NCBI RefSeq assembly: GCF_013155295.1 | Contig: NZ_JABJXT010000001.1 | Location: 372,001 to 436,000, forward strand | Source: Pseudogemmobacter hezensis | Lineage (GTDB): Bacteria > Pseudomonadota > Alphaproteobacteria > Rhodobacterales > Rhodobacteraceae | Direction of reading: 5' to 3' | Length of the DNA: 64,000 nucleotides | Shown here: piece after piece, positions 1 to 64,000 of the stretch | Numbering within the stretch: the stretch's first letter is position 1 | Layout of the letters: each line of letters begins with the position of its first letter | Position numbers and translations under genes: made by a program | The notes under the pieces: generated by a model | Seen by the model: the letters and a program-made list of their open reading frames with translations, nothing else | The model's database searches: none | What the model was told of the DNA's origin: nothing

Positions 1-100
1 CTGCGTCTTGATGATGCCGCGACAGCTGATTGAAGATTTTGTTATTTTTCCTCTTGCGCATCCTTTGGCACAGCATTAGACACCGCTTCACAGAAAGAGT

Positions 101-175
101 GGCCCGTTCGTCTATCGGTTAGGACGTCAGGTTTTCAACCTGAAAAGAGGGGTTCGACTCCCCTACGGGCTGCCA
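101..175 (+). tRNA. tRNA-Glu (anticodon UUC)
   Basis: The 75 bases fold as a complete tRNA including an encoded CCA end. A 7-bp acceptor stem joins GGCCCGT with ACGGGCT, the anticodon stem TCAGG/CCTGA encloses the loop TTTTCAA with anticodon TTC, and the T arm carries GGTTCGACTCC. The anticodon reads GAA/GAG, so this is tRNA-Glu. Confidence 0.97.
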
Positions 176-547
176 CTTCTGTCTGATCTCCCAGAAAAAT
201 CAGTGACTTGGAAAAACGCTTCGCAGCTGGTGCTGCAGCGGCTTTCGAAACATCTCATGCGAACCGGCCTTGGGTGTCAGGCCCTGACACCGGGCAGATC
301 CGCTTTCGCCGCCTGCATCGCATGGCGGCTTTCTCAGCCATCAAAACCCATCATTTTATGCGCGGAACCCGGCGCTGCAGGGACCTGGTTTTTCCTCAGC
401 CACACCCGCCCCGGCATGCCCCCCAGAATGGCCCGCCCGCCGCGACTCATCTTGCGTGGCAGGCTGCCCGGGATGCCATTTCCAGCCTGCAACCAGGCCT
501 GGTCGATTCGCGAATCGGACAGGCCAGACAGCCTGCCCACCAGGGCC
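176..547. other. Gene-free spacer between tRNA-Glu and the asmA-like gene
   Basis: No reading frame here has a ribosome binding site or a recognisable product. The open frames overlap one another on both strands, as expected for GC-rich DNA. It is the 3' flank of the leftward asmA-like gene. I see no strong terminator. Confidence 0.5.
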
Positions 548-2605
548 TCAGTTGCCGCCCAGCAGGCCCTCAAGCAGGCGGCCCGCCTCTTTTGACACCG
601 CCTCACGGGCGCGGCGTTTGGCGGCATCTTCCAGGCTTTCATTCGCCCCCGCCTCAACGCCCAGTTCCGATTTCAGCTTTGCCTCAAGATCGGCTTTGGC
701 GCGGTCTTCGGCCTCTTTGGCCTGCAGGCGCAGACGCTCTGCTGCGGCCTTTGCCTCGGCCTCCATCTTCTCGCGGGCGATGGTCTCAAGATCGAGGCGG
801 TATTTCAGATCGGCCCAGGGCCCGGTGATCCGCAGCGGCACCATCACGCCGCCGGTTGCGGCCCCGCTGCTGTCGGTGCCCGGGAAAGCGGTCGGGCGCA
901 GGCGCAGATCCAGATCCCGCGCCCCCAGCCCGATCCGCCCTGCACCATCTGCGGTGACATAGGGGGCGACAAGGCGCAGATCGCTGGTGGTCAGATTGCC
1001 ATCTGCAATCGTGAAGGTGCCTGCGATGCCGTCAAAGACCGTCCGCTGCCCCTCGCCCACATAAGAGATGTCGAGATTGCGCAGCATCCCCGCGATATCG
1101 AGGCCCCGGATCTCGCCCTTGCCCAGCGTCAGCGTGCCATCGCCCTGCAGGCTTTGCATGATCTCATCAATCGAATTGCCAACGCCCAGGAATTTCAGCG
1201 TCATCCCGGCACGGGTGGTCAGACGGTCCCAGCCGGCCAGATCCATCATCAGCGGCCCGGAATCGAGGCCCGCCAGCACCAGGTTGCCCCCGACCGACAG
1301 GCCACCGCGGCCATTGACGACAAACTCGCCCCTGATCGCGCCGCCATAGGCCGCCAGCTCGCGCAGATCAAAGACCGCGCGCGCCCGGTCGATGGTCAGC
1401 ATCAGCTGCGTCTGGCCGAATTTCACCAGGCCCAGATCAACCGCCCCCACCGCAAGGCTGAGGTTTGCATCCATCAGCCCAAGCGCCGAGACATCGATCC
1501 GCTCTTTCGGCCAGCCCGCCGCCTGCATGCCGCCACCGCTGCCGCCGGGGCGCTCTTCGCCGGCGCTTTCCCCCGAAAGGCCGCGCAGATCGAGCGTGCT
1601 GGCCCGCAGATTGCCCGAGAGTTTCGGCCGCGCCGCGCCAGGGCTGAAATCCATATCGCCAAGGATTACATTGTTGTCGGCCTCGATCTTTGCGTCACGC
1701 AGATAGGCCGCGCCTTTGGCATCCAGCACCACCTGGCCGTTAACCGTCAGCTTGCGGGCGCCAAACCCCTCAGGCGGGGGCGAGATCTGCACGCCCGCCG
1801 CCGCGCCCAGAGCCGCAAGGTCGCCAAGATCGGCCTGCAGCACCCCTTCGGCCGCCATCGGGTTCCAGCCGCCGCGCCCCTCAAAATTCACCTGCGCGGC
1901 CCCCGTCGCCATGGTCAGGCTTAAAGGCGAGACGCGGCCTTCGGCAAAGGCCTGGAAAAGCCCGCCCTGCAGCGCCAGCGTCACCTTCTGGCCATGGCTT
2001 ACCCCGCTTGCCTGCAAGGTGAAGGGCCCGGTGAAATCGGGGATCGCCAGTTCGGCATTAAGATTGTCGAATGTCAGATCCTGGCCGCTGGCATGGTCGA
2101 TATAGCGAAACGTGCCGCCCTCAATCAGGCCGCGCTCAAGCGTGAAGCGCGTCAGGCCGCCGCTGGCCGGGGCGGCGGCATCCGTTGCTGCAGCCGGGCT
2201 GGCAGCGGTGCTGCCTGCGGGCGTGAACTCCCAATTCGCCTCACCGGATTTGCTGCGCTCCAGCAGGATGCGGGGCCGCTGCGAGTTCAGGCCCAGCACT
2301 TTGATATCGCCACCGAAAAGTGCCGAGGCATTGACCTCGATCGTCATGCTTTCAGCGGTGAACATCGGCCCCTCGGTGACCGACCAGGGTGCATTGGCGA
2401 TGGTGACGGGTCCGGTTTTGATCCCCAGAACGGGCCAGAACCGCGGCGAGATTTCGCCCTCGATACGCATGGCGCGGCCGGTGGCCTTCTCGAACTGATC
2501 CGCCGCCAGCCGGGCGATCCGCTCTGCCGGGATCATCAGCACCACCGCGATCAGCAGCACAATAACCACCATAATCGCCGCCAGGCCCCGCCAGATATAG
2601 CGCAT
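548..2605 (-). CDS. AsmA family envelope protein
   Basis: A 685-residue AsmA-like protein. Residues 1-26 form one N-terminal membrane anchor rich in I, V and L, followed by the long beta-rich repeat region of the family and a C-terminal charged coiled-coil tail rich in A, E and K (about residues 600-680). Family members sit in the inner membrane with the body in the periplasm and take part in lipid transport or outer-membrane homeostasis; the exact role here is unknown. I chose the ATG at 2605 because AGGAGG lies five bases upstream; a GTG directly before it (2608) is the alternative. An EcfG-type promoter lies at 2639-2664, giving a leader of about 25 bases, so stress induction is likely. 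Confidence 0.85.
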
Positions 2606-2638
2606 CACCGCCTCCTGCTTTTGTTCTTCTGCTCTGGC

Positions 2639-2664
2639 AACGAATCTAAAAGACCAGGGGTTCC
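2639..2664 (-). promoter_or_regulatory. EcfG-type promoter for the asmA-like gene
   Basis: Read leftwards the site is GGAAC, 17 bases, CGTT, an exact match to the EcfG (ECF15) consensus of alphaproteobacteria. The -10 element ends 33 bases before the start codon, which leaves room for a short leader with its AGGAGG. About one chance match is expected in 64 kb on both strands, so the placement is the main support. Confidence 0.65.
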
Positions 2665-2815
2665 GCCGACAAGCAAGAGCACGCCGATCCCGCCGCCGAA
2701 GGCATCAAATTGCCGGGAGCGGGGTGCAGCGCAGCCCCTGCGGCCCATCAAAGCCCGGCAACGGCCCGCGTCTTTCCTCTATCGCGGCGGGCGGGAATCC
2801 CCTATATGCCCGCGC

Positions 2816-4177
2816 ATGTCGCAAAATCCGCCCCTTATCCGCCCCGATCTTGCCCGCGCAACCGTGCCCGAAATGGCCCGCCGTGAGGGGCAGCCGACGA
2901 TTGGCATGGTCTCGCTTGGCTGTCCCAAGGCGCTGGTGGATTCAGAGCGGATCCTGACCCGCCTGCGGGCCGAGGGCTATGCGATTTCGCCCGATTACAA
3001 GGGCGCGGATGCGGTGATCGTGAACACCTGCGGTTTCCTTGACAGCGCCAAGGCCGAAAGCCTTGATGCGATCGGCGAGGCTTTGCGCGAAAATGGCCGG
3101 GTGATCGTCACCGGCTGCTTAGGGGCCGAGCCCGAATATATCACCGGGGCGCATCCCAAAGTGATGGCGGTGACCGGCCCGCATCAATATGAGCAGGTGC
3201 TGGACGCCGTGCATGGCGTGGTGCCGCCCGCGCCCGATCCCTTCATCGACCTTCTGCCCGCAAGCGGCATTCGCCTGACGCCGCGCCACTTCTCTTATCT
3301 CAAGATATCAGAGGGTTGCGATCACAAATGCAAATTCTGCATCATCCCCGACATGCGCGGCAAGCTGCAGTCGCGCCCCGCCAAAGCCGTTCTGCGTGAG
3401 GCAGAAAAGCTGGTCGAGGCGGGCGTGAAGGAACTGCTGGTGATCAGCCAGGACACCTCGGCCTATGGCACCGACTGGAAGGGCCGGGATGAGAAATTCC
3501 CGATCCTGTCGCTGGCGCGGGATCTGGGCTCACTCGGGGCCTGGGTGCGGATGCATTACGTCTACCCCTACCCCCATGTGCGCGATCTGATCCCGGCGAT
3601 GGCAGAGGGGCTGATCCTGCCCTATCTCGACATCCCCTTCCAGCACGCCCACCCCGAGGTGCTCAAGCGCATGGCGCGGCCTGCCGCCGCCTCGCGGACA
3701 TTGGACGAAATCGCGGCCTGGCGGGCGGCCTGCCCCGATATCGTGCTGCGCTCGACCTTTATCGTCGGCTACCCCGGCGAGACAGAGGAAGAATTCCAGA
3801 CCCTGCTGGACTGGATGGATGAGGCGCAGCTGGATCGCGTCGGCGCCTTCCGCTATGAAAATGTCAAAGGCGCACGTTCTGCCGCTTTGCCCGATCACGT
3901 GCCCGATGAGGTGAAAGAAGAGCGCTTCGCCCGTTTCATGGAGAAGGCCCAGGCGATATCCGAGGCGAAACTGGCAGCAAAAGTCGGCACCCGCATCGAG
4001 GTGATCGTCGATGAGGTCGACGCGGATGGCGCGACCTGCCGCACCAAAGCCGACGCGCCGGAAATCGACGGCAACCTTTTCATCGATGAGAATTTCGAGG
4101 GCCTCGCCCCCGGCGACATCGTCACCGTCGAGGTCGATGAGGCCGGTGAATACGACCTCTGGGGCCGCCAGGTCTGA
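2816..4177 (+). CDS. rimO: Ribosomal protein S12 methylthiotransferase RimO
   Basis: A 453-residue radical SAM enzyme that methylthiolates the conserved aspartate of ribosomal protein S12. The N-terminal methylthiotransferase domain begins with [15 protein letters not shown], which is typical of RimO rather than MiaB, and holds the cysteines for the second FeS cluster. The radical SAM motif CDHKCKFC follows, and a C-terminal TRAM domain closes the protein. The open frame runs far upstream, but homology starts near MSQNPP at 2816, so that ATG is used; no clear Shine-Dalgarno sequence precedes it. The stop codon lies inside the first unit of a 13-bp tandem repeat. Confidence 0.95.
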
Positions 4178-4216
4178 GCGATATACTAGGTCTGAACGAT
4201 ATATCTGAGCGATATA
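4173..4216. repeat. 13-bp tandem repeat at the rimO stop codon
   Basis: Three copies of TCTGA(G/A)CGATATA lie at 4173-4185, 4191-4203 and 4204-4216. The first contains the rimO stop codon and the last ends one base before the stop codon of the convergent IMPACT gene. Confidence 0.9.
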
Positions 4217-4621
4217 TCAGCGCCCGCGAGCGGCACTGTCAGAGGCCGCCCGTCGCGCCTCAAGCCAGGCCCGCACGCAGGCGGTGACATGGGAAAAGCG
4301 GTCGCCACCCAGATGCACGCCGCCATACCAGCGGGTGACGACGATGATGTGGTCTTTCAGCCCCTCGCGCTCCAGCATGCGCAGGATGATCGCCGCCGCG
4401 CCGCTTTCGCCGTCATCATTGCGCAAAGGCCCATCCGCCAGCGTATCCGCCGCCCAGGAATTATGCGTGGCTTTGGCGAATTTCTTGTCGCGTTTCAGCG
4501 CCGTCAGAAAGGCAAGCGCCGCTGCCTTGTCGGCCACCTGCCCGCCCGAAACCGCATAGCGCGAGCCGCGGTCACGGATCACATCGGCGACCGTAAATCC
4601 CCCACCCGGCAGATCTGTCAC
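4217..4621 (-). CDS. IMPACT/YigZ-family protein (UPF0029)
   Basis: A 134-residue protein with the UPF0029/IMPACT N-terminal fold. Visible hallmarks are the THNSWA segment, the GES-GAA segment and the VVTRWYGGVHLG motif. It lacks the second domain of E. coli YigZ (about 200 residues), so it is a short single-domain version. The molecular function of bacterial members is not settled. It starts with GTG, and that codon overlaps the stop of the upstream protease gene in the sequence GTGA, so the two genes are probably translationally coupled. Confidence 0.85.
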   Translation of the reverse strand: MTDLPGGGFTVADVIRDRGSRYAVSGGQVADKAAALAFLTALKRDKKFAKATHNSWAADTLADGPLRNDDGESGAAAIILRMLEREGLKDHIIVVTRWYGGVHLGGDRFSHVTACVRAWLEARRAASDSAARGR

Positions 4622-5400
4622 GGGGCAGCCTGGGATGGGGCAGCCTGGGATGGGGCAGCCTGGGATGGGGCGCTCTGCAGCCGTTTCAGCGTGGCGCGAA
4701 CCACCGCAAGACGCTCGGCATTGGCGGGATGGCTGCCCATCACCCGATCCCCGGGATCCGGCAGGCGGGTGAAGAAATTCGCGCCGCGCAGCGCGTCATA
4801 GCCGCCGCGCCAGGCCATCTCGGCCCCAAGGGCATCGGCCTCAAGCTCGAACTCTTTGGAATAATGCTGGGCGGCAAGGCCTGCGCCAATCTCCTGGGCG
4901 CGTTTCAGCTCTTCCCCGGTCAGGCCCGCCGACTGGCCCAGAATGCCCACCACAATCGCCCCGGTCATCGCCTGATCCTGACGGCGCGGGATATGGCCTG
5001 CGATGTGATGCGCCGCCTCATGGCCCAGCACGAAGGCCAGTTCATCGGCGTTGCGCGACAGATCCAGCAGGCTGCGGGTGAAAACGATCACCGGGCGGCC
5101 ACGATCATCCAGCGTCTGGAAAGCGTTTGCGGGCTGCGAGCGGTCCTCATCAACGGCGATCAGGAAGTTGCAATTGCCGCGCCGCAGCTGCTCGCGGCAG
5201 GTTTGGGTGACGACGGGGGTCATACGCGAGGCAACAGTCAGGATCGGGTCATTCGCAGCCAGCGGCTGCCCGGTCGAGGTCAGCACCTCCTGGCGGACCA
5301 CCTGGCCGGGCGTGCCGGTCGGATAGACCGCCGGCACCACACAGCCCGACAGCGCAACCGCCGCCGCCATCAGCATGGCCAGAACGGCAGGCCGCCGCAT
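4618..5400 (-). CDS. M48-family metalloprotease, putative lipoprotein
   Basis: A 260-residue protein, apparently an exported zinc protease. A lipoprotein signal peptide ends in ALSGC, so Cys19 is the likely lipidation site. The zinc motif HEAAH lies in LGHEAAHHIAGH and a third ligand is offered by ELEAD. Family relatives (LoiP, BepA) act in outer-membrane protein quality control. I use the ATG at 5400 because it starts the signal peptide directly; the frame remains open to an ATG at 5463. The C-terminus is three SQAAP repeats encoded by a 15-bp tandem repeat, followed at once by the coupled IMPACT gene. Confidence 0.88.
   Translation of the reverse strand: MRRPAVLAMLMAAAVALSGCVVPAVYPTGTPGQVVRQEVLTSTGQPLAANDPILTVASRMTPVVTQTCREQLRRGNCNFLIAVDEDRSQPANAFQTLDDRGRPVIVFTRSLLDLSRNADELAFVLGHEAAHHIAGHIPRRQDQAMTGAIVVGILGQSAGLTGEELKRAQEIGAGLAAQHYSKEFELEADALGAEMAWRGGYDALRGANFFTRLPDPGDRVMGSHPANAERLAVVRATLKRLQSAPSQAAPSQAAPSQAAP
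4622..4671. repeat. 15-bp tandem repeat encoding the protease C-terminus
   Basis: Three perfect copies of GGGGCAGCCTGGGAT at 4622-4636, 4637-4651 and 4652-4666, then a partial unit. On the coding strand they give SQAAP three times, so copy-number change would alter the protein tail in frame. Confidence 0.95.
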
Positions 5401-5747
5401 CCGGACAGGCCGCAGCGCAGAACAAGGGGCCGGGTCAGAAACGATGAAAGGATTACAAACCATGGCGCCGGAATTTCATAAGGATCAGCAACAGCCTTAC
5501 CAGCTTCCTTCCCCGAACGGAAAGGGCGTATTGGCGGCATTGTCCTCATTGTGACAGCCTGGCGGTGCCCCTCTCATTGTGCGCGCCGCTACTGTGCCCC
5601 GTCGACTGCTCTCCCGTCGACTGCTCTCCCGCCGACTGTGCCTCCGTCGACTTGTCCCTCCGTGCCGACGCCCCCACGTCAGCCGCGTGGCCTTTGAGGG
5701 TGCAAAGCCCCATTGCCGGATGCAGGGCGCTGCGCTAGCCTCGGCCC
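5401..5747. other. Intergenic region with 15-bp repeats
   Basis: This spacer lies between the leftward protease gene and a rightward small gene and should hold both promoters. The only structure I see is about four copies of a 15-bp unit (CCGTCGACTGCTCTC and variants) at 5598-5657. No coding frame is credible. Confidence 0.6.
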
Positions 5748-5999
5748 ATGTTCACCATCGAGCACGAATTTGACGCAACCGTTGTCACCCTGATTGATGA
5801 GGGCGGCGATGGCATGCCGCTGGTCAGCGATGTCACCATCACCGCCTTTGAGGAATGCGTGACGGTAGAGCAGACCGATCCCGAAACCGATGAGGTTTTG
5901 CGCATCACGCTTTCAAACGCGCAGATCGCCGATCTGGCCGCCGCCCTGGATCTGCCCGAGGGCAGCTACCGGATCGAGCGCCGCCCGCCAAAGGCCTGA
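5748..5999 (+). CDS. Conserved-looking small acidic protein of unknown function
   Basis: An 83-residue soluble, acidic protein beginning MFTIEHEFDATVVT and ending in a basic tail. No signal peptide, membrane segment or metal motif is visible. Codon use matches its neighbours, with third positions rich in G and C, which supports a real gene. No strong ribosome binding site precedes the ATG. I do not recognise a family. It stands alone, followed by the convergent DUF167 gene. Confidence 0.6.
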   Translation: MFTIEHEFDATVVTLIDEGGDGMPLVSDVTITAFEECVTVEQTDPETDEVLRITLSNAQIADLAAALDLPEGSYRIERRPPKA

Positions 6000-6091
6000 T
6001 CCGCCCTGGCATCGCCAGCGCGCGCCCGCCCCCGATACCCTGCCCCGATCTCGGCCTGGTCGCCCAACCCTGACCGCCCAGCCCCGGCCGC

Positions 6092-6364
6092 TCAATCCAG
6101 CCGAAACAGCTTGTCGCGTGATTTCGCGCCCCGGACCAGCACCAGCCGCGTCTTGGCCACCCCCATCGCCTGGGCCAGCAGATCGCGGGCGGCCTGGGTG
6201 GCGCGGCCATCCTCGGGCACCACGGTCACGCTGATGCGCAGCGGCTGACCTGCCTCGCCCACATCCAGCGCCTCGCGCCGCGCATTCGGGGTTACCCGCA
6301 CCGCAATCTCGGCCCCCGGCACCGCCAATGCGCTCAGATCTGGCAAAGCCATCATTCCCCCCAT
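6092..6364 (-). CDS. DUF167 (YggU) family protein
   Basis: A 90-residue protein with the compact DUF167 fold. The core is VRVTPNARRE near the N-terminus and VTVVPEDGRATQAARDLLA in the middle, matching the family pattern of a basic surface loop followed by the P-DG-A-N/T helix. The function of the family is unknown. Several in-frame starts lie close together (6364, 6355, 6352); the run of G before the last two could serve as a ribosome binding site, so the true protein may be three or four residues shorter. Confidence 0.8.
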   Translation of the reverse strand: MGGMMALPDLSALAVPGAEIAVRVTPNARREALDVGEAGQPLRISVTVVPEDGRATQAARDLLAQAMGVAKTRLVLVRGAKSRDKLFRLD

Positions 6365-6442
6365 TCAATCCGCGCGGCTATTTTCCGCTTGCCCCCGGGC
6401 TATGGGCCAGCCCAACTGGGCCCGCAAGACAGGAGGCCCCAG

Positions 6443-7546
6443 ATGACGACCGGATTTTTCTCAGACGAGCGCTGCTTCTGGCATGGCGGCGGCAATTATG
6501 CGCTGACGCTGCCGGTGGGCGGGCTGGTGCAGCCGACCTTTGGCGGCCTGCCGGAAAACCCCGAAACCAAGCGGCGGCTGAAAAACCTGTTAGAGGTCAC
6601 CGGGCTGCTGGCCACGCTTGACCATCGCAGCGCCCCTGCCGCCAGCGACACTGAGCTGGCCCGGGTCCATCCGCAAAGCTATCTGGATGCCTTTCGCGCC
6701 GCCTCAGACGACAAGGGCGGCGAGTTGGGTCTGCGCACCCCCTTTGGCCCTGGCGGCTATGAGATCGCGGCGCTTTCCGCCGGGCTGACCACCGCTGCGC
6801 TGCGGGCCGTGTTGCGCGGTGACCTCGACAATGCCTATGCGCTGTCGCGCCCGCCCGGCCATCACGCGCTGCCCGACTGGCCGAATGGGTTTTGCCTGAT
6901 CAACAACATCGCCGTCGCCATCGAGGCCGCCCGCGCCGAGGGCCTCGCCCAGCGTTTCGTGGTGCTGGACTGGGATGTCCATCATGGCAATGGCACCGAG
7001 GCGATCTATTACGAAGACCCCGATGTCCTGACGATCTCGATCCACCAGGAGCACAACTACCCGCTCGACACCGGCGATGCGGACGATCAGGGCCGGGGCG
7101 CGGGGCTTGGCTATAACGTCAATCTGCCCTTGCCGCCCGGCGCCGGGCATCTGGCCTATCTGGCCCTGACAGAGCGCGTCGTCTTGCCGAAAATCCGCGC
7201 CTTCCGCCCCGATGTGATCCTGGTCGCCTGCGGCTTTGACGCCTCGGGGGTGGATCCGCTGGGACGGATGTTCGCCACCTCTGAAACCTTCCGCCAGCTG
7301 ACCCGGATGGTGAAAGAGGCGGCGCGGGATCTGTGCGGCGGGCGGCTGGTCCTCAGCCATGAGGGCGGCTATTCCGAGGTTCATGTGCCCTTCTGCGGCC
7401 ATGCGGTGATCGAAGAGCTGTCGGGCAGCCCTATCCACGCCCCCGACCCGCTGGCCCAGACCCTGCACAAACGCCAGCCGGGACCAAGGATGGATGCCTT
7501 CCTTGATGAATGGATCCTTGATCTGGCCCGCCAGCACGGGGTCTGA
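6443..7546 (+). CDS. Histone deacetylase-like amidohydrolase
   Basis: A 367-residue zinc hydrolase of the class II HDAC/acetylpolyamine deacetylase superfamily. The motifs appear in order: RPPGHHA, with the paired catalytic histidines; LDWDVHHGNG, with the Asp and His zinc ligands; CGFDASGVDP, with the second Asp ligand; and SHEGGYSE near the C-terminus. All active-site positions I can identify are intact. Bacterial members deacetylate acetylated small amines or proteins; the substrate cannot be read from the sequence. AGGAGG at 6431-6436 sits seven bases before the ATG, which fixes the start. Stands as a single gene. Confidence 0.9.
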   Translation: MTTGFFSDERCFWHGGGNYALTLPVGGLVQPTFGGLPENPETKRRLKNLLEVTGLLATLDHRSAPAASDTELARVHPQSYLDAFRAASDDKGGELGLRTPFGPGGYEIAALSAGLTTAALRAVLRGDLDNAYALSRPPGHHALPDWPNGFCLINNIAVAIEAARAEGLAQRFVVLDWDVHHGNGTEAIYYEDPDVLTISIHQEHNYPLDTGDADDQGRGAGLGYNVNLPLPPGAGHLAYLALTERVVLPKIRAFRPDVILVACGFDASGVDPLGRMFATSETFRQLTRMVKEAARDLCGGRLVLSHEGGYSEVHVPFCGHAVIEELSGSPIHAPDPLAQTLHKRQPGPRMDAFLDEWILDLARQHGV

Positions 7547-7620
7547 ACGCCCCGTCCCCGCTCTGGCTCTTGTCCCGCCCCCGCGCTATAGCGGGCGCGA
7601 CCCCTCAGCCGGAGCCCCCG

Positions 7621-8343
7621 ATGACGCATGCCGTATCCCTCGCCTCTGCCCTTGACCAGCTGCAGAGTGAGGCCGATCCGGCCCGCGCCGCCGAGGCGGC
7701 CCATGCCCATAAAGTTCAGCGCGAGTATCTGGGCATCGCGGTGCCGCGCCTGACCGAACTGGCAAAGGAATGGCGCGAGGGGCTGGATCTGGACCAGCGC
7801 CTCGCCCTGGCCTCAGACCTGTGGCAAAGCAATATCCATGAGGCGCGGATCGCGGCGGCGAAACTGCTGGTCCAGGCCCGCATCCGCCCCGATGACGGTG
7901 TCTGGGCGCTGATCACCTCCTGGGTGGCGCAGTTTGACGGCGCAGAGATCGCCGACCAGGTTGCCGATGCCGCAGGCCGCAGGCTGATCGCAGATCCCGC
8001 CCGCCTGGATGAGGTTGAGGCCTGGACGAAATCGCCGCTGATCTGGGCCCGCCGCGCCACGCTGACCTTCACCCTGCCCTGGACGCGGATGAACAACCCC
8101 AAACCCCAGGACCAGGAGATCCGCACGCGCGTGCTGGCCTGGGCGGCGGGCTATGTCAGCGAAAGCGACTGGTTCATGCAAAAGGCCGTGGGCAGCTGGC
8201 TGCGCGATCTGTCCAAACATGACGCCGCCCTGATCGAGGCCTTTCTGGCCGGCCCCGGCGCTGGTCTGAAAAGCTTTTCGCGCAAGATCGCCCGCACCTA
8301 TCTGCCGCAGGTTGCACCACTCAACCCAGACGCGCGGGACTGA
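7621..8343 (+). CDS. AlkD-like DNA alkylation repair protein
   Basis: A 240-residue all-helical protein of the DNA alkylation repair (AlkC/AlkD) family, which has HEAT-like repeats and excises alkylated bases. The segment KVQREYLGIAVPRL near residues 30-43, the aromatic and acidic repeat region, and SDWFMQKAVGSWLRDLSK fit the family. Length is typical. The reading frame extends upstream, but the ATG at 7621 is where homology begins. It probably acts in the cytoplasm on alkylated DNA. A GST and electrophile-detoxifying enzymes follow, so a general alkylation/electrophile defence theme is plausible. Confidence 0.85.
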   Translation: MTHAVSLASALDQLQSEADPARAAEAAHAHKVQREYLGIAVPRLTELAKEWREGLDLDQRLALASDLWQSNIHEARIAAAKLLVQARIRPDDGVWALITSWVAQFDGAEIADQVADAAGRRLIADPARLDEVEAWTKSPLIWARRATLTFTLPWTRMNNPKPQDQEIRTRVLAWAAGYVSESDWFMQKAVGSWLRDLSKHDAALIEAFLAGPGAGLKSFSRKIARTYLPQVAPLNPDARD

Positions 8344-8456
8344 CGACACAACCCACGCCGTTCGCTATTCCAGAACGCGGCATTGCCGCGAAAGGGGCTG
8401 CCCCCCGCGCCCTGAATTGCCATATGGTCGGTCAGAGAATCCGACAGGAGGCAATG

Positions 8457-9077
8457 ATGACAAAGCTTTTCTTCAAACAGGGCGCATGCTCGCTGGCGCC
8501 GCATATCGTGCTGGAATGGATCGGCAAACCCTATGAGGCGGTGCGCGTCACCTCGGGCTCGCCCGAGATCCTGGCGGTGAACCCGACGGGCGCGGTGCCG
8601 GTTTTGCAAGAGGATGACGGCTGGGTGCTGACCCAGGCGGGCGCGATCCTGGAGTATCTGGCGAACAAACACCCCGAGGCGGGCCTCGGCGGTGGCGACA
8701 GCATCCGTGCCCGGGCCGAGACGCATAAATGGTCGGCCTTCCTGACCTCGGATGTCCATGCCGCCTTCTGGCCGGTGTTCATGCCCGACCGCTATACGAC
8801 CGACCCGTCGGATGCTGCCAAAGCCGCCGTTTTTGACGCCGCCATCGCGCAGGTCCGGAAGAAATTCGCCATCCTCAACGACCATATGGCCGGGCGGGAG
8901 TGGTTCCTTGACGGCGGGCGCTCGGTGATCGACGCCTATTCCTTCCCGATGATCCGCTGGGCGCGGGGCAAATTGCCAAATGGCCTGACGGATTACCCCC
9001 ATGTGCAGGCGCTGCATGATCGGCTGGCGGCTGATCAAAGCGTGCAAACCATCCTCGCCCGTGAGGCCGGAAAGTAA
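8457..9077 (+). CDS. Glutathione S-transferase family protein
   Basis: A 206-residue GST. The N-terminal thioredoxin-like domain begins TKLFFKQGACSLAPH, as in beta-class bacterial GSTs, and contains NPTGAVPVLQ with the cis-proline and later AILEYLA for glutathione contacts. The C-terminal helical domain has the conserved FLDGG-SVIDAY segment. It should conjugate or reduce electrophiles in the cytoplasm. Two adjacent ATG codons exist; the second (8457) has the better distance from AGGAGG at 8446-8451. Its neighbours downstream are VOC dioxygenases. Confidence 0.9.
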   Translation: MTKLFFKQGACSLAPHIVLEWIGKPYEAVRVTSGSPEILAVNPTGAVPVLQEDDGWVLTQAGAILEYLANKHPEAGLGGGDSIRARAETHKWSAFLTSDVHAAFWPVFMPDRYTTDPSDAAKAAVFDAAIAQVRKKFAILNDHMAGREWFLDGGRSVIDAYSFPMIRWARGKLPNGLTDYPHVQALHDRLAADQSVQTILAREAGK

Positions 9078-9096
9078 TCCGGCCACCACAGACGAC

Positions 9097-9150
9097 CACG
9101 GGCATCGCCCCAAACACAGGCATCGCCCCAAACACGGGCATCGCCCCAAA
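9097..9150. repeat. 18-bp tandem repeat upstream of the VOC-hydrolase gene
   Basis: Three copies of CAC(G/A)GGCATCGCCCCAAA at 9097-9114, 9115-9132 and 9133-9150. The last copy runs straight into the AAGGAG ribosome binding site of the next gene, so copy number could change leader length. Confidence 0.9.
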
Positions 9151-9163
9151 AAGGAGCAGCATC

Positions 9164-10678
9164 ATGACGACCGGCATCCATCATGTCACCGGCATCACCG
9201 CCAACGTCCAGGCCAATGTCGATTTCTACATGGGCTTTCTTGGCCTGAGCCTCGTGAAACAAACGGGCGGCTATGAGGATGCCGAGCAGCTGCACCTGAT
9301 CTACGGCAACCCCAAGGGCGACCCCGGCAGCCTTGCCACCTTCCTGGTGTGGGAGGGGGCCGGGCGCGGGCGCACCGGGCTGGGCCAGGTCTCAGAGTTC
9401 AGCTTTGCGGTTCCTGCCGCCTCGATCGGCGACTGGCTGACAAAGGCGCTGTCGGCTCGCCTGAAGGTCGAGGGCCCCTCGCGTGAGTTTGGCCAGCCGG
9501 TTTTGCGGCTGAAAGATCCTGACGGGATGGTGGTGAAACTGGTGGGGACCGATCTGCCCGAAGATGCAGATCACCCCACCGCCGCCCCCACTAGGCTGCA
9601 GGCGGTGACACTGCTGACGGCGGATGCGGATGGCACGGCGGCTTTCGTCACCCGCTTTGGCTATCACGAGATCGCCCGCGAAGGTGCCACGATCCGGCTG
9701 CAATCTGACACGGATGTCGTTGATATCCTTGGGGTTTCGGGCTTTGTGCCCTCTATCCCCGGCGCAGGTGTGGCCGATCACGTCGCGTTTCGCGCGGCAG
9801 ATGCGGATGCCCTGCGTGAGATGCGGCTTTCGCTGAAAGACCACGGCCCGACCCATGTGCATGACCGCAAATATTTCCTGTCGCTTTATGTCCGCGAACC
9901 CGGTGGCAGCCTGATCGAATATGCCACCGACGGCCCCGGCATGGGCGTCGATGAAGCCGCAGACCAGCTTGGGCGCATCCTTTTCGTGCCCGAGGGCGAT
10001 GCGGCGCGTGCAGATGATCTGCGGATCATGCTGCCCCAGTTCGCCCGCCCGGGCGAAGAGAGGTTTCCGATGCGTGATCTGCCCTTCATCCACCGCTTTC
10101 ACCGCCCCGAGGATCCCGATGGCTCGACCATCATCCTTTTACACGGCACCGGCGGCAATGAGACCGACCTGATGCCGCTGGCCCATAAGATCGCGCCCAG
10201 GGCGGTGCTTTTGGGGGTGCGCGGACGCTCGACCGAGGAAGGGATCAACCGCTGGTTCCGCCGCTTTGACGCGACCACCTATGACCAGGCGGATGTGCGG
10301 GCCGAGGCCGAGGCTTTCGCGGGCTTTGTCGAGGGCGCGGTCGGCGGCTATGGCATTGATCCGGCCCGCCTTTCCTTCCTGGGCTATTCCAACGGGGCCA
10401 ATCTGCTGGGCGCGGTGATGCAGCTGCAGCCGGGTCTGGTGCAACGCGCGATCCTTTTGCGGGCGGTTCAGGCGCTGAATGAGGCCCCTTCGGCCACACC
10501 CGCGCCGGCGAATGTGCTGATGCTGAACGGGGCGCGCGACCCCTTTGCCAGCATGGCCCCGCCGCTTGAGGCCGCCCTGCGCGCTGCCGGTGCCGGGGTC
10601 AGCACCGAGACGCTTTCCGCCGGGCATGAGCTGGCGGCAGAGGATCTGGGCCTTGCAAAGGCCTGGCTGGAAAGCTGA
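9164..10678 (+). CDS. VOC dioxygenase fused to a MhqD-like alpha/beta hydrolase
   Basis: A 504-residue two-part protein. Residues 1-300 are tandem vicinal-oxygen-chelate modules like the MhqO/ring-cleaving dioxygenase group: GIHHVTGIT supplies the first metal histidine, VADHVAFRA the second, and LIEYATDGPG the glutamate. Residues 315-504 are a small carboxylesterase like MhqD: LLHGTGGNETDL (oxyanion loop), GYSNGA with Ser409, Asp459 in GARDPF and His488 in SAGHE. In Bacillus, MhqO and MhqD are separate proteins against quinones; here they are joined. Ring cleavage followed by ester hydrolysis is my inference. AAGGAG precedes the ATG, and a strong terminator follows. Confidence 0.85.
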   Translation: MTTGIHHVTGITANVQANVDFYMGFLGLSLVKQTGGYEDAEQLHLIYGNPKGDPGSLATFLVWEGAGRGRTGLGQVSEFSFAVPAASIGDWLTKALSARLKVEGPSREFGQPVLRLKDPDGMVVKLVGTDLPEDADHPTAAPTRLQAVTLLTADADGTAAFVTRFGYHEIAREGATIRLQSDTDVVDILGVSGFVPSIPGAGVADHVAFRAADADALREMRLSLKDHGPTHVHDRKYFLSLYVREPGGSLIEYATDGPGMGVDEAADQLGRILFVPEGDAARADDLRIMLPQFARPGEERFPMRDLPFIHRFHRPEDPDGSTIILLHGTGGNETDLMPLAHKIAPRAVLLGVRGRSTEEGINRWFRRFDATTYDQADVRAEAEAFAGFVEGAVGGYGIDPARLSFLGYSNGANLLGAVMQLQPGLVQRAILLRAVQALNEAPSATPAPANVLMLNGARDPFASMAPPLEAALRAAGAGVSTETLSAGHELAAEDLGLAKAWLES

Positions 10679-10701
10679 GCCAGGAACGGCACCCGCATTT
10701 C

Positions 10702-10737
10702 AAAAGGCCCCGGTCCGTCAAAGGCCGGGGCCTTTTT
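10702..10737. terminator. Bidirectional intrinsic terminator
   Basis: A perfect 12-bp stem AAAAGGCCCCGG/CCGGGGCCTTTT with an 11-base loop lies between convergent genes. T and A runs on the two sides allow it to work in both directions. Its right arm reaches into the last codons of the lysR gene. Confidence 0.9.
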
Positions 10738-11671
10738 CCACATCCTGCAGCCAGGGCGCACCGCGCCCGAAGGCCTCGGCCAGATGGTCGATAAAGCGGC
10801 GCAATTTCAACGGCATCGGCTGCACCGGCGGCCAAAGCGCCATCACCGGCAGCCCCCGTGTTCCGCAGTCCCCCAGCAGATGCACCAGCGCACCAGAGCG
10901 CAAGGCGGGCGCGGCGATAAAGCCCGGCAGCATCGCAAAGCCCAGGCCCGCCACCGCCAGATCACGCATCGCCTCGCCATTGTTGACGCTGATCCGCTCG
11001 GCCACCGCGGGTGCGATCAGGCGGCCGTTCTCCTGCAGCTGCCACAGCTCGGCATTCGGGATATGGCTGTAACCGATCACCGGCTGGCCGCTGAGATCCT
11101 GCACCCGCGCGGGCCTGCCGTGCTGCGCCAGGAAATCCGGGCTGGCACAGACCAGCGAGCGATCCTCGCAAAGCTTGCGCGACATCAGCGCCGAGCCGGT
11201 CTGCAACCCGATGCGGATCGAGAGGTCAAAGCCCTCACGCGCCAGATCCCGCGCCCGGTCGTCATAATCGACGCGGATCTCAAGCCCCGGATGCGCCTTT
11301 GCGAAATCGGCAATCAGCGGCGTCAGATGCAGAGTGCCAAAGGTCATGGGCGCGGCGATGGCAAGCGTACCGCGCAGCCCCTCTGCGCTGGCGCCATCCC
11401 CCGACATGCCCCCCCATGCCGCCGATTCCGCCGCCTGACGCAGCTCTGCCAGGGCGGGGCGAAAGCGCTCGGCCAGCCGCCCGGCGGCCTCGGTCGGGAT
11501 GATGCGCCCGGCATTGCGGCGAAAAAGCGCGGCACCCAGCCCGGTTTCCAGATCGCTTAGCCGCTTCGAGACCACCGATTTCGAAAGGTTCAGCCGCGCC
11601 GCAGCGGCCGTGACGGTGCCCAGCTCCATCACGGTCAGGAAAGTGTCGATTTCATCGAGAGAGTAATGCAT
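10718..11671 (-). CDS. LysR-family transcriptional regulator
   Basis: A 317-residue LysR-type regulator. The winged helix-turn-helix occupies residues 1-60 (LDEIDTFLTVMELGTVTAAAARLNLS region) and the LysR substrate-binding domain residues 90-300. The start at 11671 (MHYSLDE) gives the usual length; the frame stays open to 11749, which would run through the palindromic operator and is unlikely. It is transcribed divergently from a VOC dioxygenase gene, and a T-N11-A palindrome lies between them, so it probably controls that gene and itself. The effector is unknown; a quinone or catechol would fit the neighbours. Confidence 0.9.
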   Translation of the reverse strand: MHYSLDEIDTFLTVMELGTVTAAAARLNLSKSVVSKRLSDLETGLGAALFRRNAGRIIPTEAAGRLAERFRPALAELRQAAESAAWGGMSGDGASAEGLRGTLAIAAPMTFGTLHLTPLIADFAKAHPGLEIRVDYDDRARDLAREGFDLSIRIGLQTGSALMSRKLCEDRSLVCASPDFLAQHGRPARVQDLSGQPVIGYSHIPNAELWQLQENGRLIAPAVAERISVNNGEAMRDLAVAGLGFAMLPGFIAAPALRSGALVHLLGDCGTRGLPVMALWPPVQPMPLKLRRFIDHLAEAFGRGAPWLQDVEKGPGL

Positions 11672-11695
11672 GGCGCGACTGTGATCGCTCTGGCA

Positions 11696-11716
11696 GCGTT
11701 CGTAAAGTGCGAACGC
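11696..11716. promoter_or_regulatory. LysR-type operator (T-N11-A palindrome)
   Basis: GCGTTCG (11696-11702) and CGAACGC (11710-11716) form a perfect inverted repeat around a 7-base spacer. The inner TTCG-N7-CGAA has the T-N11-A form of LysR boxes. It lies 25 bases before lysR and 73 before the divergent VOC gene. Confidence 0.75.
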
Positions 11717-11789
11717 AGGGTCAGGCAATGCCTTGCTGGAAGGAAACACATTCGGGGCGCATATTCAGGACAACGAAAGGAGGCCGATC

Positions 11790-12746
11790 ATGGCAAACTC
11801 TTCTGAACTGACGCTGGGTGGCATCCACCACCTGACCGCAATCACCGCCAATGCCCCTGAAAACAAACGGTTCTATACTGAGACGCTGGGGCTGCGGCTG
11901 GTCAAGAAAACCGTGAACCAGGACGATACCTCGGCCTATCACCTGTTCTATGCCGATGGGCTGGCCAGCCCTGGCACCGATCTGACCTTCTTCGACTGGC
12001 CCGTCGGACGCGAGCGGCGCGGCACCTATTCGATCAGCCGCACCGGGCTGCGGATCGCGGCTGACAGCTTTGATTTCTGGGCCGCACGGCTGCGGGGTCA
12101 GGGCCTGGAGACCGGCGCGATCCAGGAGACCGATGGCCGTGTCAGCCTCGACTTCGAGGATCCAGAGGGCCAGCGCTTTCGCCTGACCGCCGATCAGCCC
12201 GGTGAGCCGAACCCCTGGGCGAAAAGCCCGGTGGCTGCCGCGCATCAGATCCGGGGGCTGGGGCCGATCACGATCTCGGTCGCGGATCTCGCGCCGACCA
12301 AGGCGGTGCTGGAGCAGGTGCTGAACATGCGCGAAAGCGGCAGCTATGCCAGCCCCGATGGCGAGGGGGCGGTGCATGTGTTCAGCATGGGCCCAGGGGG
12401 GCCGGCGGCCGAGTTGCATGTGGCGGTCCAGCCTGGCCTGCCGGTGGCGCGTCAGGGGGCGGGCGCGGTGCATCACGTGGCCTTCCGCACGCCGGATACA
12501 CAGGGGATCGCCGATTGGGCAGCACGGCTGAGGGAGTTTCGGATCCCCTCTTCGGGTGAGGTAGAGCGCTATTACTTCCGCAGCCTCTATTTCCGCGAAC
12601 CGGGTGGAAACCTGTTCGAGATCGCCTCGGACACGCCCGGCTTCACCGTTGACGAGCCGCTGGAGAGCCTGGGGGAACGCCTGTCACTGCCCCCCTTCCT
12701 TGAGGGCAAGCGCGAACGGATCGAGGCCGGCCTGAAACCGCTCTGA
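11790..12746 (+). CDS. VOC-family ring-cleaving dioxygenase (MhqO-like)
   Basis: A 318-residue protein of two VOC halves. [10 protein letters not shown] at the N-terminus gives the first metal-binding histidine, AVHHVAFRT near residue 229 the second, and [10 protein letters not shown] near residue 272 the glutamate, so a type I extradiol-like iron or manganese site is complete. The closest named relatives are MhqO-type hydroquinone dioxygenases. AAAGGAGG precedes the ATG at 11790. The divergent LysR gene and the shared palindrome suggest substrate induction. The stop codon falls in the first unit of a duplicated 16-bp sequence (12731-12762). Confidence 0.88.
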
Positions 12747-12796
12747 CCTGAAACCGCTGTGACCTGCACCCCCGCTGACGCAGATCAGGGGCGCTG

Positions 12797-12819
12797 GCCG
12801 CCCGCCTTCGGCGGGCGGC
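12797..12819. terminator. GC-rich hairpin between convergent genes
   Basis: GCCGCCCGCC and GGCGGGCGGC form a perfect 10-bp stem around a three-base loop. It lies just downstream of the VOC dioxygenase. No T run follows, so it would be a weak terminator alone. Confidence 0.5.
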
Positions 12820-12824
12820 GGGGA

Positions 12825-12872
12825 GGGGGGGGGGGGGGGGGGGGGGCGGCCCCCCCCCCCCCCCCCCCCCCC
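12825..12872. repeat. G22 / C23 homopolymer palindrome
   Basis: A run of 22 G (12825-12846), the bases CGG, then a run of 23 C (12850-12872). The two runs are complementary and would form an extreme hairpin or G-quadruplex. It lies between convergent genes. Such a run is unstable in replication and error-prone in sequencing, so its exact length should not be trusted. Confidence 0.85.
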
Positions 12873-12910
12873 TTCCCGGTCGCGCTCTTTGCGTGACCGC
12901 AGCCTTCCGA

Positions 12911-13816
12911 TCAGCCGAAGAACAAAAGCACCAGAATACCAGCGGTGATCAGCAGGCATCCAAGCGCCTCACGCCAGGTGATTTTCTCCCGGAAGAAAAA
13001 CACCGTCGCCGCAAAAGTGAACAACATTTCCACCTGCCCCAATGCCTTCACCATCGCCGCGCTTTGCAATGTCATCGCCGCAAACCAGCAAAACGAAGCG
13101 CTCGCCCCGCAGACGCCTGCAAAGAGCGAGACCTTCCACGCCCGCGCAATCCGTGCAAACTCACCACGCTCGCGCCAGAGCATCCATGCCCCCATCACCA
13201 GCACCTGCAAACACAGCGTCGCAACCAGCGTCACCGCCGCCTGGGTCAGGAAATCCGGCCCGCCCACCGATGTTGACGCCGCCCGATAAGACACCGCCGA
13301 GACCCCGAACATCATGCCTGAGCCAAGGCCGATCAGCGCATTGCGCTGGAACACCGATGTCAGGGTGGCGCGCCACCCGGCCTGAACATGGGCAACCGAG
13401 ATCAGCATCACGCCCAGCACGCTGATCAAAATCGCCGCCAGCCCCCCGGCTGACACCCGGTCCCCCAGAAACAACAGCCCAAAAAGCGCCGCCTGGGCAG
13501 GCTCGGTCCGCGACCAGGCGGTTCCTACTGCGAAATTTCGGAACGAAAACACATGGATCAGCGCGAAAGTCCCCGCGATCTGCGCCAGCCCCCCCAGCGT
13601 CACCCAGCCATAGAAGGCAGGCTGCAGATCCGGTACCGGTGCCTCTGCCCGCCAGCGCAGCAAAACGAGAAACAGGATCGCCACCGGCAGACCAAAGCCA
13701 AAGCGGACAAAGGTCGCCCCCGTCGTTCCCATCGCAGATTTCAGATGTTTTTGCGCCACAGAGCGCAGGTTCTGCAGGAATGCACCTGCAAGTGTGATCG
13801 GGATCCATAAAGCCAT
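12911..13816 (-). CDS. DMT-family (EamA) transporter
   Basis: A 301-residue integral membrane protein with about ten hydrophobic helices in two EamA repeats, the drug/metabolite transporter layout. The N-terminal half carries GTTGATFVRFGFGLP and WSRTEPAQAALFGLLFLGD, the second repeat FREKITWREALG near the C-terminus. Substrates of such transporters range from amino acids to drugs and cannot be inferred. The ATG at 13816 is preferred because the first membrane helix starts immediately; the longer frame to 13852 adds only a basic leader. Confidence 0.85.
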   Translation of the reverse strand: MALWIPITLAGAFLQNLRSVAQKHLKSAMGTTGATFVRFGFGLPVAILFLVLLRWRAEAPVPDLQPAFYGWVTLGGLAQIAGTFALIHVFSFRNFAVGTAWSRTEPAQAALFGLLFLGDRVSAGGLAAILISVLGVMLISVAHVQAGWRATLTSVFQRNALIGLGSGMMFGVSAVSYRAASTSVGGPDFLTQAAVTLVATLCLQVLVMGAWMLWRERGEFARIARAWKVSLFAGVCGASASFCWFAAMTLQSAAMVKALGQVEMLFTFAATVFFFREKITWREALGCLLITAGILVLLFFG

Positions 13817-14113
13817 GCGCCTGTGCCTATGCCAGCGACGCGGCGCTGACAAGGAAGGCCAGCACCCCCGGGTATCCCAGCCGCTTCACCGCAGTCAGTA
13901 GCCCCCGCACGAAACCTCTGCCCGATTTCACAGCAGATCCCCTGGCTTTCCGCCCGCGTTTGAGTCCTCGCGGCCACACCCAGGCCACACAATATCCGGT
14001 GGTTAATTTTTTCCCTTTCTCTTCATCCGGTGGTGGTGCCTATAGTCAGCTCAATGAACCGGGGGGAACACCCGGTCTTGAGGCAGGACATAACAACAAG
14101 CAAGGAGGGCGCC

Positions 14114-14584
14114 ATGCGCTGCCCATTCTGCGGCAATATCGACACCCAGGTGAAGGACTCGCGTCCCGCCGAAGATCACGTTTCGATCCGTCGTCGCCGT
14201 TTCTGCCCCGCCTGTGGCGGGCGTTTTACCACCTATGAACGCGTGCAGCTGCGCGACCTGGTGGTCGTGAAATCCAATGGCAAACGCGAAGATTTCGACC
14301 GCGACAAGCTGGAGCGCTCGATCCGTATCTCGATGCAAAAGCGCCCCATCGATCCCGAACGCATCGACCAGATGATCTCGGGCATCGTGCGACGGCTGGA
14401 ATCGATGGGCGAGACCGATATTCCCTCGCGCACCATCGGGGAAATCGTCATGGAGTCCCTCGCCAGGATCGACACGGTCGCCTATGTTCGCTTTGCCAGC
14501 GTTTACAAAAACTTCCAGGCTGCCGGTGATTTCGACCGCTTTGTCAGCGAGCTGCGGCCCGCAACCGACAAAGCCGAGGAATAA
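14114..14584 (+). CDS. nrdR: Transcriptional repressor NrdR
   Basis: A 156-residue NrdR. The N-terminal zinc ribbon has Cys3, Cys6, Cys31 and Cys34 (RCPFCGN, FCPACGG), followed by the ATP-cone domain (residues 46-136) that senses ATP/dATP. NrdR represses ribonucleotide reductase genes when deoxynucleotides are abundant. AAGGAGG sits just before the ATG. It is followed by ribD, the usual alphaproteobacterial order nrdR-ribD, with an 83-base spacer that carries a 12-bp repeat. Confidence 0.97.
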
Positions 14585-14593
14585 TCTCCGCCA

Positions 14594-14629
14594 GACGGAA
14601 ACGGTGACCGAAACGGTGGCTGAAACGGC
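14594..14629. repeat. 12-bp imperfect tandem repeat after nrdR
   Basis: Three units resembling GACGGAAACGGT (14594-14605, 14606-14617, 14618-14629) lie in the spacer between nrdR and ribD. Confidence 0.75.
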
Positions 14630-14667
14630 GGGCTGAAAACTCCGCCGCACCAGAAACCGGAGCGATC

Positions 14668-15759
14668 ATGACAGTCGACGATCAGACCCATATGGCCCAT
14701 GCCCTGCGCCTTGCTGCGCGGGGCAATGGCACATGCTGGCCCAACCCTTCGGTCGGTTGCGTGCTGGTGAAAGACGGGCGCATCGTCGGGCGCGGCACCA
14801 CTCAGCCCGGCGGTCGCCCCCATGCCGAGCGCGTGGCCCTGGCCGAGGCGGGCGCGGCCGCACGCGGCGCGACCGCCTGTGTCACGCTTGAACCCTGCGC
14901 CCATCACGGCAAGACCAGCCCCTGCGCCGAGGCCCTGGTGGCCGCGGGCGTCGCCCGTGTCGTCACCGCGATCACCGACCCTGACCCGCGGGTGGCCGGG
15001 CGCGGCCATGCGATCCTGCGCCAGGCAGGCATTGCCGTGACCGAGGGCGTTCTGGCCGATGAAGCCTCTGAAATCGCGGCTGGCTTTCTGAAACGGGTGA
15101 CCCGGGGCCTGCCTTTTGTCACCCTGAAACTGGCCACCACCCTTGACGGGCGGATCGCCACCGCCAGCGGTGAAAGCCGCTGGATCACCGGGCCGGATGC
15201 CCGCCGCGCCGTGCATGCGATGCGGATGCAGCATGACGCGGTGATGGTGGGATCAGGCACCGCCCGCGCCGATGACCCCGATCTGCGGGTGCGCGATATG
15301 GGGGCGGTGCGCCAGCCCGTTCGCCTGGTGATCGACAGCGGCCTGACCCATAGCGCCCAAAGCCGCCTTGGCACCTCGGCGCATGAGGCCCCGGTCTGGC
15401 TGGTTCATGGCGACCATGCACCGGATGAGGCGCGCGCAGCCTGGACGGCACGCGGGGCGAAGCTGATCCCCTGCCCTTCGGCGGATGCGCATCTCAACCT
15501 TGATGCCGCCTTGCGGGCGCTGGCGGCCGAGGGCCTGACCCGGATTTTCTGCGAGGGCGGCGGTGCCCTCGCGGCAGCGCTGATCCGCGCGGGCCTGGTG
15601 GATGAGCTGGCGGTCTTTGCCGCCGGGGCGCTGATCGGCGCGGATGGCCGGGCGGCGCTTGGGCCGCTGGGGCTGCAGGCGCTGGCCGATGCGCCGCGCC
15701 TGCGGCTGCTATCCTCGCGCCGGGTCGGGGGGGATACCCTCAGCCGCTGGCGGTTCTGA
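14668..15759 (+). CDS. ribD: Bifunctional riboflavin deaminase/reductase RibD
   Basis: A 363-residue RibD, which carries out deamination and side-chain reduction in riboflavin synthesis. The N-terminal deaminase domain has the zinc motif HAE near residue 52 and EPCAHHGKTSPC near residues 75-86. The C-terminal reductase domain runs from about residue 145 (FVTLKLATTLDGRIA) to the end and includes EGGGALAAALI. Both halves are full length. CGGAG lies five bases before the ATG. It follows nrdR and no other rib gene is in the window. Confidence 0.96.
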   Translation: MTVDDQTHMAHALRLAARGNGTCWPNPSVGCVLVKDGRIVGRGTTQPGGRPHAERVALAEAGAAARGATACVTLEPCAHHGKTSPCAEALVAAGVARVVTAITDPDPRVAGRGHAILRQAGIAVTEGVLADEASEIAAGFLKRVTRGLPFVTLKLATTLDGRIATASGESRWITGPDARRAVHAMRMQHDAVMVGSGTARADDPDLRVRDMGAVRQPVRLVIDSGLTHSAQSRLGTSAHEAPVWLVHGDHAPDEARAAWTARGAKLIPCPSADAHLNLDAALRALAAEGLTRIFCEGGGALAAALIRAGLVDELAVFAAGALIGADGRAALGPLGLQALADAPRLRLLSSRRVGGDTLSRWRF

Positions 15760-15852
15760 GCGACTTCGCAGACGGGCCGGGCAGAGACAGGCCCATCTGG
15801 GGACAAACCACTTTGCTGGCAGGCCCCTCTGCAGAGGGGGCCCGCCCTCAGA

Positions 15853-16545
15853 TCACCCCTTCAGCCCATCCAGCCAGGCGGGCAAGCCACCGATATCGGC
15901 CAGCACCACATCGGCATGCGGGGCCAGATCATCCCTGGTTGCGATCCCGGTCAGAACCGCGACCCGGATCATCCCCGCAGCCCGACCCGCCTCAAGATCA
16001 TGCAGCGAGTCGCCGATCATCGCCACCCGGCCAGGCTGCAGACCCTGCTGCGCCACAAAGGCGTTCAGCATGCCCGGCCCGGGCTTTGCCCCATAACCGC
16101 TGTCATAGCCTGCAACGAAATCCAGAAGATCCGTCAGCCCATGCGCTGCGATATGGGCCTGGGCGGGGCGCTCTGAATCATTGGTCACCACGCCCAGCTT
16201 CAGCCCCCGCCCCCGCAAAGCGGTGAACAAAGGCACCAGCGGCACGGCCTCGGCCATAGCGGCCGTCGCTGCCGCCTGGTTGATGCGCTGTGTCAGCTCT
16301 GCCAGCGTCACCGCCCCGAGATGAGGCTGCAGCGCCGCCGCAATATCCGCAGCCGTCGCCGCGATCACCGGGCTGTCGGGCAGGAAATCATTCGTGTCCG
16401 GCAGATAGCCCACGGCCGCCGCCAGCCGGGCGCCATGATCCGCATCCTGCGCCAGGCCTGACAGAAAACCGCCCGCCCAGGCGCCCCAGCTTTTGCGAAA
16501 GTCAAACAGGGTGCCGTCTTTGTCAAATAGCAGCGCGTCGATCAT
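15853..16545 (-). CDS. HAD-family hydrolase, phosphoglycolate phosphatase-like
   Basis: A 230-residue haloacid dehalogenase-type phosphatase. Motif I is LLFDKDGTLFDF with the nucleophile Asp9, motif II is VVTNDS, the motif III lysine lies in YGAKPGPG, and motif IV is IGDSLHDLEAG. The helical cap between motifs I and II is of the C1 type found in phosphoglycolate phosphatases. The substrate is not certain. AGGA precedes the ATG. Confidence 0.88.
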   Translation of the reverse strand: MIDALLFDKDGTLFDFRKSWGAWAGGFLSGLAQDADHGARLAAAVGYLPDTNDFLPDSPVIAATAADIAAALQPHLGAVTLAELTQRINQAAATAAMAEAVPLVPLFTALRGRGLKLGVVTNDSERPAQAHIAAHGLTDLLDFVAGYDSGYGAKPGPGMLNAFVAQQGLQPGRVAMIGDSLHDLEAGRAAGMIRVAVLTGIATRDDLAPHADVVLADIGGLPAWLDGLKG

Positions 16546-16666
16546 GGTTCGTCCTGTTTTGTGGTTTACGGCCCCGCGCCACCTGTGCCGGGTCGCTGCA
16601 TATTCATTGCCGGGGCGGCAAGCCCGCGCTGCCCTGGCCGCGACCAGGCAAAGCCTGCGCCCGACC

Positions 16667-16948
16667 TCAGGTCCAGTTTGGCATCTCGCCCCCCGGCAAG
16701 GCCCCCCGCGCCAGCATCACCGCCTCTGGCCGCTGATCGGCGCTGGCCGCGAAATCAAGCAAAAGGGGCTCGTCGCTCAGCAGGAAGTCGAGGACTGCGG
16801 CCAGGACCTCATTCTCGCCCGCACGCTGGCGCAGCTCATCCGCGCCGATACCGCTTTGGGCCAGAAAGGGGCTGATCCTGTCCTCATCTGCCGCCAGCCA
16901 GGCCAGCGCCTGCAATGCCAGAACCTGCGCCTGTTCCTGCCGGGTCAT
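16667..16948 (-). CDS. DUF3572 family protein
   Basis: A 93-residue helical protein with the DUF3572 signature: ALQALAWLAADEDRISPFLAQSG and later VLDFLLSDEPLLLDFA. The family is common in alphaproteobacteria, where it is often found beside divK-pleD; its function is unknown. The ATG at 16948 has GGAGAGG upstream, so the longer frame to 17008 is not needed. The divergent neighbour here is the pleD-like gene, which fits the usual association, but divK is absent between them. Confidence 0.82.
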   Translation of the reverse strand: MTRQEQAQVLALQALAWLAADEDRISPFLAQSGIGADELRQRAGENEVLAAVLDFLLSDEPLLLDFAASADQRPEAVMLARGALPGGEMPNWT

Positions 16949-17276
16949 CCTTTGCCTCTCCAATTCTCGCTGACGGGTTTCAGCCCCAGCAGCCGGGGCC
17001 GCCCCCACCAGCCCCCTTCATCGACCCGCCATGGCCTGAGGTCAATCCATCTCTGCCGCGCCACCGGATGCCCCTGCAGCCAGGGGCGAATCTGTCCCGG
17101 GGCCCCCGGGGGCCGGGCGTTTTCCGGCAGCTTTGTAAACGTATTCGTTAACGACCCATCGGCGGTTAATTGCCGCCCCTGTCAGGTTATCCCCTGGAAA
17201 TTGGAGTTATCCCAAGGCTTACACACATATTCCAGGGCTGATCCCGAAAAGGTGACAGCGCTATAAATGATTTGTT
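16949..17276. other. Divergent promoter region between the DUF3572 and pleD-like genes
   Basis: This AT-richer spacer holds the palindrome TCGTTAACGA at 17145-17154, a GGCGG/CCGCC hairpin around 17160-17180 and two GTTATCCC motifs. No coding frame is credible. The elements are candidate regulator sites, but I cannot name a regulator. Confidence 0.45.
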
Positions 17277-17357
17277 AACTATCTCCCTGGCAAAATCATA
17301 ACAGATCACGGGCATCCTGTAACAGATGCCACGGGATCTGAATTTTGCCAGATAGTT
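17277..17357 (+). promoter_or_regulatory. Long multi-arm hairpin in the leader of the pleD-like gene
   Basis: Nested inverted repeats cover 81 bases. The outer arms AACTATCT...GGCAAAAT (17277-17296, with a CCCT bulge) pair with ATTTTGCC-AGATAGTT (17342-17357). The inner arms CAGATC and GGCAT (17302-17315) pair with ATGCC and GATCTG (17326-17340), leaving a TAA tip. The structure ends 13 bases before the start codon, so as RNA it could control translation; as DNA it could be a regulator site or a small inserted palindrome. Confidence 0.7.
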
Positions 17358-17370
17358 GGACTTTTCAGCC

Positions 17371-18759
17371 ATGCAACGCCGTATCCTGATCGCGGATTCG
17401 AACGCCGCCACGCGGATCATGTTTCAGAACCATCTGGGCGATGGACTGTTTCGCACCCTGCTCAGTGCGGATGCGGCGGCCTGCCTGCAGATTGCGCGGC
17501 GTGAGCGGCCGGATCTGATCGTGCTGGATTGCGATCTGCCCGATATGGCCGGGCCAGAGGTGGTTGCCGCCCTGCGGGCCGATCCGCGCACCCGCCAGGT
17601 GCCGGTGATTGTGCTGGTCCCGGCCAACGCGCCGCAAAAGCGGCTGCAGGCCCTGCGCGCGGGTGCCGATGACGTGATGGACAAGCCCGCCGATATATCG
17701 GTGCTGCTGGCGCGTCTGCGCAACCTGCTGCGCCAGCGCGAAGAGGCACAGCTGCTGGCCCGCGCCTGGGGCAGCGACCTGCCTGAATTCCTGGGCCTGT
17801 CCGAGCAAAAAGACAGCTTTCAGCCGGTTGGTCCGGTGGGCGTGATCACAAGCCAGGCCGAGACCGCCCAGGCCTGGAAAGACCGCCTTGCGCCCCGCCT
17901 GCGCGATCAGGCCCGCAGCTATCTGCCCGCCGAGGCCGCCAGCCTGGGCTATAGCGACCCTGAATCCCCACCGCATGTGTTCCTGATCGAGGCCGATCAG
18001 GCCAATGGCAGCAGCGGGCTACGGCTGATGACCCAGCTGGCCAGCGTCACGCCGTTCCGCCATTCGATGTTTTGCATCATCGCCCCCGAGGCCAGCGATG
18101 CGGCGGCGATGGCCTTTGACCTTGGGGCGCATGATGTCGTGAACCCCTGGGTCTGCGAGGAAGAGCTGGATCTGCGCATCCGCCTGCTCTTGCGCCGCAA
18201 GCAACAGGCCGATGCCGAGCGGCGCTCGCTTGAGGCCGGGCTGCGGCTGGCGATCATTGATCCGCTGACCGGCATCTACAATCGCCGCTATGCCTTCCCG
18301 CGTCTGGCCGGCATCGCCGAGCAGGCCGCCATCGCGCGCACGGAATTTGCCGTGCTGGTGGTGGATATCGACCGCTTCAAATCGGTGAATGACCGCTATG
18401 GCCACACCACCGGCGACACGGTCCTGATCGGGGTGGTGCAACGGCTGCGCGACCGGCTGCGGGTGAATGACCTGCTGGCACGGATCGGCGGCGAAGAGTT
18501 TCTGATCGTTCTGCCCGAGACCTCGGCCCTTGAGGCCGCGCGCATGGCCGAGCGGCTGCGCGATGCCGTCAGCGCCACACCGATTGACGGGGGGGCAGGC
18601 GTCACGCTGGGGGTGACGATCTCGATCGGGGTCAGAACAGGCGGCGGCCCGGGCCGCGAGACAGAGGATGTGACGGCAATGGTTGCGGCAGCAGATGGGG
18701 CGCTGATGCGCTCTAAGATCTCAGGGCGCAATACGGTGACCTGCTACTCTGCGGCCTAA
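17371..18759 (+). CDS. pleD: PleD-like response regulator diguanylate cyclase
   Basis: A 462-residue protein with two receiver domains and a GGDEF domain. The first receiver has Asp9 and the phospho-acceptor Asp53 (LDCDLPDM) with Lys105. The second receiver (about residues 150-290) is degenerate. The GGDEF domain near the C-terminus has an intact GGEEF and, five residues before it, the inhibitory site RVND, so it should make cyclic di-GMP with product feedback. Phosphorylation of the first receiver is expected to activate it. The start at 17371 follows a striking hairpin and has only a weak ribosome binding site. Confidence 0.9.
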   Translation: MQRRILIADSNAATRIMFQNHLGDGLFRTLLSADAAACLQIARRERPDLIVLDCDLPDMAGPEVVAALRADPRTRQVPVIVLVPANAPQKRLQALRAGADDVMDKPADISVLLARLRNLLRQREEAQLLARAWGSDLPEFLGLSEQKDSFQPVGPVGVITSQAETAQAWKDRLAPRLRDQARSYLPAEAASLGYSDPESPPHVFLIEADQANGSSGLRLMTQLASVTPFRHSMFCIIAPEASDAAAMAFDLGAHDVVNPWVCEEELDLRIRLLLRRKQQADAERRSLEAGLRLAIIDPLTGIYNRRYAFPRLAGIAEQAAIARTEFAVLVVDIDRFKSVNDRYGHTTGDTVLIGVVQRLRDRLRVNDLLARIGGEEFLIVLPETSALEAARMAERLRDAVSATPIDGGAGVTLGVTISIGVRTGGGPGRETEDVTAMVAAADGALMRSKISGRNTVTCYSAA

Positions 18760-18896
18760 TGCACCACGCCGAGGCGGGGCAACAGCTGGCATGCGGGGGG
18801 GCGTTTGGGGGTAGCATTGGGGGGCTGTTCTTTGCGCCCGGGCATTGTGCCCGCCGCCTGCCCTGCCCCGCAGCCCGTTATACCTCTTAACCCGCT

Positions 18897-19790
18897 CTAC
18901 CCAGCAGCCAGTTCAGAAAGCGCGGTCAGGAAGGCCGGATTGGTCAGCATCACTTCCTGGCGGCCCAGGGCCTCGGCTTCGCGCATCGCAATCGCGGTCA
19001 GCTTTTGCGCCAGCACCACCGCATCCTCAAGAGGCCTGCCCTTCGCCAGCGAGGCCACAATCAGCGCAGAGAACAGGTCCCCCGTGCCCGACAGCGCCAG
19101 CGGCAACTGCGGTGCCGGATGGCGGCTGACAGAACCTGTCACCCGGTTTTCTTGCCCTGTAGTATCTGGCCCCACAGTTTCTGGCCCCACAATCACGCTT
19201 TCAAGGCAGCCTTCGGGGCTGTCCGCCAACACGCAGCCGGTGGCAACCACCCTGGCCTCGGGCCTCAGGTTCAGCCCGGCACGCGCCGCGCCGAGATCGG
19301 CAAGGCTGTTGATCTGCTGGCCCGACAGCAGCGTCAGCTCAAACGGGTTCGGCGTGCACAGATCGGCCAGCGGCAAAAGCGCGTCGCGGATCACCGCCAC
19401 CACCGCCTCGGGGACATAGCGCCCCGGCCCCGCATCGCCGATCACCGGGTCGCACAGATAGATCAGCGCGGGATTGCTGGCCTTAGCGCGGGCGATGAAG
19501 GCCGCCGCCTGTTCGGCAATCGCCGCCGAGCCGATGTAGCCCGTCATGATAAACGCCGCCCGCCCGGGCAGGCCACGCTCTTCCGCGCCCAAAAGCAGAT
19601 CGGCGAAGAAATCCTCGGGCAGCGCCCGGCCGCGCAGGGTGGGGTAATCGGGGGTATTCGAGAAAACCACCGTCGGGATTGCCGCCACCTCCAGCCCGGC
19701 CGCGCAAAGCGGAAACAGCGCCGCCGAATTGCCGACATGGCCAAAGACAACCTGGCTCTGAACCGAGATGATAAGAGGCGGAGTTTGCAT
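18897..19790 (-). CDS. pdxY: Pyridoxal kinase PdxY
   Basis: A 297-residue ribokinase-fold kinase of the PdxY/PdxK family that phosphorylates pyridoxal in vitamin B6 salvage. The start IISVQSQVVFGHVGNSAA, the middle DPVIGDAGPGRYVPE and the anion-hole motif ALSGTGDLFSALI with its catalytic Asp are all present. An acidic insert (VGPETVGPDT) before the last domain comes from a duplicated 15-bp stretch near 19160-19190 and is likely species-specific. The start at 19790 has no strong ribosome binding site. Confidence 0.92.
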   Translation of the reverse strand: MQTPPLIISVQSQVVFGHVGNSAALFPLCAAGLEVAAIPTVVFSNTPDYPTLRGRALPEDFFADLLLGAEERGLPGRAAFIMTGYIGSAAIAEQAAAFIARAKASNPALIYLCDPVIGDAGPGRYVPEAVVAVIRDALLPLADLCTPNPFELTLLSGQQINSLADLGAARAGLNLRPEARVVATGCVLADSPEGCLESVIVGPETVGPDTTGQENRVTGSVSRHPAPQLPLALSGTGDLFSALIVASLAKGRPLEDAVVLAQKLTAIAMREAEALGRQEVMLTNPAFLTALSELAAG

Positions 19791-20084
19791 ATTCTGTCCA
19801 GGCCGGATTCGTCTGTTCTGCGCAGAGGTTACATCCCCCCGCCGCAAGATTACCAGAGCGGCAATGTATCTGCACAATCCGCCCGCCCCATGCGCCCGAT
19901 CCAGCCGCCTGATCCAGGCGCACCTCCCAGACCCGCAGCCAGACGCGCCTCCAGACCCGCCGCCCCGAAACACCACCCCGAAACACCGCCAACCGCATAA
20001 TTGCCGCGCCGATGCACAATCCCTTTGACCGGGGCCATATCGCCTGTCTCTATCCCGGCAGGGCCAGACCGCCCCGAGGCAGCC

Positions 20085-21077
20085 ATGACCGATCCCACGC
20101 CCCGCGCCAGCCAGTATGAAGCCGAGGCCCTTCTGGCGCGGCTTTTCGGCGCATCGGGGCATTTGTGGAGCGTGGGAACCCTGCAGGCCTTTATCGGGAC
20201 TGAGCTGGCCGCCCCTTCCGGCGGCCCCATCAGCGATGTGCCCAGGTCAGCGGGCGATGAGGTGGTGATCGGGGATGCCATGACACAGGCCAGGACACGG
20301 GCCAGGCTGCGACCGGGGGCGCGGCTTCTGGCCTTTGAAACGCTCAGCAGCGATCCCAGGGGCTGGAACCATGCCATCGCCCTTTGCGCAACCGATCTGC
20401 CCCCCCGGAGAAAGGCGCAAAGCGCCGCCCTGGCCCTGATCTCCGGTGACGCGGATGCCATCCTGGCGGATCACCGCGACCGGGCCGCGCTTGATCTGGG
20501 GCTGGGCCATCCTGGGCTTTGCGCCCTGTTCCGCCCCGACCCCTTCGGGGTCGCGACATCTAAGGCGCTGATCGGGCAATGCTTTCTCGCGGCAAAGCCT
20601 GCGCTGATGCAGATCGCGGGAACATGGATCGTCGACACGCCTTTCGTTCGGATCGAGGTCACCACCGCGCCGGGCGATCCCTGCCCCCTGCACCATATTC
20701 CCGATCCGCGCGGCCGGACCCATGCCGCGACCACCCCGCTGCCGCCGGGCTGGCTGCCGCTGGCCCATATCTTCCCGCCGCATCCTGCCCGCCTGCGCCC
20801 AGGTGTCAGCCAGGCTTTGGATCATGAAAAGCACCGCGCCTTTCAGGCGATCCTTGCGCAGCATGGCCGCGCCGATCTCTGGGCGCTGAAAACCGCACTG
20901 CGCGCCCAGCTGCAAAGCGGCAGCTTTCAGCCCCCCGATACCGACAGGCATGGCGCAGCCGTGATCCGTGTGGCGCTGCGGCAATGGCTGGCGGAAACCG
21001 GAACGGCCCCGCCCCTGCCCTGGCTTGAACGCTTTGACCGCCCCCTGCTGGCCGCCCTGCGCAAAGAGGGCGGCTGA
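20085..21077 (+). CDS. Hypothetical protein, 330 residues
   Basis: I do not recognise a family. The protein is soluble, without signal peptide or membrane segment, with several His and Cys residues (DPCPLHHIPDPRGRTH) in the middle and a hydrophobic C-terminal helix region. GC-rich third positions support coding. The start at 20085 (MTDPTPR) is chosen because the upstream extension overlaps a promoter-like spacer; its ribosome binding site is weak. It is convergent with the TonB receptor gene, so a shared function is not implied. Confidence 0.65.
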   Translation: MTDPTPRASQYEAEALLARLFGASGHLWSVGTLQAFIGTELAAPSGGPISDVPRSAGDEVVIGDAMTQARTRARLRPGARLLAFETLSSDPRGWNHAIALCATDLPPRRKAQSAALALISGDADAILADHRDRAALDLGLGHPGLCALFRPDPFGVATSKALIGQCFLAAKPALMQIAGTWIVDTPFVRIEVTTAPGDPCPLHHIPDPRGRTHAATTPLPPGWLPLAHIFPPHPARLRPGVSQALDHEKHRAFQAILAQHGRADLWALKTALRAQLQSGSFQPPDTDRHGAAVIRVALRQWLAETGTAPPLPWLERFDRPLLAALRKEGG

Positions 21078-21120
21078 CATCTGGCGCATTCAGCGCATCT
21101 GCCGATCCGCACAAAAGGAA

Positions 21121-21165
21121 ACACCGCCCCCCACCTCGCGGACAGAGCGAGGCAGAGAGCGGTGT
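21121..21165 (-). terminator. Nested hairpin downstream of the TonB receptor gene
   Basis: Outer arms ACACCGC/GCGGTGT (21121-21127, 21159-21165) enclose inner arms CCTCGC/GCGAGG (21134-21139, 21147-21152). Read leftwards the stem is followed by TTTCCTTTT, so it can end transcription of the receptor gene. Confidence 0.6.
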
Positions 21166-21200
21166 CCTTGCAGCCGAATGTGAAGCCGGCTGTGACATTG

Positions 21201-21260
21201 GCCAGACTTCCCGGGGCCAGACTTCCCGGGGCAGAATTTCCCGGCGCCGGACTTCCCGGC
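21201..21260. repeat. 15-bp tandem repeat downstream of the TonB receptor
   Basis: Four imperfect units of GCCAGACTTCCCGGG (21201-21215, 21216-21230, 21231-21245, 21246-21260) lie 24 bases beyond the receptor stop codon. Confidence 0.9.
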
Positions 21261-21284
21261 CAATGCCGTGATCTGAGACCCGGC

Positions 21285-23369
21285 TCAGAACCGGATCGAC
21301 GAGGTCAGATAGAAGCTGCGGCCTTCCTCGGGATAGCCCTCGACCACCGAATAGTTGCGGTCAAAGATATTGCGGACGCCAAAGGCGACATCCGCCTCTT
21401 CGCTGATCTGCCAGGACATATCCAGGTTGGCCAGACCAAAGCCCGACATCCTGGTATAGATCGGCGCATTGCGATTGCCCGAGCCAACGGCCGGATCCGA
21501 CCAGCGCGAGCCATAGATCTCGACCGAGGGCGAGACGGTCAGACGGTCCAGCGCCTGCCAGTCCAGCCGCACATAGGCCTTGTGGCGCGGGATATCGGTC
21601 ACCTGTGCGCCGGTGATATTGTCGTCATCGATCTTGAGATCCATGAAGGTATAGTTGCCGCGCAGGGCCAGGGTGTCGCTGACCTCCCAGCTGGCTGCCA
21701 CCTCAAAGCCCTGGTAAGTCGCCTTCGAGAGGTTCTGACGCTGCGTCAGCCCGCCCGGCTGGCCGATGGCCTGGATCGCGTCAGAGATACGGCTGTAAAA
21801 GACCGCGCCTTCCAGACGAACCGGGCCAAGATCGCCCTTATAGCCCAGCTCGAAGTTCAGCGCCCGTTCCGGCCCCAGATCCGGGTTCGGGATCGTGGTG
21901 CCAAAGCCCGAGGAATAGCGGTGGAACAGGGTCGGGAAACTGGTGCGCGACGAAAGGCTTGCGTGATACTCGCCCCCCGACTGTGGCGTCCAGACCGCCG
22001 CGGCCTGCCAGTTCACCGCATCATGGGTGAAGACAGGCTCTCCGGGTGATGCCGAGGTGCGGTTCGCCTCGATGACTTTCGCCTTTTCATAGCTGAGGCC
22101 CGCAATCAGGCGCAGATCATCGCGCAGGGTCCAGGTGTCCTCGACCGCAAGCGAGATGGTCTCTTCCTTGCTGTGCTCGGTCGGCAGGATGGTGCCGCCC
22201 GACGGATCGCCGGGGCGCTCATGATCGGTGGCGCGGTGGACGTCGCGGCGGAACGAGGTGGCAAAGCGCAGATCATGCTGGCCCAGCGTCACGCCATATT
22301 CCAGGCTGCCGCCCAGCGAATAGTCGTCATAAAAGCTGTTGAAGGCGCGCGGCAGGGTCTGGCTGTCGTGATCAGCATCATCCCAGGCCGAAAGCGTGTT
22401 CTTAAAGGTGTTGTAGAACAGCTTCGTCTTCAGCGTGCCCTCGTCAAGCTCCGTTGTCGAATAGAAGGCAAGGCTTTCGATATCCCATTCCGGCCAGGTC
22501 CAGTCGCGCTGACCGCCCCGGGTGACCGGATAGCCCATCACCGGCAAAAGCGTGCTGTAGGGGGCGGATTTCTCGCCTTCCTGGCGGGTGTAGCTGAGGA
22601 CATATTCGTCGGTCGCATTGGGGGTATAGCCCAGCTTCAGGTTCAGACGGCTGTCATCGGTGGCGCTGTCACGGCGCAGACCCTCGCCCTGATAAGGGAA
22701 GGCGGGATCGGGCTGATAGTCGCGCGAGAGGTAATAGCCATCGCTGTCGCGGCGCATATAGGACAGCTGACCATACCAGAATTCCTGCTTCGTCCCCAGC
22801 GAGACATAGCCGTTGCGCCCGGTGACATCGCCGCGGTTCCCGGCCTCAAGGCCAAGCCGCGCCTCGCCCTCAAAGGCTTTGGTCGGTTTACGGGTCACAA
22901 GGTTGATCGCGCCACCCATGCCGCCCGGGCCGTTGATCACCGAGACATAGCTTTTCTGCACCTGGATCTCGGCCAGATCCGGGGTCAGGAAACGGCCGTG
23001 ATCCAGGCGGTTGTCGGCGGGCAGATAGATGCGGATGCCGTCAATCGACAGCGGCACATGCCAGCGGTCAAAGCCGCGCACAAAGACCTCGCGCTCATTG
23101 CGCGAACCACCGCCCGAGGGCGTGGCCGAGACGCCCGGCAGCACGCCCAGCGTGTCATCCAGCGTGGCGCGGTTCTGGCGCGCGGCCTCGGTGCCGGTCA
23201 CGGTGGTGGTGGTGCCGCCCTGGGCTTCCTCATCCGCGCCCAGATAGATCGTTCCCAGCGAGAAAGCGCGGCTTTCTTCTGCAGGATCAACAGATTGGGC
23301 AAGGGCTGGCAAGGTGGTGATGCCGGGCAGGATCACACCTGCAAGCACCAGACGCTGCAACAAAGACAT
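21285..23369 (-). CDS. TonB-dependent outer-membrane receptor, probably for a molybdenum/tungsten ligand
   Basis: A 694-residue receptor with a cleavable signal peptide (LPALAQ), a plug domain (LDDTLGVLPGVSA to GGAINLVTRKP) and a 22-strand barrel ending in the terminal aromatic FYLTSSIRF. By sequence alone it would be called a siderophore receptor. However, a ModE-like palindrome lies 109 bases upstream, and the next genes form an importer operon with a molbindin and a second ModE-like box, so molybdate, tungstate or a metal-chelator complex is my preferred ligand. AGGAAGGA precedes the ATG. No tonB, exbB or exbD lies in the window. Confidence 0.85.
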   Translation of the reverse strand: MSLLQRLVLAGVILPGITTLPALAQSVDPAEESRAFSLGTIYLGADEEAQGGTTTTVTGTEAARQNRATLDDTLGVLPGVSATPSGGGSRNEREVFVRGFDRWHVPLSIDGIRIYLPADNRLDHGRFLTPDLAEIQVQKSYVSVINGPGGMGGAINLVTRKPTKAFEGEARLGLEAGNRGDVTGRNGYVSLGTKQEFWYGQLSYMRRDSDGYYLSRDYQPDPAFPYQGEGLRRDSATDDSRLNLKLGYTPNATDEYVLSYTRQEGEKSAPYSTLLPVMGYPVTRGGQRDWTWPEWDIESLAFYSTTELDEGTLKTKLFYNTFKNTLSAWDDADHDSQTLPRAFNSFYDDYSLGGSLEYGVTLGQHDLRFATSFRRDVHRATDHERPGDPSGGTILPTEHSKEETISLAVEDTWTLRDDLRLIAGLSYEKAKVIEANRTSASPGEPVFTHDAVNWQAAAVWTPQSGGEYHASLSSRTSFPTLFHRYSSGFGTTIPNPDLGPERALNFELGYKGDLGPVRLEGAVFYSRISDAIQAIGQPGGLTQRQNLSKATYQGFEVAASWEVSDTLALRGNYTFMDLKIDDDNITGAQVTDIPRHKAYVRLDWQALDRLTVSPSVEIYGSRWSDPAVGSGNRNAPIYTRMSGFGLANLDMSWQISEEADVAFGVRNIFDRNYSVVEGYPEEGRSFYLTSSIRF

Positions 23370-23477
23370 TCAAGAATCCTTCCTGTGGCTCGGGATGCGC
23401 GAAGGCCCGCCAGACGGGCACAGGCCTGGCCCTGTCTCAGGGGCAAAGCCGGGGCCGGTCGGCGGAGTTCCGCGAAT

Positions 23478-23501
23478 CGTTATGTATGGTGAAATACATC
23501 G
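23478..23501 (-). promoter_or_regulatory. ModE-like box upstream of the TonB receptor
   Basis: Read leftwards the 24 bases run CGATGTATT, six bases, TACATAACG. The core is TGTAT-N7-TACAT, one base from the ModE pattern TATAT-N7-TAYAT, and ATGTAT/ATACAT is a perfect palindrome. It has the same length and register as the box at 27200-27223. Confidence 0.6.
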
Positions 23502-23574
23502 AGGCGGGGAAGGCAAGCCATCCGCTGCGCGAGCCCCCCGCCCAGGTTGCCTCAGAGTGGCAATTTGATCACCC

Positions 23575-24360
23575 TCAGTAGAACAGCCTGCGGCCATCCG
23601 GGCTGATCGCCTGGCGCACGGGGGTGCCGTAAAGGCGCGAAAGCGTCTCGGCCTGCAAGACCTGCGCGGCGGGGCCTGATGCGACCACCCCGCCCCGGTT
23701 GATCAGCAGCGCATGGCTGGAAAGCGCCGCCGCATGATCGGGATCATGGGTCGAAAGGATCACCGGCGTGCCCTCGCCCGCCAGCCGCCGGATCGCCTCT
23801 GAGACCTGGGCGCGATTGGCGAAATCGAGGCTGGCGGTCGGCTCGTCCATCACCAGTCCGCCCGCGCCCTGGGCCAGCGCACGGGCGATCAGCACCATCT
23901 GGCGCTGGCCGCCCGACAGCCGGGTGACATCGCGCCTGGCCAGATCTGAGATGCCCAGCCGTTCCAGCGCCTCATGCGCCTTTGCCTCTTCGCGGGGACC
24001 AGGGCGGGCCAGCCCCGAAAGCCGCGCCGCCGCCCCCATCAGCACGATATCAAAGGCGCTATAGGCGAAAGGCGGCTGCAGCGATTGCGGCACATAGGCC
24101 AGATGCCGGGCGATCCGCGCCCGGCCCAGCAGGGCCAGATCGCTGCCGCCAAGGGTGATCTTGCCTGCAAGCGGCGGGATCAGCCCCAGCAGCGTGCGAA
24201 ACAGCGTGGTTTTCCCCGCGCCATTCGGGCCCAGCAGGCAGAGAACCTGGCCCGCCGCCAGCGTCAGATCAATGCCTGTGATCAGCGCCTCGCGTCCGTG
24301 GCCGATGCTCAGCCCCTGCGCCTGCAGCAGCGGTTGACGCGTCTGTGTCACAGGCTCCAT
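23575..24360 (-). CDS. ABC transporter ATP-binding protein (FecE/BtuD type)
   Basis: A 261-residue ATPase with Walker A GPNGAGKTTL, signature LSGGQRQM, Walker B LVMDEPTASLDF and the switch His in STHDPDHA. It powers import by the FecCD permease encoded just upstream; the two reading frames overlap by 13 bases, so they are co-translated. The type is that of iron-siderophore, B12 and MolBC molybdate importers. The molbindin gene at the head of the operon and the ModE-like box favour molybdate or tungstate. Confidence 0.9.
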   Translation of the reverse strand: MEPVTQTRQPLLQAQGLSIGHGREALITGIDLTLAAGQVLCLLGPNGAGKTTLFRTLLGLIPPLAGKITLGGSDLALLGRARIARHLAYVPQSLQPPFAYSAFDIVLMGAAARLSGLARPGPREEAKAHEALERLGISDLARRDVTRLSGGQRQMVLIARALAQGAGGLVMDEPTASLDFANRAQVSEAIRRLAGEGTPVILSTHDPDHAAALSSHALLINRGGVVASGPAAQVLQAETLSRLYGTPVRQAISPDGRRLFY

Positions 24361-25364
24361 CTGCGTGCCCCCCTGGCCAGCAGCACCACGAAAACCGGCG
24401 CGCCCAGCACGGCTGTCAGAATTCCCAGAGGCACCTCGATCAGCGCGATGGAACGGGCGGCGGTGTCAACCAGCACCATGAACCCCGCCCCGATCAGCAG
24501 CGCCGCAGGCAGCATCCGGTCAAAGCGCGGCCCCGCCGCCAGCCGCGCCATATGCGGCACCATCAGCCCGATCCAGCCGATCACCCCCGCCAGCGCCACC
24601 GCCGAAGCCGTCATCAGCGTGGCCGCAGCGATCACGATCAGCCGCAGCCGCCCGGCCTCAACCCCCATAGCGCGGGCCTCGTCATCGCCCATCGCCAAAA
24701 GGCCGATCCGCCAGCGCAGCGCGATCAGCGGCACCAGCCCCAGCAGGATCGCCGGCGCCGCCGCCATCAGATCCAGCCGTTTGACACCCGCCAGACTGCC
24801 CATCAGCCAGAAGGTGATCGCGGGCAGTTGCTCGTCCGGGTCGGCCAGCAGTTTCACCAGCGAGATCCCTGCCCCCACCAGCGCCCCGATCACGATGCCG
24901 CAAAGCACCATGACCAGAAGCTGCGCGCCCCCGCGCAGGGCAAGGCTTAAGCCCATCACCAGCGCGACCGTGCCCAGGCCAAAGCCAAAGCCCATCGCCT
25001 GGATCATCATCACCGGCAGGCCCAACAAGATCCCCAGCACCGCGCCAAACCCCGCCCCCGCCGAGACGCCCAGAATATCGGGCGAGACCAGCGGGTTGCG
25101 AAACACCGTCTGATAGGCCGCCCCCGCCGCCGCCAGCGCAGCCCCGATCAGCGCGGCTGAAACAACGCGCGGGCCGCGGATATTCCGCAAGACCGTATAG
25201 GCGCGGGGATCAGGCTCAGTGCCGGTCAGAACGCCAAGGATCTGCCCCGGCGTCAGCGGATAGGGCCCGATTGCAAAGCCCAGGGCCATCACCAGGAGCA
25301 GCGCAAAACCCAGCCCCGCCAATGAGACCGCAAATGAGGCCGCCAGTGAAAAAGAAAGACGCAT
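24348..25364 (-). CDS. FecCD-type ABC transporter permease
   Basis: A 338-residue permease with about ten hydrophobic helices. Signature segments are RGPRVVSAALIGAALAAAGA, where the family has R-PR-----GA-LA-SGA, then NPLVSPDILGVSAGAGFG, and GFIGLMVPH-like IGWIGLMVPHMAR. These mark the BtuC/FecCD family of type II importers, which includes the molybdate permease MolB of Haemophilus. It forms the channel in the inner membrane with the ATPase encoded next. The stop of the binding protein lies 14 bases upstream. Confidence 0.9.
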   Translation of the reverse strand: MRLSFSLAASFAVSLAGLGFALLLVMALGFAIGPYPLTPGQILGVLTGTEPDPRAYTVLRNIRGPRVVSAALIGAALAAAGAAYQTVFRNPLVSPDILGVSAGAGFGAVLGILLGLPVMMIQAMGFGFGLGTVALVMGLSLALRGGAQLLVMVLCGIVIGALVGAGISLVKLLADPDEQLPAITFWLMGSLAGVKRLDLMAAAPAILLGLVPLIALRWRIGLLAMGDDEARAMGVEAGRLRLIVIAAATLMTASAVALAGVIGWIGLMVPHMARLAAGPRFDRMLPAALLIGAGFMVLVDTAARSIALIEVPLGILTAVLGAPVFVVLLARGARRWSL

Positions 25365-25378
25365 CCCGGATCCGCGCC

Positions 25379-26425
25379 CTATTGGCCCAGCAAGGCGTCC
25401 AGCCCGGCCTCATCGGGGGTGACCTGGTAGAACAGCGTATAGAAATCGCGGATCTCTTCGCGCAGATCGCCGCTTGCCTGATCGGGATAGAAAAGATGCG
25501 CCAGATATTTCAGCCCGATCAGCCGATTGACCGAGGGCGGGGCGTCGATAAAGCCGAAAGGCTGCGCGGGCACCAGATAGACCCGCCCCTGATCCACCGC
25601 CGGAATGCCCTGCCATTCCGGCATCTGCGCCACACGCTCGGGGAAGCCGGGCTCGACGGTCAGGATGATATCGGGGGCCCAGGCCTGGATCTGCTCGGGC
25701 GAGACGGTGACAAGGCCGCGCGTCTCGGCCTCGACAACATTGGTGCCGCCCATCCGCTCAATGATCTCGGCATTGATAGAGCCACGCGCCGGGCTTTCCA
25801 GCCCCTCAGGGCCACGCGCCAGATAGACGCGGGGGCGGTCGGCCTGCGGGATCTGCGCCAGCAGGGCATCGGCCTCGGCATAGGTGGCCTCGGCATAGGC
25901 GGCCAGCGCCTCGCCGCGATCAGGCACCTGCAAGACCGCCGCCAGCTGCCGGATCGCCTGCGGCGTGGCCGCGAAACTGCCGTCGATCAGCAGATAGGGC
26001 AGCCCGGCCTGATCCTCGATCCGGGTGGCAAGGTCGCGGTAGGTGTCATTGACGGTGCCGAAATCGACGATCAGCTGCGCGTCGGTGGTCAGCAAAACCT
26101 CAAGGTTCAGCGTGTCGCCCTTGCCCGTCAGCCGCCCCAAAGCGGGCAGATCGCGGGTCTGGGGCAAGAGATAGGGCAGATCCCCGGCCTTCGGGGCCAT
26201 GACCCAGCCGACCATCGCCTCGGGCTTTAACGCATATAGCAGCACCGAGGCGGGCGGCCCGGCGGCAAAGACCCGGGCCGGATCGGCTGGCACCAGAACC
26301 TGGCGTCCAGTGGCGTCCTGGACGGTCTGGCCGTCAAAGGCCCGGGCGGGCGCGGCAAAGCCGATCAGCCCAGCCAGCAGCGGCACCATGGCCGCACCAA
26401 AGACACGCCGGGTCAGTAAACTCAT
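25379..26425 (-). CDS. Periplasmic substrate-binding protein of the FecCD-type importer
   Basis: A 348-residue binding protein with a Tat- or Sec-like signal peptide (LLTRRVFGAAMVPLLAG, ending ARA at about residue 29) and the two-lobe fold of the BtuF/FhuD/MolA group (cluster A-II). LNLEVLLTTDAQLIVDFG and LESPARGSINAEIIERMGG fit the family. It should carry the ligand from the TonB receptor to the permease. The start codon overlaps the stop of the TrmO-like gene as ATGA, so translation is coupled. Ligand identity is inferred from the operon only. Confidence 0.88.
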   Translation of the reverse strand: MSLLTRRVFGAAMVPLLAGLIGFAAPARAFDGQTVQDATGRQVLVPADPARVFAAGPPASVLLYALKPEAMVGWVMAPKAGDLPYLLPQTRDLPALGRLTGKGDTLNLEVLLTTDAQLIVDFGTVNDTYRDLATRIEDQAGLPYLLIDGSFAATPQAIRQLAAVLQVPDRGEALAAYAEATYAEADALLAQIPQADRPRVYLARGPEGLESPARGSINAEIIERMGGTNVVEAETRGLVTVSPEQIQAWAPDIILTVEPGFPERVAQMPEWQGIPAVDQGRVYLVPAQPFGFIDAPPSVNRLIGLKYLAHLFYPDQASGDLREEIRDFYTLFYQVTPDEAGLDALLGQ

Positions 26426-26928
26426 GGAATTGCTCCGAATTCGCCTTTGATATCCAGCAGCGGCGTGCCGTCGACACAGTCGAGGCCGCGCACCACCAGC
26501 TCTGCGCCCTCGACGCGCAACAGCCGCACCACCGTCGCCGCAATCGGATTGGGCCGGACCGGAGAGCGCAGCGAGAATGTCCCCACCGAGGCGTCGCCGA
26601 AATTCGGGTTTTGCAAAACCAGATCGCGGCGCGACAGATGCATCCAGTATAAAAGCTGGATCCGCGCGCGCCCCGCGACACCTGCGAGCCCGTCGATCCA
26701 GCGCGGGTCCAACTGCACCCGGCAGTCGGGGCCATTTTCAGGATCGCCGCGTCGCGGGCACTGGCTGCGCTCAGTCCAGGGGGTGCGCAGCCGCCCGATA
26801 AACCAGACCGAGGCGTCAAACTGCGCGGGCAGGCTGACCGCCCTCTCATGCGGGCGCAGCGCGTCGCGGCCCTCATCCTGGCCCCCGTTATGCCCCCCGG
26901 AAAGGGCCAGATCCGGCACTTCGGTCAT
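26422..26928 (-). CDS. TsaA/TrmO-family SAM-dependent methyltransferase-like protein
   Basis: A 168-residue protein of the TsaA/YaeB (TrmO) beta-barrel family. The diagnostic block is SLRSPVRPNPIAATVVRLL followed by VRGLDCVDGTPLLDIKG. E. coli TrmO methylates the N6 of threonylcarbamoyladenosine 37 in tRNA, but many TsaA proteins occur in metal and cofactor operons with other, unknown roles. Here it sits between a molbindin and a metal-type importer, so a role in molybdenum or tungsten handling is possible. It ends earlier than TrmO, without the second domain. Four bases separate it from mop. Confidence 0.8.
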   Translation of the reverse strand: MTEVPDLALSGGHNGGQDEGRDALRPHERAVSLPAQFDASVWFIGRLRTPWTERSQCPRRGDPENGPDCRVQLDPRWIDGLAGVAGRARIQLLYWMHLSRRDLVLQNPNFGDASVGTFSLRSPVRPNPIAATVVRLLRVEGAELVVRGLDCVDGTPLLDIKGEFGAIP

Positions 26929-26932
26929 CGGC

Positions 26933-27142
26933 TCAGTCCTCGATGCCGATCATCACATCCGAGGCCTTGATCACCGCCGAGGCCTTTGCGCCCACCTTTA
27001 GCCCCAGCTCTGCCACCGCCTCATTGGTGATCGCCGCCGTCACCACAGAGCCGCCCAGATCCAGGCGCACATGACTGGTTACCGCCCCGGTCACGATCTC
27101 GATCACGGTGCCCGGCAGGACATTTCTTGCGCTCAGTTTCAT
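26933..27142 (-). CDS. mop: Molbindin (Mop/TOBE-domain molybdate-binding protein)
   Basis: A 69-residue single Mop domain: MKLSARNVLPGTV, then the oxyanion-binding loop region TSHVRLDLGG, and a C-terminal VIKASDVMIGIE. Such molbindins assemble as hexamers and store or buffer molybdate and tungstate. The start at 27142 has GGAG upstream and matches the family length; the frame remains open to 27202 through a 12-bp repeat. It is the first gene of the importer operon, directly behind a ModE-like box, which is the strongest clue to the transported substrate. Confidence 0.9.
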   Translation of the reverse strand: MKLSARNVLPGTVIEIVTGAVTSHVRLDLGGSVVTAAITNEAVAELGLKVGAKASAVIKASDVMIGIED

Positions 27143-27153
27143 CTTTGGCTCCG

Positions 27154-27177
27154 TCGGTTGGGGTGTCGGTTGGGGTG
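27154..27177. repeat. 12-bp duplication in the mop leader
   Basis: TCGGTTGGGGTG occurs twice in tandem (27154-27165, 27166-27177) between the ModE-like box and the mop start codon. Confidence 0.9.
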
Positions 27178-27199
27178 GCACATCGGGCGGGAAAAGCCT

Positions 27200-27223
27200 C
27201 ATTATGTATCATGATATATAACG
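27200..27223 (-). promoter_or_regulatory. ModE-like box (Mo-box) of the mop-importer operon
   Basis: Read leftwards the site is CGTTATATA, TCATGA, TACATAATG. It contains TATAT-N7-TACAT, an exact match to the ModE core TATAT-N7-TAYAT, with CGTTA-type flanks as in ModE operators. It lies 58 bases before mop. Repression by a molybdate-bound ModE/MopA-type regulator encoded elsewhere is the likely mode. Confidence 0.75.
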
Positions 27224-27388
27224 CAGCAGGCGACAAGGTCCGCCTGACTGACAAAACACCGGGGCAAAAGCGCATAGTTCTGCAACTGGCCACCCGGGCG
27301 GCGGCATGAATTGCTGTGGCGAAAATAGGCGTTTTGCCCGGCGCATGCCTCTGCCACAATGATGCAAACAGGGGAGATGACCGGGCAA

Positions 27389-28153
27389 ATGCGTCTGGCG
27401 CTGATCAGCGACATCCATGGCAATCGTGAGGCGCTTGAGGCGGTGCTGTCTGACGCCGCCGCCCGGCAGATCAGCCACTTTGTGGTGCTGGGCGATATCG
27501 TCGGCTATGGCCCCGACCCCGCCTGGTGTGTCGAACGCGTTATGGCATTGGCAAAGGCGGGGGCGGTGGTGATCCGTGGCAATCATGATGCCGCGATTGC
27601 AGAGGGCGGGCGCGACATGAACCCCCAGGCCCGCGCCGCAATCGACTGGAGCCGCCCGCGCCTGACGCAGACACAGCGCGACTGGCTGGCCACCCTGCCG
27701 CTGACGCAGCGAGAGGGGGAGATCCTTTTCACCCATGCCTCGGCGCATAGCCCCGGCGACTGGATCTATGTCACCTCGGGGCGCGATGCGATGGCCAGTT
27801 TCCGCAGCTCTGACGCCAGGGTGATCTTTTGCGGCCATGTCCATATCCCGGCGCTTTACAGCTGCGATCTGGTCGGGCGCGTGCATGACCATCAGATCGC
27901 GGCGCAGGTGGCGTCAGGCAATGCGCTGCCGCTTTTGCCCTCGCGCCGCTGGCTGGCGGTGCTGGGCGCGGTGGGCCAGCCGCGTGATGGCAGCCCCGCT
28001 GCGGCCTGGGCGATCTTTGACCGCGACCGCCAGGAGATCAGCTTTCGTCGCACCGCCTATGATCACGCGCTGACCGCCCGCAAGCTGCGCGGCTCTGACC
28101 TGGCCCCGGCCATAGCAGAGGCATTGGCCGAACGCCTGAGGGAGGGACAATGA
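27389..28153 (+). CDS. Calcineurin-like metallophosphoesterase
   Basis: A 254-residue phosphoesterase with the family motifs in order: SDIHGN at the N-terminus, GDIVGYGP, GNHD, THASAH and GHVH. All metal ligands are present, so it is probably active against a phosphoester or phosphoprotein. The MRLALISD start at 27389 fits the fold; earlier in-frame ATGs at 27359 and 27377 are possible, with AGGGGAG just before the latter. The stop codon overlaps the start of a Ser/Thr kinase gene as ATGA, so phosphatase-like and kinase proteins are made together. Confidence 0.85.
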   Translation: MRLALISDIHGNREALEAVLSDAAARQISHFVVLGDIVGYGPDPAWCVERVMALAKAGAVVIRGNHDAAIAEGGRDMNPQARAAIDWSRPRLTQTQRDWLATLPLTQREGEILFTHASAHSPGDWIYVTSGRDAMASFRSSDARVIFCGHVHIPALYSCDLVGRVHDHQIAAQVASGNALPLLPSRRWLAVLGAVGQPRDGSPAAAWAIFDRDRQEISFRRTAYDHALTARKLRGSDLAPAIAEALAERLREGQ

Positions 28154-29691
28154 ACCAGACCCGGAACCCGCGCCAGAAACGCCCGCATCAGGGGCTGGAG
28201 ATCGACGGCTTCACCCTGGGCGAGATGCTGCACCGGGGCGGGTTCGCCACCATCTGGCAGGTCAGCCACCCCGATCACCCCCGCGATATGGTGATGAAAG
28301 TGCCGACCATCCTGGATGGGGATGACGGCCCGACCATTGTCGGCTTCGAGACCGAGCAGATGATCCTGCCGCGCCTTTCCGGCCCGCATATCCCCGAGGT
28401 GATCGCCATGGGCGATTTCGCGGTGATGCCCTATCTGGTGACCGAAAAACTGCCCGGCGCCTCGCTGCAGGATGTGTTTGACGCGGTGACGGACCGCAGG
28501 CCCATGCCGCTGGAGGCGCTGATCGCCCTGGCCTGCGAAATATCCGCCGCGCTGCATCAGCTGCATTTGCAGCGGGTGATCCATCTGGATCTGAAGCCCG
28601 GCAATCTGATGCGCCGCGCCGATGGCACGCTGGTGCTGATCGACTATGGCCTTGCCCGCCACCTCGACCTGCCCGACCTGCTGGCCGAGGAATTTTCCAT
28701 CCCGATGGGCACCTTCCCCTATATCGCGCCAGAACAATATCTGCGCAGCCGCAATGATCCGCGATCAGACATCTTCGCGCTTGGGGCGATGCTTTACGAG
28801 CTGGCAACCGGGACGCTGCCCTTTGGCCAGACGGTAACGCTCAGGGCGGTGCGGCGCAGGCTGTGGCAGGATCCCGTGCCGCCGATTGCGCTGCGCCCCG
28901 ATCTGCCGCCCTGGCTGCAAGAGGTGATCCTGCGCGCGCTGGAGGTTGATCCGGCGCGGCGCTTCCAGTCCGCCGCGCAGATGCTGTTTGATCTGAGCAA
29001 TCCGACCCAGGTGGCGCTGACCGCCCGCGCCGCAAAGCGACAGGCCGATGGCTGGCGTCTGCGGCTGCGGCGGCGCTGGCAGATGCGGCGGATCAGAGGT
29101 TTCGCGCCGCCACCCGACGGGGCAGGCCTGCCCGATCAGGCCACCGATCAGAGCCTGCAGCCGGCGGTTCTGATGGCCGCCGTTGATCTGGCCCCCGAGA
29201 TGGAGCCCCTTTCCGCCCGCATCCTTCAGGCCATGCGCGAGGTGCTGCATTTCCGCCCCGAGGCCCGTGTGGCCTGCGTCAATGTGCTGCGCAGCGCCCG
29301 GATCGGTCTTGACATCGGCACCGACCAGGACGGCAACAATCTGCATGTGCAGCGCCTTGTCGCGCTGAAGGCCTGGGGCGCGCAGCTGGGCCTGCCCGAG
29401 GGGCGCGTCACCTATACCGTGCTGGAAAGCAGCGACCCCGCCGCCGCTTTGATCGACCACGCCGGGCGCATCATGGCCGATCAGATCGTGATGGGGGCCA
29501 GGGCCAGCTCCAGCCTCAGGCGCTATCTGGGCTCGGTATCGGCCCAGGTGGTGGCCGAGGCCCCCTGCAGCGTCACCATCGTCCGCCTGCCCGCCAGACG
29601 CCCCGAACACGGCCGCCCCGAACCCGACCGCCCCGTATCCGGCTTCACGCCCACACCAGATGCGGCGCCCGATCACGCATCCCCCCCCTGA
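28150..29691 (+). CDS. Ser/Thr protein kinase fused to a universal stress protein domain
   Basis: A 513-residue fusion. Residues 18-285 form an Hanks-type kinase: Gly-rich loop GEMLHRGGFATIW, Lys in VMKVPT, catalytic loop HLDLKPGNLM, LIDYGLAR in place of DFG, and GTFPYIAPEQY. A basic linker follows. Residues 340-480 form a UspA domain with VMGARASSSLRRYLGSVS close to the nucleotide-binding motif of that family. The tail consists of three 15-bp-encoded RPxxx repeats. GGAGGGA precedes the coupled ATG. The kinase may respond to the nucleotide state of the USP domain, and the phosphoesterase encoded upstream may oppose it; both are inferences. Confidence 0.85.
   Translation: MNQTRNPRQKRPHQGLEIDGFTLGEMLHRGGFATIWQVSHPDHPRDMVMKVPTILDGDDGPTIVGFETEQMILPRLSGPHIPEVIAMGDFAVMPYLVTEKLPGASLQDVFDAVTDRRPMPLEALIALACEISAALHQLHLQRVIHLDLKPGNLMRRADGTLVLIDYGLARHLDLPDLLAEEFSIPMGTFPYIAPEQYLRSRNDPRSDIFALGAMLYELATGTLPFGQTVTLRAVRRRLWQDPVPPIALRPDLPPWLQEVILRALEVDPARRFQSAAQMLFDLSNPTQVALTARAAKRQADGWRLRLRRRWQMRRIRGFAPPPDGAGLPDQATDQSLQPAVLMAAVDLAPEMEPLSARILQAMREVLHFRPEARVACVNVLRSARIGLDIGTDQDGNNLHVQRLVALKAWGAQLGLPEGRVTYTVLESSDPAAALIDHAGRIMADQIVMGARASSSLRRYLGSVSAQVVAEAPCSVTIVRLPARRPEHGRPEPDRPVSGFTPTPDAAPDHASPP
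29599..29643. repeat. 15-bp tandem repeat in the kinase tail
   Basis: Three units beginning CGCCCCG (29599-29613, 29614-29628, 29629-29643) encode RPEHG, RPEPD and RPVSG near the C-terminus. Confidence 0.8.
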
Positions 29692-29793
29692 GGCGATGCC
29701 CCGCCCGGGGCTTTTCCTGGCCGCCATTTCACGCTAGCCATATCCCTGGCCCCGCTGCAGCACCGCAGCCCCTGCCCCATTCCCGGAGACGTC

Positions 29794-30585
29794 ATGCCGC
29801 GTTCCTATACGTTCAGCCATGCAATCAGCCGCAAACCCGCCGCCTCGATCATTCGCGGCCTGCGGGCGGTGGATACCGGCAACCCGGATCTGGCCCTGAT
29901 GCAGGACCACCACGACGCCTATGTTTCGGCCCTGCGCTCGACCGGGGCGAGCGTCACGGTGCTTGACGCGCTTGACGCCTATCCCGACAGCGTTTTCGTC
30001 GAGGATACCGCGCTTTGCCTGCCCGAAGGTGCGGTGATCATGCGCCCCGGTGCGCCCTCGCGCCTGGGCGAAGCGGCCGAGATGGAGCCGCACCTCAGCG
30101 CTCTTTACAGCCAGATCCGCCGCATTGAAGGCGCAGACAGCTATATCGAGGGCGGCGATATCCTGATGGCGGAAACCGAGATCCTGGTCGGCCGCTCGGC
30201 CCGCACCAATGCGGCGGGGATTGCCGAGCTGGCGCGGCTGGTCGCCGACTGGGGCCATGTGGTGCGCGAGGTCCATACCCCGCCGGGCGTTTTGCACTTC
30301 AAGACCGATTGCTCGCTGATGGATGCGGAAACGGTGCTGGCCACTGACCGCCTGGCAGCCTCGGGCTGTTTTGAGGGCTATAAGGTGATCGCCGTCGCCG
30401 AGGGCGAAGAGGCCGCCGCCAATGCGATCCGCTTCAACGATATCGTGCTGTTCCCGGCAGGCTTTCCCAAAACCCGCGACCGGCTGGTGGCGGCGGGCTA
30501 TCAGGTCACCGAGATCGGCAATTCCGAATGCCAGAAGATCGACGGCGGCATGTCCTGCCTGTCTTTGCGCTTTACCCCGCGCTGA
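29794..30585 (+). CDS. Dimethylargininase (DDAH)
   Basis: A 263-residue guanidine-modifying enzyme that hydrolyses N-omega-methylated arginines to citrulline. The acidic motif VFVEDTA, EGGDIL, the catalytic His in GVLHFKTD and Cys255 in DGGMSCLS make a complete active site. GGAG lies before the ATG. The next gene begins five bases after the stop, so the two are probably one transcript, though the partner is a glycosyltransferase-like protein without an obvious link. Confidence 0.9.
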   Translation: MPRSYTFSHAISRKPAASIIRGLRAVDTGNPDLALMQDHHDAYVSALRSTGASVTVLDALDAYPDSVFVEDTALCLPEGAVIMRPGAPSRLGEAAEMEPHLSALYSQIRRIEGADSYIEGGDILMAETEILVGRSARTNAAGIAELARLVADWGHVVREVHTPPGVLHFKTDCSLMDAETVLATDRLAASGCFEGYKVIAVAEGEEAAANAIRFNDIVLFPAGFPKTRDRLVAAGYQVTEIGNSECQKIDGGMSCLSLRFTPR

Positions 30586-30590
30586 CCCCC

Positions 30591-31589
30591 ATGAGCACCG
30601 CTCCCCTGTCGCCGCCCTTCAATATCGCAGCCGTCGTTCAGCGCGGGCGGCTTGGCTATGAGGCGCTTTTGCTGGCGGCCTCTCTCCGGGCGGCGGATCC
30701 GGGCTTTCAGGGGCGTCTTTTGCTGGCAGAGCCGCAGCCCGGCCCCCTTTGGCCCGAGGATCCGCGCCTGCCCGATGGCCCGCTGCGCGAACGTCTGCTG
30801 GAGCTGGGGGCCGAGTTCATTCCCTTTGAAAACAAGGTCTTCGGGGCCGCCTATGCCTATGGCAACAAGATCGAGATGCTGGCGGCGCTGCCCGATCAGC
30901 CCTTTCTGTTTCTGGACACCGACACGCTGATCAGTGGCCCGCTGTCCGGGATTGCCTTTGATTTCGCTCGCCCCTCAGCCTCGATGCGGCGCGAGGACAC
31001 CTGGCCGAAGATCGAGCTTTACGGCCCCGGCTATGCCCAGACCTGGGGGGCGCTTTATCAGCGGTTTGGCCTGGATTTTGAGCGCTCGCTGGATCTGTCC
31101 TGGCCCGATGAATACTGGCAGCGCTATATGTATTTCAACGCGGGCTGGTTCTTCCATCAAAGCCCGGCAGCCTTTGGCAAACGCTTTCTGGAATACGCGG
31201 TGGCGATCCACAAAGACCGTCCCGAGGCACTGGTCTGCCAGGAGCTCTGGCCCTGGCTGGATCAGATCGCGTTGCCGCTGGTGATCTCATCCTTTGGTGG
31301 CGGGCGGCCCGGGCCGGAGCTGGCGGGGCTGGATGGTGCGGTGACCTGGCATTACCGGACGCTGCCGCTGCTTTACGCGCAAGCCCCCGCGCAGACGGTC
31401 GAGGTGCTGGACGATGTGGCACGGCAGAAGGAAAACCGCCGCCTGCTGCGCGACTGGGATCAGGCGAAGCAGATGATCTATCAAAACCGTGGTCGCAAGG
31501 CGCGGGCGCTGTTTGACCAGAACGACCTGCCCAAACGCGAGCAACTGGTGCGCAACACCCTGCGCCGCGAAGGGCTGTGGATGCGTTAA
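30591..31589 (+). CDS. Glycosyltransferase-like protein
   Basis: A 332-residue cytoplasmic protein. The order of FNIAAVVQRGRLGYEA, a nucleotide-sugar-type fold and FLDTDTLI with the DxD motif at about residue 112, then YFNAGWFF and a basic C-terminus, resembles GT-A glycosyltransferases of the GT8 type. I cannot name donor or acceptor. The ATG at 30591 follows the DDAH stop by five bases without its own ribosome binding site, which suggests coupled translation. An intrinsic terminator lies about 110 bases downstream. Confidence 0.65.
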   Translation: MSTAPLSPPFNIAAVVQRGRLGYEALLLAASLRAADPGFQGRLLLAEPQPGPLWPEDPRLPDGPLRERLLELGAEFIPFENKVFGAAYAYGNKIEMLAALPDQPFLFLDTDTLISGPLSGIAFDFARPSASMRREDTWPKIELYGPGYAQTWGALYQRFGLDFERSLDLSWPDEYWQRYMYFNAGWFFHQSPAAFGKRFLEYAVAIHKDRPEALVCQELWPWLDQIALPLVISSFGGGRPGPELAGLDGAVTWHYRTLPLLYAQAPAQTVEVLDDVARQKENRRLLRDWDQAKQMIYQNRGRKARALFDQNDLPKREQLVRNTLRREGLWMR

Positions 31590-31622
31590 ACCGCCCTGCG
31601 CCAAGGCCTGCGCCCCCCCAAA

Positions 31623-31659
31623 AAAGCCTGTCCCCAAAGCCTGCCCCTCAAAGCCTGCC
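31623..31659. repeat. 13/14-bp tandem repeat after the glycosyltransferase-like gene
   Basis: Units AAAGCCTGTCCCC, AAAGCCTGCCCCTC and AAAGCCTGCC lie in tandem, 33 bases after the stop codon. Confidence 0.8.
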
Positions 31660-31700
31660 AGGGACGCACCAGGCCATCAGGCCCCATCGCCGGATATGAC

Positions 31701-31736
31701 AAAGGCGCGGGATTTCCGCGCCTTTCGCTTGTTTTT
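31701..31736 (+). terminator. Intrinsic terminator
   Basis: AAAGGCGCGG (31701-31710) and CCGCGCCTTT (31716-31725) form a 10-bp stem with loop GATTT, followed by CGCTTGTTTTT. It separates the DDAH operon from the convergent phyR gene. Confidence 0.88.
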
Positions 31737-31786
31737 ACCTTGTGCCGACTGGCCCCTGCGCCGTCGGCTCCCCGGAGCTGTCGCCC

Positions 31787-32620
31787 TCAGGCGTTCAGCG
31801 TCTCGGTCGATGAGAAGAACATCGCCTGGCTGACCGCCGAGCGGACCTGCTCTTCGGTATAGGGTTTGTTGATCAGGAAGGTCGGCTCTGGCCGCTGCCC
31901 GGTCAAAAGCCGCTCTGGGAAGGCGGTGATGAAGATCACCGGCAAAAGGCCCATATCGGCGATGATATCGCTGACCGCATCAATCCCCGAAGAGTTATCC
32001 GCCAGCTGAATGTCCGCGAGGATCAGATCGGGGCGCTCTTTGGCGGCCAGGGCCACCGCCTCGCTGCGGGTGCGGGCGACGCCGGTGACGCTGTGGCCCA
32101 TCGCCTCGACGATGGCGGCGATATCCATGGCGATGATCGCCTCATCCTCGATGACCATCACCTTGCCGAGGATCGAGTTTTCCATCTCGGCAAAGGCGCG
32201 CTCCACCAGGGCGGCAGCCTCGTCCTCACTGGTGCCAAGAATCTGCCCGACCTCGGCGGCGCTGAAGCCCTCGATCGTTTGCAAAAGCAGCGCCTCGCGC
32301 GAATTGCGGGTCAGCCGCGCCAGATGCGCCTGGGCGGCGGCGGCAAGCCGATCCTCTGCCTTTGCAACCGGGGCATCGGCATTTTGCCAGACGCTGTGAA
32401 AGACCGAAAACAGCCCGACCCGCACGGTCAGACCCGTCTGCAATGCGGCCGGGTCAGCAAGGATCGCCTCAAGCGTGGCCATCGCATAGCGGTCGCCGCT
32501 GCTCTGGCTGCCCGTCAATGCCCTTGCATAGCGCCTCAGAAAGGGAAGTTCCCGGCTGATCGCCTGAGACAAATCTTCCCCCGGCGCTGCCTGCCCACCC
32601 GGGGCTGTGCTATCGGACAT
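31787..32620 (-). CDS. phyR: Anti-anti-sigma factor PhyR
   Basis: A 277-residue PhyR, master switch of the alphaproteobacterial general stress response. Residues 1-140 are an EcfG sigma-like domain (region 2 and 4 mimic, with FLRRYARALTGSQSSGD), and residues 150-265 a receiver domain: VMVIEDEAIIAMD with the acidic pair, the acceptor Asp in LILADIQLAD, and Lys in LINKPYT. When phosphorylated, PhyR binds NepR and frees EcfG. GGAGA precedes the ATG. It is divergent from nepR-ecfG across a palindromic promoter. Confidence 0.96.
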   Translation of the reverse strand: MSDSTAPGGQAAPGEDLSQAISRELPFLRRYARALTGSQSSGDRYAMATLEAILADPAALQTGLTVRVGLFSVFHSVWQNADAPVAKAEDRLAAAAQAHLARLTRNSREALLLQTIEGFSAAEVGQILGTSEDEAAALVERAFAEMENSILGKVMVIEDEAIIAMDIAAIVEAMGHSVTGVARTRSEAVALAAKERPDLILADIQLADNSSGIDAVSDIIADMGLLPVIFITAFPERLLTGQRPEPTFLINKPYTEEQVRSAVSQAMFFSSTETLNA

Positions 32621-32651
32621 AAAATTTTCTCCGTTCTGCGCGCAGTTCATG

Positions 32652-32684
32652 GGAACCAAACGCCGGGCTGGGGCGTTTGGTTCC
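32652..32684. promoter_or_regulatory. Palindromic bidirectional EcfG promoter for phyR and nepR
   Basis: GGAACCAAACGCC (32652-32664) and GGCGTTTGGTTCC (32672-32684) form a perfect 13-bp inverted repeat around seven bases. Each strand therefore reads GGAAC-N17-CGTT, the EcfG consensus. The rightward -10 ends 36 bases before nepR and the leftward -10 ends 39 bases before phyR, so both genes can be served by one site. Confidence 0.9.
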
Positions 32685-32712
32685 AACGAGCAATGGCAGG
32701 ACTGCGAAGAAA

Positions 32713-32889
32713 ATGCTACCAGGTAAACCCGCAGGGGCGACAAATCGCGCAGCGATCCGCACCCAGATCGACGAAAATCTACGGCGGGTTTACGATGAGG
32801 TCCTGACCGAGGACGTCCCCGATCGCTTCCTCGATCTGCTTGCACGGCTGCCGGGCGCAGCTCAATTCGCCGAAAAAACCGAAAAATGA
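32713..32889 (+). CDS. nepR: Anti-sigma factor NepR
   Basis: A 58-residue NepR that holds EcfG inactive. The two family helices are visible: RTQIDENLRRVYDEVLTEDVP, here residues 16-36, and DRFLDLLARL after it. Length is typical. The ATG at 32713 is preferred to an upstream TTG at 32677, because that codon overlaps the promoter -10. It is the first gene of nepR-ecfG-kinase and is followed by ecfG after 76 bases. Confidence 0.95.
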   Translation: MLPGKPAGATNRAAIRTQIDENLRRVYDEVLTEDVPDRFLDLLARLPGAAQFAEKTEK

Positions 32890-32965
32890 ATCCTGTCAGG
32901 CTGGTGCATGACAGGCTGGACGGTGCCGGAGACGGGTGCCAGAGCCAAAGGATCGGGATCAGCAC

Positions 32966-33703
32966 ATGAGCGAGCGCCCCGCCAAAAACGCGGCAAAACA
33001 TCCCGCCCCAAAACACCCTGCCCCGAAACATCCCGCCCATGAAGAGGCCGCCGCCACTCCAGGCAGCCCCGCGCGCGGGACCGAAGCTCAGGCAGGATCT
33101 CAGCGAACGGAAACGCAGGAGTCAGCAGCAGCGCAGGGGTCAGCCGTCACCACCGACCCGCGCACGCAACTGGCCCAGCTTTTGCCCAATCTGCGGGCCT
33201 TTGCGATCAGCCTGTCGCGCAATGTGGTTCTGGCCGATGACATCGTTCAGGAAACCATCCTGAAAGCCTGGTCGAATATGGATAAATTCGACCCCAGTAC
33301 CAATCTTGAGGCCTGGCTCTTCACCATCCTCAGGAACACCTATTACTCTTTCCTGCGCAAAACCCGGCGTGAGGTTCAGGACAGCGACGGCACCTTCGCC
33401 GCGGGCCTTTATGAGCGCCCGGCCCATGACGGCCGCCTGGCCTATAACGATTTCCACCGCGCTTTTGACCAGCTTTCGCCCGAACACCGTGAGGTGCTGA
33501 TCCTGATCGGGGCCTCGGGCTATTCGGTCGAAGAGGCCGCCTCGATGATGGGCGTGGCGCCTGGCACGGTGAAAAGCCGCGCCAGCCGGGCCCGCAAGCG
33601 CCTGTCGGAACTGATGGGCCTTGCCGAGGGTGAAGACCTGTTTTCCGGCATGGATGCCGCCACGACCGCCGTTCTCAGCCGCTCGGCCGCCCCCGCCTTA
33701 TGA
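32966..33703 (+). CDS. ecfG: General stress response sigma factor EcfG
   Basis: A 245-residue ECF15 sigma factor. Region 2 runs from LAQLLPNLRAFAISLSRN through LADDIVQETILKAW, and region 4 from LSPEHREVLILIG to VAPGTVKSRASRARKRL. Core length is that of EcfG, but the N-terminus carries about 65 extra residues of low complexity, including KHPAPKHPAPKHPAH encoded by a 15-bp tandem repeat. The ATG at 32966 is used; a GTG at 32936 with GGAG four bases upstream is an equal candidate. The stop overlaps the start of the kinase gene as ATGA. Promoters for EcfG lie at several places in the window. Confidence 0.92.
   Translation: MSERPAKNAAKHPAPKHPAPKHPAHEEAAATPGSPARGTEAQAGSQRTETQESAAAQGSAVTTDPRTQLAQLLPNLRAFAISLSRNVVLADDIVQETILKAWSNMDKFDPSTNLEAWLFTILRNTYYSFLRKTRREVQDSDGTFAAGLYERPAHDGRLAYNDFHRAFDQLSPEHREVLILIGASGYSVEEAASMMGVAPGTVKSRASRARKRLSELMGLAEGEDLFSGMDAATTAVLSRSAAPAL
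32996..33040. repeat. 15-bp tandem repeat in the ecfG N-terminal extension
   Basis: Three units resembling AAACATCCCGCCCCA (32996-33010, 33011-33025, 33026-33040) encode KHPAP, KHPAP and KHPAH. Confidence 0.9.
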
Positions 33704-35532
33704 GACTGGGTTCTATGAGGCTGGCGACAGCAAAAGGCATAACCTCGGGTCTGGCGCTGCGACTGGCCGCAATGATCATGCTGGCGCTTTTGCCGCTGGG
33801 ATTTCTGGCCCTGGCCCAGACCCATAAAACCGTGGCCCAGGCCGAGGAAACCAGGCTTGCCGCTTCGGTCGGACATACCCTGCAAGAGGCCCTGCGTGAG
33901 ATCCGCCTGCTCCGCGCATCCCAGGTGACAGCGCAGCTGCTGGCGGCCTCGCTGCGCAATGCCCCCGCAGATTGCGGCCCGGTGGTTTCCGCCTATGTCA
34001 CCGCAGACAGGCTGATCGCAAGGGCGGCGCAGATTTCCCCAAACGGGCAGATCATCTGCAGCTCTGACGGCAGCCGCCAGGATTTTGGTCAAAGCAGCCG
34101 CTTTGCCGGGGTGCTTGCCGCGCCCGGATCGCGGATCTTCTATGACCCCGCCTGGGCGCGCCCCGGCGAAACCGATATCTCGCTGACCTGGCCCGTCACC
34201 GATGCCCGGGGCCAGACCACCGGCCTTGTGCTTTTGTCTTTGCCAGAGGCGGTGATACTGCGGATGGCCGATGATCCGGCCGCCCGCGCCCCCGGGCCCG
34301 CGCAGCATCCCGATGCGATGATCGCCGTCAATGGCGCCGGCGAGGTCATCTTTTCCTCAACCGGAATTGCCGATGCGGCGGCCTTCCTGCCGCAGGGCAC
34401 CCCCCTGAGCGATCTGGCCGGAACCGAGGCGCGCAGCTTTTTCGATGATGCGAAAAATGGCCACCGGCAGATGTTTTCCTGGGCGCCGGTCAATTCCGAT
34501 CTGGCGCTGCTGGCAGCCTGGCCGGTTCCGGCCGCTGACGGTTTTCTCAACCACTATATCCTGCCCTATCTCTTCCCGGCGCTGATGTGGCTGGTGGGGG
34601 TGGGCGTCACCATTCTGGGCGTCGAGCGTCTGGTGACCCGCCACATCCGCCGCCTCTCGCGGGCGATGCGCGATTTCACCGCCGAGAACCGCCTGGCGCA
34701 GGGCGTCTCGCTGGATCACCCGCCCGCCGAGATCGCCAGCCTCGCCGAGGCCTATCAGGTGATGACGCGCACCATTTTGCGCGATGAGGCAGAGCTGGAA
34801 AACCTGGTGCGTCAGAAAGACGAATTGCTGCGCGAGGTGCATCACCGCACCGGCAACAGCCTGCAGCTGATCGCCTCTTTCCTCAGGATGCATCGCCGCG
34901 AAACCGAGGATGAGGATATCCGCCTCGTGCTGGATGATCTGCACAACCGGGTGATGTCGCTGTCATCGGTGCACCTGGGCCTTTACCGGATGGCGGGTGG
35001 CAGCGAGGTGGCGGTCGATCTGCTGATGGCCGAGGTGATCACCAAGGTTGACCTGATCCATGGCCGCACCGGCAAGACCGGCAGCGTCCGGGCCGATCTG
35101 ATGCCGCTGCTGCTGCCCTCACAACAGGCGGTGCCGCTGGCGCTTTTGCTGGCAGAGATCCTGTCCTGCTTCCCGCCCGCCGAGGCCGGGGCACAGCCCA
35201 TCCGTATCCGCCTGCGCCATGAGACAAACAGCGCAACACAGTCGCTGGTGCGCCTTGAGGTGTCTGGTGCCGCGACGGCACATGGCCGCCTGATCGGCGC
35301 ACATAGCGGCGCCCCCTCGGTGATCGGCGCAAGGCTGATCCGGGGGTTTGTCACCCAGCTGGCGGGCCAGCTTGAGATTGTCGAAGAGGGCCCAAGGGTC
35401 AGCGCGGTGGTCAGTTTTGCCTTCCAGCCCGATGAAAGCCAGGCCACGGACGGCATCCCCGCCTCTATAAAAAGTGCAGAGGCCAGCAACCCCGGCACCC
35501 CGTCCGCCGCCGCAAACCAGGTTCTGCACTGA
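33700..35532 (+). CDS. HisKA_2-type sensor kinase with degenerate catalytic domain, general stress response
   Basis: A 610-residue membrane sensor. A helix near residues 20-40, an extracytoplasmic region of about 240 residues, a second helix near residue 290-310 and a HAMP-like linker lead to the H box LLREVHHRTGNSLQ with His381/382. The ATPase part looks damaged: the expected Asn-containing ELVTNA motif reads EILSCF, and no DxGxG is visible. It may act as a phosphatase or scaffold for PhyR, or accept phosphate in trans. Translation is coupled to ecfG by ATGA. Position in the locus matches the PhyK/PhyT kinases of other alphaproteobacteria. Confidence 0.85.
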   Translation: MRLGSMRLATAKGITSGLALRLAAMIMLALLPLGFLALAQTHKTVAQAEETRLAASVGHTLQEALREIRLLRASQVTAQLLAASLRNAPADCGPVVSAYVTADRLIARAAQISPNGQIICSSDGSRQDFGQSSRFAGVLAAPGSRIFYDPAWARPGETDISLTWPVTDARGQTTGLVLLSLPEAVILRMADDPAARAPGPAQHPDAMIAVNGAGEVIFSSTGIADAAAFLPQGTPLSDLAGTEARSFFDDAKNGHRQMFSWAPVNSDLALLAAWPVPAADGFLNHYILPYLFPALMWLVGVGVTILGVERLVTRHIRRLSRAMRDFTAENRLAQGVSLDHPPAEIASLAEAYQVMTRTILRDEAELENLVRQKDELLREVHHRTGNSLQLIASFLRMHRRETEDEDIRLVLDDLHNRVMSLSSVHLGLYRMAGGSEVAVDLLMAEVITKVDLIHGRTGKTGSVRADLMPLLLPSQQAVPLALLLAEILSCFPPAEAGAQPIRIRLRHETNSATQSLVRLEVSGAATAHGRLIGAHSGAPSVIGARLIRGFVTQLAGQLEIVEEGPRVSAVVSFAFQPDESQATDGIPASIKSAEASNPGTPSAAANQVLH

Positions 35533-35640
35533 AAGCGGGCGGCTGGGGCGGGCAGCCTGTGGGCAGGACGTTCTGAATACGACAGCCTGAGAGCACCCAA
35601 TCTGAGGCCTCAGCCCCCCGTCACGACAGCGCTTGCGGGG

Positions 35641-35660
35641 CGATCTGGGGCGATCTGGGG
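35641..35660. repeat. 10-bp tandem duplication
   Basis: CGATCTGGGG occurs twice in tandem in the spacer between the convergent kinase and DUF3618-like genes. Nothing else is recognisable in 35533-35788. Confidence 0.8.
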
Positions 35661-35788
35661 GCGCTCCGGGGCGCAACCCCGACCTTCACAGATTTACAGA
35701 CAGCCGCACAGGAAACGCCGAAAACAGCCCGCCCAACAGGTCAGGCGGGCCATATTCGAAACCCGAAGGCATGCGCCCCGGCCTGTGT

Positions 35789-36673
35789 TCAGCCCTCATT
35801 GCCGGATGCGGGCCCCGTGTCGCCCCTGGGCGGCACAGCATTCTGATCGGGGTCTTCGCGCTGCTCTTTCCCGATCTCAAGCGCCTGGGAGAGCACCCCC
35901 CGAACCGCCGCGCTCAGCTCGGCGGCCAGGGCCGAAAGCCGGGCCGCCTCTTGCGCCAGCGCCTCGCGCGCGGCCGCAGCGTCATCCTCATCCGGCCCGG
36001 GCGCTGCCGGGTCACGCCTTGTCATCGCGGCGACCAGCGCGGCCAGAGCCGCCAGGCCACCGCCCGCCCCCAGCGTGCGAACCACCTTGCGGCCAAACCC
36101 CTTACCCGAGGTCGCCCGGGTCAAAGCCGCCTGACGTGCAGCCAGCGCAGCGGCACGGGTCTCGCTTTCCAGCCCGTCAAGGCCCCGGCCCATCAAACGC
36201 CGGATCTCGCTTTGCAACGAGGTCTCAACCTCGGCCAGGCTCTCATCTGCCTCTGCCTCGTCAAGCAGCCCTTCTTCCGCCGCGCGGTTGATCTTCTGGC
36301 GCAGGCGCTCGGCCTCATCGCGGCGCTGATCGACCTCGACCAGCCATTCCGGCCGGGCCTCGCGCGGCTTTGATCTCGCACGCGATATCCCGCTGAAAGC
36401 CAGCCAGCCCAGCCCAGCCCCGGCAAGCGCCGCCGCCAGCGGATTGGCACGGATTGTGGCACCTGCCGCTTTGAGTGCGGGCATTGCCGCCTTCAGGGCT
36501 GCATTGCCATCCGCCGCCGCAAAGCCGGATGATGTCTCTTCCGCCGTATCATCCTCATCGGCCCGGCCTGCACGCTGCCCGGGAAACAACCGCGCCCGCA
36601 GCGCAGCAATCGAGCTGGCAAAAGCAGCCCGATCCGCCTCAAGACTGTCACAATTTTTTTCAGTGCGGCTCAT
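35789..36673 (-). CDS. DUF3618-like membrane-associated protein
   Basis: A 294-residue protein. The N-terminal segment LEADRAAFASSIAALRARLF matches the short DUF3618 pattern. A helix near residues 78-95 and another near 205-217 (LAALAALVAAM) could span or touch the membrane, and an acidic/basic coiled coil lies between them. It is the last gene of a three-gene operon whose start overlaps the holin-like stop as ATGA. The trio resembles the YqjD-YqjE-YqjK group of stress-linked inner-membrane proteins. Exact function unknown. Confidence 0.7.
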   Translation of the reverse strand: MSRTEKNCDSLEADRAAFASSIAALRARLFPGQRAGRADEDDTAEETSSGFAAADGNAALKAAMPALKAAGATIRANPLAAALAGAGLGWLAFSGISRARSKPREARPEWLVEVDQRRDEAERLRQKINRAAEEGLLDEAEADESLAEVETSLQSEIRRLMGRGLDGLESETRAAALAARQAALTRATSGKGFGRKVVRTLGAGGGLAALAALVAAMTRRDPAAPGPDEDDAAAAREALAQEAARLSALAAELSAAVRGVLSQALEIGKEQREDPDQNAVPPRGDTGPASGNEG

Positions 36674-37068
36674 TCCTCATCTCCTTCATCGGGACGGCGT
36701 TCGGGCCGATGGCCCAGATACCAGGCCTCCCGCGCCAGAAAAGCCGAGCGCCGGATCTGCCGGCTTCCCCACCAAAGCAGCGCAGCCGCCAGAGCTGACA
36801 GCGTCAGCCCCGTCACCAGCGAGGCGATCAGCGGCGTAAGCCCTGCCAGAACCAATCCGGCATGGGCCGCATCTGTCAGCTGCCCCAGCCCCAAAAGCAC
36901 CAGCACCAGGGCCGCCAGCAGCGCCACGATCCCCCGGATCACGATGGAAAGCTGCAGACTGGCCTCGGCCTTGCGCCGCTCTATCTCACCACTCAAAAGC
37001 CGCAGACCACCCTGGGCGACCTGCGCAATCAAAGCGGTCAACGACATATCGCCCGGGCCCCTGCTCAC
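36670..37068 (-). CDS. Holin-superfamily/DUF1469 membrane protein (YqjE-like)
   Basis: A 132-residue protein with an amphipathic N-terminus (SLTALIAQVAQGGLRLLSGE) and two membrane helices around residues 43-65 and 73-98, the DUF1469 'phage holin family' pattern. No phage genes are nearby, so it is a host membrane protein. A GTG start at 37068 overlaps the stop of the preceding gene as GTGA; an ATG seven codons later is the alternative. It forms an operon with the genes on both sides. Confidence 0.8.
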   Translation of the reverse strand: MSRGPGDMSLTALIAQVAQGGLRLLSGEIERRKAEASLQLSIVIRGIVALLAALVLVLLGLGQLTDAAHAGLVLAGLTPLIASLVTGLTLSALAAALLWWGSRQIRRSAFLAREAWYLGHRPERRPDEGDEE

Positions 37069-37580
37069 CTGTCACGCCCGTTGCGCGACGTCAGCAACCG
37101 GGCCAGCGCAAAGCCTGCGACTGCGGCCCCCAGCATGAAAAGACCGGGATTGCGCCGGGCCACATGGCGAAGATCTGCCGCGATCTCGCCAACCGGGCCA
37201 GAGCGGACCGCATCAGCCGCCTCGGCTGCTTTTTGCGACACGCGCGCGGGAATGTCATGCACCGCATCCTGCGCCCGCCCGGCGGCACTGCTCGCTGCCC
37301 GGCGCAGACGACCGCTCAGACGCTCACCGGCTTCGGAAAGCGCATCCAGGGCCTCTTCTGCCCGCTCTGCCGCCTCACGTCCGGCCGTATTGACCCCATC
37401 AGAGACCCGACGGGCCGCCGAGGCCGCAACAGTCCCGGCCTTCTCTCTGGCGGTCTCGGCGGCGTCATGCACCGTCTCAGCCATAACCTTGCCAGCCTTG
37501 CGCATTCTGTTGGCAGAGGCGGCAGCAGGCCTGCCGTTGCCAGAGGCCTTTGCATCCGTTCTTTTTTCCGCTTGTGCCAT
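37065..37580 (-). CDS. YqjD/ElaB-like amphipathic membrane protein
   Basis: A 171-residue Ala-rich protein. Residues 30-130 are amphipathic helices of the apolipoprotein or late-embryogenesis type (many A, E, R and K at heptad spacing), and the C-terminus has one membrane helix (LFMLGAAVAGFALARLL) followed by a basic end. This is the layout of the ribosome-tethering YqjD/ElaB family (DUF883). AGGAG precedes the ATG at 37580. It heads the operon, and an EcfG-type promoter lies about 160 bases upstream, which suits the stress-related role of the family. Confidence 0.78.
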   Translation of the reverse strand: MAQAEKRTDAKASGNGRPAAASANRMRKAGKVMAETVHDAAETAREKAGTVAASAARRVSDGVNTAGREAAERAEEALDALSEAGERLSGRLRRAASSAAGRAQDAVHDIPARVSQKAAEAADAVRSGPVGEIAADLRHVARRNPGLFMLGAAVAGFALARLLTSRNGRDR

Positions 37581-37738
37581 CTGTCTTCTCCTCATTGTTA
37601 AGGCTGGATCACAAAACGCATGACGCTCAGCGATCCTGCACCTCTTTTCAGCCCGTGCATACAGAAACTCTGCACAGAGTTCCCGCGCAGACCGGCCCTT
37701 AAAGCGCGCGCCCTTTAAAGCACGGGGCCATATCTGAA

Positions 37739-37764
37739 AACGCACCGCCTCCGGCAGCGGTTCC
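37739..37764 (-). promoter_or_regulatory. EcfG-type promoter for the YqjD-like operon
   Basis: Read leftwards the site is GGAAC, 17 bases, CGTT, an exact consensus match. The leader to the ATG at 37580 would be about 150 bases. Confidence 0.6.
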
Positions 37765-37974
37765 CCGGCCTGCGGCCCAGCCAGGAGAACCAGGCCAAAA
37801 ACCGCCACAGGCTGGCCCGGCAGCAAAGACCACGATGCTCAGCAAAGCGAAAGCGACAGCCCGTCCCGGGCAGACGCCCAGGCTGGGCAAAAAACAACCC
37901 AGGGCAGCACTTTCCTGCCAACAGAAACCCCATAAGATGAATATATCCGAGATATAATTTTTTAAATTTTATCG

Positions 37975-37999
37975 GGAACCGCCCGGTGGCAATCGCGTT
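37975..37999 (+). promoter_or_regulatory. Orphan EcfG-type promoter
   Basis: GGAAC (37975-37979), 16 bases, CGTT (37996-37999), an exact EcfG match reading rightwards. No same-strand gene follows for thousands of bases, so it would make a non-coding or very short coding transcript starting near 38007. An AT-rich stretch lies directly upstream. Confidence 0.55.
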
Positions 38000-38499
38000 A
38001 ACACATCGAAGCAGCAAAGCAACCTGTGTCGTTGCGCAAGGCGTTGCTTTGAAACGATTAGTTAAGATGCGACAAAGGGGACGGTGATCCGGATCAGTGT
38101 GTTTGGAACAGTGCTGGCGCGACACTCTGGGTTAGAGTCCGGGGGTTAGTGTCCGGCGTAAAGAGTTTTAAGAGTTAATCACCCGTCCATAACCGAGGGA
38201 CTATATCATTGGGACGGCGGCCCGTGGGTCACCCCATTTCCGCTGCACCCGCGTCATTCTCAGGCGAAATCTCCTGAAAATTGAAAATGAACACCCGTGG
38301 CTTTGCCGCGCCCTGTTGTGCTGCCTGAGCGGTGCTTGCAACAGGATAAGAACAGGTCCGGCCCCGCAATTTTCGAGGCCAGATCCACGAGCCGTCGCCA
38401 GCCCCAGACTGGCGCGGTCGCACCCCCGGTCAGGGAGGCGAAGAGATTGCTGCTTTCGCTGTTATGAGTGTGTGCCTGAAAGCGGCGGTCAGTTAAAGG

Positions 38500-38550
38500 C
38501 GGGTCCGGCACCTTGTATCCGGTTACATGTTATTGTGTGAGCCGGACCCG
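38500..38550. other. Perfect 10-bp stem in the gene-free region
   Basis: CGGGTCCGGC (38500-38509) pairs with GCCGGACCCG (38541-38550). On the plus strand a T7 run follows about 35 bases later. It could be the end of a structured RNA. Confidence 0.4.
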
Positions 38551-38865
38551 TCACAAACTCTGCAAGTGCAGAAGAGTCTGAGGATTTTTTTCGGCAAACC
38601 TCAGGCCGTCAGTTGTGTTACGAGTGCTATTTTAACCTGTTTTAACAAGTTCTTGCGTTGTTTTTAACCAGTATCGTGGTTGTCCGTACCGCCGCCCCAT
38701 TTGCGCCTTGCCAGAAGGTCTTTGACCACCTGGCATCACACGGCAGAGGGGGCGGCAGGTACCCCATGACAAGCCCCCCCCGACAAGCCCCCCGGGGTGC
38801 TTTGGGCTTTTCTGAACAACGGAACCTGTTGCGGTGGAACCTTCCGTGGTGCCACCTGTCAGGGA

Positions 38866-39102
38866 TCAGAAAGCGCGAAAGGTCATTGTCGTCAATGTGC
38901 GCTGAATTCCGGTAATATCGAACAGCCGCGACGCCAGATAATGGCCGGTATCCTCACCTTCGGGGATATAGACCTTGGCCATAAGATCAAAATCACCGCT
39001 GGTCGAGTAAAGCTCGCTGACAACCTCACGATCCCAGATTGCATTGGCCACTTCGTAGGTCTGGCCCGGGGTGCAACGGATCTGAACGAAAACCAATGAC
39101 AT
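38866..39102 (-). CDS. Stand-alone Lrp/AsnC ligand-binding (RAM) domain protein
   Basis: A 78-residue protein equal to the C-terminal RAM domain of Lrp/AsnC regulators: VFVQIRCTPGQ, then YSTSGDFDLMAKVYIPEG and ending LTTMTFRAF. It lacks the DNA-binding helix-turn-helix. Such stand-alone domains bind amino acids and may modulate full-length Lrp proteins. No upstream partner is encoded next to it. Hairpins and a 130-base spacer separate it from the helicase gene. Confidence 0.88.
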   Translation of the reverse strand: MSLVFVQIRCTPGQTYEVANAIWDREVVSELYSTSGDFDLMAKVYIPEGEDTGHYLASRLFDITGIQRTLTTMTFRAF

Positions 39103-39178
39103 GACGGGATCCTCTCTCTTCCACCGGCAGATTACCCTTCTCTGACGAAAAGAGAAATCCCGCCACCACCAGGGAACC

Positions 39179-39225
39179 GACGATTTCTTACAAGAAATCG
39201 TCCCGGAGTTTTGGAAAACTCCGGG
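39179..39225 (-). terminator. Twin hairpin downstream of the helicase gene
   Basis: Two adjoining perfect 11-bp stems: GACGATTTCTT/AAGAAATCGTC (39179-39202) and CCCGGAGTTTT/AAAACTCCGGG (39202-39225). They begin ten bases past the helicase stop codon and probably end its transcript. The first stem recurs almost unchanged at 61511-61534. Confidence 0.7.
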
Positions 39226-39234
39226 TGCCCCAAT

Positions 39235-40764
39235 TCAGCCCTCATCGCTTTGTGAACGCAGCTCCAGCTTAGGTGCGGCTTTCAGATCGGATATGCCAAG
39301 CGGCTGCCGTGGACGGGCCAGACGGTTGCGCACCACCCAATGCAGCCTGGTTTCTGCGCGGGTGATCGCAACATAGGCCAGTCGCTTCCAAAGCGGCACC
39401 CCTGCCTCACTGCGATTGGCCCAGGCGGCCGCCGAGAGATCAGGCGCAAAGACCTGCACCTCTGGCCATTGAGAGCCCTGAGCTTTGTGGATCGTGACCG
39501 CTGCACCATGCAAAAAGGCAGCCCCCATGGTCGCGGCATGCGGGATGAACGGCTCTTCCTCTTCCGGCTTTTCGATCTTGATGATCGAGGCAGCCGAGAG
39601 CTGCGGATCTTCGGCCCCGATCACATGCAGTTTTGCAAATCCTGTCCGATTGCCTGGCCCCAGATAGATCACCTGCGCCCCTTTGATCAGCCCGCGGGCC
39701 TCAAGATCGACGCGCTTTTTGCGATGTTTCAGCGGCAGTTCGATGCCGTCGCAGATCAGCGGCTCACCCGGCACCAGGTCATGGTCGGGCGCACCATGGC
39801 CAAGGCGAAAGGCGGTGATCAGTTTCACCCGCGTCGCATTGCGCCACACCAGCACAGGCGAGCGGGCCATCAGATCGGCATCGACCCGCTCAGCCCAGAC
39901 GACCCGATCATCCTGGGCCGCTTTTTCGCGCACCAGGCGCTCAAAATCGTCAAAGCCCAGCCGATCATCCGCCAGCGCATGCGCCAGATCCAGGATCGGA
40001 TTGTCCTGGGTCTGACGGTGGATCCGGTGCAGATCCAGCCGTTGGTTTGCCGCCAGACTGTCGAAAACCATCTGCCCCGACTGCCCGACCGGGGCCAGCT
40101 GCGCCGGATCACCAAACAGAACCAGATGCGGAAAAATCTCTTTCAGATCATTGAACTGGCGCTCGTCCAGCATCGAGGCCTCATCGACAAAGCCGATATC
40201 AAGCGGATCATCGCGCCGCTTCCAGCCCTGGATAAAGTCTGATCCCTTCAGCCCCGCCGCCGCCAGCGCCCCGGGGATCGAGGCCACCTGCTGATAAAAG
40301 GCATGCGCCCGGTCCAGCGCCTCTTCGGTCAGCCCCTCGACCTTTGGGCGTTCGCCTTGGCCTGACAGCCATTCGGCGATCTTCTCATATTGCGGGTCAT
40401 AGACCGGCGTATAGAGGATGCGGTGGATGGTGGTTGCGGGCACGCCGCGCTGGCGCAGCACGCTGGCGGCCTTGTTGGTCGGCGCCAGGATCGCAAGCGT
40501 CCGCCGCTCTTTGCGTCGCTTGCCCTCCCAATCGCCAGAGACGATCTCAACCCCCGCCGCCTGCAGGGCTTTGTAAAGCTGCGCCAGCAACAATGTCTTG
40601 CCAGAGCCCGCCTTGCCGATCACCGCCATCACGGTCGAGCCCCCCTCGCCCGGCGGCGAGAGAATGCCATCGTCGAGATCAACCCCCTGTGCCTTCAGGC
40701 CAGAGGCGATGCGGTCCCAGGCCTCGGCCTGATCGTCGGAAAAAATGGGGGCCGATGCTTGCAT
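39235..40764 (-). CDS. RecD2/Dda-like superfamily 1 DNA helicase
   Basis: A 509-residue ATPase. Walker A is GKAGSGKTLLL at about residue 52, motif Ia APTNKAA, Walker B FVDEASML, motif III GDPAQLAPVG, and the C-terminal UvrD_C_2 segment has TIHKAQGSQW and YVAITRAE. These mark a RecD-type 5'-3' helicase without the RecB-binding or N-terminal region of RecD2, closer in size to phage Dda. No recB or recC gene is near, so it works alone in DNA repair or replication restart. The ATG at 40764 starts the conserved region. Confidence 0.88.
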   Translation of the reverse strand: MQASAPIFSDDQAEAWDRIASGLKAQGVDLDDGILSPPGEGGSTVMAVIGKAGSGKTLLLAQLYKALQAAGVEIVSGDWEGKRRKERRTLAILAPTNKAASVLRQRGVPATTIHRILYTPVYDPQYEKIAEWLSGQGERPKVEGLTEEALDRAHAFYQQVASIPGALAAAGLKGSDFIQGWKRRDDPLDIGFVDEASMLDERQFNDLKEIFPHLVLFGDPAQLAPVGQSGQMVFDSLAANQRLDLHRIHRQTQDNPILDLAHALADDRLGFDDFERLVREKAAQDDRVVWAERVDADLMARSPVLVWRNATRVKLITAFRLGHGAPDHDLVPGEPLICDGIELPLKHRKKRVDLEARGLIKGAQVIYLGPGNRTGFAKLHVIGAEDPQLSAASIIKIEKPEEEEPFIPHAATMGAAFLHGAAVTIHKAQGSQWPEVQVFAPDLSAAAWANRSEAGVPLWKRLAYVAITRAETRLHWVVRNRLARPRQPLGISDLKAAPKLELRSQSDEG

Positions 40765-40892
40765 GGCGCGCAGATTAGCCGCTGCCCGGCCAGAGCGCCA
40801 GCGGCTGTCTTCGGCGATCCACAGGGACAGCACCTCTGCCCCCGGATCAGCCGCATATCAGCCGCAGATCAACTGGCCAGGCGGTGACTGCG

Positions 40893-41069
40893 TTAATGTG
40901 GCAGCCCCTTGCCGGGCGGTTTCAGATTGCCCTGCGCGTCTGGCTGGCCAATCTCAAGCTCGGCCGTCCGCAGCGCCTCTTCTACCTTTTGCGCCAATGC
41001 CGTCAGATTATTGGCCAGCGCATAGGTCCGCAGATCTTTGAGGACATCGAATACCCAGTCATGCCCCAT
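40893..41069 (-). CDS. Small helical protein of unknown function
   Basis: A 58-residue protein, MGHDWVFDVLKDLRTYA at the start and a helical middle (LTALAQKVEEALRTAE), ending in a Pro- and Gly-rich tail. It has no membrane segment. The pattern of hydrophobic residues and normal codon use support a real gene, and I recall similar short proteins annotated in Rhodobacterales, but I cannot name a function. It lies between the helicase and ccr, all on the same strand, though the ccr terminator precedes it. Confidence 0.6.
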   Translation of the reverse strand: MGHDWVFDVLKDLRTYALANNLTALAQKVEEALRTAELEIGQPDAQGNLKPPGKGLPH

Positions 41070-41180
41070 AATACCACCCAGGCTTGAAAATACCAATAAG
41101 TGTAACACCCGCCGGGGGCCTGAGGGTATCCGTCACTTTTCGAACAGTTCTGCACAATATGTGCATAGTTCGAAACAATT

Positions 41181-41216
41181 AAAATCAAAATGCCGCATCC
41201 TTTTCGGATGCGGCAT
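41181..41216 (-). terminator. Intrinsic terminator of ccr
   Basis: ATGCCGCATCC and GGATGCGGCAT form a perfect 11-bp stem with a five-base loop (41190-41216). Read leftwards it is followed by TTTGATTTTAATTG. It starts 25 bases after the ccr stop. Confidence 0.92.
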
Positions 41217-41240
41217 CGCAAGCAACCTGTGATTGCTGCC

Positions 41241-42533
41241 TCAGCGATTGCGGCTGGCTTCAAGCGTGTCGTCAAAGGTCCGCAGGCCGGTGCGCGGTGC
41301 CTGCACCAGCACCGCCATATTGCCGGGCTTATGCTGGTTTTTCCACATCAGCGTATGGGCACGCGGGATCTCGGCCCAGGGGAAAACCTCAGACATGCAA
41401 GGATCAAGGCGGCGCTCGCACATCAGTTTATTGGCGGCTGAGGCCTGTTTCAGATGCGCGAAATGGCTGCCCTGCAGGCGTTTCTGGTGCATCCACATAT
41501 AGCGCACGTCAAAGGTGCAGTTGAAACCCGAGGTGCCGGCGCAGATCACCACCATACCGCCCTTTTTGCACACCAGCGACGAGACCGGGAAGGTCTGCTC
41601 GCCCGGGTGTTCGAACACGATATCGGGGCTGACGCCTTTGCCGAAAATATCCCAGATCGCCTTGCCGAATTTACGCGCCTCTTTCAGCCAGACATTATAT
41701 TCCTCTGAGTTCACCCTGGGCAGCTGCCCCCAGCATTTGAACTCATTGCGGTTTATGACCCCTTTCGCCCCCAGCGACAGAACGAAATCGCGCTTGGTCT
41801 CATCCGAGATCACCCCGATCGCATTCGCCCCCGCCGTATTCGCCAGCTGGATCGCGTAAGAGCCCAAGCCCCCCGAGGCGCCCCAGACCAGCACATTCTG
41901 CCCCGGCTTCAGATCATGCGGCGCATGGCCGAACAGCATCCGGTAAGCGGTGGCCAGGGTCAGCGTGTAGCAGGCCGATTCCTCCCAGGTCAGATGCTTC
42001 GGGCGCTCCATCAGCTGCTGCGCCTGGACCTTGGTGAACTGGCTGAAAGAGCCGTCATGCGTCTCATAGCCCCAGATCCGCTGCGTCGGCGAGAACATCG
42101 GGTCACCGCCGTTGCATTCCTCATCATCGCCATCGTCCTGATTGCAGTGGATCACCACCTCATCCCCGACCTTCCAGCGCTTCACCTTTTCGCCCACCGC
42201 CCAGACGATGCCCGAAGCATCCGATCCCGCGACGTGAAAATCCTGCTTATGCACATCAAAGGGCGAGATCGGCACGCCCAGCCCCGCCCAGACGCCGTTG
42301 TAATTCACCCCCGCCGCCATCACGAGCACCAGCACCTCATTGCTGTCGAGCTTCCAGGTATCGACCACCTCCAGCTGCATGGCGGTTTCCGGCTCTCCGT
42401 GGCGCTCGCGCCGGATCGCCCAGGCATACATTTTCGCCGGCACATGACCCAGCGGCGGCATCTCACCAATCTCGTAGAGGTCTTTCTTCGGGGCGTCGTA
42501 GGTCATGATCGATGCCTGTCTGTCCAGTGCCAT
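41241..42533 (-). CDS. ccrA: Crotonyl-CoA carboxylase/reductase
   Basis: A 430-residue medium-chain dehydrogenase/reductase that reductively carboxylates crotonyl-CoA to ethylmalonyl-CoA with NADPH and CO2, the key step of acetate assimilation by the ethylmalonyl-CoA pathway. Diagnostic segments are MYAWAIRRERHGEP, GSDASGIVWAVGEKVKRWKVGDEVV, the CCR-specific acidic insert CNQDDGDDEECNGGDPM, and the nucleotide-binding GASGGLGSYAIQLA. Length is full. AGGAG precedes the ATG. The partner ecm (ethylmalonyl-CoA mutase), adjacent in Rhodobacter sphaeroides, is not next to it here. A strong terminator follows, so it is transcribed alone. Confidence 0.97.
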   Translation of the reverse strand: MALDRQASIMTYDAPKKDLYEIGEMPPLGHVPAKMYAWAIRRERHGEPETAMQLEVVDTWKLDSNEVLVLVMAAGVNYNGVWAGLGVPISPFDVHKQDFHVAGSDASGIVWAVGEKVKRWKVGDEVVIHCNQDDGDDEECNGGDPMFSPTQRIWGYETHDGSFSQFTKVQAQQLMERPKHLTWEESACYTLTLATAYRMLFGHAPHDLKPGQNVLVWGASGGLGSYAIQLANTAGANAIGVISDETKRDFVLSLGAKGVINRNEFKCWGQLPRVNSEEYNVWLKEARKFGKAIWDIFGKGVSPDIVFEHPGEQTFPVSSLVCKKGGMVVICAGTSGFNCTFDVRYMWMHQKRLQGSHFAHLKQASAANKLMCERRLDPCMSEVFPWAEIPRAHTLMWKNQHKPGNMAVLVQAPRTGLRTFDDTLEASRNR

Positions 42534-43017
42534 GAGCGAACTCCTGATCTCGTGCCGCGCCGCAGGATCGGCGGCCGTTGTCAGGAGGTTTAAAATTCAA
42601 CGCGCAATAATGCAACCATATTTGACAATCGTGGGTAATTTTATGTCTGCCGCAATGCAGCGCAACCCAAATGCCGCCAATGCGGACCTGATCGACACCT
42701 CTTCGGGCGGTCAACTGGCAGAGCAGCAGCCAGGCCAGCGGCAAACCAGTGGAGATCGGGAAAAAGAAAGGCGCCCTTCGCTGAATGCGCGGGCGCCAGT
42801 TGTGGAACGAGGGACAGTGCAATCAAGGGACGGGGGTTCCATTTCCCGCGCCTTCTGAACATGACTTAGAAACATTACTGCCGGATTAAAGGGCGGATAG
42901 CATTTTTGTGATCTGGCCGCCCAGGAGGCACTCTGCCCCTGGCGCTACTGCGGCCTGCCGCTCTCATCCCCGGATTGCAGCCTGAAAAGCGGGGATGACA
43001 CATGATGCCAGCCCGGC
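42534..43017. other. Upstream region of ccrA
   Basis: About 480 bases without a credible gene. It should contain the leftward ccrA promoter and, on the other side, the downstream flank of rlmB. Open frames at 42463-42862 lack a ribosome binding site and family features. I see no named operator. Confidence 0.5.
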
Positions 43018-43065
43018 CTTTACCGCCCCGGATCTTTACCGCCCCGGATCTTTACCGCCCCGGAT
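43018..43065. repeat. 16-bp perfect tandem repeat downstream of rlmB
   Basis: Three exact copies of CTTTACCGCCCCGGAT (43018-43033, 43034-43049, 43050-43065), ending eight bases before the rlmB stop codon. Confidence 0.95.
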
Positions 43066-43072
43066 CCTTACC

Positions 43073-43864
43073 TCAGCCCTCGGCAGGTTTGCGCAGCGAA
43101 GCCGCGTAAAGCGAAACCGCCGCCGCGTTCGAGACGTTCAGGCTGCCAAATGCCCCCGCCGCCGGGATTTTCGCGATCAGATCACAGGTCTCGCGGGTTT
43201 TTTCGCGCAGGCCAGGCCCCTCGGCCCCCAGCACCAGCCCCACCGGGCGCGTGCCCGCCTGTGCCAGCGCATCCGCCAGCGGCAGCTCCGCCTCGCCCGC
43301 CAGACCGATCAGCAAATAGCCCATGTTGCGCAGCTCGTTCATCGCCTCTGACAGGTTGGTGACCCGCAGATAGGGCTGCCGCTCCAGCGCGCCAGAGGCG
43401 GTTTTGGCCAGCGCCCCGGTCTCTGGTGCCGAATGATGGCGCGGCGCGATCACCGCCCGCGCACCGAAAACCTCAGCCGAGCGCAGAACCGCGCCGACGT
43501 TATGCGGATCCGTCACCCGGTCCAGCAGGACGACCAGCGGCTCGCCCGCGCCCGAAACCGCGACATCCTCAAGGCTGCCCCAGTTCAGCGCCTTAACCTC
43601 AAGCGCGGCGCCCTGGTGGACCGAGCCCGGATCAATCGGCACATCAAATTTGCGCGGATCGACCATCTCCGGCTCCAGCCCCGAGGCGGCAACCGCATCG
43701 GCCAGCTTATCAAGGGCGTTGCGGGTTACCACCAGGCGCAGCTTTTCGCGCTTTGGGTTCAGCAGCGCATCACGCACCGCATGCAGCCCGAAGAGCCAGA
43801 CCGTTTCCTTCGCCTCGGCCCGCTTTGTACGTTCCTTATCGACAACCCAAGCTGGTTTCTTCAT
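43073..43864 (-). CDS. rlmB: 23S rRNA 2'-O-methyltransferase RlmB-like (TrmH/SpoU family)
   Basis: A 263-residue SpoU methyltransferase. The N-terminal substrate-binding domain begins ETVWLFGLHAVRDAL, and the knotted SPOUT domain shows motif 1 VLLDRVTDPHNVGAVLRSAEVFGA, motif 2 LVLGAEGPGLRE and motif 3 IPAAGAFGSLNVSNAAAV. This set fits RlmB, which methylates G2251 of 23S rRNA. I use the MKKPAW start at 43864, with GAGG nine bases upstream; an ATG at 43891 adds nine residues and is possible. Confidence 0.9.
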   Translation of the reverse strand: MKKPAWVVDKERTKRAEAKETVWLFGLHAVRDALLNPKREKLRLVVTRNALDKLADAVAASGLEPEMVDPRKFDVPIDPGSVHQGAALEVKALNWGSLEDVAVSGAGEPLVVLLDRVTDPHNVGAVLRSAEVFGARAVIAPRHHSAPETGALAKTASGALERQPYLRVTNLSEAMNELRNMGYLLIGLAGEAELPLADALAQAGTRPVGLVLGAEGPGLREKTRETCDLIAKIPAAGAFGSLNVSNAAAVSLYAASLRKPAEG

Positions 43865-44204
43865 CGCCGGTCCCTCGTCAGACGCCGTCATTTCCCGCCA
43901 GACCAAAGGCCGAAAGCGACGCAAAGCGCAAGACCAAAGCCGCATGAGCCGATAAACGGTAGAGGCTGCAGACCCCAAAAGGGAGGATGGAACGGGCGGC
44001 AGGAAACAGCGCTTAGGATCAAACCTGACAACACTGATCATTGTGAAATTCATCAATAGCTTGCCGAAATCATACTGGGGAAGCGCTGTTGAGCTGAACA
44101 GCTGAGCGCTAACAAAAGTGCAATCGGCACGTGAATAATGCCATCGAGATTGACAGATGCAGCTGCCGCACTGCTATATCCAACTAAACCTTAAGGCGAT
44201 TTTC
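43865..44204. other. Spacer between divergent rlmB and the small lipoprotein gene
   Basis: From about 44050 the base composition becomes AT-richer than the rest of the window. No gene is recognisable. The divergent promoters must lie here. Confidence 0.45.
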
Positions 44205-44615
44205 ATGCAATTTCGGGCAGTTCTGCTTTTGATCAGCTTCACTCTTCATCTGAACGGATGTGTAGAGCCATCCCAGACCACCGTCTCCGGCCCGTCAGGG
44301 CAACCCATTAACACAGCGAAGTGTAGCAGGTCGTCGGAAGGATGCCTGTCGAAGGCGGCTGAGACCTGCAGGGGCCCCTATCAGGTTGTGGACAGCTACA
44401 GCAAAGCCGGGGGGCTTGTTGCCGATATAATGCCCGGTCCGGTCACGTGGTATTACATGACTTATCAATGTGGGCGCAGTGACGGGGGAATGCCGACATT
44501 CCAATTCAGAGGGCAGTCTTACCAACCGCCACCGATAGTTGCCGCACCCGCGCCGCGCATGACCACTACGAACTGCAATCGACTGGGCACTAACGTCACC
44601 TGCACCAGCTACTGA
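44205..44615 (+). CDS. Small lipoprotein of unknown function
   Basis: A 136-residue protein with a lipoprotein signal peptide (VLLLISFTLHLNGC, Cys19). The mature part has many cysteines (Cys40, Cys47, Cys56, Cys87, Cys124 and Cys133 approximately) that could form disulfides in the periplasm, and a Pro-rich linker. No family is recognised. Codon use is less GC-biased than the neighbours, which suggests recent transfer. The ATG at 44205 has AAGG upstream and starts the signal peptide. Confidence 0.6.
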   Translation: MQFRAVLLLISFTLHLNGCVEPSQTTVSGPSGQPINTAKCSRSSEGCLSKAAETCRGPYQVVDSYSKAGGLVADIMPGPVTWYYMTYQCGRSDGGMPTFQFRGQSYQPPPIVAAPAPRMTTTNCNRLGTNVTCTSY

Positions 44616-44856
44616 CGGGGAGAAACTGCAGAAATAGTCGAGTGGCTGACCTCGGCAGGTGTGGCCTCGCGATTCTTTTGTGAAGTCAGGATTATTTCCT
44701 GCAATCAAACTCAATCCAAACCCGATGCATGCCAAGCTTGAGGTGTTAGCAAAGAGACCGCGACAGATCGCAATCGAGGGGTATCCCAAACGCGGCTTTC
44801 ATGTGGGACACAATGCGTCCTAACCGATTGGAAATCATGGTCTTATCTTGGTGGGA

Positions 44857-44930
44857 TGGAGCGGGCGGCGGGAATCGAACCCGCGTCATTAGCTTGGAAG
44901 GCTAAGGTCTTACCATTACACAACGCCCGC
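44857..44930 (-). tRNA. tRNA-Gly (anticodon UCC)
   Basis: Read leftwards the 74 bases fold into a tRNA with acceptor GCGGGCG/CGCCCGC, discriminator U, encoded CCA, anticodon stem TTAGC/GCTAA with loop CTTCCAA, and T arm GGGTTCGATTCCC. Anticodon TCC reads GGA/GGG, so it is tRNA-Gly. Confidence 0.97.
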
Positions 44931-45131
44931 AGCGCGTGACCTGCCCGAGGGCATCGACCCAAAGATCTGGTCACCCGGTTTCAATAACGGGCTTCGCCGG
45001 ACAGTGCAAGAAGATCAGCGCATCATTATACGACGGTTTTGCCGCAATAGCGCCACCCCTGCCCGCCGGAACCCGCCCATAAGCTGTGTTTTCATTTGAC
45101 CTGAACCCGCTTCGGGTGCAGGAAACGCGCC

Positions 45132-45470
45132 ATGCTGATCCTCAAGATTTTCCGCCGAACCGAATGGGATGCCTTCCGCGCTGCCGGTCAGACCGCCGGG
45201 GCTCCGGTTGATCTTGCCGATGGCTATATCCATTTCTCGACCCCCGTTCAGGCCGCGGAAACCGCCGCAAAACATTTCGCAGGTGAAAGCGATCTGGTGC
45301 TGGTGGCCTGTGATCCGGCGCAGCTGGCCCCCGATCTGAAATGGGAAGAATCGCGCGGCGGCGCGCTTTTCCCGCATCTTTATCGCCCCCTTCGGCTGAG
45401 CGACGTGATCTGGGACAAGTCGCTGCCGCTGGGGGCAACCGGCCATATCTTCCCCGAAGGTCTGCTGTAA
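45132..45470 (+). CDS. DUF952 family protein
   Basis: A 112-residue protein of the DUF952 family: the start LKIFRRTEWDAFRAAG, then ADGYIHFSTPVQAAETAAKHFAG with conserved His and Ser, and WEESRGGALFPHLYRPL near the C-terminus. The fold is related to ADP-ribosyl transferases and RNA 2'-phosphotransferases, but no activity is established. AGGA precedes the ATG. It is followed by pyrD after 97 bases on the same strand. Confidence 0.88.
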   Translation: MLILKIFRRTEWDAFRAAGQTAGAPVDLADGYIHFSTPVQAAETAAKHFAGESDLVLVACDPAQLAPDLKWEESRGGALFPHLYRPLRLSDVIWDKSLPLGATGHIFPEGLL

Positions 45471-45567
45471 ACGGCGCCCGGGCCTTGCCCGCATCTGCGG
45501 CCCCTCGCTTACCACGACTGCCCCAGCCCCGATAAGACCCCGATAAATATCCAACAGAGCCTGCCAG

Positions 45568-46629
45568 ATGAACATCGCTGAACGCGCCGGACTTTGCCTC
45601 TTGCACCGCCTTGATCCAGAGCGGGCGCATAGCCTGTCGCTGACGGCGTTGAAGTCGGGGCTGGCCCCTCTGCCGGGGCTGGTGACTTCGGCCAGGCTGA
45701 CCACCAGCCTTGCGGGGATGCTTTTGCCCAATCCGGTCGGGCTGGCGGCGGGCTATGACAAGAATGCCATCGCCATCGCGCCGCTTTCCCGCGCAGGGTT
45801 CGGCTTTGTCGAGGTGGGCGCTGCGACGCCGCGCCCACAGCCCGGCAATCCGCGCCCGCGTCTGTTCCGGCTGCGCGAGGATCAGGCCGCGATCAACCGC
45901 TTTGGCTTTAACAACGAAGGCGCCGAGGCGATTGCCGCCCGCCTGCAGGCCCGGCGCGAAGGCGATGTGCCGGTCGGGCTGAACCTGGGCGCGAACAAGG
46001 ATTCAACCGATCGCGCCGCCGATTTCGCCAAAGTGCTGCGCATCTGCGGCCCCCATGTCGATTTCGCCACCGTCAATGTCTCGTCTCCGAACACCGAGAA
46101 ACTGCGCGATCTGCAGGGCCCGGCGGCGCTGAATGCGCTGCTGGCGGGCGTGATGGAGGCCCGGGCCGATCTGCCGCGCCCGATTCCGATTTTCCTGAAA
46201 ATCGCCCCGGATCTGAGCGCCGATGAAATCGCCGCGATTGCCGAAACCGCGCTGACCTCTGGCCTGTCGGGGATCATCGCCACCAATACCACCCTGTCGC
46301 GCGACGGGCTGGCCAGCCCGCATCGCAATGAGACGGGCGGGCTGTCGGGTGCGCCGCTGTTTGAACGCTCAACCCGGGTGCTGGCGCAGCTGTCGCAGGC
46401 GACGGCGGGGCGAATCCCACTGATCGGGGTGGGCGGCGTCGGCTCGGCCGAGCAGGCGTTTGAGAAGATTCGCGCCGGGGCCTCGGCGGTGCAGGTCTAT
46501 ACGGCGATGGTCTATCAGGGCCTGTCGCTGATCCCCGGGATCGCACGCGGCCTGGACGCTTTGCTGGCGCAAAACGGCTTTGCCTCGGTCGCGGATGCCG
46601 TGGGCAGCGGGCGCGAGCGCTGGCTCTGA
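45568..46629 (+). CDS. pyrD: Quinone-dependent dihydroorotate dehydrogenase
   Basis: A 353-residue class 2 PyrD that oxidises dihydroorotate in pyrimidine synthesis and passes electrons to ubiquinone at the inner membrane. The N-terminal amphipathic helix for membrane contact (residues 1-30), [51 protein letters not shown] with the catalytic Ser, and [20 protein letters not shown] for FMN are all present. Class 2 is shown by the N-terminal extension and catalytic Ser in place of Cys. Confidence 0.96.
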
Positions 46630-46655
46630 CGCAGGGGTCAGCGGCCAGTCAGGTC

Positions 46656-46735
46656 AGTGCCCTGTCAGATCAGGGCCCTGTCAGATCAGGGCCCTGTCAG
46701 ATCAGCACCCCGTCAGATCAGCGCCCTGTCAGGGC
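46656..46735. repeat. 16-bp tandem repeat across the ydcF-like stop codon
   Basis: Nearly five units of AGGGCCCTGTCAGATC and variants (from 46656, 46672, 46688, 46704 and 46720). The stop codon of the leftward YdcF-like gene (46718-46720) lies inside the array. Confidence 0.95.
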
Positions 46736-47530
46736 ATAGGCGACCAGGCCGACATATTCCTTGGTCGCAACATCCAGCTGGCGCAGGTTATAGGCCAGGT
46801 TCCAGCCCAGCCCGGCCCAGGGAAACGGGCGCGAGCGGAAATCGGTCGGCCAGGCCAGAAGGCCTCCTTCCGTGCCCGCCCCCGCCGTAACCCATCCTGC
46901 CGCCGCGAAGGTGCGCATCGAGCGCTCCATATGAAAGGCCGAGGTGACCAGCAGCCAGGTCTGATCCGGCCTCGGATCCAGCATTTTCAGGCTGAAAGCG
47001 GCATTTTCGGCCGTATTGCGTGAGGCGGTCTCCAGGATCAGCCGTTCCGGCGCGATGCCCTGTTCCAGGAAAAACACCATCGCCGTGGTGTTTTCCGGGG
47101 CCACCGCCAGCGCCCCCAGATTGCCAAGCGCCCCCGAACCGCCCGAGAAAACCAGTTTTGCCTCAGGGTAAAGCCGGGCCAGCCGCAGCGCCTCGGTGAA
47201 ACGCTCGCCGCCCTCGTTGAAGCGGACCTGGCGGCCCTGAGCGGTCCAGAGCCCATCCTCGGCGCCGCCCAGAACCAGAATCCCATCGACGCGGGCCGGA
47301 GGCGCAGGGATCGGATAGCGCAGCTCAAGCGGGCGCAGCGCCCAGTCGCCCACCGGCAGAATCGCCAGCACCAGCGCATAACTCAGCGTAAGCCCCCCCG
47401 ACCAGCCCGCCAGCCGCCTGCGGCCCAGGAACAGCCCAAGGCAAGTCAGCGCAAGGCCGATCACCAGCCAGGTTTCGGGGCGGATCAGCGTCCAGATGAT
47501 TTTCGAGGCGGCAAAGAAAAGCGTGTCCAT
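46718..47530 (-). CDS. YdcF/ElyC-family (DUF218) protein
   Basis: A 270-residue inner-membrane protein: two N-terminal helices (residues 15-35 and 43-63), then the DUF218 domain with DGILVLGGAEDG, KLVFSGGSG, ETASRNTAENA and LLVTSAFHMERSMRTF. ElyC in E. coli acts in envelope polymer synthesis; the role of this member is unknown. The last codons fall in a tandem repeat. It faces convergent pyrD. Confidence 0.88.
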   Translation of the reverse strand: MDTLFFAASKIIWTLIRPETWLVIGLALTCLGLFLGRRRLAGWSGGLTLSYALVLAILPVGDWALRPLELRYPIPAPPARVDGILVLGGAEDGLWTAQGRQVRFNEGGERFTEALRLARLYPEAKLVFSGGSGALGNLGALAVAPENTTAMVFFLEQGIAPERLILETASRNTAENAAFSLKMLDPRPDQTWLLVTSAFHMERSMRTFAAAGWVTAGAGTEGGLLAWPTDFRSRPFPWAGLGWNLAYNLRQLDVATKEYVGLVAYALTGR

Positions 47531-47581
47531 CCGGGGGTTGTGCCCCGCCCCGCCCGCCCGTGCAAGCTGTGGAATCCCGCC

Positions 47582-48217
47582 TCAGCCAGGCAGATAGCCA
47601 TGGCGGGCATGAAAGCGCGCCAGCTCATCCGGGCCGGGCCTGCCCGCGCCGGAAAAAATCGCCACGTAATCGGGCACGCGCCGCATCCGCTCGTCCAGGG
47701 TCTCGCGCACCTGCATCGAAATATAGCCGATCTGCGTCAGATAGATCGCGCGGGCGCGGACATCGGCCTCGCCGGGCGCATGCCCCCAGCGGATCAGCAT
47801 CTCGCTGAGTGCCGCCAGCCGCAGGCGGTCAGCCTGATGGATGCGGGCGGTGATGCCCGCGTCCTGCAAAGCCCAGCCGCGCACCGCAAATTCCATCGCA
47901 TCATCAAAGACCTGGCCGTCAAGAAAGACCGAGATCACATTCAGATGCGCCTCAGCCTCACTTGCGGCATAGGCCGCGCAGGCCGACACCAGCGGCTGCG
48001 TCGTGCGACTTTCCCAGCGATCGGCCAGCGCATCCAGCAGGCTTTGGCGGTCCTTGAAATGCCAGTAGAAACTGGTTCGCGCCAGCCCAAGCCTGGTTGC
48101 CAGCGGCAGGATTCGCACCTGGTCGATCCCGCCCTCGGTCAGCGCCTGACAGGCCGCATTCAGCCAGATTTCCGGCGATCCGCGCCAGCCCGTTTCCTGA
48201 ATTTCCGTGCTCTCCAT
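47582..48217 (-). CDS. TetR-family transcriptional regulator
   Basis: A 211-residue TetR regulator. The N-terminal helix-turn-helix is in residues 18-58, with GIDQVRILPLATRLGLARTS and FYWHFKDRQSLL, followed by an all-helical ligand domain. The ATG at 48217 is preferred over a longer frame to 48253. It is divergent from an FMN/FeS demethylase-like gene, and an 8-bp inverted repeat flanks the shared promoter, so it probably represses that enzyme. Confidence 0.9.
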   Translation of the reverse strand: MESTEIQETGWRGSPEIWLNAACQALTEGGIDQVRILPLATRLGLARTSFYWHFKDRQSLLDALADRWESRTTQPLVSACAAYAASEAEAHLNVISVFLDGQVFDDAMEFAVRGWALQDAGITARIHQADRLRLAALSEMLIRWGHAPGEADVRARAIYLTQIGYISMQVRETLDERMRRVPDYVAIFSGAGRPGPDELARFHARHGYLPG

Positions 48218-48256
48218 ATCCGACAGCCTAATCGCCGGGCGATCCGCATGCAATGC

Positions 48257-48297
48257 AATGTTCAGTCATGATCGAAAACTTGACACAAGTGAACATT
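48257..48297. promoter_or_regulatory. Candidate TetR operator and promoter
   Basis: AATGTTCA (48257-48264) and TGAACATT (48290-48297) are perfect inverted copies 25 bases apart. The rightward -35-like TTGACA lies between them (48280-48285), so a regulator bound here would block the enzyme promoter. Confidence 0.55.
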
Positions 48298-48341
48298 TTG
48301 CGCAGCATCACCGCAACGATCATCCAGCAGGTTCGCCCGAT

Positions 48342-50378
48342 ATGTCGAATGACCCCCTTCTCCAGCCGTATCAGCTGAAACATCTGACGCTGAGAAACCG
48401 CATCATGATCACCAGTCATGAGCCCGCCTACCCCGAAAACGGCATGCCGAAATCGCGCTATCGCGCCTATCATGTCGAGCGGGCAAAGGCGGGGGTGGCG
48501 CTGACGATGACGGCGGGCTCGGCCTCGGTCGCGCGCGACAGCCCCCCGGTTTTCAACAATATCCTGGCCTGGAAGGATGAGGTCGTCGGCTGGATGAAGG
48601 CGATGGTCGATGAATGCCACGATCACGGCGCGGCGGTGATGATCCAGCTGACCCATCTGGGGCGGCGCACCCGCTGGGACAAGGGCGACTGGCTGCCCGT
48701 TCTGGCCCCCTCGCATGAGCGCGAGGCCGCGCATCGCGCCTTCCCCAAGCGGATGGAGGATTGGGACATCGCCCGCGTCATCCGCGATTTCGCAGACGCG
48801 GCCGAGCGGATGAAGGCCGCGGGCGTCGACGGGATCGAGCTGGAGGCTTACGGCCATCTGCTGGAGCAATTCTGGTCGCCGCTGACAAATGACCTCGACG
48901 CGCCCTATGGCGGCAGTCTGGAAAATCGGCTGCGCTTTACCTTTGACGTGCTGGCCGCGATCCGCGAACGCTGCGGGCCGGATTTCATCGTCGGGCTGCG
49001 CTATACGGGCGATCAGGGCCTGGCGGGCGGCATGGGCGCCGATGAGGGGCTGGAGGTCTCAAAGCGGCTGCGCGATTCCGGGCTGGTCGATTTTCTGAAC
49101 GTGGTTAAGGGCCATATCGACACCGATCCCGGCCTGACCGATCTGATCCCGGTGCAGGGCATGCCCTCGGCCCCGCATCTGGATTTCGCGGGCGAGATCC
49201 GGGCGGCGACCGGCTTTCCCACCTTCCACGCGGCGCGGATCCCGGATCTCGCCACCGCCCGCCACGCGATTGCCAGCGGCAAGCTGGATATGGTCGGCAT
49301 GACGCGGGCGCATCTGGCCGACCCGCATCTGGTCAGAAAGCTGGTTCAGGGGCGCGAGGATGACATCCGCCCCTGCGTCGGCGCGAATTACTGCCTCGAC
49401 CGGATTTACCAGGGCGGCATGGCCTTTTGCCTGCACAATGCCGCCTCGGGGCGCGAGGAAACCATGCCGCATGAAATCGCGCCCGCGCCCGCACCAAAGC
49501 GCATCACCATCATCGGCGCGGGTCCGGCGGGCATGGAGGCCGCCCGCGTCAGCGCCGCCCGCGGCCATCATGTCACCGTGCTTGAGGCCGCCGACCGCCC
49601 CGGCGGCCAGATCCGCCTGACCGCGCTGGATGCCAGGCGGCGCGAGATGATCTCCATCATCGACTGGCGGCTGGCGCAATGTGAGGCGAAAGGCGTTTCA
49701 TTCAGCTTCAACACCTTCGCCGATGCTGACAGGGTGCTGGAAACCAACCCCGATGAGGTGATCGTCGCCACCGGCGGCCTGCCCCATACCGAGGTTCTGT
49801 CGGCCGGAAATGAGCTGGTGGTCTCGGCCTGGGACATTCTGGCGGGGGATGTGAAGCCGGGCGCCTCGGTGCTGATCTTTGACGATGCGGGCGATCACGC
49901 GGCGCTACAGGCGGCGGATCTGATCTCGGCCACGGGGGCTGCGGTCGAGATTGTCACCCCGGATCGCAGCTTCGCACCCGAGGTGATGGCGATGAATCTG
50001 GTGCCCTATATGCGCAATCTGCAAAAGCGCGACACCACCTTCACCGTGACCTGGCGGCTGCTTTCCGTTGTGCGCGAGGGCAATCGGCTGCGGGCGACGC
50101 TGGGCAGTGATTACGGCGATTTCCGGCGCGAACGACTGGTCGATCAGGTGGTCGTCAACCATGGCACAAGGCCGCTGGATGAGCTGTATTTCGCGCTGAA
50201 GCCGCTGTCGTCAAACCTGGGCGAGGTCGATTATGAGGCGCTGGCGACAGGCCAGGTTCAGACGGTTCAACACAACCCGGAGGCCCGCTTTCGGCTGTTC
50301 CGCATCGGCGACGCGGTGGCCGCCCGCAATACCCATGCCGCGATCTATGACGCGCTGCGGCTGTGCAAAGACCTGTAA
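48342..50378 (+). CDS. FMN/FAD/4Fe-4S oxidoreductase of the DgcA/N-methylproline demethylase group
   Basis: A 678-residue enzyme with an old-yellow-enzyme TIM barrel (residues 1-370), an iron-sulfur loop PCVGANYCLDRIYQGGMAFC at about residues 345-364, and a two-part FAD/NAD(P)-binding domain starting ITIIGAGPAGMEAARV. The loop spacing is that of demethylases acting on dimethylglycine or N-methylproline (glycine-betaine and proline-betaine catabolism), not of 2,4-dienoyl-CoA reductase. The exact substrate is inferred. The ATG at 48342 is the start of homology. The divergent TetR gene is the likely regulator. Confidence 0.85.
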   Translation: MSNDPLLQPYQLKHLTLRNRIMITSHEPAYPENGMPKSRYRAYHVERAKAGVALTMTAGSASVARDSPPVFNNILAWKDEVVGWMKAMVDECHDHGAAVMIQLTHLGRRTRWDKGDWLPVLAPSHEREAAHRAFPKRMEDWDIARVIRDFADAAERMKAAGVDGIELEAYGHLLEQFWSPLTNDLDAPYGGSLENRLRFTFDVLAAIRERCGPDFIVGLRYTGDQGLAGGMGADEGLEVSKRLRDSGLVDFLNVVKGHIDTDPGLTDLIPVQGMPSAPHLDFAGEIRAATGFPTFHAARIPDLATARHAIASGKLDMVGMTRAHLADPHLVRKLVQGREDDIRPCVGANYCLDRIYQGGMAFCLHNAASGREETMPHEIAPAPAPKRITIIGAGPAGMEAARVSAARGHHVTVLEAADRPGGQIRLTALDARRREMISIIDWRLAQCEAKGVSFSFNTFADADRVLETNPDEVIVATGGLPHTEVLSAGNELVVSAWDILAGDVKPGASVLIFDDAGDHAALQAADLISATGAAVEIVTPDRSFAPEVMAMNLVPYMRNLQKRDTTFTVTWRLLSVVREGNRLRATLGSDYGDFRRERLVDQVVVNHGTRPLDELYFALKPLSSNLGEVDYEALATGQVQTVQHNPEARFRLFRIGDAVAARNTHAAIYDALRLCKDL

Positions 50379-50543
50379 CAACCGCCCCAGCCGCTTGCCC
50401 GCCCGTTCATCTGCCACGACAGCTGAGCGGGCGGGCGTTTTGGCAGATATCTGGCGATATAGTTATCCCCTGCCGCACGGCTTATGCTTGATTGCGGGCC
50501 GCTTCCTATTAGAATTGGGTGAAATCAGCCAGCAGGTGAACCC

Positions 50544-51356
50544 GTGCGTTATTTCCGTTTTCTCTCTACCCTTCCGGCAGCCACTGCGCTGATGATGGGC
50601 CTTGCCTCGCCGACGCTTGCGGCTTTTTGCTCTGACACCGGGGGGCGCTATGAAGAGTGGAAACCGCTGATCGCGCAAGAGGCCCGGGCCGCGGGCGTGG
50701 GCGAGCGCGGCATCCAGGCGCTGATGGGCAGCAGCTATTCCAAAGCGACGATCTCTGCCGACCGCAATCAGAAAAGCTTCAAATACACCCTGGATAAATT
50801 CCTTCAGGTGCGCGGCGCGGAAACGATCATCAAACAGGGCCGTTCGCGCAAGGCGAAGAATGCGAATTTCTATGCCGCGATCGAGCAGCAATATGGCGTT
50901 CCCGCGGGCGTTTTGCTGGCCATTCACGGCATGGAGACCGCGTTTGGTGGCTATATGGGCGATACCAACGTCGTTTCGGCGATTGCCACCCTGTCCTATG
51001 ACTGCCGTCGCAGCGACTTTTTCACCCCGCATATGATCGCGGCGCTGATCCTGGTGGATCGCGGCTCTATCACCCCGAAAAGCCAGGGGGCAAAACATGG
51101 CGAGCTGGGCCATACCCAGTTCCTGCCGGGCAATGCGCTGAAATATGGCGTTGACGGCAATGGCGATGGCAAGGTCGATCTGAACAATATGACCGACGCC
51201 CTGGCCTCGACCGCGAACTTCCTGCGCCAGAAAGGCTGGCAACCCGGTCAGGGCTATCAGGAAGGCGAGCCGAACTTCGCGGTCATCAAGCAGTGGAATG
51301 CCGCGACCGTTTACCAGCAGGCAATCGCCATCATGGGCAAACGTATCGACGGCTGA
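50544..51356 (+). CDS. Lytic murein transglycosylase (MltB family)
   Basis: A 270-residue exported enzyme. A Sec signal peptide ends in TLAAF at about residue 27. The SLT_2 domain has the catalytic Glu in IHGMETAFGGYMGD, followed by IATLSYDCRRSDFF, GHTQFLPGNALKYGVD and DALASTANFLRQKGW. It cleaves peptidoglycan with formation of anhydro-muramyl ends in the periplasm. The start is GTG at 50544, with a weak AGG upstream. A strong terminator lies 57 bases downstream. Confidence 0.93.
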   Translation: MRYFRFLSTLPAATALMMGLASPTLAAFCSDTGGRYEEWKPLIAQEARAAGVGERGIQALMGSSYSKATISADRNQKSFKYTLDKFLQVRGAETIIKQGRSRKAKNANFYAAIEQQYGVPAGVLLAIHGMETAFGGYMGDTNVVSAIATLSYDCRRSDFFTPHMIAALILVDRGSITPKSQGAKHGELGHTQFLPGNALKYGVDGNGDGKVDLNNMTDALASTANFLRQKGWQPGQGYQEGEPNFAVIKQWNAATVYQQAIAIMGKRIDG

Positions 51357-51412
51357 GACGCGCCCGGGCTGCGGCACCTGGTGCTTCGCAGATCGCAATG
51401 ACCGAATGGAAG

Positions 51413-51438
51413 GCCCGGGCGCGAACGCCCGGGCTTTT
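51413..51438 (+). terminator. Intrinsic terminator of the mltB-like gene
   Basis: GCCCGGGCG (51413-51421) and CGCCCGGGC (51426-51434) form a 9-bp stem with tetraloop CGAA, followed by TTTT. Confidence 0.9.
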
Positions 51439-51511
51439 CATTTCGGGCTTTTCAGTTCGGGCTTTCTGGCAACGGGCGGTGACATCCAAACTGCCAGCCA
51501 GACGCCGGGCT

Positions 51512-53335
51512 TCACTTCCCAACCACAGCCCCCCTGCCACCAGGCAGCACAACCGGGGCCTCCTGGCCGGGTCCGGCGGCGGAATGGGGCGGGAAATTGC
51601 AATGGCGCACCCGCCCGCGACCTGCCGCCTTGGCCGCGTAAAGGGCCTGATCGGCCAGCGCCAGGACGTCTGCCGGCTCGGGGGCGTGACCGCGCCCGAC
51701 ATTGACGACCCCGATACTGGCCGAGACCCGGCAAACCATGTCGCGCCAGGGAACAGGCTGCGCGATCTGCACGACCAGCTGCTCTGCCAGCTGATCCTGG
51801 CGCAGCGAGGGCTCAAGGCCCGGCAGGATTGCAATGAATTCATCGCCCCCCACCCGGGCCACGCAATCGCGTGTGCGGGTGTGGCGCAGCAATATAGCCG
51901 CAACGGCCAGCAATACCTCATCCCCGGCCGCATGGCCGAACTGGTCATTGACCGATTTGAACAGGTCCAGATCCAGGTGCAACAGCGTGAACGGGCTTTG
52001 ATCCTGGCACAGTCGCATAAGAAAACTGTCGCTGGCGCGGCGGTTGCGCAGCCCCGTCAGCGGATCGGTCAGCGCGTCATCCTCGGCCTGGCGGCGGGCG
52101 CGTTCCAGCCGCTTGCTCAGGCCCCGCATCTCGCGCATGGCCAGCGCGTTTGCCTCGGTCAGGCAAAGCAGCTCAAGCGCGACATCAATAACCGAGAAGT
52201 CGGAATCCGCCAGTTTCAGCTGCTCTGCCGCCCGGACGGTATCGATGCCAAAGGAAAAAACCAAAAGCAGCCGCGCCCCGTCACCCAGCGAAAAGGCGGT
52301 GCCGCGCAGCCGCAATCCGCCGCCCTTTTGCTCAAGCCGCAACTGCTGGCCGCCGATCAGCGGCAGTTGCATCAATGTGCAGGTCCGCCCCGGGCCACGC
52401 AGCTGAAAGTAGTGAAACAGCGATGCGCCAACCATCTCCTGGCCGGGGAACATCCGCGAAAGCAATGGGCCTGCGGCCTCGATCCGCCCCTCAGGGCTGA
52501 CGATCAGATGCAGCGGCAGCAGCCGCGCAAAATCCCCCTGAGACAGCAAAGCCAACCCATCCGCCACGCCATGATATGGGGCGGGATTATCAGGGGCGGA
52601 TCCGCCGGGGTCACTGGCGAAATCAACCCCGGCGCGCGGGTCCAGGGGCAAAGCGGCCTGGGAAAGGCCCCCGAATTCGCCGGGCATTTCCTGACCATCG
52701 GGGTGAGCATCAGGATCAGGGGTAATGCCTGCCCTTGCCGCGCCCGTATCTGCCTCACGTGCAAGGTCAAAACGTCGCCCGGGGCTGAAACGGGGTTCCA
52801 GCAGACGGATCGCCAGTGAAATCCCGCGCCCCTGCGCGGGCGCCTCTTCCTCGATCAGCACCAGGGCCCCGTAATCATCTGCCATCGCCCGCAGGGCCCC
52901 GATCAGGATCCAGCTTAATTCCGGCAGACTGTCTGCACAGCTGAGCCGGAAAAGCCCCGGGGCCACGTCTTCGACCCGCAAATCCGGCATCACCAGATCC
53001 GGCAGCGCCAGCCGCGCCCTGTCACGCAACTCATCAAGTGAGAAGATGAAATCGGCAAAATCCGCGCCGCCAAAGCGCAGCAGCCGACGCGGGGCGCCAT
53101 CATAGGCGGCTGCCACCACCCAGGTTCCCAGATCTTCAAGGATCGCCGGAACGGGCCGCCCGAGCGCGCTGGATGTCTGGCGCAGCGCGGCGCGCAGCAC
53201 CTCATGATTATAGTGCATCAGAGGTTCAAACCCCTGAGGCAGAAAGCCACCAGCGATCCGGATCCGCTCCCATGATTGCGGATCAAAGGTTGCCAGGACG
53301 TAATCCTGCAACGCACGAAGCAAAAGTCCATACAT
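51512..53335 (-). CDS. Diguanylate cyclase with degenerate H-NOX and HNOBA domains
   Basis: A 607-residue soluble signalling protein. Residues 1-165 match the H-NOX fold (MYGLLLRALQDYV start, WERIRIAGGF, LEDLGTWVV), residues about 250-420 an HNOBA domain (HLIVSPEGRIEAAGPLL, LRLRGTAFSLGDG, SDFSVIDVALELL), and residues about 440-595 GGDEF. The proximal haem histidine is replaced by Arg104 and the YxSxR motif by R130-L-S-C-A134, so haem is unlikely. GGDEF is intact at residues 496-500 with the inhibitory site RTRD before it. I chose the MYG start at 53335, usual in H-NOX proteins; a TTG at 53401 is the alternative. Confidence 0.85.
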   Translation of the reverse strand: MYGLLLRALQDYVLATFDPQSWERIRIAGGFLPQGFEPLMHYNHEVLRAALRQTSSALGRPVPAILEDLGTWVVAAAYDGAPRRLLRFGGADFADFIFSLDELRDRARLALPDLVMPDLRVEDVAPGLFRLSCADSLPELSWILIGALRAMADDYGALVLIEEEAPAQGRGISLAIRLLEPRFSPGRRFDLAREADTGAARAGITPDPDAHPDGQEMPGEFGGLSQAALPLDPRAGVDFASDPGGSAPDNPAPYHGVADGLALLSQGDFARLLPLHLIVSPEGRIEAAGPLLSRMFPGQEMVGASLFHYFQLRGPGRTCTLMQLPLIGGQQLRLEQKGGGLRLRGTAFSLGDGARLLLVFSFGIDTVRAAEQLKLADSDFSVIDVALELLCLTEANALAMREMRGLSKRLERARRQAEDDALTDPLTGLRNRRASDSFLMRLCQDQSPFTLLHLDLDLFKSVNDQFGHAAGDEVLLAVAAILLRHTRTRDCVARVGGDEFIAILPGLEPSLRQDQLAEQLVVQIAQPVPWRDMVCRVSASIGVVNVGRGHAPEPADVLALADQALYAAKAAGRGRVRHCNFPPHSAAGPGQEAPVVLPGGRGAVVGK

Positions 53336-53480
53336 TCCGCCAGCCCGCACCGACAGCCGCAAGGGTGCGGCCTGCCCTTTGTGACGCAAAGAAGTTAACA
53401 ACTTCCTGCATCTTGCGAGGCGCCCTGTGAAACCTGACAGGATGCGTCACGGAAGGCCCCACGAGCCCCCCGGGGGGAAT

Positions 53481-53522
53481 GGCAGCAGATCACGGGCAGC
53501 ACATCACGGGCAGCAGATCACG
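53481..53522. repeat. 14-bp tandem repeat downstream of the DUF4153 gene
   Basis: Three units of GGCAGCA(G/C)ATCACG (53481-53494, 53495-53508, 53509-53522), 24 bases beyond the stop codon. Confidence 0.92.
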
Positions 53523-53546
53523 GGCAACGCCGGGGACAGGGGCCGC

Positions 53547-55340
53547 TCAGGGAACGAAAAACAGCCCCGAGCTGCCCTCGCCCAGCTGCATCACCGGGGC
53601 CGGGACAAGCGGCGGGGCCGCCTCGCTCCAGTCGACAAGATTGCGCAGCAGCTCATCACGGCTGGCGAATGCGCCTCTGTTGTTCAGCAGACTGGCCGTC
53701 AGATAGCTGTCTCCGGCGGCGTAAATCGCGTAGGATTCCAGGCCGCGGCTGTGCTCGGCCAGCACGATGATCTCATCTCCGGGGATCTCTGGCAGCAGAT
53801 CGGCAACCAGCATCAGGCAGGCGGGCTTGCCCGAGGGCAGCCTGCGTGCGCAGGCCTCGACATGGTTTTCAAGGAACCAGCCCGGAATGCGGTCGATCAG
53901 CCCGGCCCTGGTTTCGGCAGGAAGTGCCGGAATGATCGGCATCTGTTCGACCAGTTTCTGACGCATGGCCTCTTCGCTGATCTCAACGGGCGCATAGGCG
54001 TTTTGCGGCAGATAACCGGCATTGAGCTGGTTCTGAATCTCGGCCTCAAGCGCGCTGTTCCCCGTCTCACGGGCATGTGCCAGCACCCGCTGGCTGGCCT
54101 GTGCGCCGGCAATACCCAGCTTTTCCACCACACGGCGCGAAAACGTGCTGGCGGGCTTGCGTCCGTCGATGATCCGCTGCGCCTGGTCCTGCGCCGACCA
54201 GCTTTCGGCATTCAGCAAAGGCGTTTGCCACAGCACCGCCGCCAGCAGCGTCAGCAGGGCAAGCCAGGGGTTCGCGGCCCGGATCCAGCCCGCAAATCCG
54301 CGCCCACGCAACAGTCCGGCCGTATAGGCCAGCCCATAGATCAGCCCGATAATCGCCAGAAAAAGCACGAACAGCCGGTTCGGCATCAGCCCCTGATCCG
54401 CGATCCGGATCCCGACGGCCCAAAGCGCCAGCCCCGCCAGCACCGCGATCAGAACCGCCATGACCCGCGCCGAGCCCCGGATCAGCAGGCTGCGGCTGGC
54501 ATGGGCATCATCGGCGTCCAGCGCCACCGTCACCAGCACAATCCCCGCCGCCGCCATCGCCAGCATTGTAAAGGCAAGCGAGATCCCCCCGAAGTTCCGC
54601 TCGACCCCCCAGATCAGCAAGGCGCCGGCAAAGACCAGCGAGACCAGCGTCACCACCGGCAAAAGCAGCCTGAGCAGCCAGTGAATGACCCGCGCAGGCA
54701 GGGTGCCGACCATCTCATTGACCACCGCCACCGCCAGCCCAAAGGCCAGACCGGAAATCACCGGCGCCGCCCAGCCGCGCATCAGCAGCCGGTCGATCAG
54801 CGTCACCCCGACCACATCCAGCAAAAAGGCCGAAAGCGCCACGACCAGCCAGACCGCCAGAGTGAAGAAGAGCGCGATCAGAACTCTGGTCGTGATGCCC
54901 CAGACAATCCCGAACAAGGCCGGATAGGCGTTCCAGCGCCCCAGCGATCCGCCTGCCCTCTCGCCCGCACCATTGTCAGAGCCCACGCCCATCTCGGCCA
55001 GCAGGAAGGGCACCGGGATGATTGCCACCGCCAGCATCGCCAGCAGATGCCCGGGCGTCTCAAAGATGTCGATCGTCAGCGGCCAGCGCATCGACATCAG
55101 CAGCATCAGCCCCCCGGTCAGTGCCGCCAGCGGCAGCGCCCGCCCCAGGGCCTCGCGGATCCGCAATGGTCCCGCCATCGCATAAAACGCCCAGGCGAAT
55201 ACCAGCACAAACCCGCTGGCCGCCGTCGTAAGATGTGGATCGACAGCCCTGACCCCAATTGCATGCAGCTGCCAGAGCGCAAAGCCCGCAGCCCCCCCCA
55301 ACAATGCGAAAAACCAGCGGTTCAGAACGGTGGACAACAT
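53547..55340 (-). CDS. DUF4153 membrane protein
   Basis: A 597-residue protein whose first 400 residues hold about ten to twelve membrane helices, the DUF4153 pattern, and whose last 200 residues form a soluble domain ending LGEGSSGLFFVP. The C-terminal part includes an Ala- and Leu-rich helical region and the cysteine pair ACARRLPSGKPAC. The function of the family is unknown. The ATG at 55340 is preferred, five bases after GAGG; a TTG at 55343 lies just upstream. The long open frame on the opposite strand here is a shadow. Confidence 0.85.
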   Translation of the reverse strand: MLSTVLNRWFFALLGGAAGFALWQLHAIGVRAVDPHLTTAASGFVLVFAWAFYAMAGPLRIREALGRALPLAALTGGLMLLMSMRWPLTIDIFETPGHLLAMLAVAIIPVPFLLAEMGVGSDNGAGERAGGSLGRWNAYPALFGIVWGITTRVLIALFFTLAVWLVVALSAFLLDVVGVTLIDRLLMRGWAAPVISGLAFGLAVAVVNEMVGTLPARVIHWLLRLLLPVVTLVSLVFAGALLIWGVERNFGGISLAFTMLAMAAAGIVLVTVALDADDAHASRSLLIRGSARVMAVLIAVLAGLALWAVGIRIADQGLMPNRLFVLFLAIIGLIYGLAYTAGLLRGRGFAGWIRAANPWLALLTLLAAVLWQTPLLNAESWSAQDQAQRIIDGRKPASTFSRRVVEKLGIAGAQASQRVLAHARETGNSALEAEIQNQLNAGYLPQNAYAPVEISEEAMRQKLVEQMPIIPALPAETRAGLIDRIPGWFLENHVEACARRLPSGKPACLMLVADLLPEIPGDEIIVLAEHSRGLESYAIYAAGDSYLTASLLNNRGAFASRDELLRNLVDWSEAAPPLVPAPVMQLGEGSSGLFFVP

Positions 55341-55457
55341 CAACGCCTCACGGGTGAACAGGATCGGCCAGAGGAGAGCATCTCCTGCGGCATTGCAAAT
55401 AGATCGGCCGGAAGGGGCCGCTATGGGCTGGCCGCAGGGCCATTGGGATCAGGAAGC

Positions 55458-55489
55458 CAGAACCACAGCAGGCCAGAGCCACAGCAGGC
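55458..55489. repeat. 16-bp tandem duplication
   Basis: CAGA(A/G)CCACAGCAGGC occurs twice (55458-55473, 55474-55489) in the spacer between the DUF4153 and glyoxalase-like genes. Confidence 0.85.
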
Positions 55490-55560
55490 CGGTGTCAGCA
55501 AAACGGGCTCAGCAAGGATGGCGGCAGCAGGAAGGGATCAGCAGACCGCGTCAAAGGACC

Positions 55561-55608
55561 GCTTACCCGTGGCCCTGCTTACCCATGACCCTGCTTACCA
55601 GTGACCGG
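55561..55608. repeat. 16-bp tandem repeat across the glyoxalase-like stop codon
   Basis: Three units beginning GCTTACC (55561-55576, 55577-55592, 55593-55608). The stop codon of the leftward gene is at 55595-55597, inside the third unit. Confidence 0.88.
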
Positions 55609-56023
55609 TGTTTTGCATCGAGGCCCAGGGCTCTGCCGGGGCCAGGGCCGCGCCTGCCTGCAACAGCTCGACCGAGACATTGTCGGGGCTGCGCACAAAG
55701 GCCATATGCCCGTCACGCGGCGGGCGGTTGATCACCACGCCATTGGCCTGCAGATGGGCGCAGGTCGCATAGATGTCATCGACCTCATAGGCCAGATGGC
55801 CGAAATGGCGGCTGTCCGAGGGCAGGCCTTTGTCGCCATCCCAGTTCCAGGTCAGCTCTACCGGGCATTCCGGCTGGCCCGGGGCGGCCATGAAGACCAG
55901 AGAGAAACGCCCGGCCTCATTGTCGATCCGGCGGATCTCTTCCAGGCCCAGCAGGCGAAAGAAGGCCATGCTCGCCTCAAGATCAAGGACACGAACCATG
56001 GTGTGCAGATAGCGAATTGTCAT
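55595..56023 (-). CDS. gloA: VOC-family protein, glyoxalase I-like
   Basis: A 142-residue single VOC protein: LHTMVRVLDLEASMAFFRLLG with the first metal His, ELTWNWD with the Glu, RHFGHLAYEVDDI with the second His, and SPDNVSVELLQAG with the second Glu. This full ligand set and length fit lactoylglutathione lyase (glyoxalase I), which removes methylglyoxal with glutathione. GGAGG precedes the ATG at 56023. The tail is GHW, ending in a tandem repeat. Confidence 0.85.
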   Translation of the reverse strand: MTIRYLHTMVRVLDLEASMAFFRLLGLEEIRRIDNEAGRFSLVFMAAPGQPECPVELTWNWDGDKGLPSDSRHFGHLAYEVDDIYATCAHLQANGVVINRPPRDGHMAFVRSPDNVSVELLQAGAALAPAEPWASMQNTGHW

Positions 56024-56352
56024 CAGCGCCTCCGTTGCGAAAGGATGCCCCGGCCTAACACGCCCGCGCGATTTGCGACAGAGAGGGTTTTCCTGTCCCT
56101 GTCCCTGTTCCTGCCTGCAAGCAGGGCGCCGCCAAATCCCGGCCAAAACCCGGCCGGGCCTGCGCGGCTTTGTTGGGGATTGCGGCTTGCACCCTGCCCC
56201 TTGCTGTAGTCTATGGAAGATCACCTTGCTGCAGGGCCCGGGCGCGCGGTCCGGGGCTCAGCTGGCCTGGCACAATCCGCCTGCCCGCACCCCCGCATCA
56301 ATGCCGCCACCGCCCCCGCAGCGCATCAGACCCTGTGAAATGAGGCCAGGCT
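56024..56352. other. Divergent promoter region upstream of thyA
   Basis: About 330 bases between the leftward gloA-like gene and thyA. Open frames here are overlapping shadows. No operator or hairpin stands out. Confidence 0.45.
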
Positions 56353-57249
56353 TTGCGGCACCCGGAATATCAATATCTCGATCTGATGCAGCAGGTGCTG
56401 ACCTCGGGCGATCAGCGCGTTGATCGCACGGGTGTCGGCACGCGCTCGGTCTTTGGGGCGATGACGCGGTTCGATCTGTCAAAGGGCGAAGCGCCGATCC
56501 TGACCACCAAACGCGTCTACTGGAAAACCGCCATCAAAGAGATGCTGTGGTTTCTGACCGGCAACACCAATATCCAGCCCCTCCTGCGCGAGAATGTGCG
56601 GATCTGGAGCGACTGGCCCCTGGCCAGCTATCGCCGCGAGACCGGGGAAGAAATCAGCCAGCAGGATTTCGAGGACCGCATCGTCGCCGATGACGCCTTT
56701 GCCGCCCGCTGGGGCGATCTGGGCCCGGTTTACGGCAAACAATGGCGGCGCTGGCTGGCGCCTGACGGGCGCGAGATCGACCAGATCGGCGGGCTGATCG
56801 AGACGCTGCGCACCAATCCCTCCAGCCGTCGCATGCTGTTCCACGCCTGGAATGTCGGCGAGCTGGGCACGATGGCGCTGCCGCCCTGCCATATGGTCTA
56901 TCAGTTCCATGTGACCAGCGACGGGCGGCTGAATATGCTGTTCTTCCAGCGCTCGGCCGATCTTTTGCTGGGGGTTCCGTTCAACTGGGTCGGGGCCTCG
57001 TCGCTGCTGCTGATGATCGCACAGCAGGCCGGGCTGACCCCGGGCGATCTGGTCTGGACGGCGGGTGATGTGCATCTCTACCTCAACCACCTGGACCAGG
57101 CCCGCGAGCAGCTGTCGCGCGCGCCGCGCCCGATGCCGAAGATGCGCCTGATCCGCCATGCCGCCAGCATCGACGACTACCGGATCGAGGATTTCGAGGT
57201 CACCGATTATGATCCCCATGCCATTATACGCGCCGATGTCGCAGTCTGA
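56353..57249 (+). CDS. thyA: Thymidylate synthase ThyA
   Basis: A 298-residue ThyA that makes dTMP from dUMP with methylene-tetrahydrofolate. DRTGVGTRSVFG binds the phosphate, LPPCHMVYQFHV holds the catalytic Cys, and LFFQRSADLLLGVPFN and GDVHLYLNHL bind substrate and folate. It appears to start with TTG at 56353, seven bases after GAGG; the nearest ATG (56339) is out of frame. folA follows after 24 bases, so folate use and regeneration are co-transcribed. Confidence 0.96.
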   Translation: MRHPEYQYLDLMQQVLTSGDQRVDRTGVGTRSVFGAMTRFDLSKGEAPILTTKRVYWKTAIKEMLWFLTGNTNIQPLLRENVRIWSDWPLASYRRETGEEISQQDFEDRIVADDAFAARWGDLGPVYGKQWRRWLAPDGREIDQIGGLIETLRTNPSSRRMLFHAWNVGELGTMALPPCHMVYQFHVTSDGRLNMLFFQRSADLLLGVPFNWVGASSLLLMIAQQAGLTPGDLVWTAGDVHLYLNHLDQAREQLSRAPRPMPKMRLIRHAASIDDYRIEDFEVTDYDPHAIIRADVAV

Positions 57250-57273
57250 CGCCGTGCCCGGGAAAGGTCTGCC

Positions 57274-57765
57274 ATGCTAAGCCTGATCGTCGCCCGCTCG
57301 CCCGAGGGGGCCATTGGCCGGGATGGCGACATCCCCTGGCACGCCCCCGAGGACCTGGCGTTCTTCAAGCGCGAGACGCTGGGCGGCGCGGTGATCATGG
57401 GGCGTCGCACTTGGGAAAGCCTGCCGTTCAAGCCGCTGAAAAACCGTGACAATATCGTGGTTTCAACCACCATGAGCGGCGATTTTATCCGCCCCTCGTT
57501 TGCACAGGCGCTGGAGCATGCCAAAGCACTTGGCCATTCGCGGATCTATGCGATCGGCGGGGCCTCGATCTATGCGGCGGCGCTGCCACTGGCGGATCGG
57601 CTGCTGATCACCGAGGTCGATGTCAGCATCAAAGACGCCGATACCTTCTTCCCCGCCTTCCCGCCTGAGGCCTGGATCCGCAAAGGCAGCCTGGCGCTGC
57701 GTGCGGCCGACCCGGCCTGCCGGCTTGATGAATATCTGCGCCTGCAGCCGCAACCATCCAGCTGA
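57274..57765 (+). CDS. folA: Dihydrofolate reductase
   Basis: A 163-residue DHFR that regenerates tetrahydrofolate after the ThyA reaction. IGRDGDIPWHAPEDLAFFK contains the active-site Trp and Asp/Glu region, MGRRTWESLP binds NADPH, and IYAIGGASIY is the conserved Gly-Gly segment. GGAAAGG precedes the ATG. It is the second gene of the thyA operon. Confidence 0.96.
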   Translation: MLSLIVARSPEGAIGRDGDIPWHAPEDLAFFKRETLGGAVIMGRRTWESLPFKPLKNRDNIVVSTTMSGDFIRPSFAQALEHAKALGHSRIYAIGGASIYAAALPLADRLLITEVDVSIKDADTFFPAFPPEAWIRKGSLALRAADPACRLDEYLRLQPQPSS

Positions 57766-57830
57766 GCGCCGTCCCGGCCACAGGCCAACCCCCTCTTTCC
57801 GCCTTGCAGAAATTGTGCAAGGCTCAGCCG

Positions 57831-57894
57831 CGATACCCGGTCCCCCCGACACCCGGTCCCCCCGACACCCGGCCCCCCCGATACCCCGCCCCAA
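57831..57894. repeat. 16-bp tandem repeat in the folA-downstream spacer
   Basis: Four units of CGA(T/C)ACCCGG(T/C)CCCCC and variants (57831-57846, 57847-57862, 57863-57878, 57879-57894), between folA and the secreted-protein gene. Confidence 0.88.
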
Positions 57895-57923
57895 TGCCCG
57901 GGCCCCGTTACAGGAGTTTTCAG

Positions 57924-58310
57924 ATGGTCCTGCGCCAGTTTCCCCCGCATATCGCCGCATTCGCTCTGGCCCTGGGCCTGGGTCTGACCCTGGGTCTGGG
58001 TACCCCTGCGGCAGCCCAGATGCATTATGACAGCTTTGTCCCCGGCAATGAGCAGACCGATGTGAACGGGGCCTATAAGCGCTATCAGACCCATGTGCTG
58101 AAACTCTCGGCCCATCGCTATGCGGTTCTGTTCCAGCCCGGCTTTGTCGATCAGGCCACCGCCGCCCGCACCGTGACGCCGCTTTGCGCCGCCACTGGCC
58201 GCGTGGCCGCCGTTCAGGGCCAGATTGCCCCGGTCGATGTGCTGCTTGAGAATGGCGAGCCGCTGGTGCAGCAGGGCTTTCGCGTGGCCTGCGTGAAATC
58301 GGGCGGCTGA
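57924..58310 (+). CDS. Small secreted protein of unknown function
   Basis: A 128-residue protein with a clear Sec signal peptide (LALGLGLTLGLGTPAAAQ, cleavage near residue 32). The mature part, about 95 residues, has two cysteines (in PLCAATG and VACVKSGG) that may pair in the periplasm. No family is recognised. AGGAG lies eight bases before the ATG, which fixes the start. It follows folA on the same strand but behind a repeat-filled spacer of about 160 bases. Confidence 0.72.
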   Translation: MVLRQFPPHIAAFALALGLGLTLGLGTPAAAQMHYDSFVPGNEQTDVNGAYKRYQTHVLKLSAHRYAVLFQPGFVDQATAARTVTPLCAATGRVAAVQGQIAPVDVLLENGEPLVQQGFRVACVKSGG

Positions 58311-58348
58311 AACCGCCCCCCCCCCCTGCGACAAAGACAGAGCATCCC

Positions 58349-58678
58349 ATGATCGTTTACGGCATCCCCACCTGCGACACGACGAAGAAAGCGATCCGCG
58401 CCCTTGAGGCCGCGGGCCGCGACGTTCAGTTCCGCGACATCCGCAAAGACCCGCTTTCCGAGGCCGAGATCGCTGAGATCGTCACCGAATTCGGCGAGCG
58501 TGCGATCAACCGCCAGTCGACGACCTACCGCAGCTTTTCTGATTTCCTGCGCGAGTCAGAACCCGAGGCCCAGATCGCCGCCCAGCCGACGGTCATGAAG
58601 CGCCCGGTGATCCGCGATGGTGCAGATTGGTATCTGGGCTGGGATGAGGCGACGGCAGGCAAACTGACTGCTGCGTAA
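58349..58678 (+). CDS. ArsC/Spx-family thioredoxin-fold protein
   Basis: A 109-residue ArsC-like protein: YGIPTCDTTKKAIRALE with a single N-terminal Cys (no CxxC), FRDIRKDPLSEAEI and MKRPVIRDGADWYLGWDE. The family includes arsenate reductases and Spx regulators; this small form is usually annotated as an Spx/MgsR-like or ArsC-family reductase of unknown role. No ars operon is present. It follows the secreted-protein gene by 38 bases, probably on one transcript. Confidence 0.85.
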   Translation: MIVYGIPTCDTTKKAIRALEAAGRDVQFRDIRKDPLSEAEIAEIVTEFGERAINRQSTTYRSFSDFLRESEPEAQIAAQPTVMKRPVIRDGADWYLGWDEATAGKLTAA

Positions 58679-58723
58679 CAAAGGGGGGCAGCGCTGATCC
58701 CGCTCTGCGCTGCCACTCAAACG

Positions 58724-58747
58724 CCCTGCCTCTGACAGGGTTCTCTT
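58724..58747 (+). terminator. Weak intrinsic terminator
   Basis: CCCTG (58724-58728) and CAGGG (58736-58740) enclose CCTCTGA and are followed by TTCTCTTT. It would end the transcript after the ArsC-like gene. Confidence 0.5.
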
Positions 58748-58901
58748 TGCACGGAACCACTGCCACAGAAGCAAATAAGCCCCGGAAACAAATAAGCCCC
58801 GCCATTCCGGGCGAGGCCATCTGTATATCAGAGAAGTCAGCACCCTGAATGTGCCCTGCCCGGCAAGCCGGGCAAAGGCCAGGATGCAGGGGATGCCCTG
58901 A

Positions 58902-59108
58902 TCAGAGCAGTTTCAGATCGCCTGCCGATTCTTTGCCATCACGGCCAGTCTGCAGCTCGTATCCGATTTTCTGATTGTCGTTCAGACCTTTCAGGCCCGC
59001 GCGTTCGACAGCTGAAATATGCACAAAGACATCTTTGCCGCCATTATCAGGCGCAATGAAACCATAGCCTTTGGTTGCGTTGAACCATTTCACGGTGCCA
59101 GTCGGCAT
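58902..59108 (-). CDS. cspA: Cold-shock protein (CspA family)
   Basis: A 68-residue single cold-shock domain: TGTVKWFNATKGYGFIAPDN holds RNP1, DVFVHISAVE holds RNP2. It binds single-stranded RNA and DNA and acts as an RNA chaperone. Length is standard. GGGAGAG lies before the ATG. Members are induced by cold or stationary phase; a leader of uncertain length lies at 59109-59330. The hairpin TGCCCGGC/GCCGGGCA (58857-58874) downstream may end its transcript. Confidence 0.96.
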   Translation of the reverse strand: MPTGTVKWFNATKGYGFIAPDNGGKDVFVHISAVERAGLKGLNDNQKIGYELQTGRDGKESAGDLKLL

Positions 59109-59332
59109 TCCCGTCTCTCCCTTAGTAACCCCCCAGGCAGCGGAATTGCGTCCCGGGCGTAGCCGCCAGGTCTTCCGGGCCTTTCACGGGTAGAGAAGGC
59201 TAGTCAGAAAGTCTGCCGTTACAGGGGCAGGATGCCACGACCGAAACGGAAATCAAGAATTTTGCCGAGGCTTTCTGCGAATTTGCCGCCAAATCGCGGG
59301 AAAAGGGCAAAATTCCACTCATTCTTAACGGG

Positions 59333-59378
59333 AAAGCGGCAGAATTCCTGACCATCTGATCAGAAATTCCGCCGCTTT
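59333..59378 (-). terminator. Long hairpin downstream of thrS
   Basis: AAAGCGGC/GCCGCTTT, GAATT/AATTC and CTGA/TCAG stack into one extended stem (59333-59378) with single mismatches between them. It starts ten bases past the thrS stop, so it is probably the terminator. Confidence 0.75.
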
Positions 59379-59388
59379 TACCCGATTC

Positions 59389-61335
59389 TCAGTTCAGCGC
59401 GGGCGGAAGGGACTCAAGCGCCAGCGCGTTCAGGATGGATTCGAATCCCATGCTTTCGGTCCGGGTCTCGCCCAGACGACGCACGGAAACGGTCCGCTCC
59501 TCGACCTCTTTCATCCCGACAGCCAGGATAACCGGCACTTTGCCGACCGAATGCTCGCGCACTTTGTAGTTGATCTTCTCGTTGCGCGTATCGGCCTCGG
59601 CCCGCACGCCGATCTTTTTCAGCGCCGCGACCACCTCATTCACGTAACCATCCGCATCCGAGACGATCGAAGCCACGACCACCTGGCGCGGGGCCAGCCA
59701 GAAGGGCAGCTTGCCCGCATAGTTCTCGATCAGAATGCCGATAAAGCGCTCGAACGAGCCCAGGATCGCGCGGTGCAGCATATAGGGGCGGTGCTTTGCG
59801 CCATCCTCGCCGACATATTCCGCATCCAGTCGCTCTGGCAGGTTGGGGTCGACCTGGAAGGTGCCGCATTGCCATTCACGGCCAATCGCATCGGTCAGTT
59901 TGAAATCCAGCTTCGGCCCGTAGAAAGCACCGTCGCCCGGGTTGATCTCATAGGGCAGGCCGAGATTCTCAATCGCCGATTGCAGCGCACCCTCGACCTT
60001 GTCCCATTGCGCATCGGTGCCGATACGGACCTCGGGGCGGGTGGACAGTTTGATGTCGAATTTCTCAAAGCCCAGATCACGATAGACCGAGGACAAAAGC
60101 TGGATGAACGCGCCGCATTCGGATTCGATCTGATCCTCGGTGCAGAAGATATGCGCGTCATCCTGGGTGAAACCGCGCACCCGCATCAGACCATGCATCG
60201 AGCCCGACGACTCGTAACGGTGGCACGAGCCGAATTCCGCCAGACGCAGCGGCAGATCGCGGTAAGATTTCAGGCCCTGGTTATAGACCTGAACGTGGCA
60301 GGGGCAGTTCATCGGCTTCAGCGCGTTGATGCGCTTTTCCTTGGCGCCCTCTTCGTCCACTTCCACGATGAACATATTCTCGCGGTAGGCTTCCCAATGG
60401 CCTGACTTCTCCCACAGCACCCGGTCAACGACCTGGGGCGTGCGGATCTCCTGATAGCCGGCGGCGCGCAGACGACCGCGCATGAAGTCCTCAAGCCCGC
60501 GCCAGATCTGCCAGCCGTTGGGGTGCCAGAACACCATGCCCGGTGCCTCTTCCTGCAGGTGGAAGAGGTCCATCTCTTTGCCCAGCTTGCGGTGGTCGCG
60601 TTTCGCGGCCTCTTCCAGCATGGTCAGATGCGCCTTGAGATCGTCGCGATTCTTAAAGGCCAGACCGTAGATCCGCTGCAACATCGGGCGCGAAGCATCG
60701 CCCAGCCAATAGGCCCCGGCAACATGGGTCAGCTTGAAGGCATCCGCCGGGACCTGGCCCGTATGCTGCAGATGCGGGCCACGGCAAAGATCCTGCCAGT
60801 CGCCATGCCAATACATGCGGATGTCTTCATTGCCGGGGATCCGGTCGAGCAACTCAACTTTAAAGGGCTCGCCGCGCTCTTCATAATAGGCGCGTGCCCG
60901 GGCGCGGTCCCAGACTTCGGTGCGAATCGGGTCACGGGCGTTGATGATCTGCTTCATCCGCGCCTCGATCTGCCCCAGGTCCTCTGGCGTGAAGGGCTCT
61001 GCGCGGTCGAAATCGTAGAACCAGCCCTGATCGCGGACCGGGCCAATGGTGACCTTCACATCCGGCCAGATCTCCTGGACGGCGCGCGCCATGATATGGG
61101 CGAGGTCGTGGCGGATCAGCTCAAGCGCCGGTGCCTCATCCTTCATCGTATTGATCGAAAGAGTGGCATCCGCGTGGATCGGCCAGGCCAGATCCCAGTG
61201 CTGGCCGTTGACCTGCGCCGAAATTGCCGCTTTGGCCAGTGAAGGCGCGATTGATGCGGCCACTTCGGCTGCGGTTACGCCAGCCTCATAGCTGCGGATA
61301 TTGCCATCGGGAAATGTAAGGGAAATCTGGGCCAT
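59389..61335 (-). CDS. thrS: Threonyl-tRNA synthetase
   Basis: A 648-residue class II synthetase with all domains: TGS (residues 1-60), the editing domain with [10 protein letters not shown], motif 2 [19 protein letters not shown], motif 3 in the region before [10 protein letters not shown], and the anticodon-binding domain at the C-terminus. It charges tRNA-Thr. AGGAG lies eight bases before the ATG at 61335; the longer frame to 61464 is not needed. Divergent from a hydrolase gene across a hairpin-rich spacer. Confidence 0.97.
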
Positions 61336-61488
61336 CGGCCTTGCTCCTCGTCGGTCTGGCGCCCACGGAACGCCCGGTTGCTCGGTTGATATGATGCGCT
61401 TCTCTTGCGCCGGGTTTCGCGCAAGGTCAAGCGCCAGCGCAATTTTAAGCCGCAGGTCTGCCATCTCCTGACGACATCGCCAGCGGCG

Positions 61489-61534
61489 CGGAAACCGCAG
61501 CGGTTTCCGTCACGATTTCTTCGAAGAAATCGTG
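61489..61534. repeat. Twin hairpin in a divergent promoter region
   Basis: CGGAAACCG/CGGTTTCCG (61489-61509) and CACGATTTCTT/AAGAAATCGTG (61511-61534) are perfect stems one base apart. The second stem is nearly the same as the one at 39179-39202. Since both flanking genes point away, it is not an ordinary terminator. Confidence 0.8.
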
Positions 61535-61615
61535 TGGCGCGCCCTTGGGGTGGCGGCGCGACCTGGCCTCTGCTAGCCTTCAGCCGGCGCATCAGACGCC
61601 CGAAAAGGAGCAGCC

Positions 61616-62371
61616 ATGACCAGTTTCCTCACCTCGCCCCAGGGGCGCCGCCTGGCATATGTTAAGCGCGAAGGCGCGGGGCCGACCGTGGTTTTCCTCG
61701 GCGGTTTCAAATCCGATATGCAGGGATCAAAAGCTCTGTTCCTTGAGGAATGGGCAAAGGCCCAGGGGCGTGCCTTCCTGCGACTGGATTACTCCGGTCA
61801 CGGTCAGTCTTCGGGCGAATTTGAGGATGGCTGCATCGGCGACTGGGCCGATGATGCCGCCGCGGTAATTGAGGCACGAACCAGCGGCCCCCTGATCCTT
61901 GTTGGCTCTTCCATGGGGGGCTGGATTTCGCTTTTGCTGACGCGCAGGCTGGCAGGCCGGATCAGCGGGCTGGTCGGCATCGCCGCCGCCCCCGATTTCA
62001 CCACCCGCACCTGGGACGAAGAGCTGACCGACGCGCAGCGCGATCACGTCACCCTGTACGGCCGGATCGAGATCCCCTCGGATTACGCCGATCATCCCTA
62101 TATCTTCACCCGCAAGCTGTTTGAGGATGGCGCAAGACAGCGTGTGCTTGACCGCCCCCTGCCCCTGCCCTTCCCGGTGCGCCTGCTGCAAGGCAGCGCA
62201 GACACAGACGTGCCCCCCTCAGTGGCGCTGGCGCTTAGCGAACATGCCGATTGTGACGACCTGCGGCTGACGCTGGTGAAGGGGGCCGATCACCGTTTCT
62301 CCACCCCCGACTGCCTGCAGCTGATCGCCACCAGCATCGCAGAGGTCACCTCCAGAGGCGGCGCGCGTTGA
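61616..62371 (+). CDS. Alpha/beta hydrolase, ABHD10-like
   Basis: A 251-residue serine hydrolase. The nucleophile elbow is VGSSMGGWISLL, the oxyanion region LGGFKSDMQGSKA, the Asp lies in LQGSADTDVPP and the His in GADHRFS. The arrangement with FKSDMQGSKA is that of ABHD10/short-chain acyl-protein thioesterase-like enzymes; the substrate is unknown. AAAAGGAG precedes the ATG. The stop codon overlaps the next hydrolase start as TGATG, so the two are coupled. Confidence 0.88.
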   Translation: MTSFLTSPQGRRLAYVKREGAGPTVVFLGGFKSDMQGSKALFLEEWAKAQGRAFLRLDYSGHGQSSGEFEDGCIGDWADDAAAVIEARTSGPLILVGSSMGGWISLLLTRRLAGRISGLVGIAAAPDFTTRTWDEELTDAQRDHVTLYGRIEIPSDYADHPYIFTRKLFEDGARQRVLDRPLPLPFPVRLLQGSADTDVPPSVALALSEHADCDDLRLTLVKGADHRFSTPDCLQLIATSIAEVTSRGGAR

Positions 62372-63339
62372 TGCGCCGCCTGTTGCGCGGGTTTGGGATA
62401 CTCGCAGCGCTGCTGGTTGCGACCTGGTTTCTGGCGCCCCGTGAAGCGATGGACCGCACGATCCGTTTTGACGCATCAGCATTGGGGGACGACCCGGAAA
62501 TCTGGCTGCAGGTCAGCGAGCAGCAATATACCGATATCCGCCCCGGCGCGGTCAAACGCATCCTCTGGGCAGGCGAGCGCGGGCGCAAGACCCCGCTTTC
62601 CATCGTCTATGTCCACGGCTTCACCGCCTCGGCGGAAGAAATCCGCCCGGTCCCCGATGAGGTCGCCCGCGCCCTTGGTGCCAATCTTTTCTATACCCGG
62701 CTTAGCGGTCAGGGCCGCTCTGGCGAGGCGATGGCGGACACGCCCGCCGGAGACTGGATCCAGGACATGGCCGAGGCAATGGCGATTGGCCGTATGCTGG
62801 GGGATCGGGTGATCGTGATCGGCACCTCGATGGGCGGGGCGCTGACCGCGCTCAGTGCAACTGACCCGCAGCTGTCGCGCGGCATGGCAGGGGTGGTGCT
62901 GATCTCGCCTGCCTTCTCGCTGCAGGGCGTGGCCGCCCTTATGATGGATGCGCCCTTCCCCAGGCTTTGGGCGCCGCTTTTGCTGGGCCGCACCCAGACC
63001 AGCCCGGCGGTAAACCAGGGCCATAGCAAATTCTGGGCGACCAGCTGGCCGACTGCCGCGCTTTACCCACTGGCTGCGCTGATGCGTGAGGCACGGGCTG
63101 CGGATTACACCGCCGCGAAGATGCCGCTTCTGGTGTTTTACGCCCCCGCCGATCAGATCATCGATCCCACCGCCATCGCCCCGGTCATTGCCTCATGGGG
63201 CGGCGCGGTTGAGGTGCGCGAGCGGGTGATGCAGGCAGGCGATGACCCCTATGCCCATGTGATTGCAGGAGATATCTTCTCTCCTGGCCAGACCGAGGCT
63301 GTCTCGGATCTGATCATCACCTGGGCAAAGGGGCTGTAA
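62371..63339 (+). CDS. Alpha/beta hydrolase, lysophospholipase-like
   Basis: A 322-residue hydrolase with an N-terminal hydrophobic anchor (LLRGFGILAALLVATWFLA) and a periplasm-facing or membrane-bound lipase domain: VYVHGFTASAEEI (oxyanion loop), IGTSMGGALTAL with the Ser, Asp in FYAPADQIIDP and His near the end in DPYAHVIAGD. The ATG at 62371 overlaps the preceding stop. Substrate unknown; a lipid or ester is likely. It and the previous gene form an operon. Confidence 0.87.
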   Translation: MRRLLRGFGILAALLVATWFLAPREAMDRTIRFDASALGDDPEIWLQVSEQQYTDIRPGAVKRILWAGERGRKTPLSIVYVHGFTASAEEIRPVPDEVARALGANLFYTRLSGQGRSGEAMADTPAGDWIQDMAEAMAIGRMLGDRVIVIGTSMGGALTALSATDPQLSRGMAGVVLISPAFSLQGVAALMMDAPFPRLWAPLLLGRTQTSPAVNQGHSKFWATSWPTAALYPLAALMREARAADYTAAKMPLLVFYAPADQIIDPTAIAPVIASWGGAVEVRERVMQAGDDPYAHVIAGDIFSPGQTEAVSDLIITWAKGL

Positions 63340-63364
63340 GAGCCAAAGTCTTGCAGGCAGGCGC

Positions 63365-63475
63365 CCGCCTTGTCGTCAGCCTGCCCCGCCCTCAGCCCGC
63401 CTTGTCCTTAACCCGCCTTTGCCTCAGCCCGCCTTGTCGTCAGCCTGCCTTTGCCTCAGCCTGCCTTGTCTTGCG
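63365..63475. repeat. 16-bp tandem repeat across the phaZ stop codon
   Basis: Seven imperfect units alternating CCGCCTTGTCGTCAGC and CTGCCTTTGCCTCAGC types, from 63365 to 63475. The phaZ stop codon (63456-63458) is within the sixth unit, so the array lies at and beyond the end of the gene. There are no spacers between units. Confidence 0.92.
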
Positions 63476-64000
63476 TCTGCGCGACCACCGAAGGGCGGAT
63501 CGGCGTCACTGTGCGGGCGCGTTTGCGGTCTGGGCGCGGCGGTGCGGCATGTGCGTCGATGAAATCCAGCACCAGCGGGCGGATATTCAGCCGCCAGGAC
63601 TTGCCTGCAAAGATACCGTAATGGCCTGCGCCAGGCTCCAGGTGCTGCGCCTTCAGCCGATCCGGCAGCCCGGTCAGCAGGTCCAGCGCCGCAAGGCATT
63701 GGCCGGGCGCGGAGATATCATCCTTCTCGCCCTCGACAATTTTCACCGCCACCCGGGTAATCGCGCCGATATCCACATGCTTGCCGCGCAAGGTAAAGGC
63801 GTTGCGGGCAATCTCGCGGTTCTTGAAAATTCGCTCGACGGTTGAAAGATAGAACTCGGCCGTCATATCCATAACCGCCAGATATTCATCATAAAAACGG
63901 TTGTGCCCGTCCTGATCCGAGGCCTCGCCCTGCGCCTCGCGCATGATCTGGTCGGAAAACGCTTTGGAGTGGCGCTCGGCATTCATCGAGATGAAGCCCG
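63456..64000 (-). CDS. phaZ: Intracellular polyhydroxyalkanoate depolymerase, 3' part
   Basis: The last 181 residues are visible; the gene runs past the window edge, since the frame stays open in GFISMNAERH. FYDEYLAVMDMTAEFYLSTV and the triad region with GAGHYGIFAGKSWR (active-site His) match the intracellular PHB depolymerase family, which mobilises stored polyhydroxybutyrate. The tail carries a basic extension ending DKAG, encoded at the edge of a tandem repeat. PHB turnover and the ethylmalonyl-CoA enzyme in this window serve the same acetyl/butyryl-CoA pool. Confidence 0.9.
   Translation of the reverse strand, partial: GFISMNAERHSKAFSDQIMREAQGEASDQDGHNRFYDEYLAVMDMTAEFYLSTVERIFKNREIARNAFTLRGKHVDIGAITRVAVKIVEGEKDDISAPGQCLAALDLLTGLPDRLKAQHLEPGAGHYGIFAGKSWRLNIRPLVLDFIDAHAAPPRPDRKRARTVTPIRPSVVAQTQDKAG

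Follow-up and report, generated by a model that had tools for sequence, protein, structure and literature searches.

A TonB-dependent receptor and a FecCD-type importer under ModE-type boxes point to molybdenum or tungsten acquisition in Pseudogemmobacter hezensis

The 64,000-nucleotide stretch of Pseudogemmobacter hezensis DNA analysed here (the window) contains a TonB-dependent receptor next to an operon encoding a FecCD-type importer. The families of the receptor, permease and binding protein are rich in iron systems, yet a molbindin gene (mop) is linked to them and ModE-like boxes stand before both the operon and the receptor, which raises the question of whether this locus takes up iron or rather molybdenum (Mo) or tungsten (W). 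The operon occupies 23575-27142 on the minus strand in the order mop–trmO–SBP–fecCD–ATPase, and the locus comprises the following features.

27198-27225, no strand assigned: box 2, predicted ModE-type operator before the mop operon (15/20 to the published consensus)
26933-27142, minus strand: mop, stand-alone molbindin of about 69 aa (TIGR00638, 78.3 bits against a cut-off of 55)
26422-26928, minus strand: TrmO/TsaA-like methyltransferase (PF01980, 87.2 bits, above cut-off)
25379-26425, minus strand: MolA-like periplasmic substrate-binding protein, Peripla_BP_2 (PF01497, 69.5 bits)
24348-25364, minus strand: MolB-like FecCD-family (type II) ABC permease (PF01032, 267.9 bits)
23575-24360, minus strand: ABC ATPase of the importer (PF00005, 105.3 bits)
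23476-23503, no strand assigned: box 1, predicted ModE-type operator before the receptor (16/20 to the published consensus)
21285-23369, minus strand: TonB-dependent outer-membrane receptor, predicted to take Mo/W species (PF00593, 151.1 bits; PF07715, 50.1 bits)

From mop to the ATPase gene successive genes overlap or are separated by gaps of 4-14 bases, the ATPase and permease genes overlapping by 13 bases, and the 205 bases between the ATPase and receptor genes contain box 1. The mop reading frame opens at 27202 but molbindin homology begins at Met21 (27142), preceded by a GGAG-like motif; once the start is moved to 27142, box 2 is some 55 bases ahead of it and leaves the start codon free. 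A search for sigma-70-like promoters between 21000 and 27500 returned none, against 0.9 expected from shuffles. The initial annotation had the operon begin with a molbindin and a TsaA-like gene, and the TIGR00638 and PF01980 scores listed above confirm both. The TrmO-like protein is the only PF01980 match in the genome and falls below the TIGR00104 equivalog cut-off (80.7 against 93.25 bits). In the receptor both the plug and barrel domains exceed their Pfam cut-offs.

Box scores are given over the 20 positions of the published ModE consensus, ATCGNTATATA-N6-TATATANCGAT, as quoted in PMC545781. In 2 Mb of Markov sequence with the composition of the window a score of 14/20 occurred once per Mb and no higher score was seen. 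A further 14/20 site is present in the window at 11930. Both 24-mers fit the pattern CGNTATRT-N8-AYATANCG with one mismatch each and in identical register. They had been described as palindromes of equal length and register; length, register and consensus hold, but the palindromy of box 1 is loose, as 14 of its 28 positions are self-complementary compared to 20/28 for box 2, and we class box 1 as a predicted ModE-type site more by consensus and register than by symmetry. When a pattern was derived from the pair of boxes, it matched twice in the window against 0.04 expected, and six times in the whole genome against five for the reversed control. A looser pattern gave 13 sites (6 of them at Mo genes or the mop–receptor system) against 25 in the reversed control; such patterns are useless for counting sites. 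The 8-8-8 pattern above, with at most one mismatch, gave 6 sites in the 4.6-Mb genome and 0 in the reverse control. One stands at modA, one at a DUF2478 gene and two at formate dehydrogenase genes, the remaining two being those of the mop operon and the TonB receptor, and the pattern was fixed only after all six had been seen. In seven congeners 18 of 21 pattern sites stand next to the same genes, the reverse control for eight Pseudogemmobacter genomes together giving 4, and modA carries a site and lies beside modE in 5 of the 7. The receptor is missing from 5 of 13 congeners.

The ModE homologue that the initial annotation proposed to look for was indeed found, directly beside modABC, which has a box of its own. 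This 126-aa protein consists of the HTH only, without molybdate-binding domains, and scores 81.4 bits against an NCBIfam cut-off of 98.5. Mop was considered as the missing sensor for such an HTH-only ModE. This idea is weakened by two genomes (G003 and G006) that have a ModE domain and no Mop above cut-off, with no match outside a long frame of 377-468 aa; the underlying ModE search covered the genomes other than G008-G012.

We took the 80 closest receptors from named genomes and scored a ModE site as present at 14/20 or better directly upstream. Such a site precedes 50 of the 80, compared to 0-1 in shifted windows and a mean of 1 for scrambled palindromes, and 19 of the 30 receptors below the threshold reach 12-13. 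A Mo-specific gene (ModE, ModA, ModB, ModC, Mop, DUF2478 or MoaA) is found in the flanking stretch of 32 receptors, and the other 48 have no recognised Mo gene nearby; ModD was not met in the flanking stretches examined. The proposal that receptor, importer and mop are linked under ModE-type boxes in related genomes is favoured by these counts. Among the relatives, the receptor of Paracoccus denitrificans DSM 413 (L066) is 59% identical, is accompanied by Mop and has a 14/20 box. The receptors L110, L128, L134 and L136 adjoin modE/modA without a FecCD importer, and at the last three, from Caulobacteraceae, every site stays below 14. Three sphingomonad receptors with strong boxes (L117, L130, L138) have among their 10 neighbour proteins second TonB receptors, an MgtC protein and an HTH protein, the rest being without a Pfam match, and no importer was seen among these ten. 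Overall the system is distributed over alpha- and gammaproteobacteria. In a FastTree phylogeny, with sites labelled from -400 to +60, 60 of 96 non-outgroup rows have a site of at least 14 and 36 have none, and with the starred branches kept the site label must change no fewer than 20 times; these rows include three identical pairs (congeners entered twice) and further near-identical ones, and the gammaproteobacterial rows are long branches of unsure placement.

A related operon is common in E. coli, where it carries ModD, a relative of quinolinate phosphoribosyltransferase, behind a 17/20 box in 2,102 of 5,426 complete genomes (39%); it is absent at that place from K-12. The Proteus operon also carries ModD and has an 18/20 box. 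In both, the TrmO-like gene is replaced by another methyltransferase together with ModD, and in many other bacteria by DUF2478. For E. coli O157:H7 the relevant part of PMC8046923 counts modD, fepC, fecD and fbpA, together with dha genes, among the metabolic genes and gives no Mo reading; judging from gene names and neighbours these are probably the ModD-bearing operon.

The importer itself resembles a known molybdate system. The nearest solved sequence to the permease is MolB (HI1471) at 221 bits, the next scoring 174. The binding protein matches MolA (3psa) with a phmmer E of 5.5e-11, the solved relatives 4pag and 4ovk ranking ahead, and its structural model (pLDDT 87) aligns with MolA at VIA Z 26.9 and rmsd 3.2 over 296 aligned positions, at rank 4. 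MolBC-A of Haemophilus influenzae (HI1470-1472), a type II molybdate/tungstate importer, thus shares the FecCD-fold permease and a MolA-related binding protein, although the latter is only about 23% identical to MolA in the aligned part; as judged from the Pseudogemmobacter locus alone, the TonB receptor, Mop, TrmO and the ModE-type boxes are additions. MolBC-A is described as a low-affinity system (PMC4031551), an odd fit with energised uptake at the outer membrane. With ModABC under ModE the locus has the box type in common but differs in transporter class, and the descriptions of classical ModABC uptake in the relevant parts of PMC7759655 and PMC4031551 run from the periplasm inward.

An iron-like system is found under Mo-type control both here and in many distant bacteria, and so the receptor and inner-membrane pump very probably import molybdenum or tungsten. 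The cargo, bare or chelated, is deduced from regulation, neighbouring genes and kinship to MolB and MolA. We think it likely that the locus is a Mo or W acquisition system that spans both membranes within the ModE regulon. The molybdenum-control interpretation first put forward gains from the conserved boxes and linkage, the HTH-only ModE homologue and the lack of Fur-like sites described next.

The main alternative is a true siderophore or iron system that is merely switched by molybdenum, such as a receptor, produced under Mo shortage but importing mainly iron, for catecholate siderophores that can bind molybdate too. TonB receptor plus FecCD siderophore systems share gene families and layout with this locus, and by fold the catecholate receptors PirA, PfeA (one entry with protochelin) and Fiu are near the top, while the siderophore binder YiuA has a fold score nearly equal to that of MolA. 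In a list of Foldseek matches to the receptor at 15-18% identity the best is the copper receptor OprC, a metal-ion TonB receptor, which shares the plug/barrel fold and differs by the oxyanion-metal regulon seen here. As a guide to substrate the receptor fold proved uninformative: the E-values of copper, catecholate, pyoverdine, citrate and B12 receptors all fall in a span of four orders of magnitude. The receptor scores 151.8 bits, below the siderophore-receptor cut-off of TIGR01783 (223.5). Fur-type control, named at the outset with Irr-type control as a refutation, was not seen: against the Fur consensus (PMC545781) the best upstream sites reach 9 and 10 of 18 in the window and 13/18 in the 80 relatives. 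Against provisional motifs no Irr-, RirA- or Zur-like site was found upstream, the best Irr and RirA matches in the relatives being 10/14 each. In place of iron-type sites the system has ModE-type boxes and linked Mop, DUF2478, ModE, ModA and ModD genes, and of the 22 TonB receptor loci in the genome only the mop-linked one has a site of at least 14 in the flanking stretch examined, the other 21 being without such a box. We consider import of mainly iron unlikely.

Alternatively, a Mo-regulated importer could carry a cargo other than Mo or W, such as a pterin, a nucleotide or some other building block of a cofactor that is required when molybdoenzymes run into difficulty, with ModD and the methyltransferases acting on the imported compound. 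ModD, TrmO and the E. coli methyltransferase would indeed be superfluous for a plain oxyanion importer, but the closest solved relative of the permease is MolB, and the four receptors beside modE/modA without FecCD are what is expected if molybdate is the species arriving in the periplasm, making such a cargo very improbable. That the boxes belong to something other than ModE, or fell by chance before an ordinary uptake operon with an acquired mop, is hardly credible: looser patterns do no better than reversed controls, ModE is HTH-only and the final pattern was chosen late, but the out-of-sample congener counts, the unfitted consensus before the relatives' receptors and the modA sites beside modE all speak against it.

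Returning to Mo or W acquisition, scarce molybdenum would lift ModE repression at both boxes, by analogy with ModE practice elsewhere. The TonB receptor would then pass a Mo/W species across the outer membrane, the MolA-like protein would carry it onward, and the MolBC-type (type II) ABC importer would deliver it to the cytoplasm, where Mop may store it for cofactor synthesis. The TrmO-like methyltransferase, or elsewhere the methyltransferase with ModD, or DUF2478, could be accessory and perhaps release or modify a metal carrier. The genes, the boxes, membership in the regulon as judged by site, the linkage and the kinship to MolB are observations; ModE binding at the boxes, the substrate and the directions of transport and regulation are predictions. 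More tentatively, and with some doubt, we can imagine a widespread TonB-dependent molybdophore system in proteobacteria, among them roughly two-fifths of the E. coli genomes sequenced, in which Mo or W chelated by an own or stolen carrier would enter by a dedicated receptor under ModE control, and methyltransferases, ModD and DUF2478 would strip, modify or recycle the carrier.

In the parts of the open-licence full-text literature consulted, a body that has Studholme and Pau 2003 and RegPrecise outside it, we found no description of a TonB-dependent receptor that takes up Mo/W or is controlled by ModE. Studholme and Pau 2003 reportedly deals with ModE boxes, and an earlier mention would most likely be found there. 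The relevant section of a T6SS review (PMC8602904) names as outer-membrane partner for molybdate only IcmP, a metalloproteinase. In Azotobacter vinelandii, VnfA1-dependent operons with TonB receptors and ABC genes are made in the absence of Mo and V; by description they are set apart from our system, being activated by VnfA1 and with no ModE box reported in the part of PMC9542535 that concerns them.

If our reading is correct, the ModE-boxed receptor family means that many alpha- and gammaproteobacteria may spend energy at the outer membrane to obtain Mo or W. Genes now annotated as iron or siderophore uptake would be renamed, including the operon of complete E. coli genomes described above, and the reading offers an entry to the roles of ModD, DUF2478 and the TrmO-like branch. 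TonB-dependent uptake of molybdenum or of a molybdophore thus becomes testable, for example in Paracoccus denitrificans.

This gene cluster has the control and the neighbours of a molybdenum system and is built from the components of metal-complex uptake. The cluster and its two predicted ModE-type boxes are:

21285-23369, minus strand, TonB-dependent receptor
23476-23503, box 1, predicted ModE-type, before the receptor, score 16/20
23575-24360, minus strand, ATPase
24348-25364, minus strand, FecCD permease
25379-26425, minus strand, Peripla_BP_2 periplasmic binding protein (SBP)
26422-26928, minus strand, trmO/tsaA
26933-27142, minus strand, mop (molbindin), start reset from 27202 to 27142
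27198-27225, box 2, predicted ModE-type, before mop, score 15/20

The genes from mop to the ATPase are tightly packed as a single operon and the receptor is the next gene after 205 bases. We placed the mop start at 27142 because the molbindin homology begins there, behind a GGAG-like motif; as the initial annotation had claimed, mop and the TsaA-like gene (26422-27142) head the minus-strand operon. A calcineurin-like phosphoesterase gene (27359-28153) has its start beside box 2 and is followed by a serine/threonine protein kinase domain fused to a universal stress protein domain (28150-29691).

Boxes were scored by the positions, out of 20, agreeing with the ModE consensus ATCGNTATATA-N6-TATATANCGAT, which is external (from excerpts of PMC545781) and not derived from the window. 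A Markov-model sequence of 2 Mb with the window's composition reached 14/20 once per Mb and never more. The description of both boxes as palindromes stands for box 2, a fair one (20/28 positions), and overstates box 1, a poor one (14/28). A third site of the window scores 14/20 (11930-11957). Of the genome's 22 TonB receptor loci, the one in this cluster alone carries a site that reaches 14, the others scoring at most 13, in a comparison where the scanned stretch may not span the whole upstream region at every locus. For Fur- or Irr-type control, proposed as a refutation, no candidate site came up: upstream in the window and at the best 80 of 386 related receptor loci (see below) the scan detected none resembling a Fur site and, with the motifs used for these, none resembling an Irr, Zur or RirA site.

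ModE was also sought in the genome, where a candidate is present (L045:1405-1785, on contig C12) as an HTH-only protein of 126 aa directly adjoining modA, modB and modC, each above an NCBIfam cut-off; its own TIGR00637 score of 81.4 bits is below the 98.5-bit cut-off. Congener copies lie in locus stretches L198-L202, and in the genus ModE is the DNA-binding domain alone, adjoining modABC. Molybdate sensing by a domain-lacking ModE has also been raised as a question for Desulfovibrio (excerpts of PMC545781). A first site pattern, allowing 3 mismatches, hit the genome 13 times vs 25 for its reversed control, 6 of the 13 being at Mo genes or the receptor/importer system. The pattern CGNTATRT-N8-AYATANCG fits all six with one mismatch, and at up to one mismatch it finds exactly those six genome-wide (reversed control 0), a count that is partly circular because all six were known before the pattern was fixed. 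They are:

Site 1/6, before modA
Site 2/6, before a DUF2478 gene (PF10649)
Site 3/6, before a molybdopterin oxidoreductase, LysR gene opposite
Site 4/6, before a second molybdopterin oxidoreductase, which has an in-frame TGA
Site 5/6, before mop
Site 6/6, before the TonB receptor

Orthologues of both oxidoreductases in the congener G007 exceed the formate dehydrogenase-N alpha cut-off. A formate dehydrogenase alpha gene with a ModE-type site (L033:1654-3024, contig C1 at 296 kb; also L190) has an in-frame TGA followed by the sequence usual for selenocysteine forms.

Out of sample, the same pattern found 21 sites in seven congeners, G001-G007 (4, 2, 0, 2, 5, 3 and 5, respectively), and its reversed control 4 over these and our genome. 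As judged by six query proteins only, 18 of the 21 are sited at receptor or operon, in the modE-modA gap, or ahead of DUF2478 or of orthologues of the two oxidoreductases, and three elsewhere (G005 contigs C78 and C105, G006 C23). The modE-modA site occurs in 5/7 congeners and is absent from G003 and G004. Five genomes outside the family gave 2 sites vs 7 in the control.

The receptor (E<=1e-30) is found in 8/13 genomes of the genus, this one counted, and in 0/47 others of the sample. Conserved linkage was borne out, receptor, importer and Mop or DUF2478 standing together again in several congeners: the gene order is identical in G001, G007 and G012, while G002, G005 and G008 have a divergently oriented receptor and an added DUF2478 gene, Mop not being found in G008. 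The cluster is broken in G004 (L057) and the receptor in G002 (L056), thus the system can be lost. TrmO (PF01980) is present in all 8 receptor-bearing congeners and 1/5 receptor-less ones, and the cluster copy is this genome's only one; TrmO therefore travels with the Mo cluster and, from this distribution, does not look housekeeping. In three congeners the other strand next to the Mo receptor carries matches to one further TonB receptor, a pair of FecCD permeases and an ATPase (L051:560-5607, L052:1259-6278, L053:1425-6442), which resemble an ordinary siderophore system.

The closest solved sequence to the permease is MolB of the H. influenzae molybdate importer MolBC-A (221 bits; runner-up 174). 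Those closest to the SBP are 4pag, 4ovk and then MolA. Its model (pLDDT 87) places MolA at rank 4 both by Foldseek chain and by VIA (Z 26.9, rmsd 3.2, 296 aligned), with the siderophore binder YiuA at Z 24-25; the predicted fold fits MolA but does not settle the assignment. For the receptor, the model (pLDDT 81) best matches the copper receptor OprC, catecholate, citrate and B12 receptors following closely.

Beyond the genus, 26 plasmid records matched the receptor, of which 10 were examined. Relatives stand with TrmO and the importer in Paracoccus aminovorans, with the importer and DUF2478 in Shinella and with modE nearby in Novosphingobium; a Methylorubrum plasmid carries another, and a Pseudomonas aeruginosa record has one adjoining moaA and narIJHG. 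The E. coli and Proteus records share the order SBP-permease-ATPase-methyltransferase-modD-receptor. The best boxes at receptor or operon score 18 and 18 in Proteus, 17 in E. coli, P. aeruginosa and Methylorubrum, 17 and 15 in Shinella, and just 13 in P. aminovorans, a Sphingomonas plasmid and Novosphingobium; the consensus scan found none upstream of the receptor in Bartonella and Azospirillum.

A scan of genome contigs confirmed 386 relatives, and analysis was on the best 80, rows not fully independent because near-identical pairs occur among them. From -350 to +60 of the receptor, a site scoring 14/20 or better occurs in 50/80 (15 or better in 34, 16 or better in 21); 19 of the remaining 30 score 12-13 and 11 lower. 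Shifted windows (-3 to +5 kb) gave 0 or 1 of 73-80 receptors with a site, and 60 scrambled palindromes a mean of 1.0 (maximum 14). Around these 80 receptors we counted FecCD 24, SBP 24, TrmO 23, Mop 18, ModE 13, DUF2478 12 and ModA 4 times, with at least one Mo-specific gene near 32/80. Some adjoin mod genes and have no FecCD importer (L110 with ModE, ModB and ModC; L128 and L134 with ModE and ModA; L136 with ModA), only L110 having a box of at least 14; judging by this gene context, plain molybdate may itself be the species that enters the periplasm. In an even phylum sample the receptor profile (E<=1e-80) matched 10/398 genomes, this one counted, and in 5 of the other 9 a site of 14 or better lies just outside the match.

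E. coli is the cleanest independent case because the consensus used is its own (excerpts of PMC545781). By megablast, 2,102 of the 5,426 complete E. coli genomes carry the modD-bearing operon, and in 2,094 the match covers 80% or more of the 6.5-kb query. Its first gene is preceded by a 17/20 box and its ModD reaches 504 bits (cut-off 179). In the one chromosome examined it is flanked by treA and ymgE, where K-12 MG1655 has ycgY.

The accounts of molybdate uptake in excerpts of PMC7759655 and PMC4031551 begin in the periplasm and proceed inward, 'TonB' and 'porin' having 0 occurrences in the text of the former. Excerpts of PMC8602904 name IcmP as an outer-membrane partner for molybdate in P. 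aeruginosa. A. vinelandii deprived of Mo and V makes three TonB receptors with ABC genes under VnfA1 control (excerpts of PMC9542535), a related idea with another regulator than the ModE-type control predicted here. We found no TonB/MolBC-type Mo system described in the open-licence full-text papers searched. A TonB-dependent uptake system for molybdenum or tungsten, the predicted substrate, would explain these findings most simply: the receptor would take up Mo/W across the outer membrane, which would then feed the MolBC-type importer.
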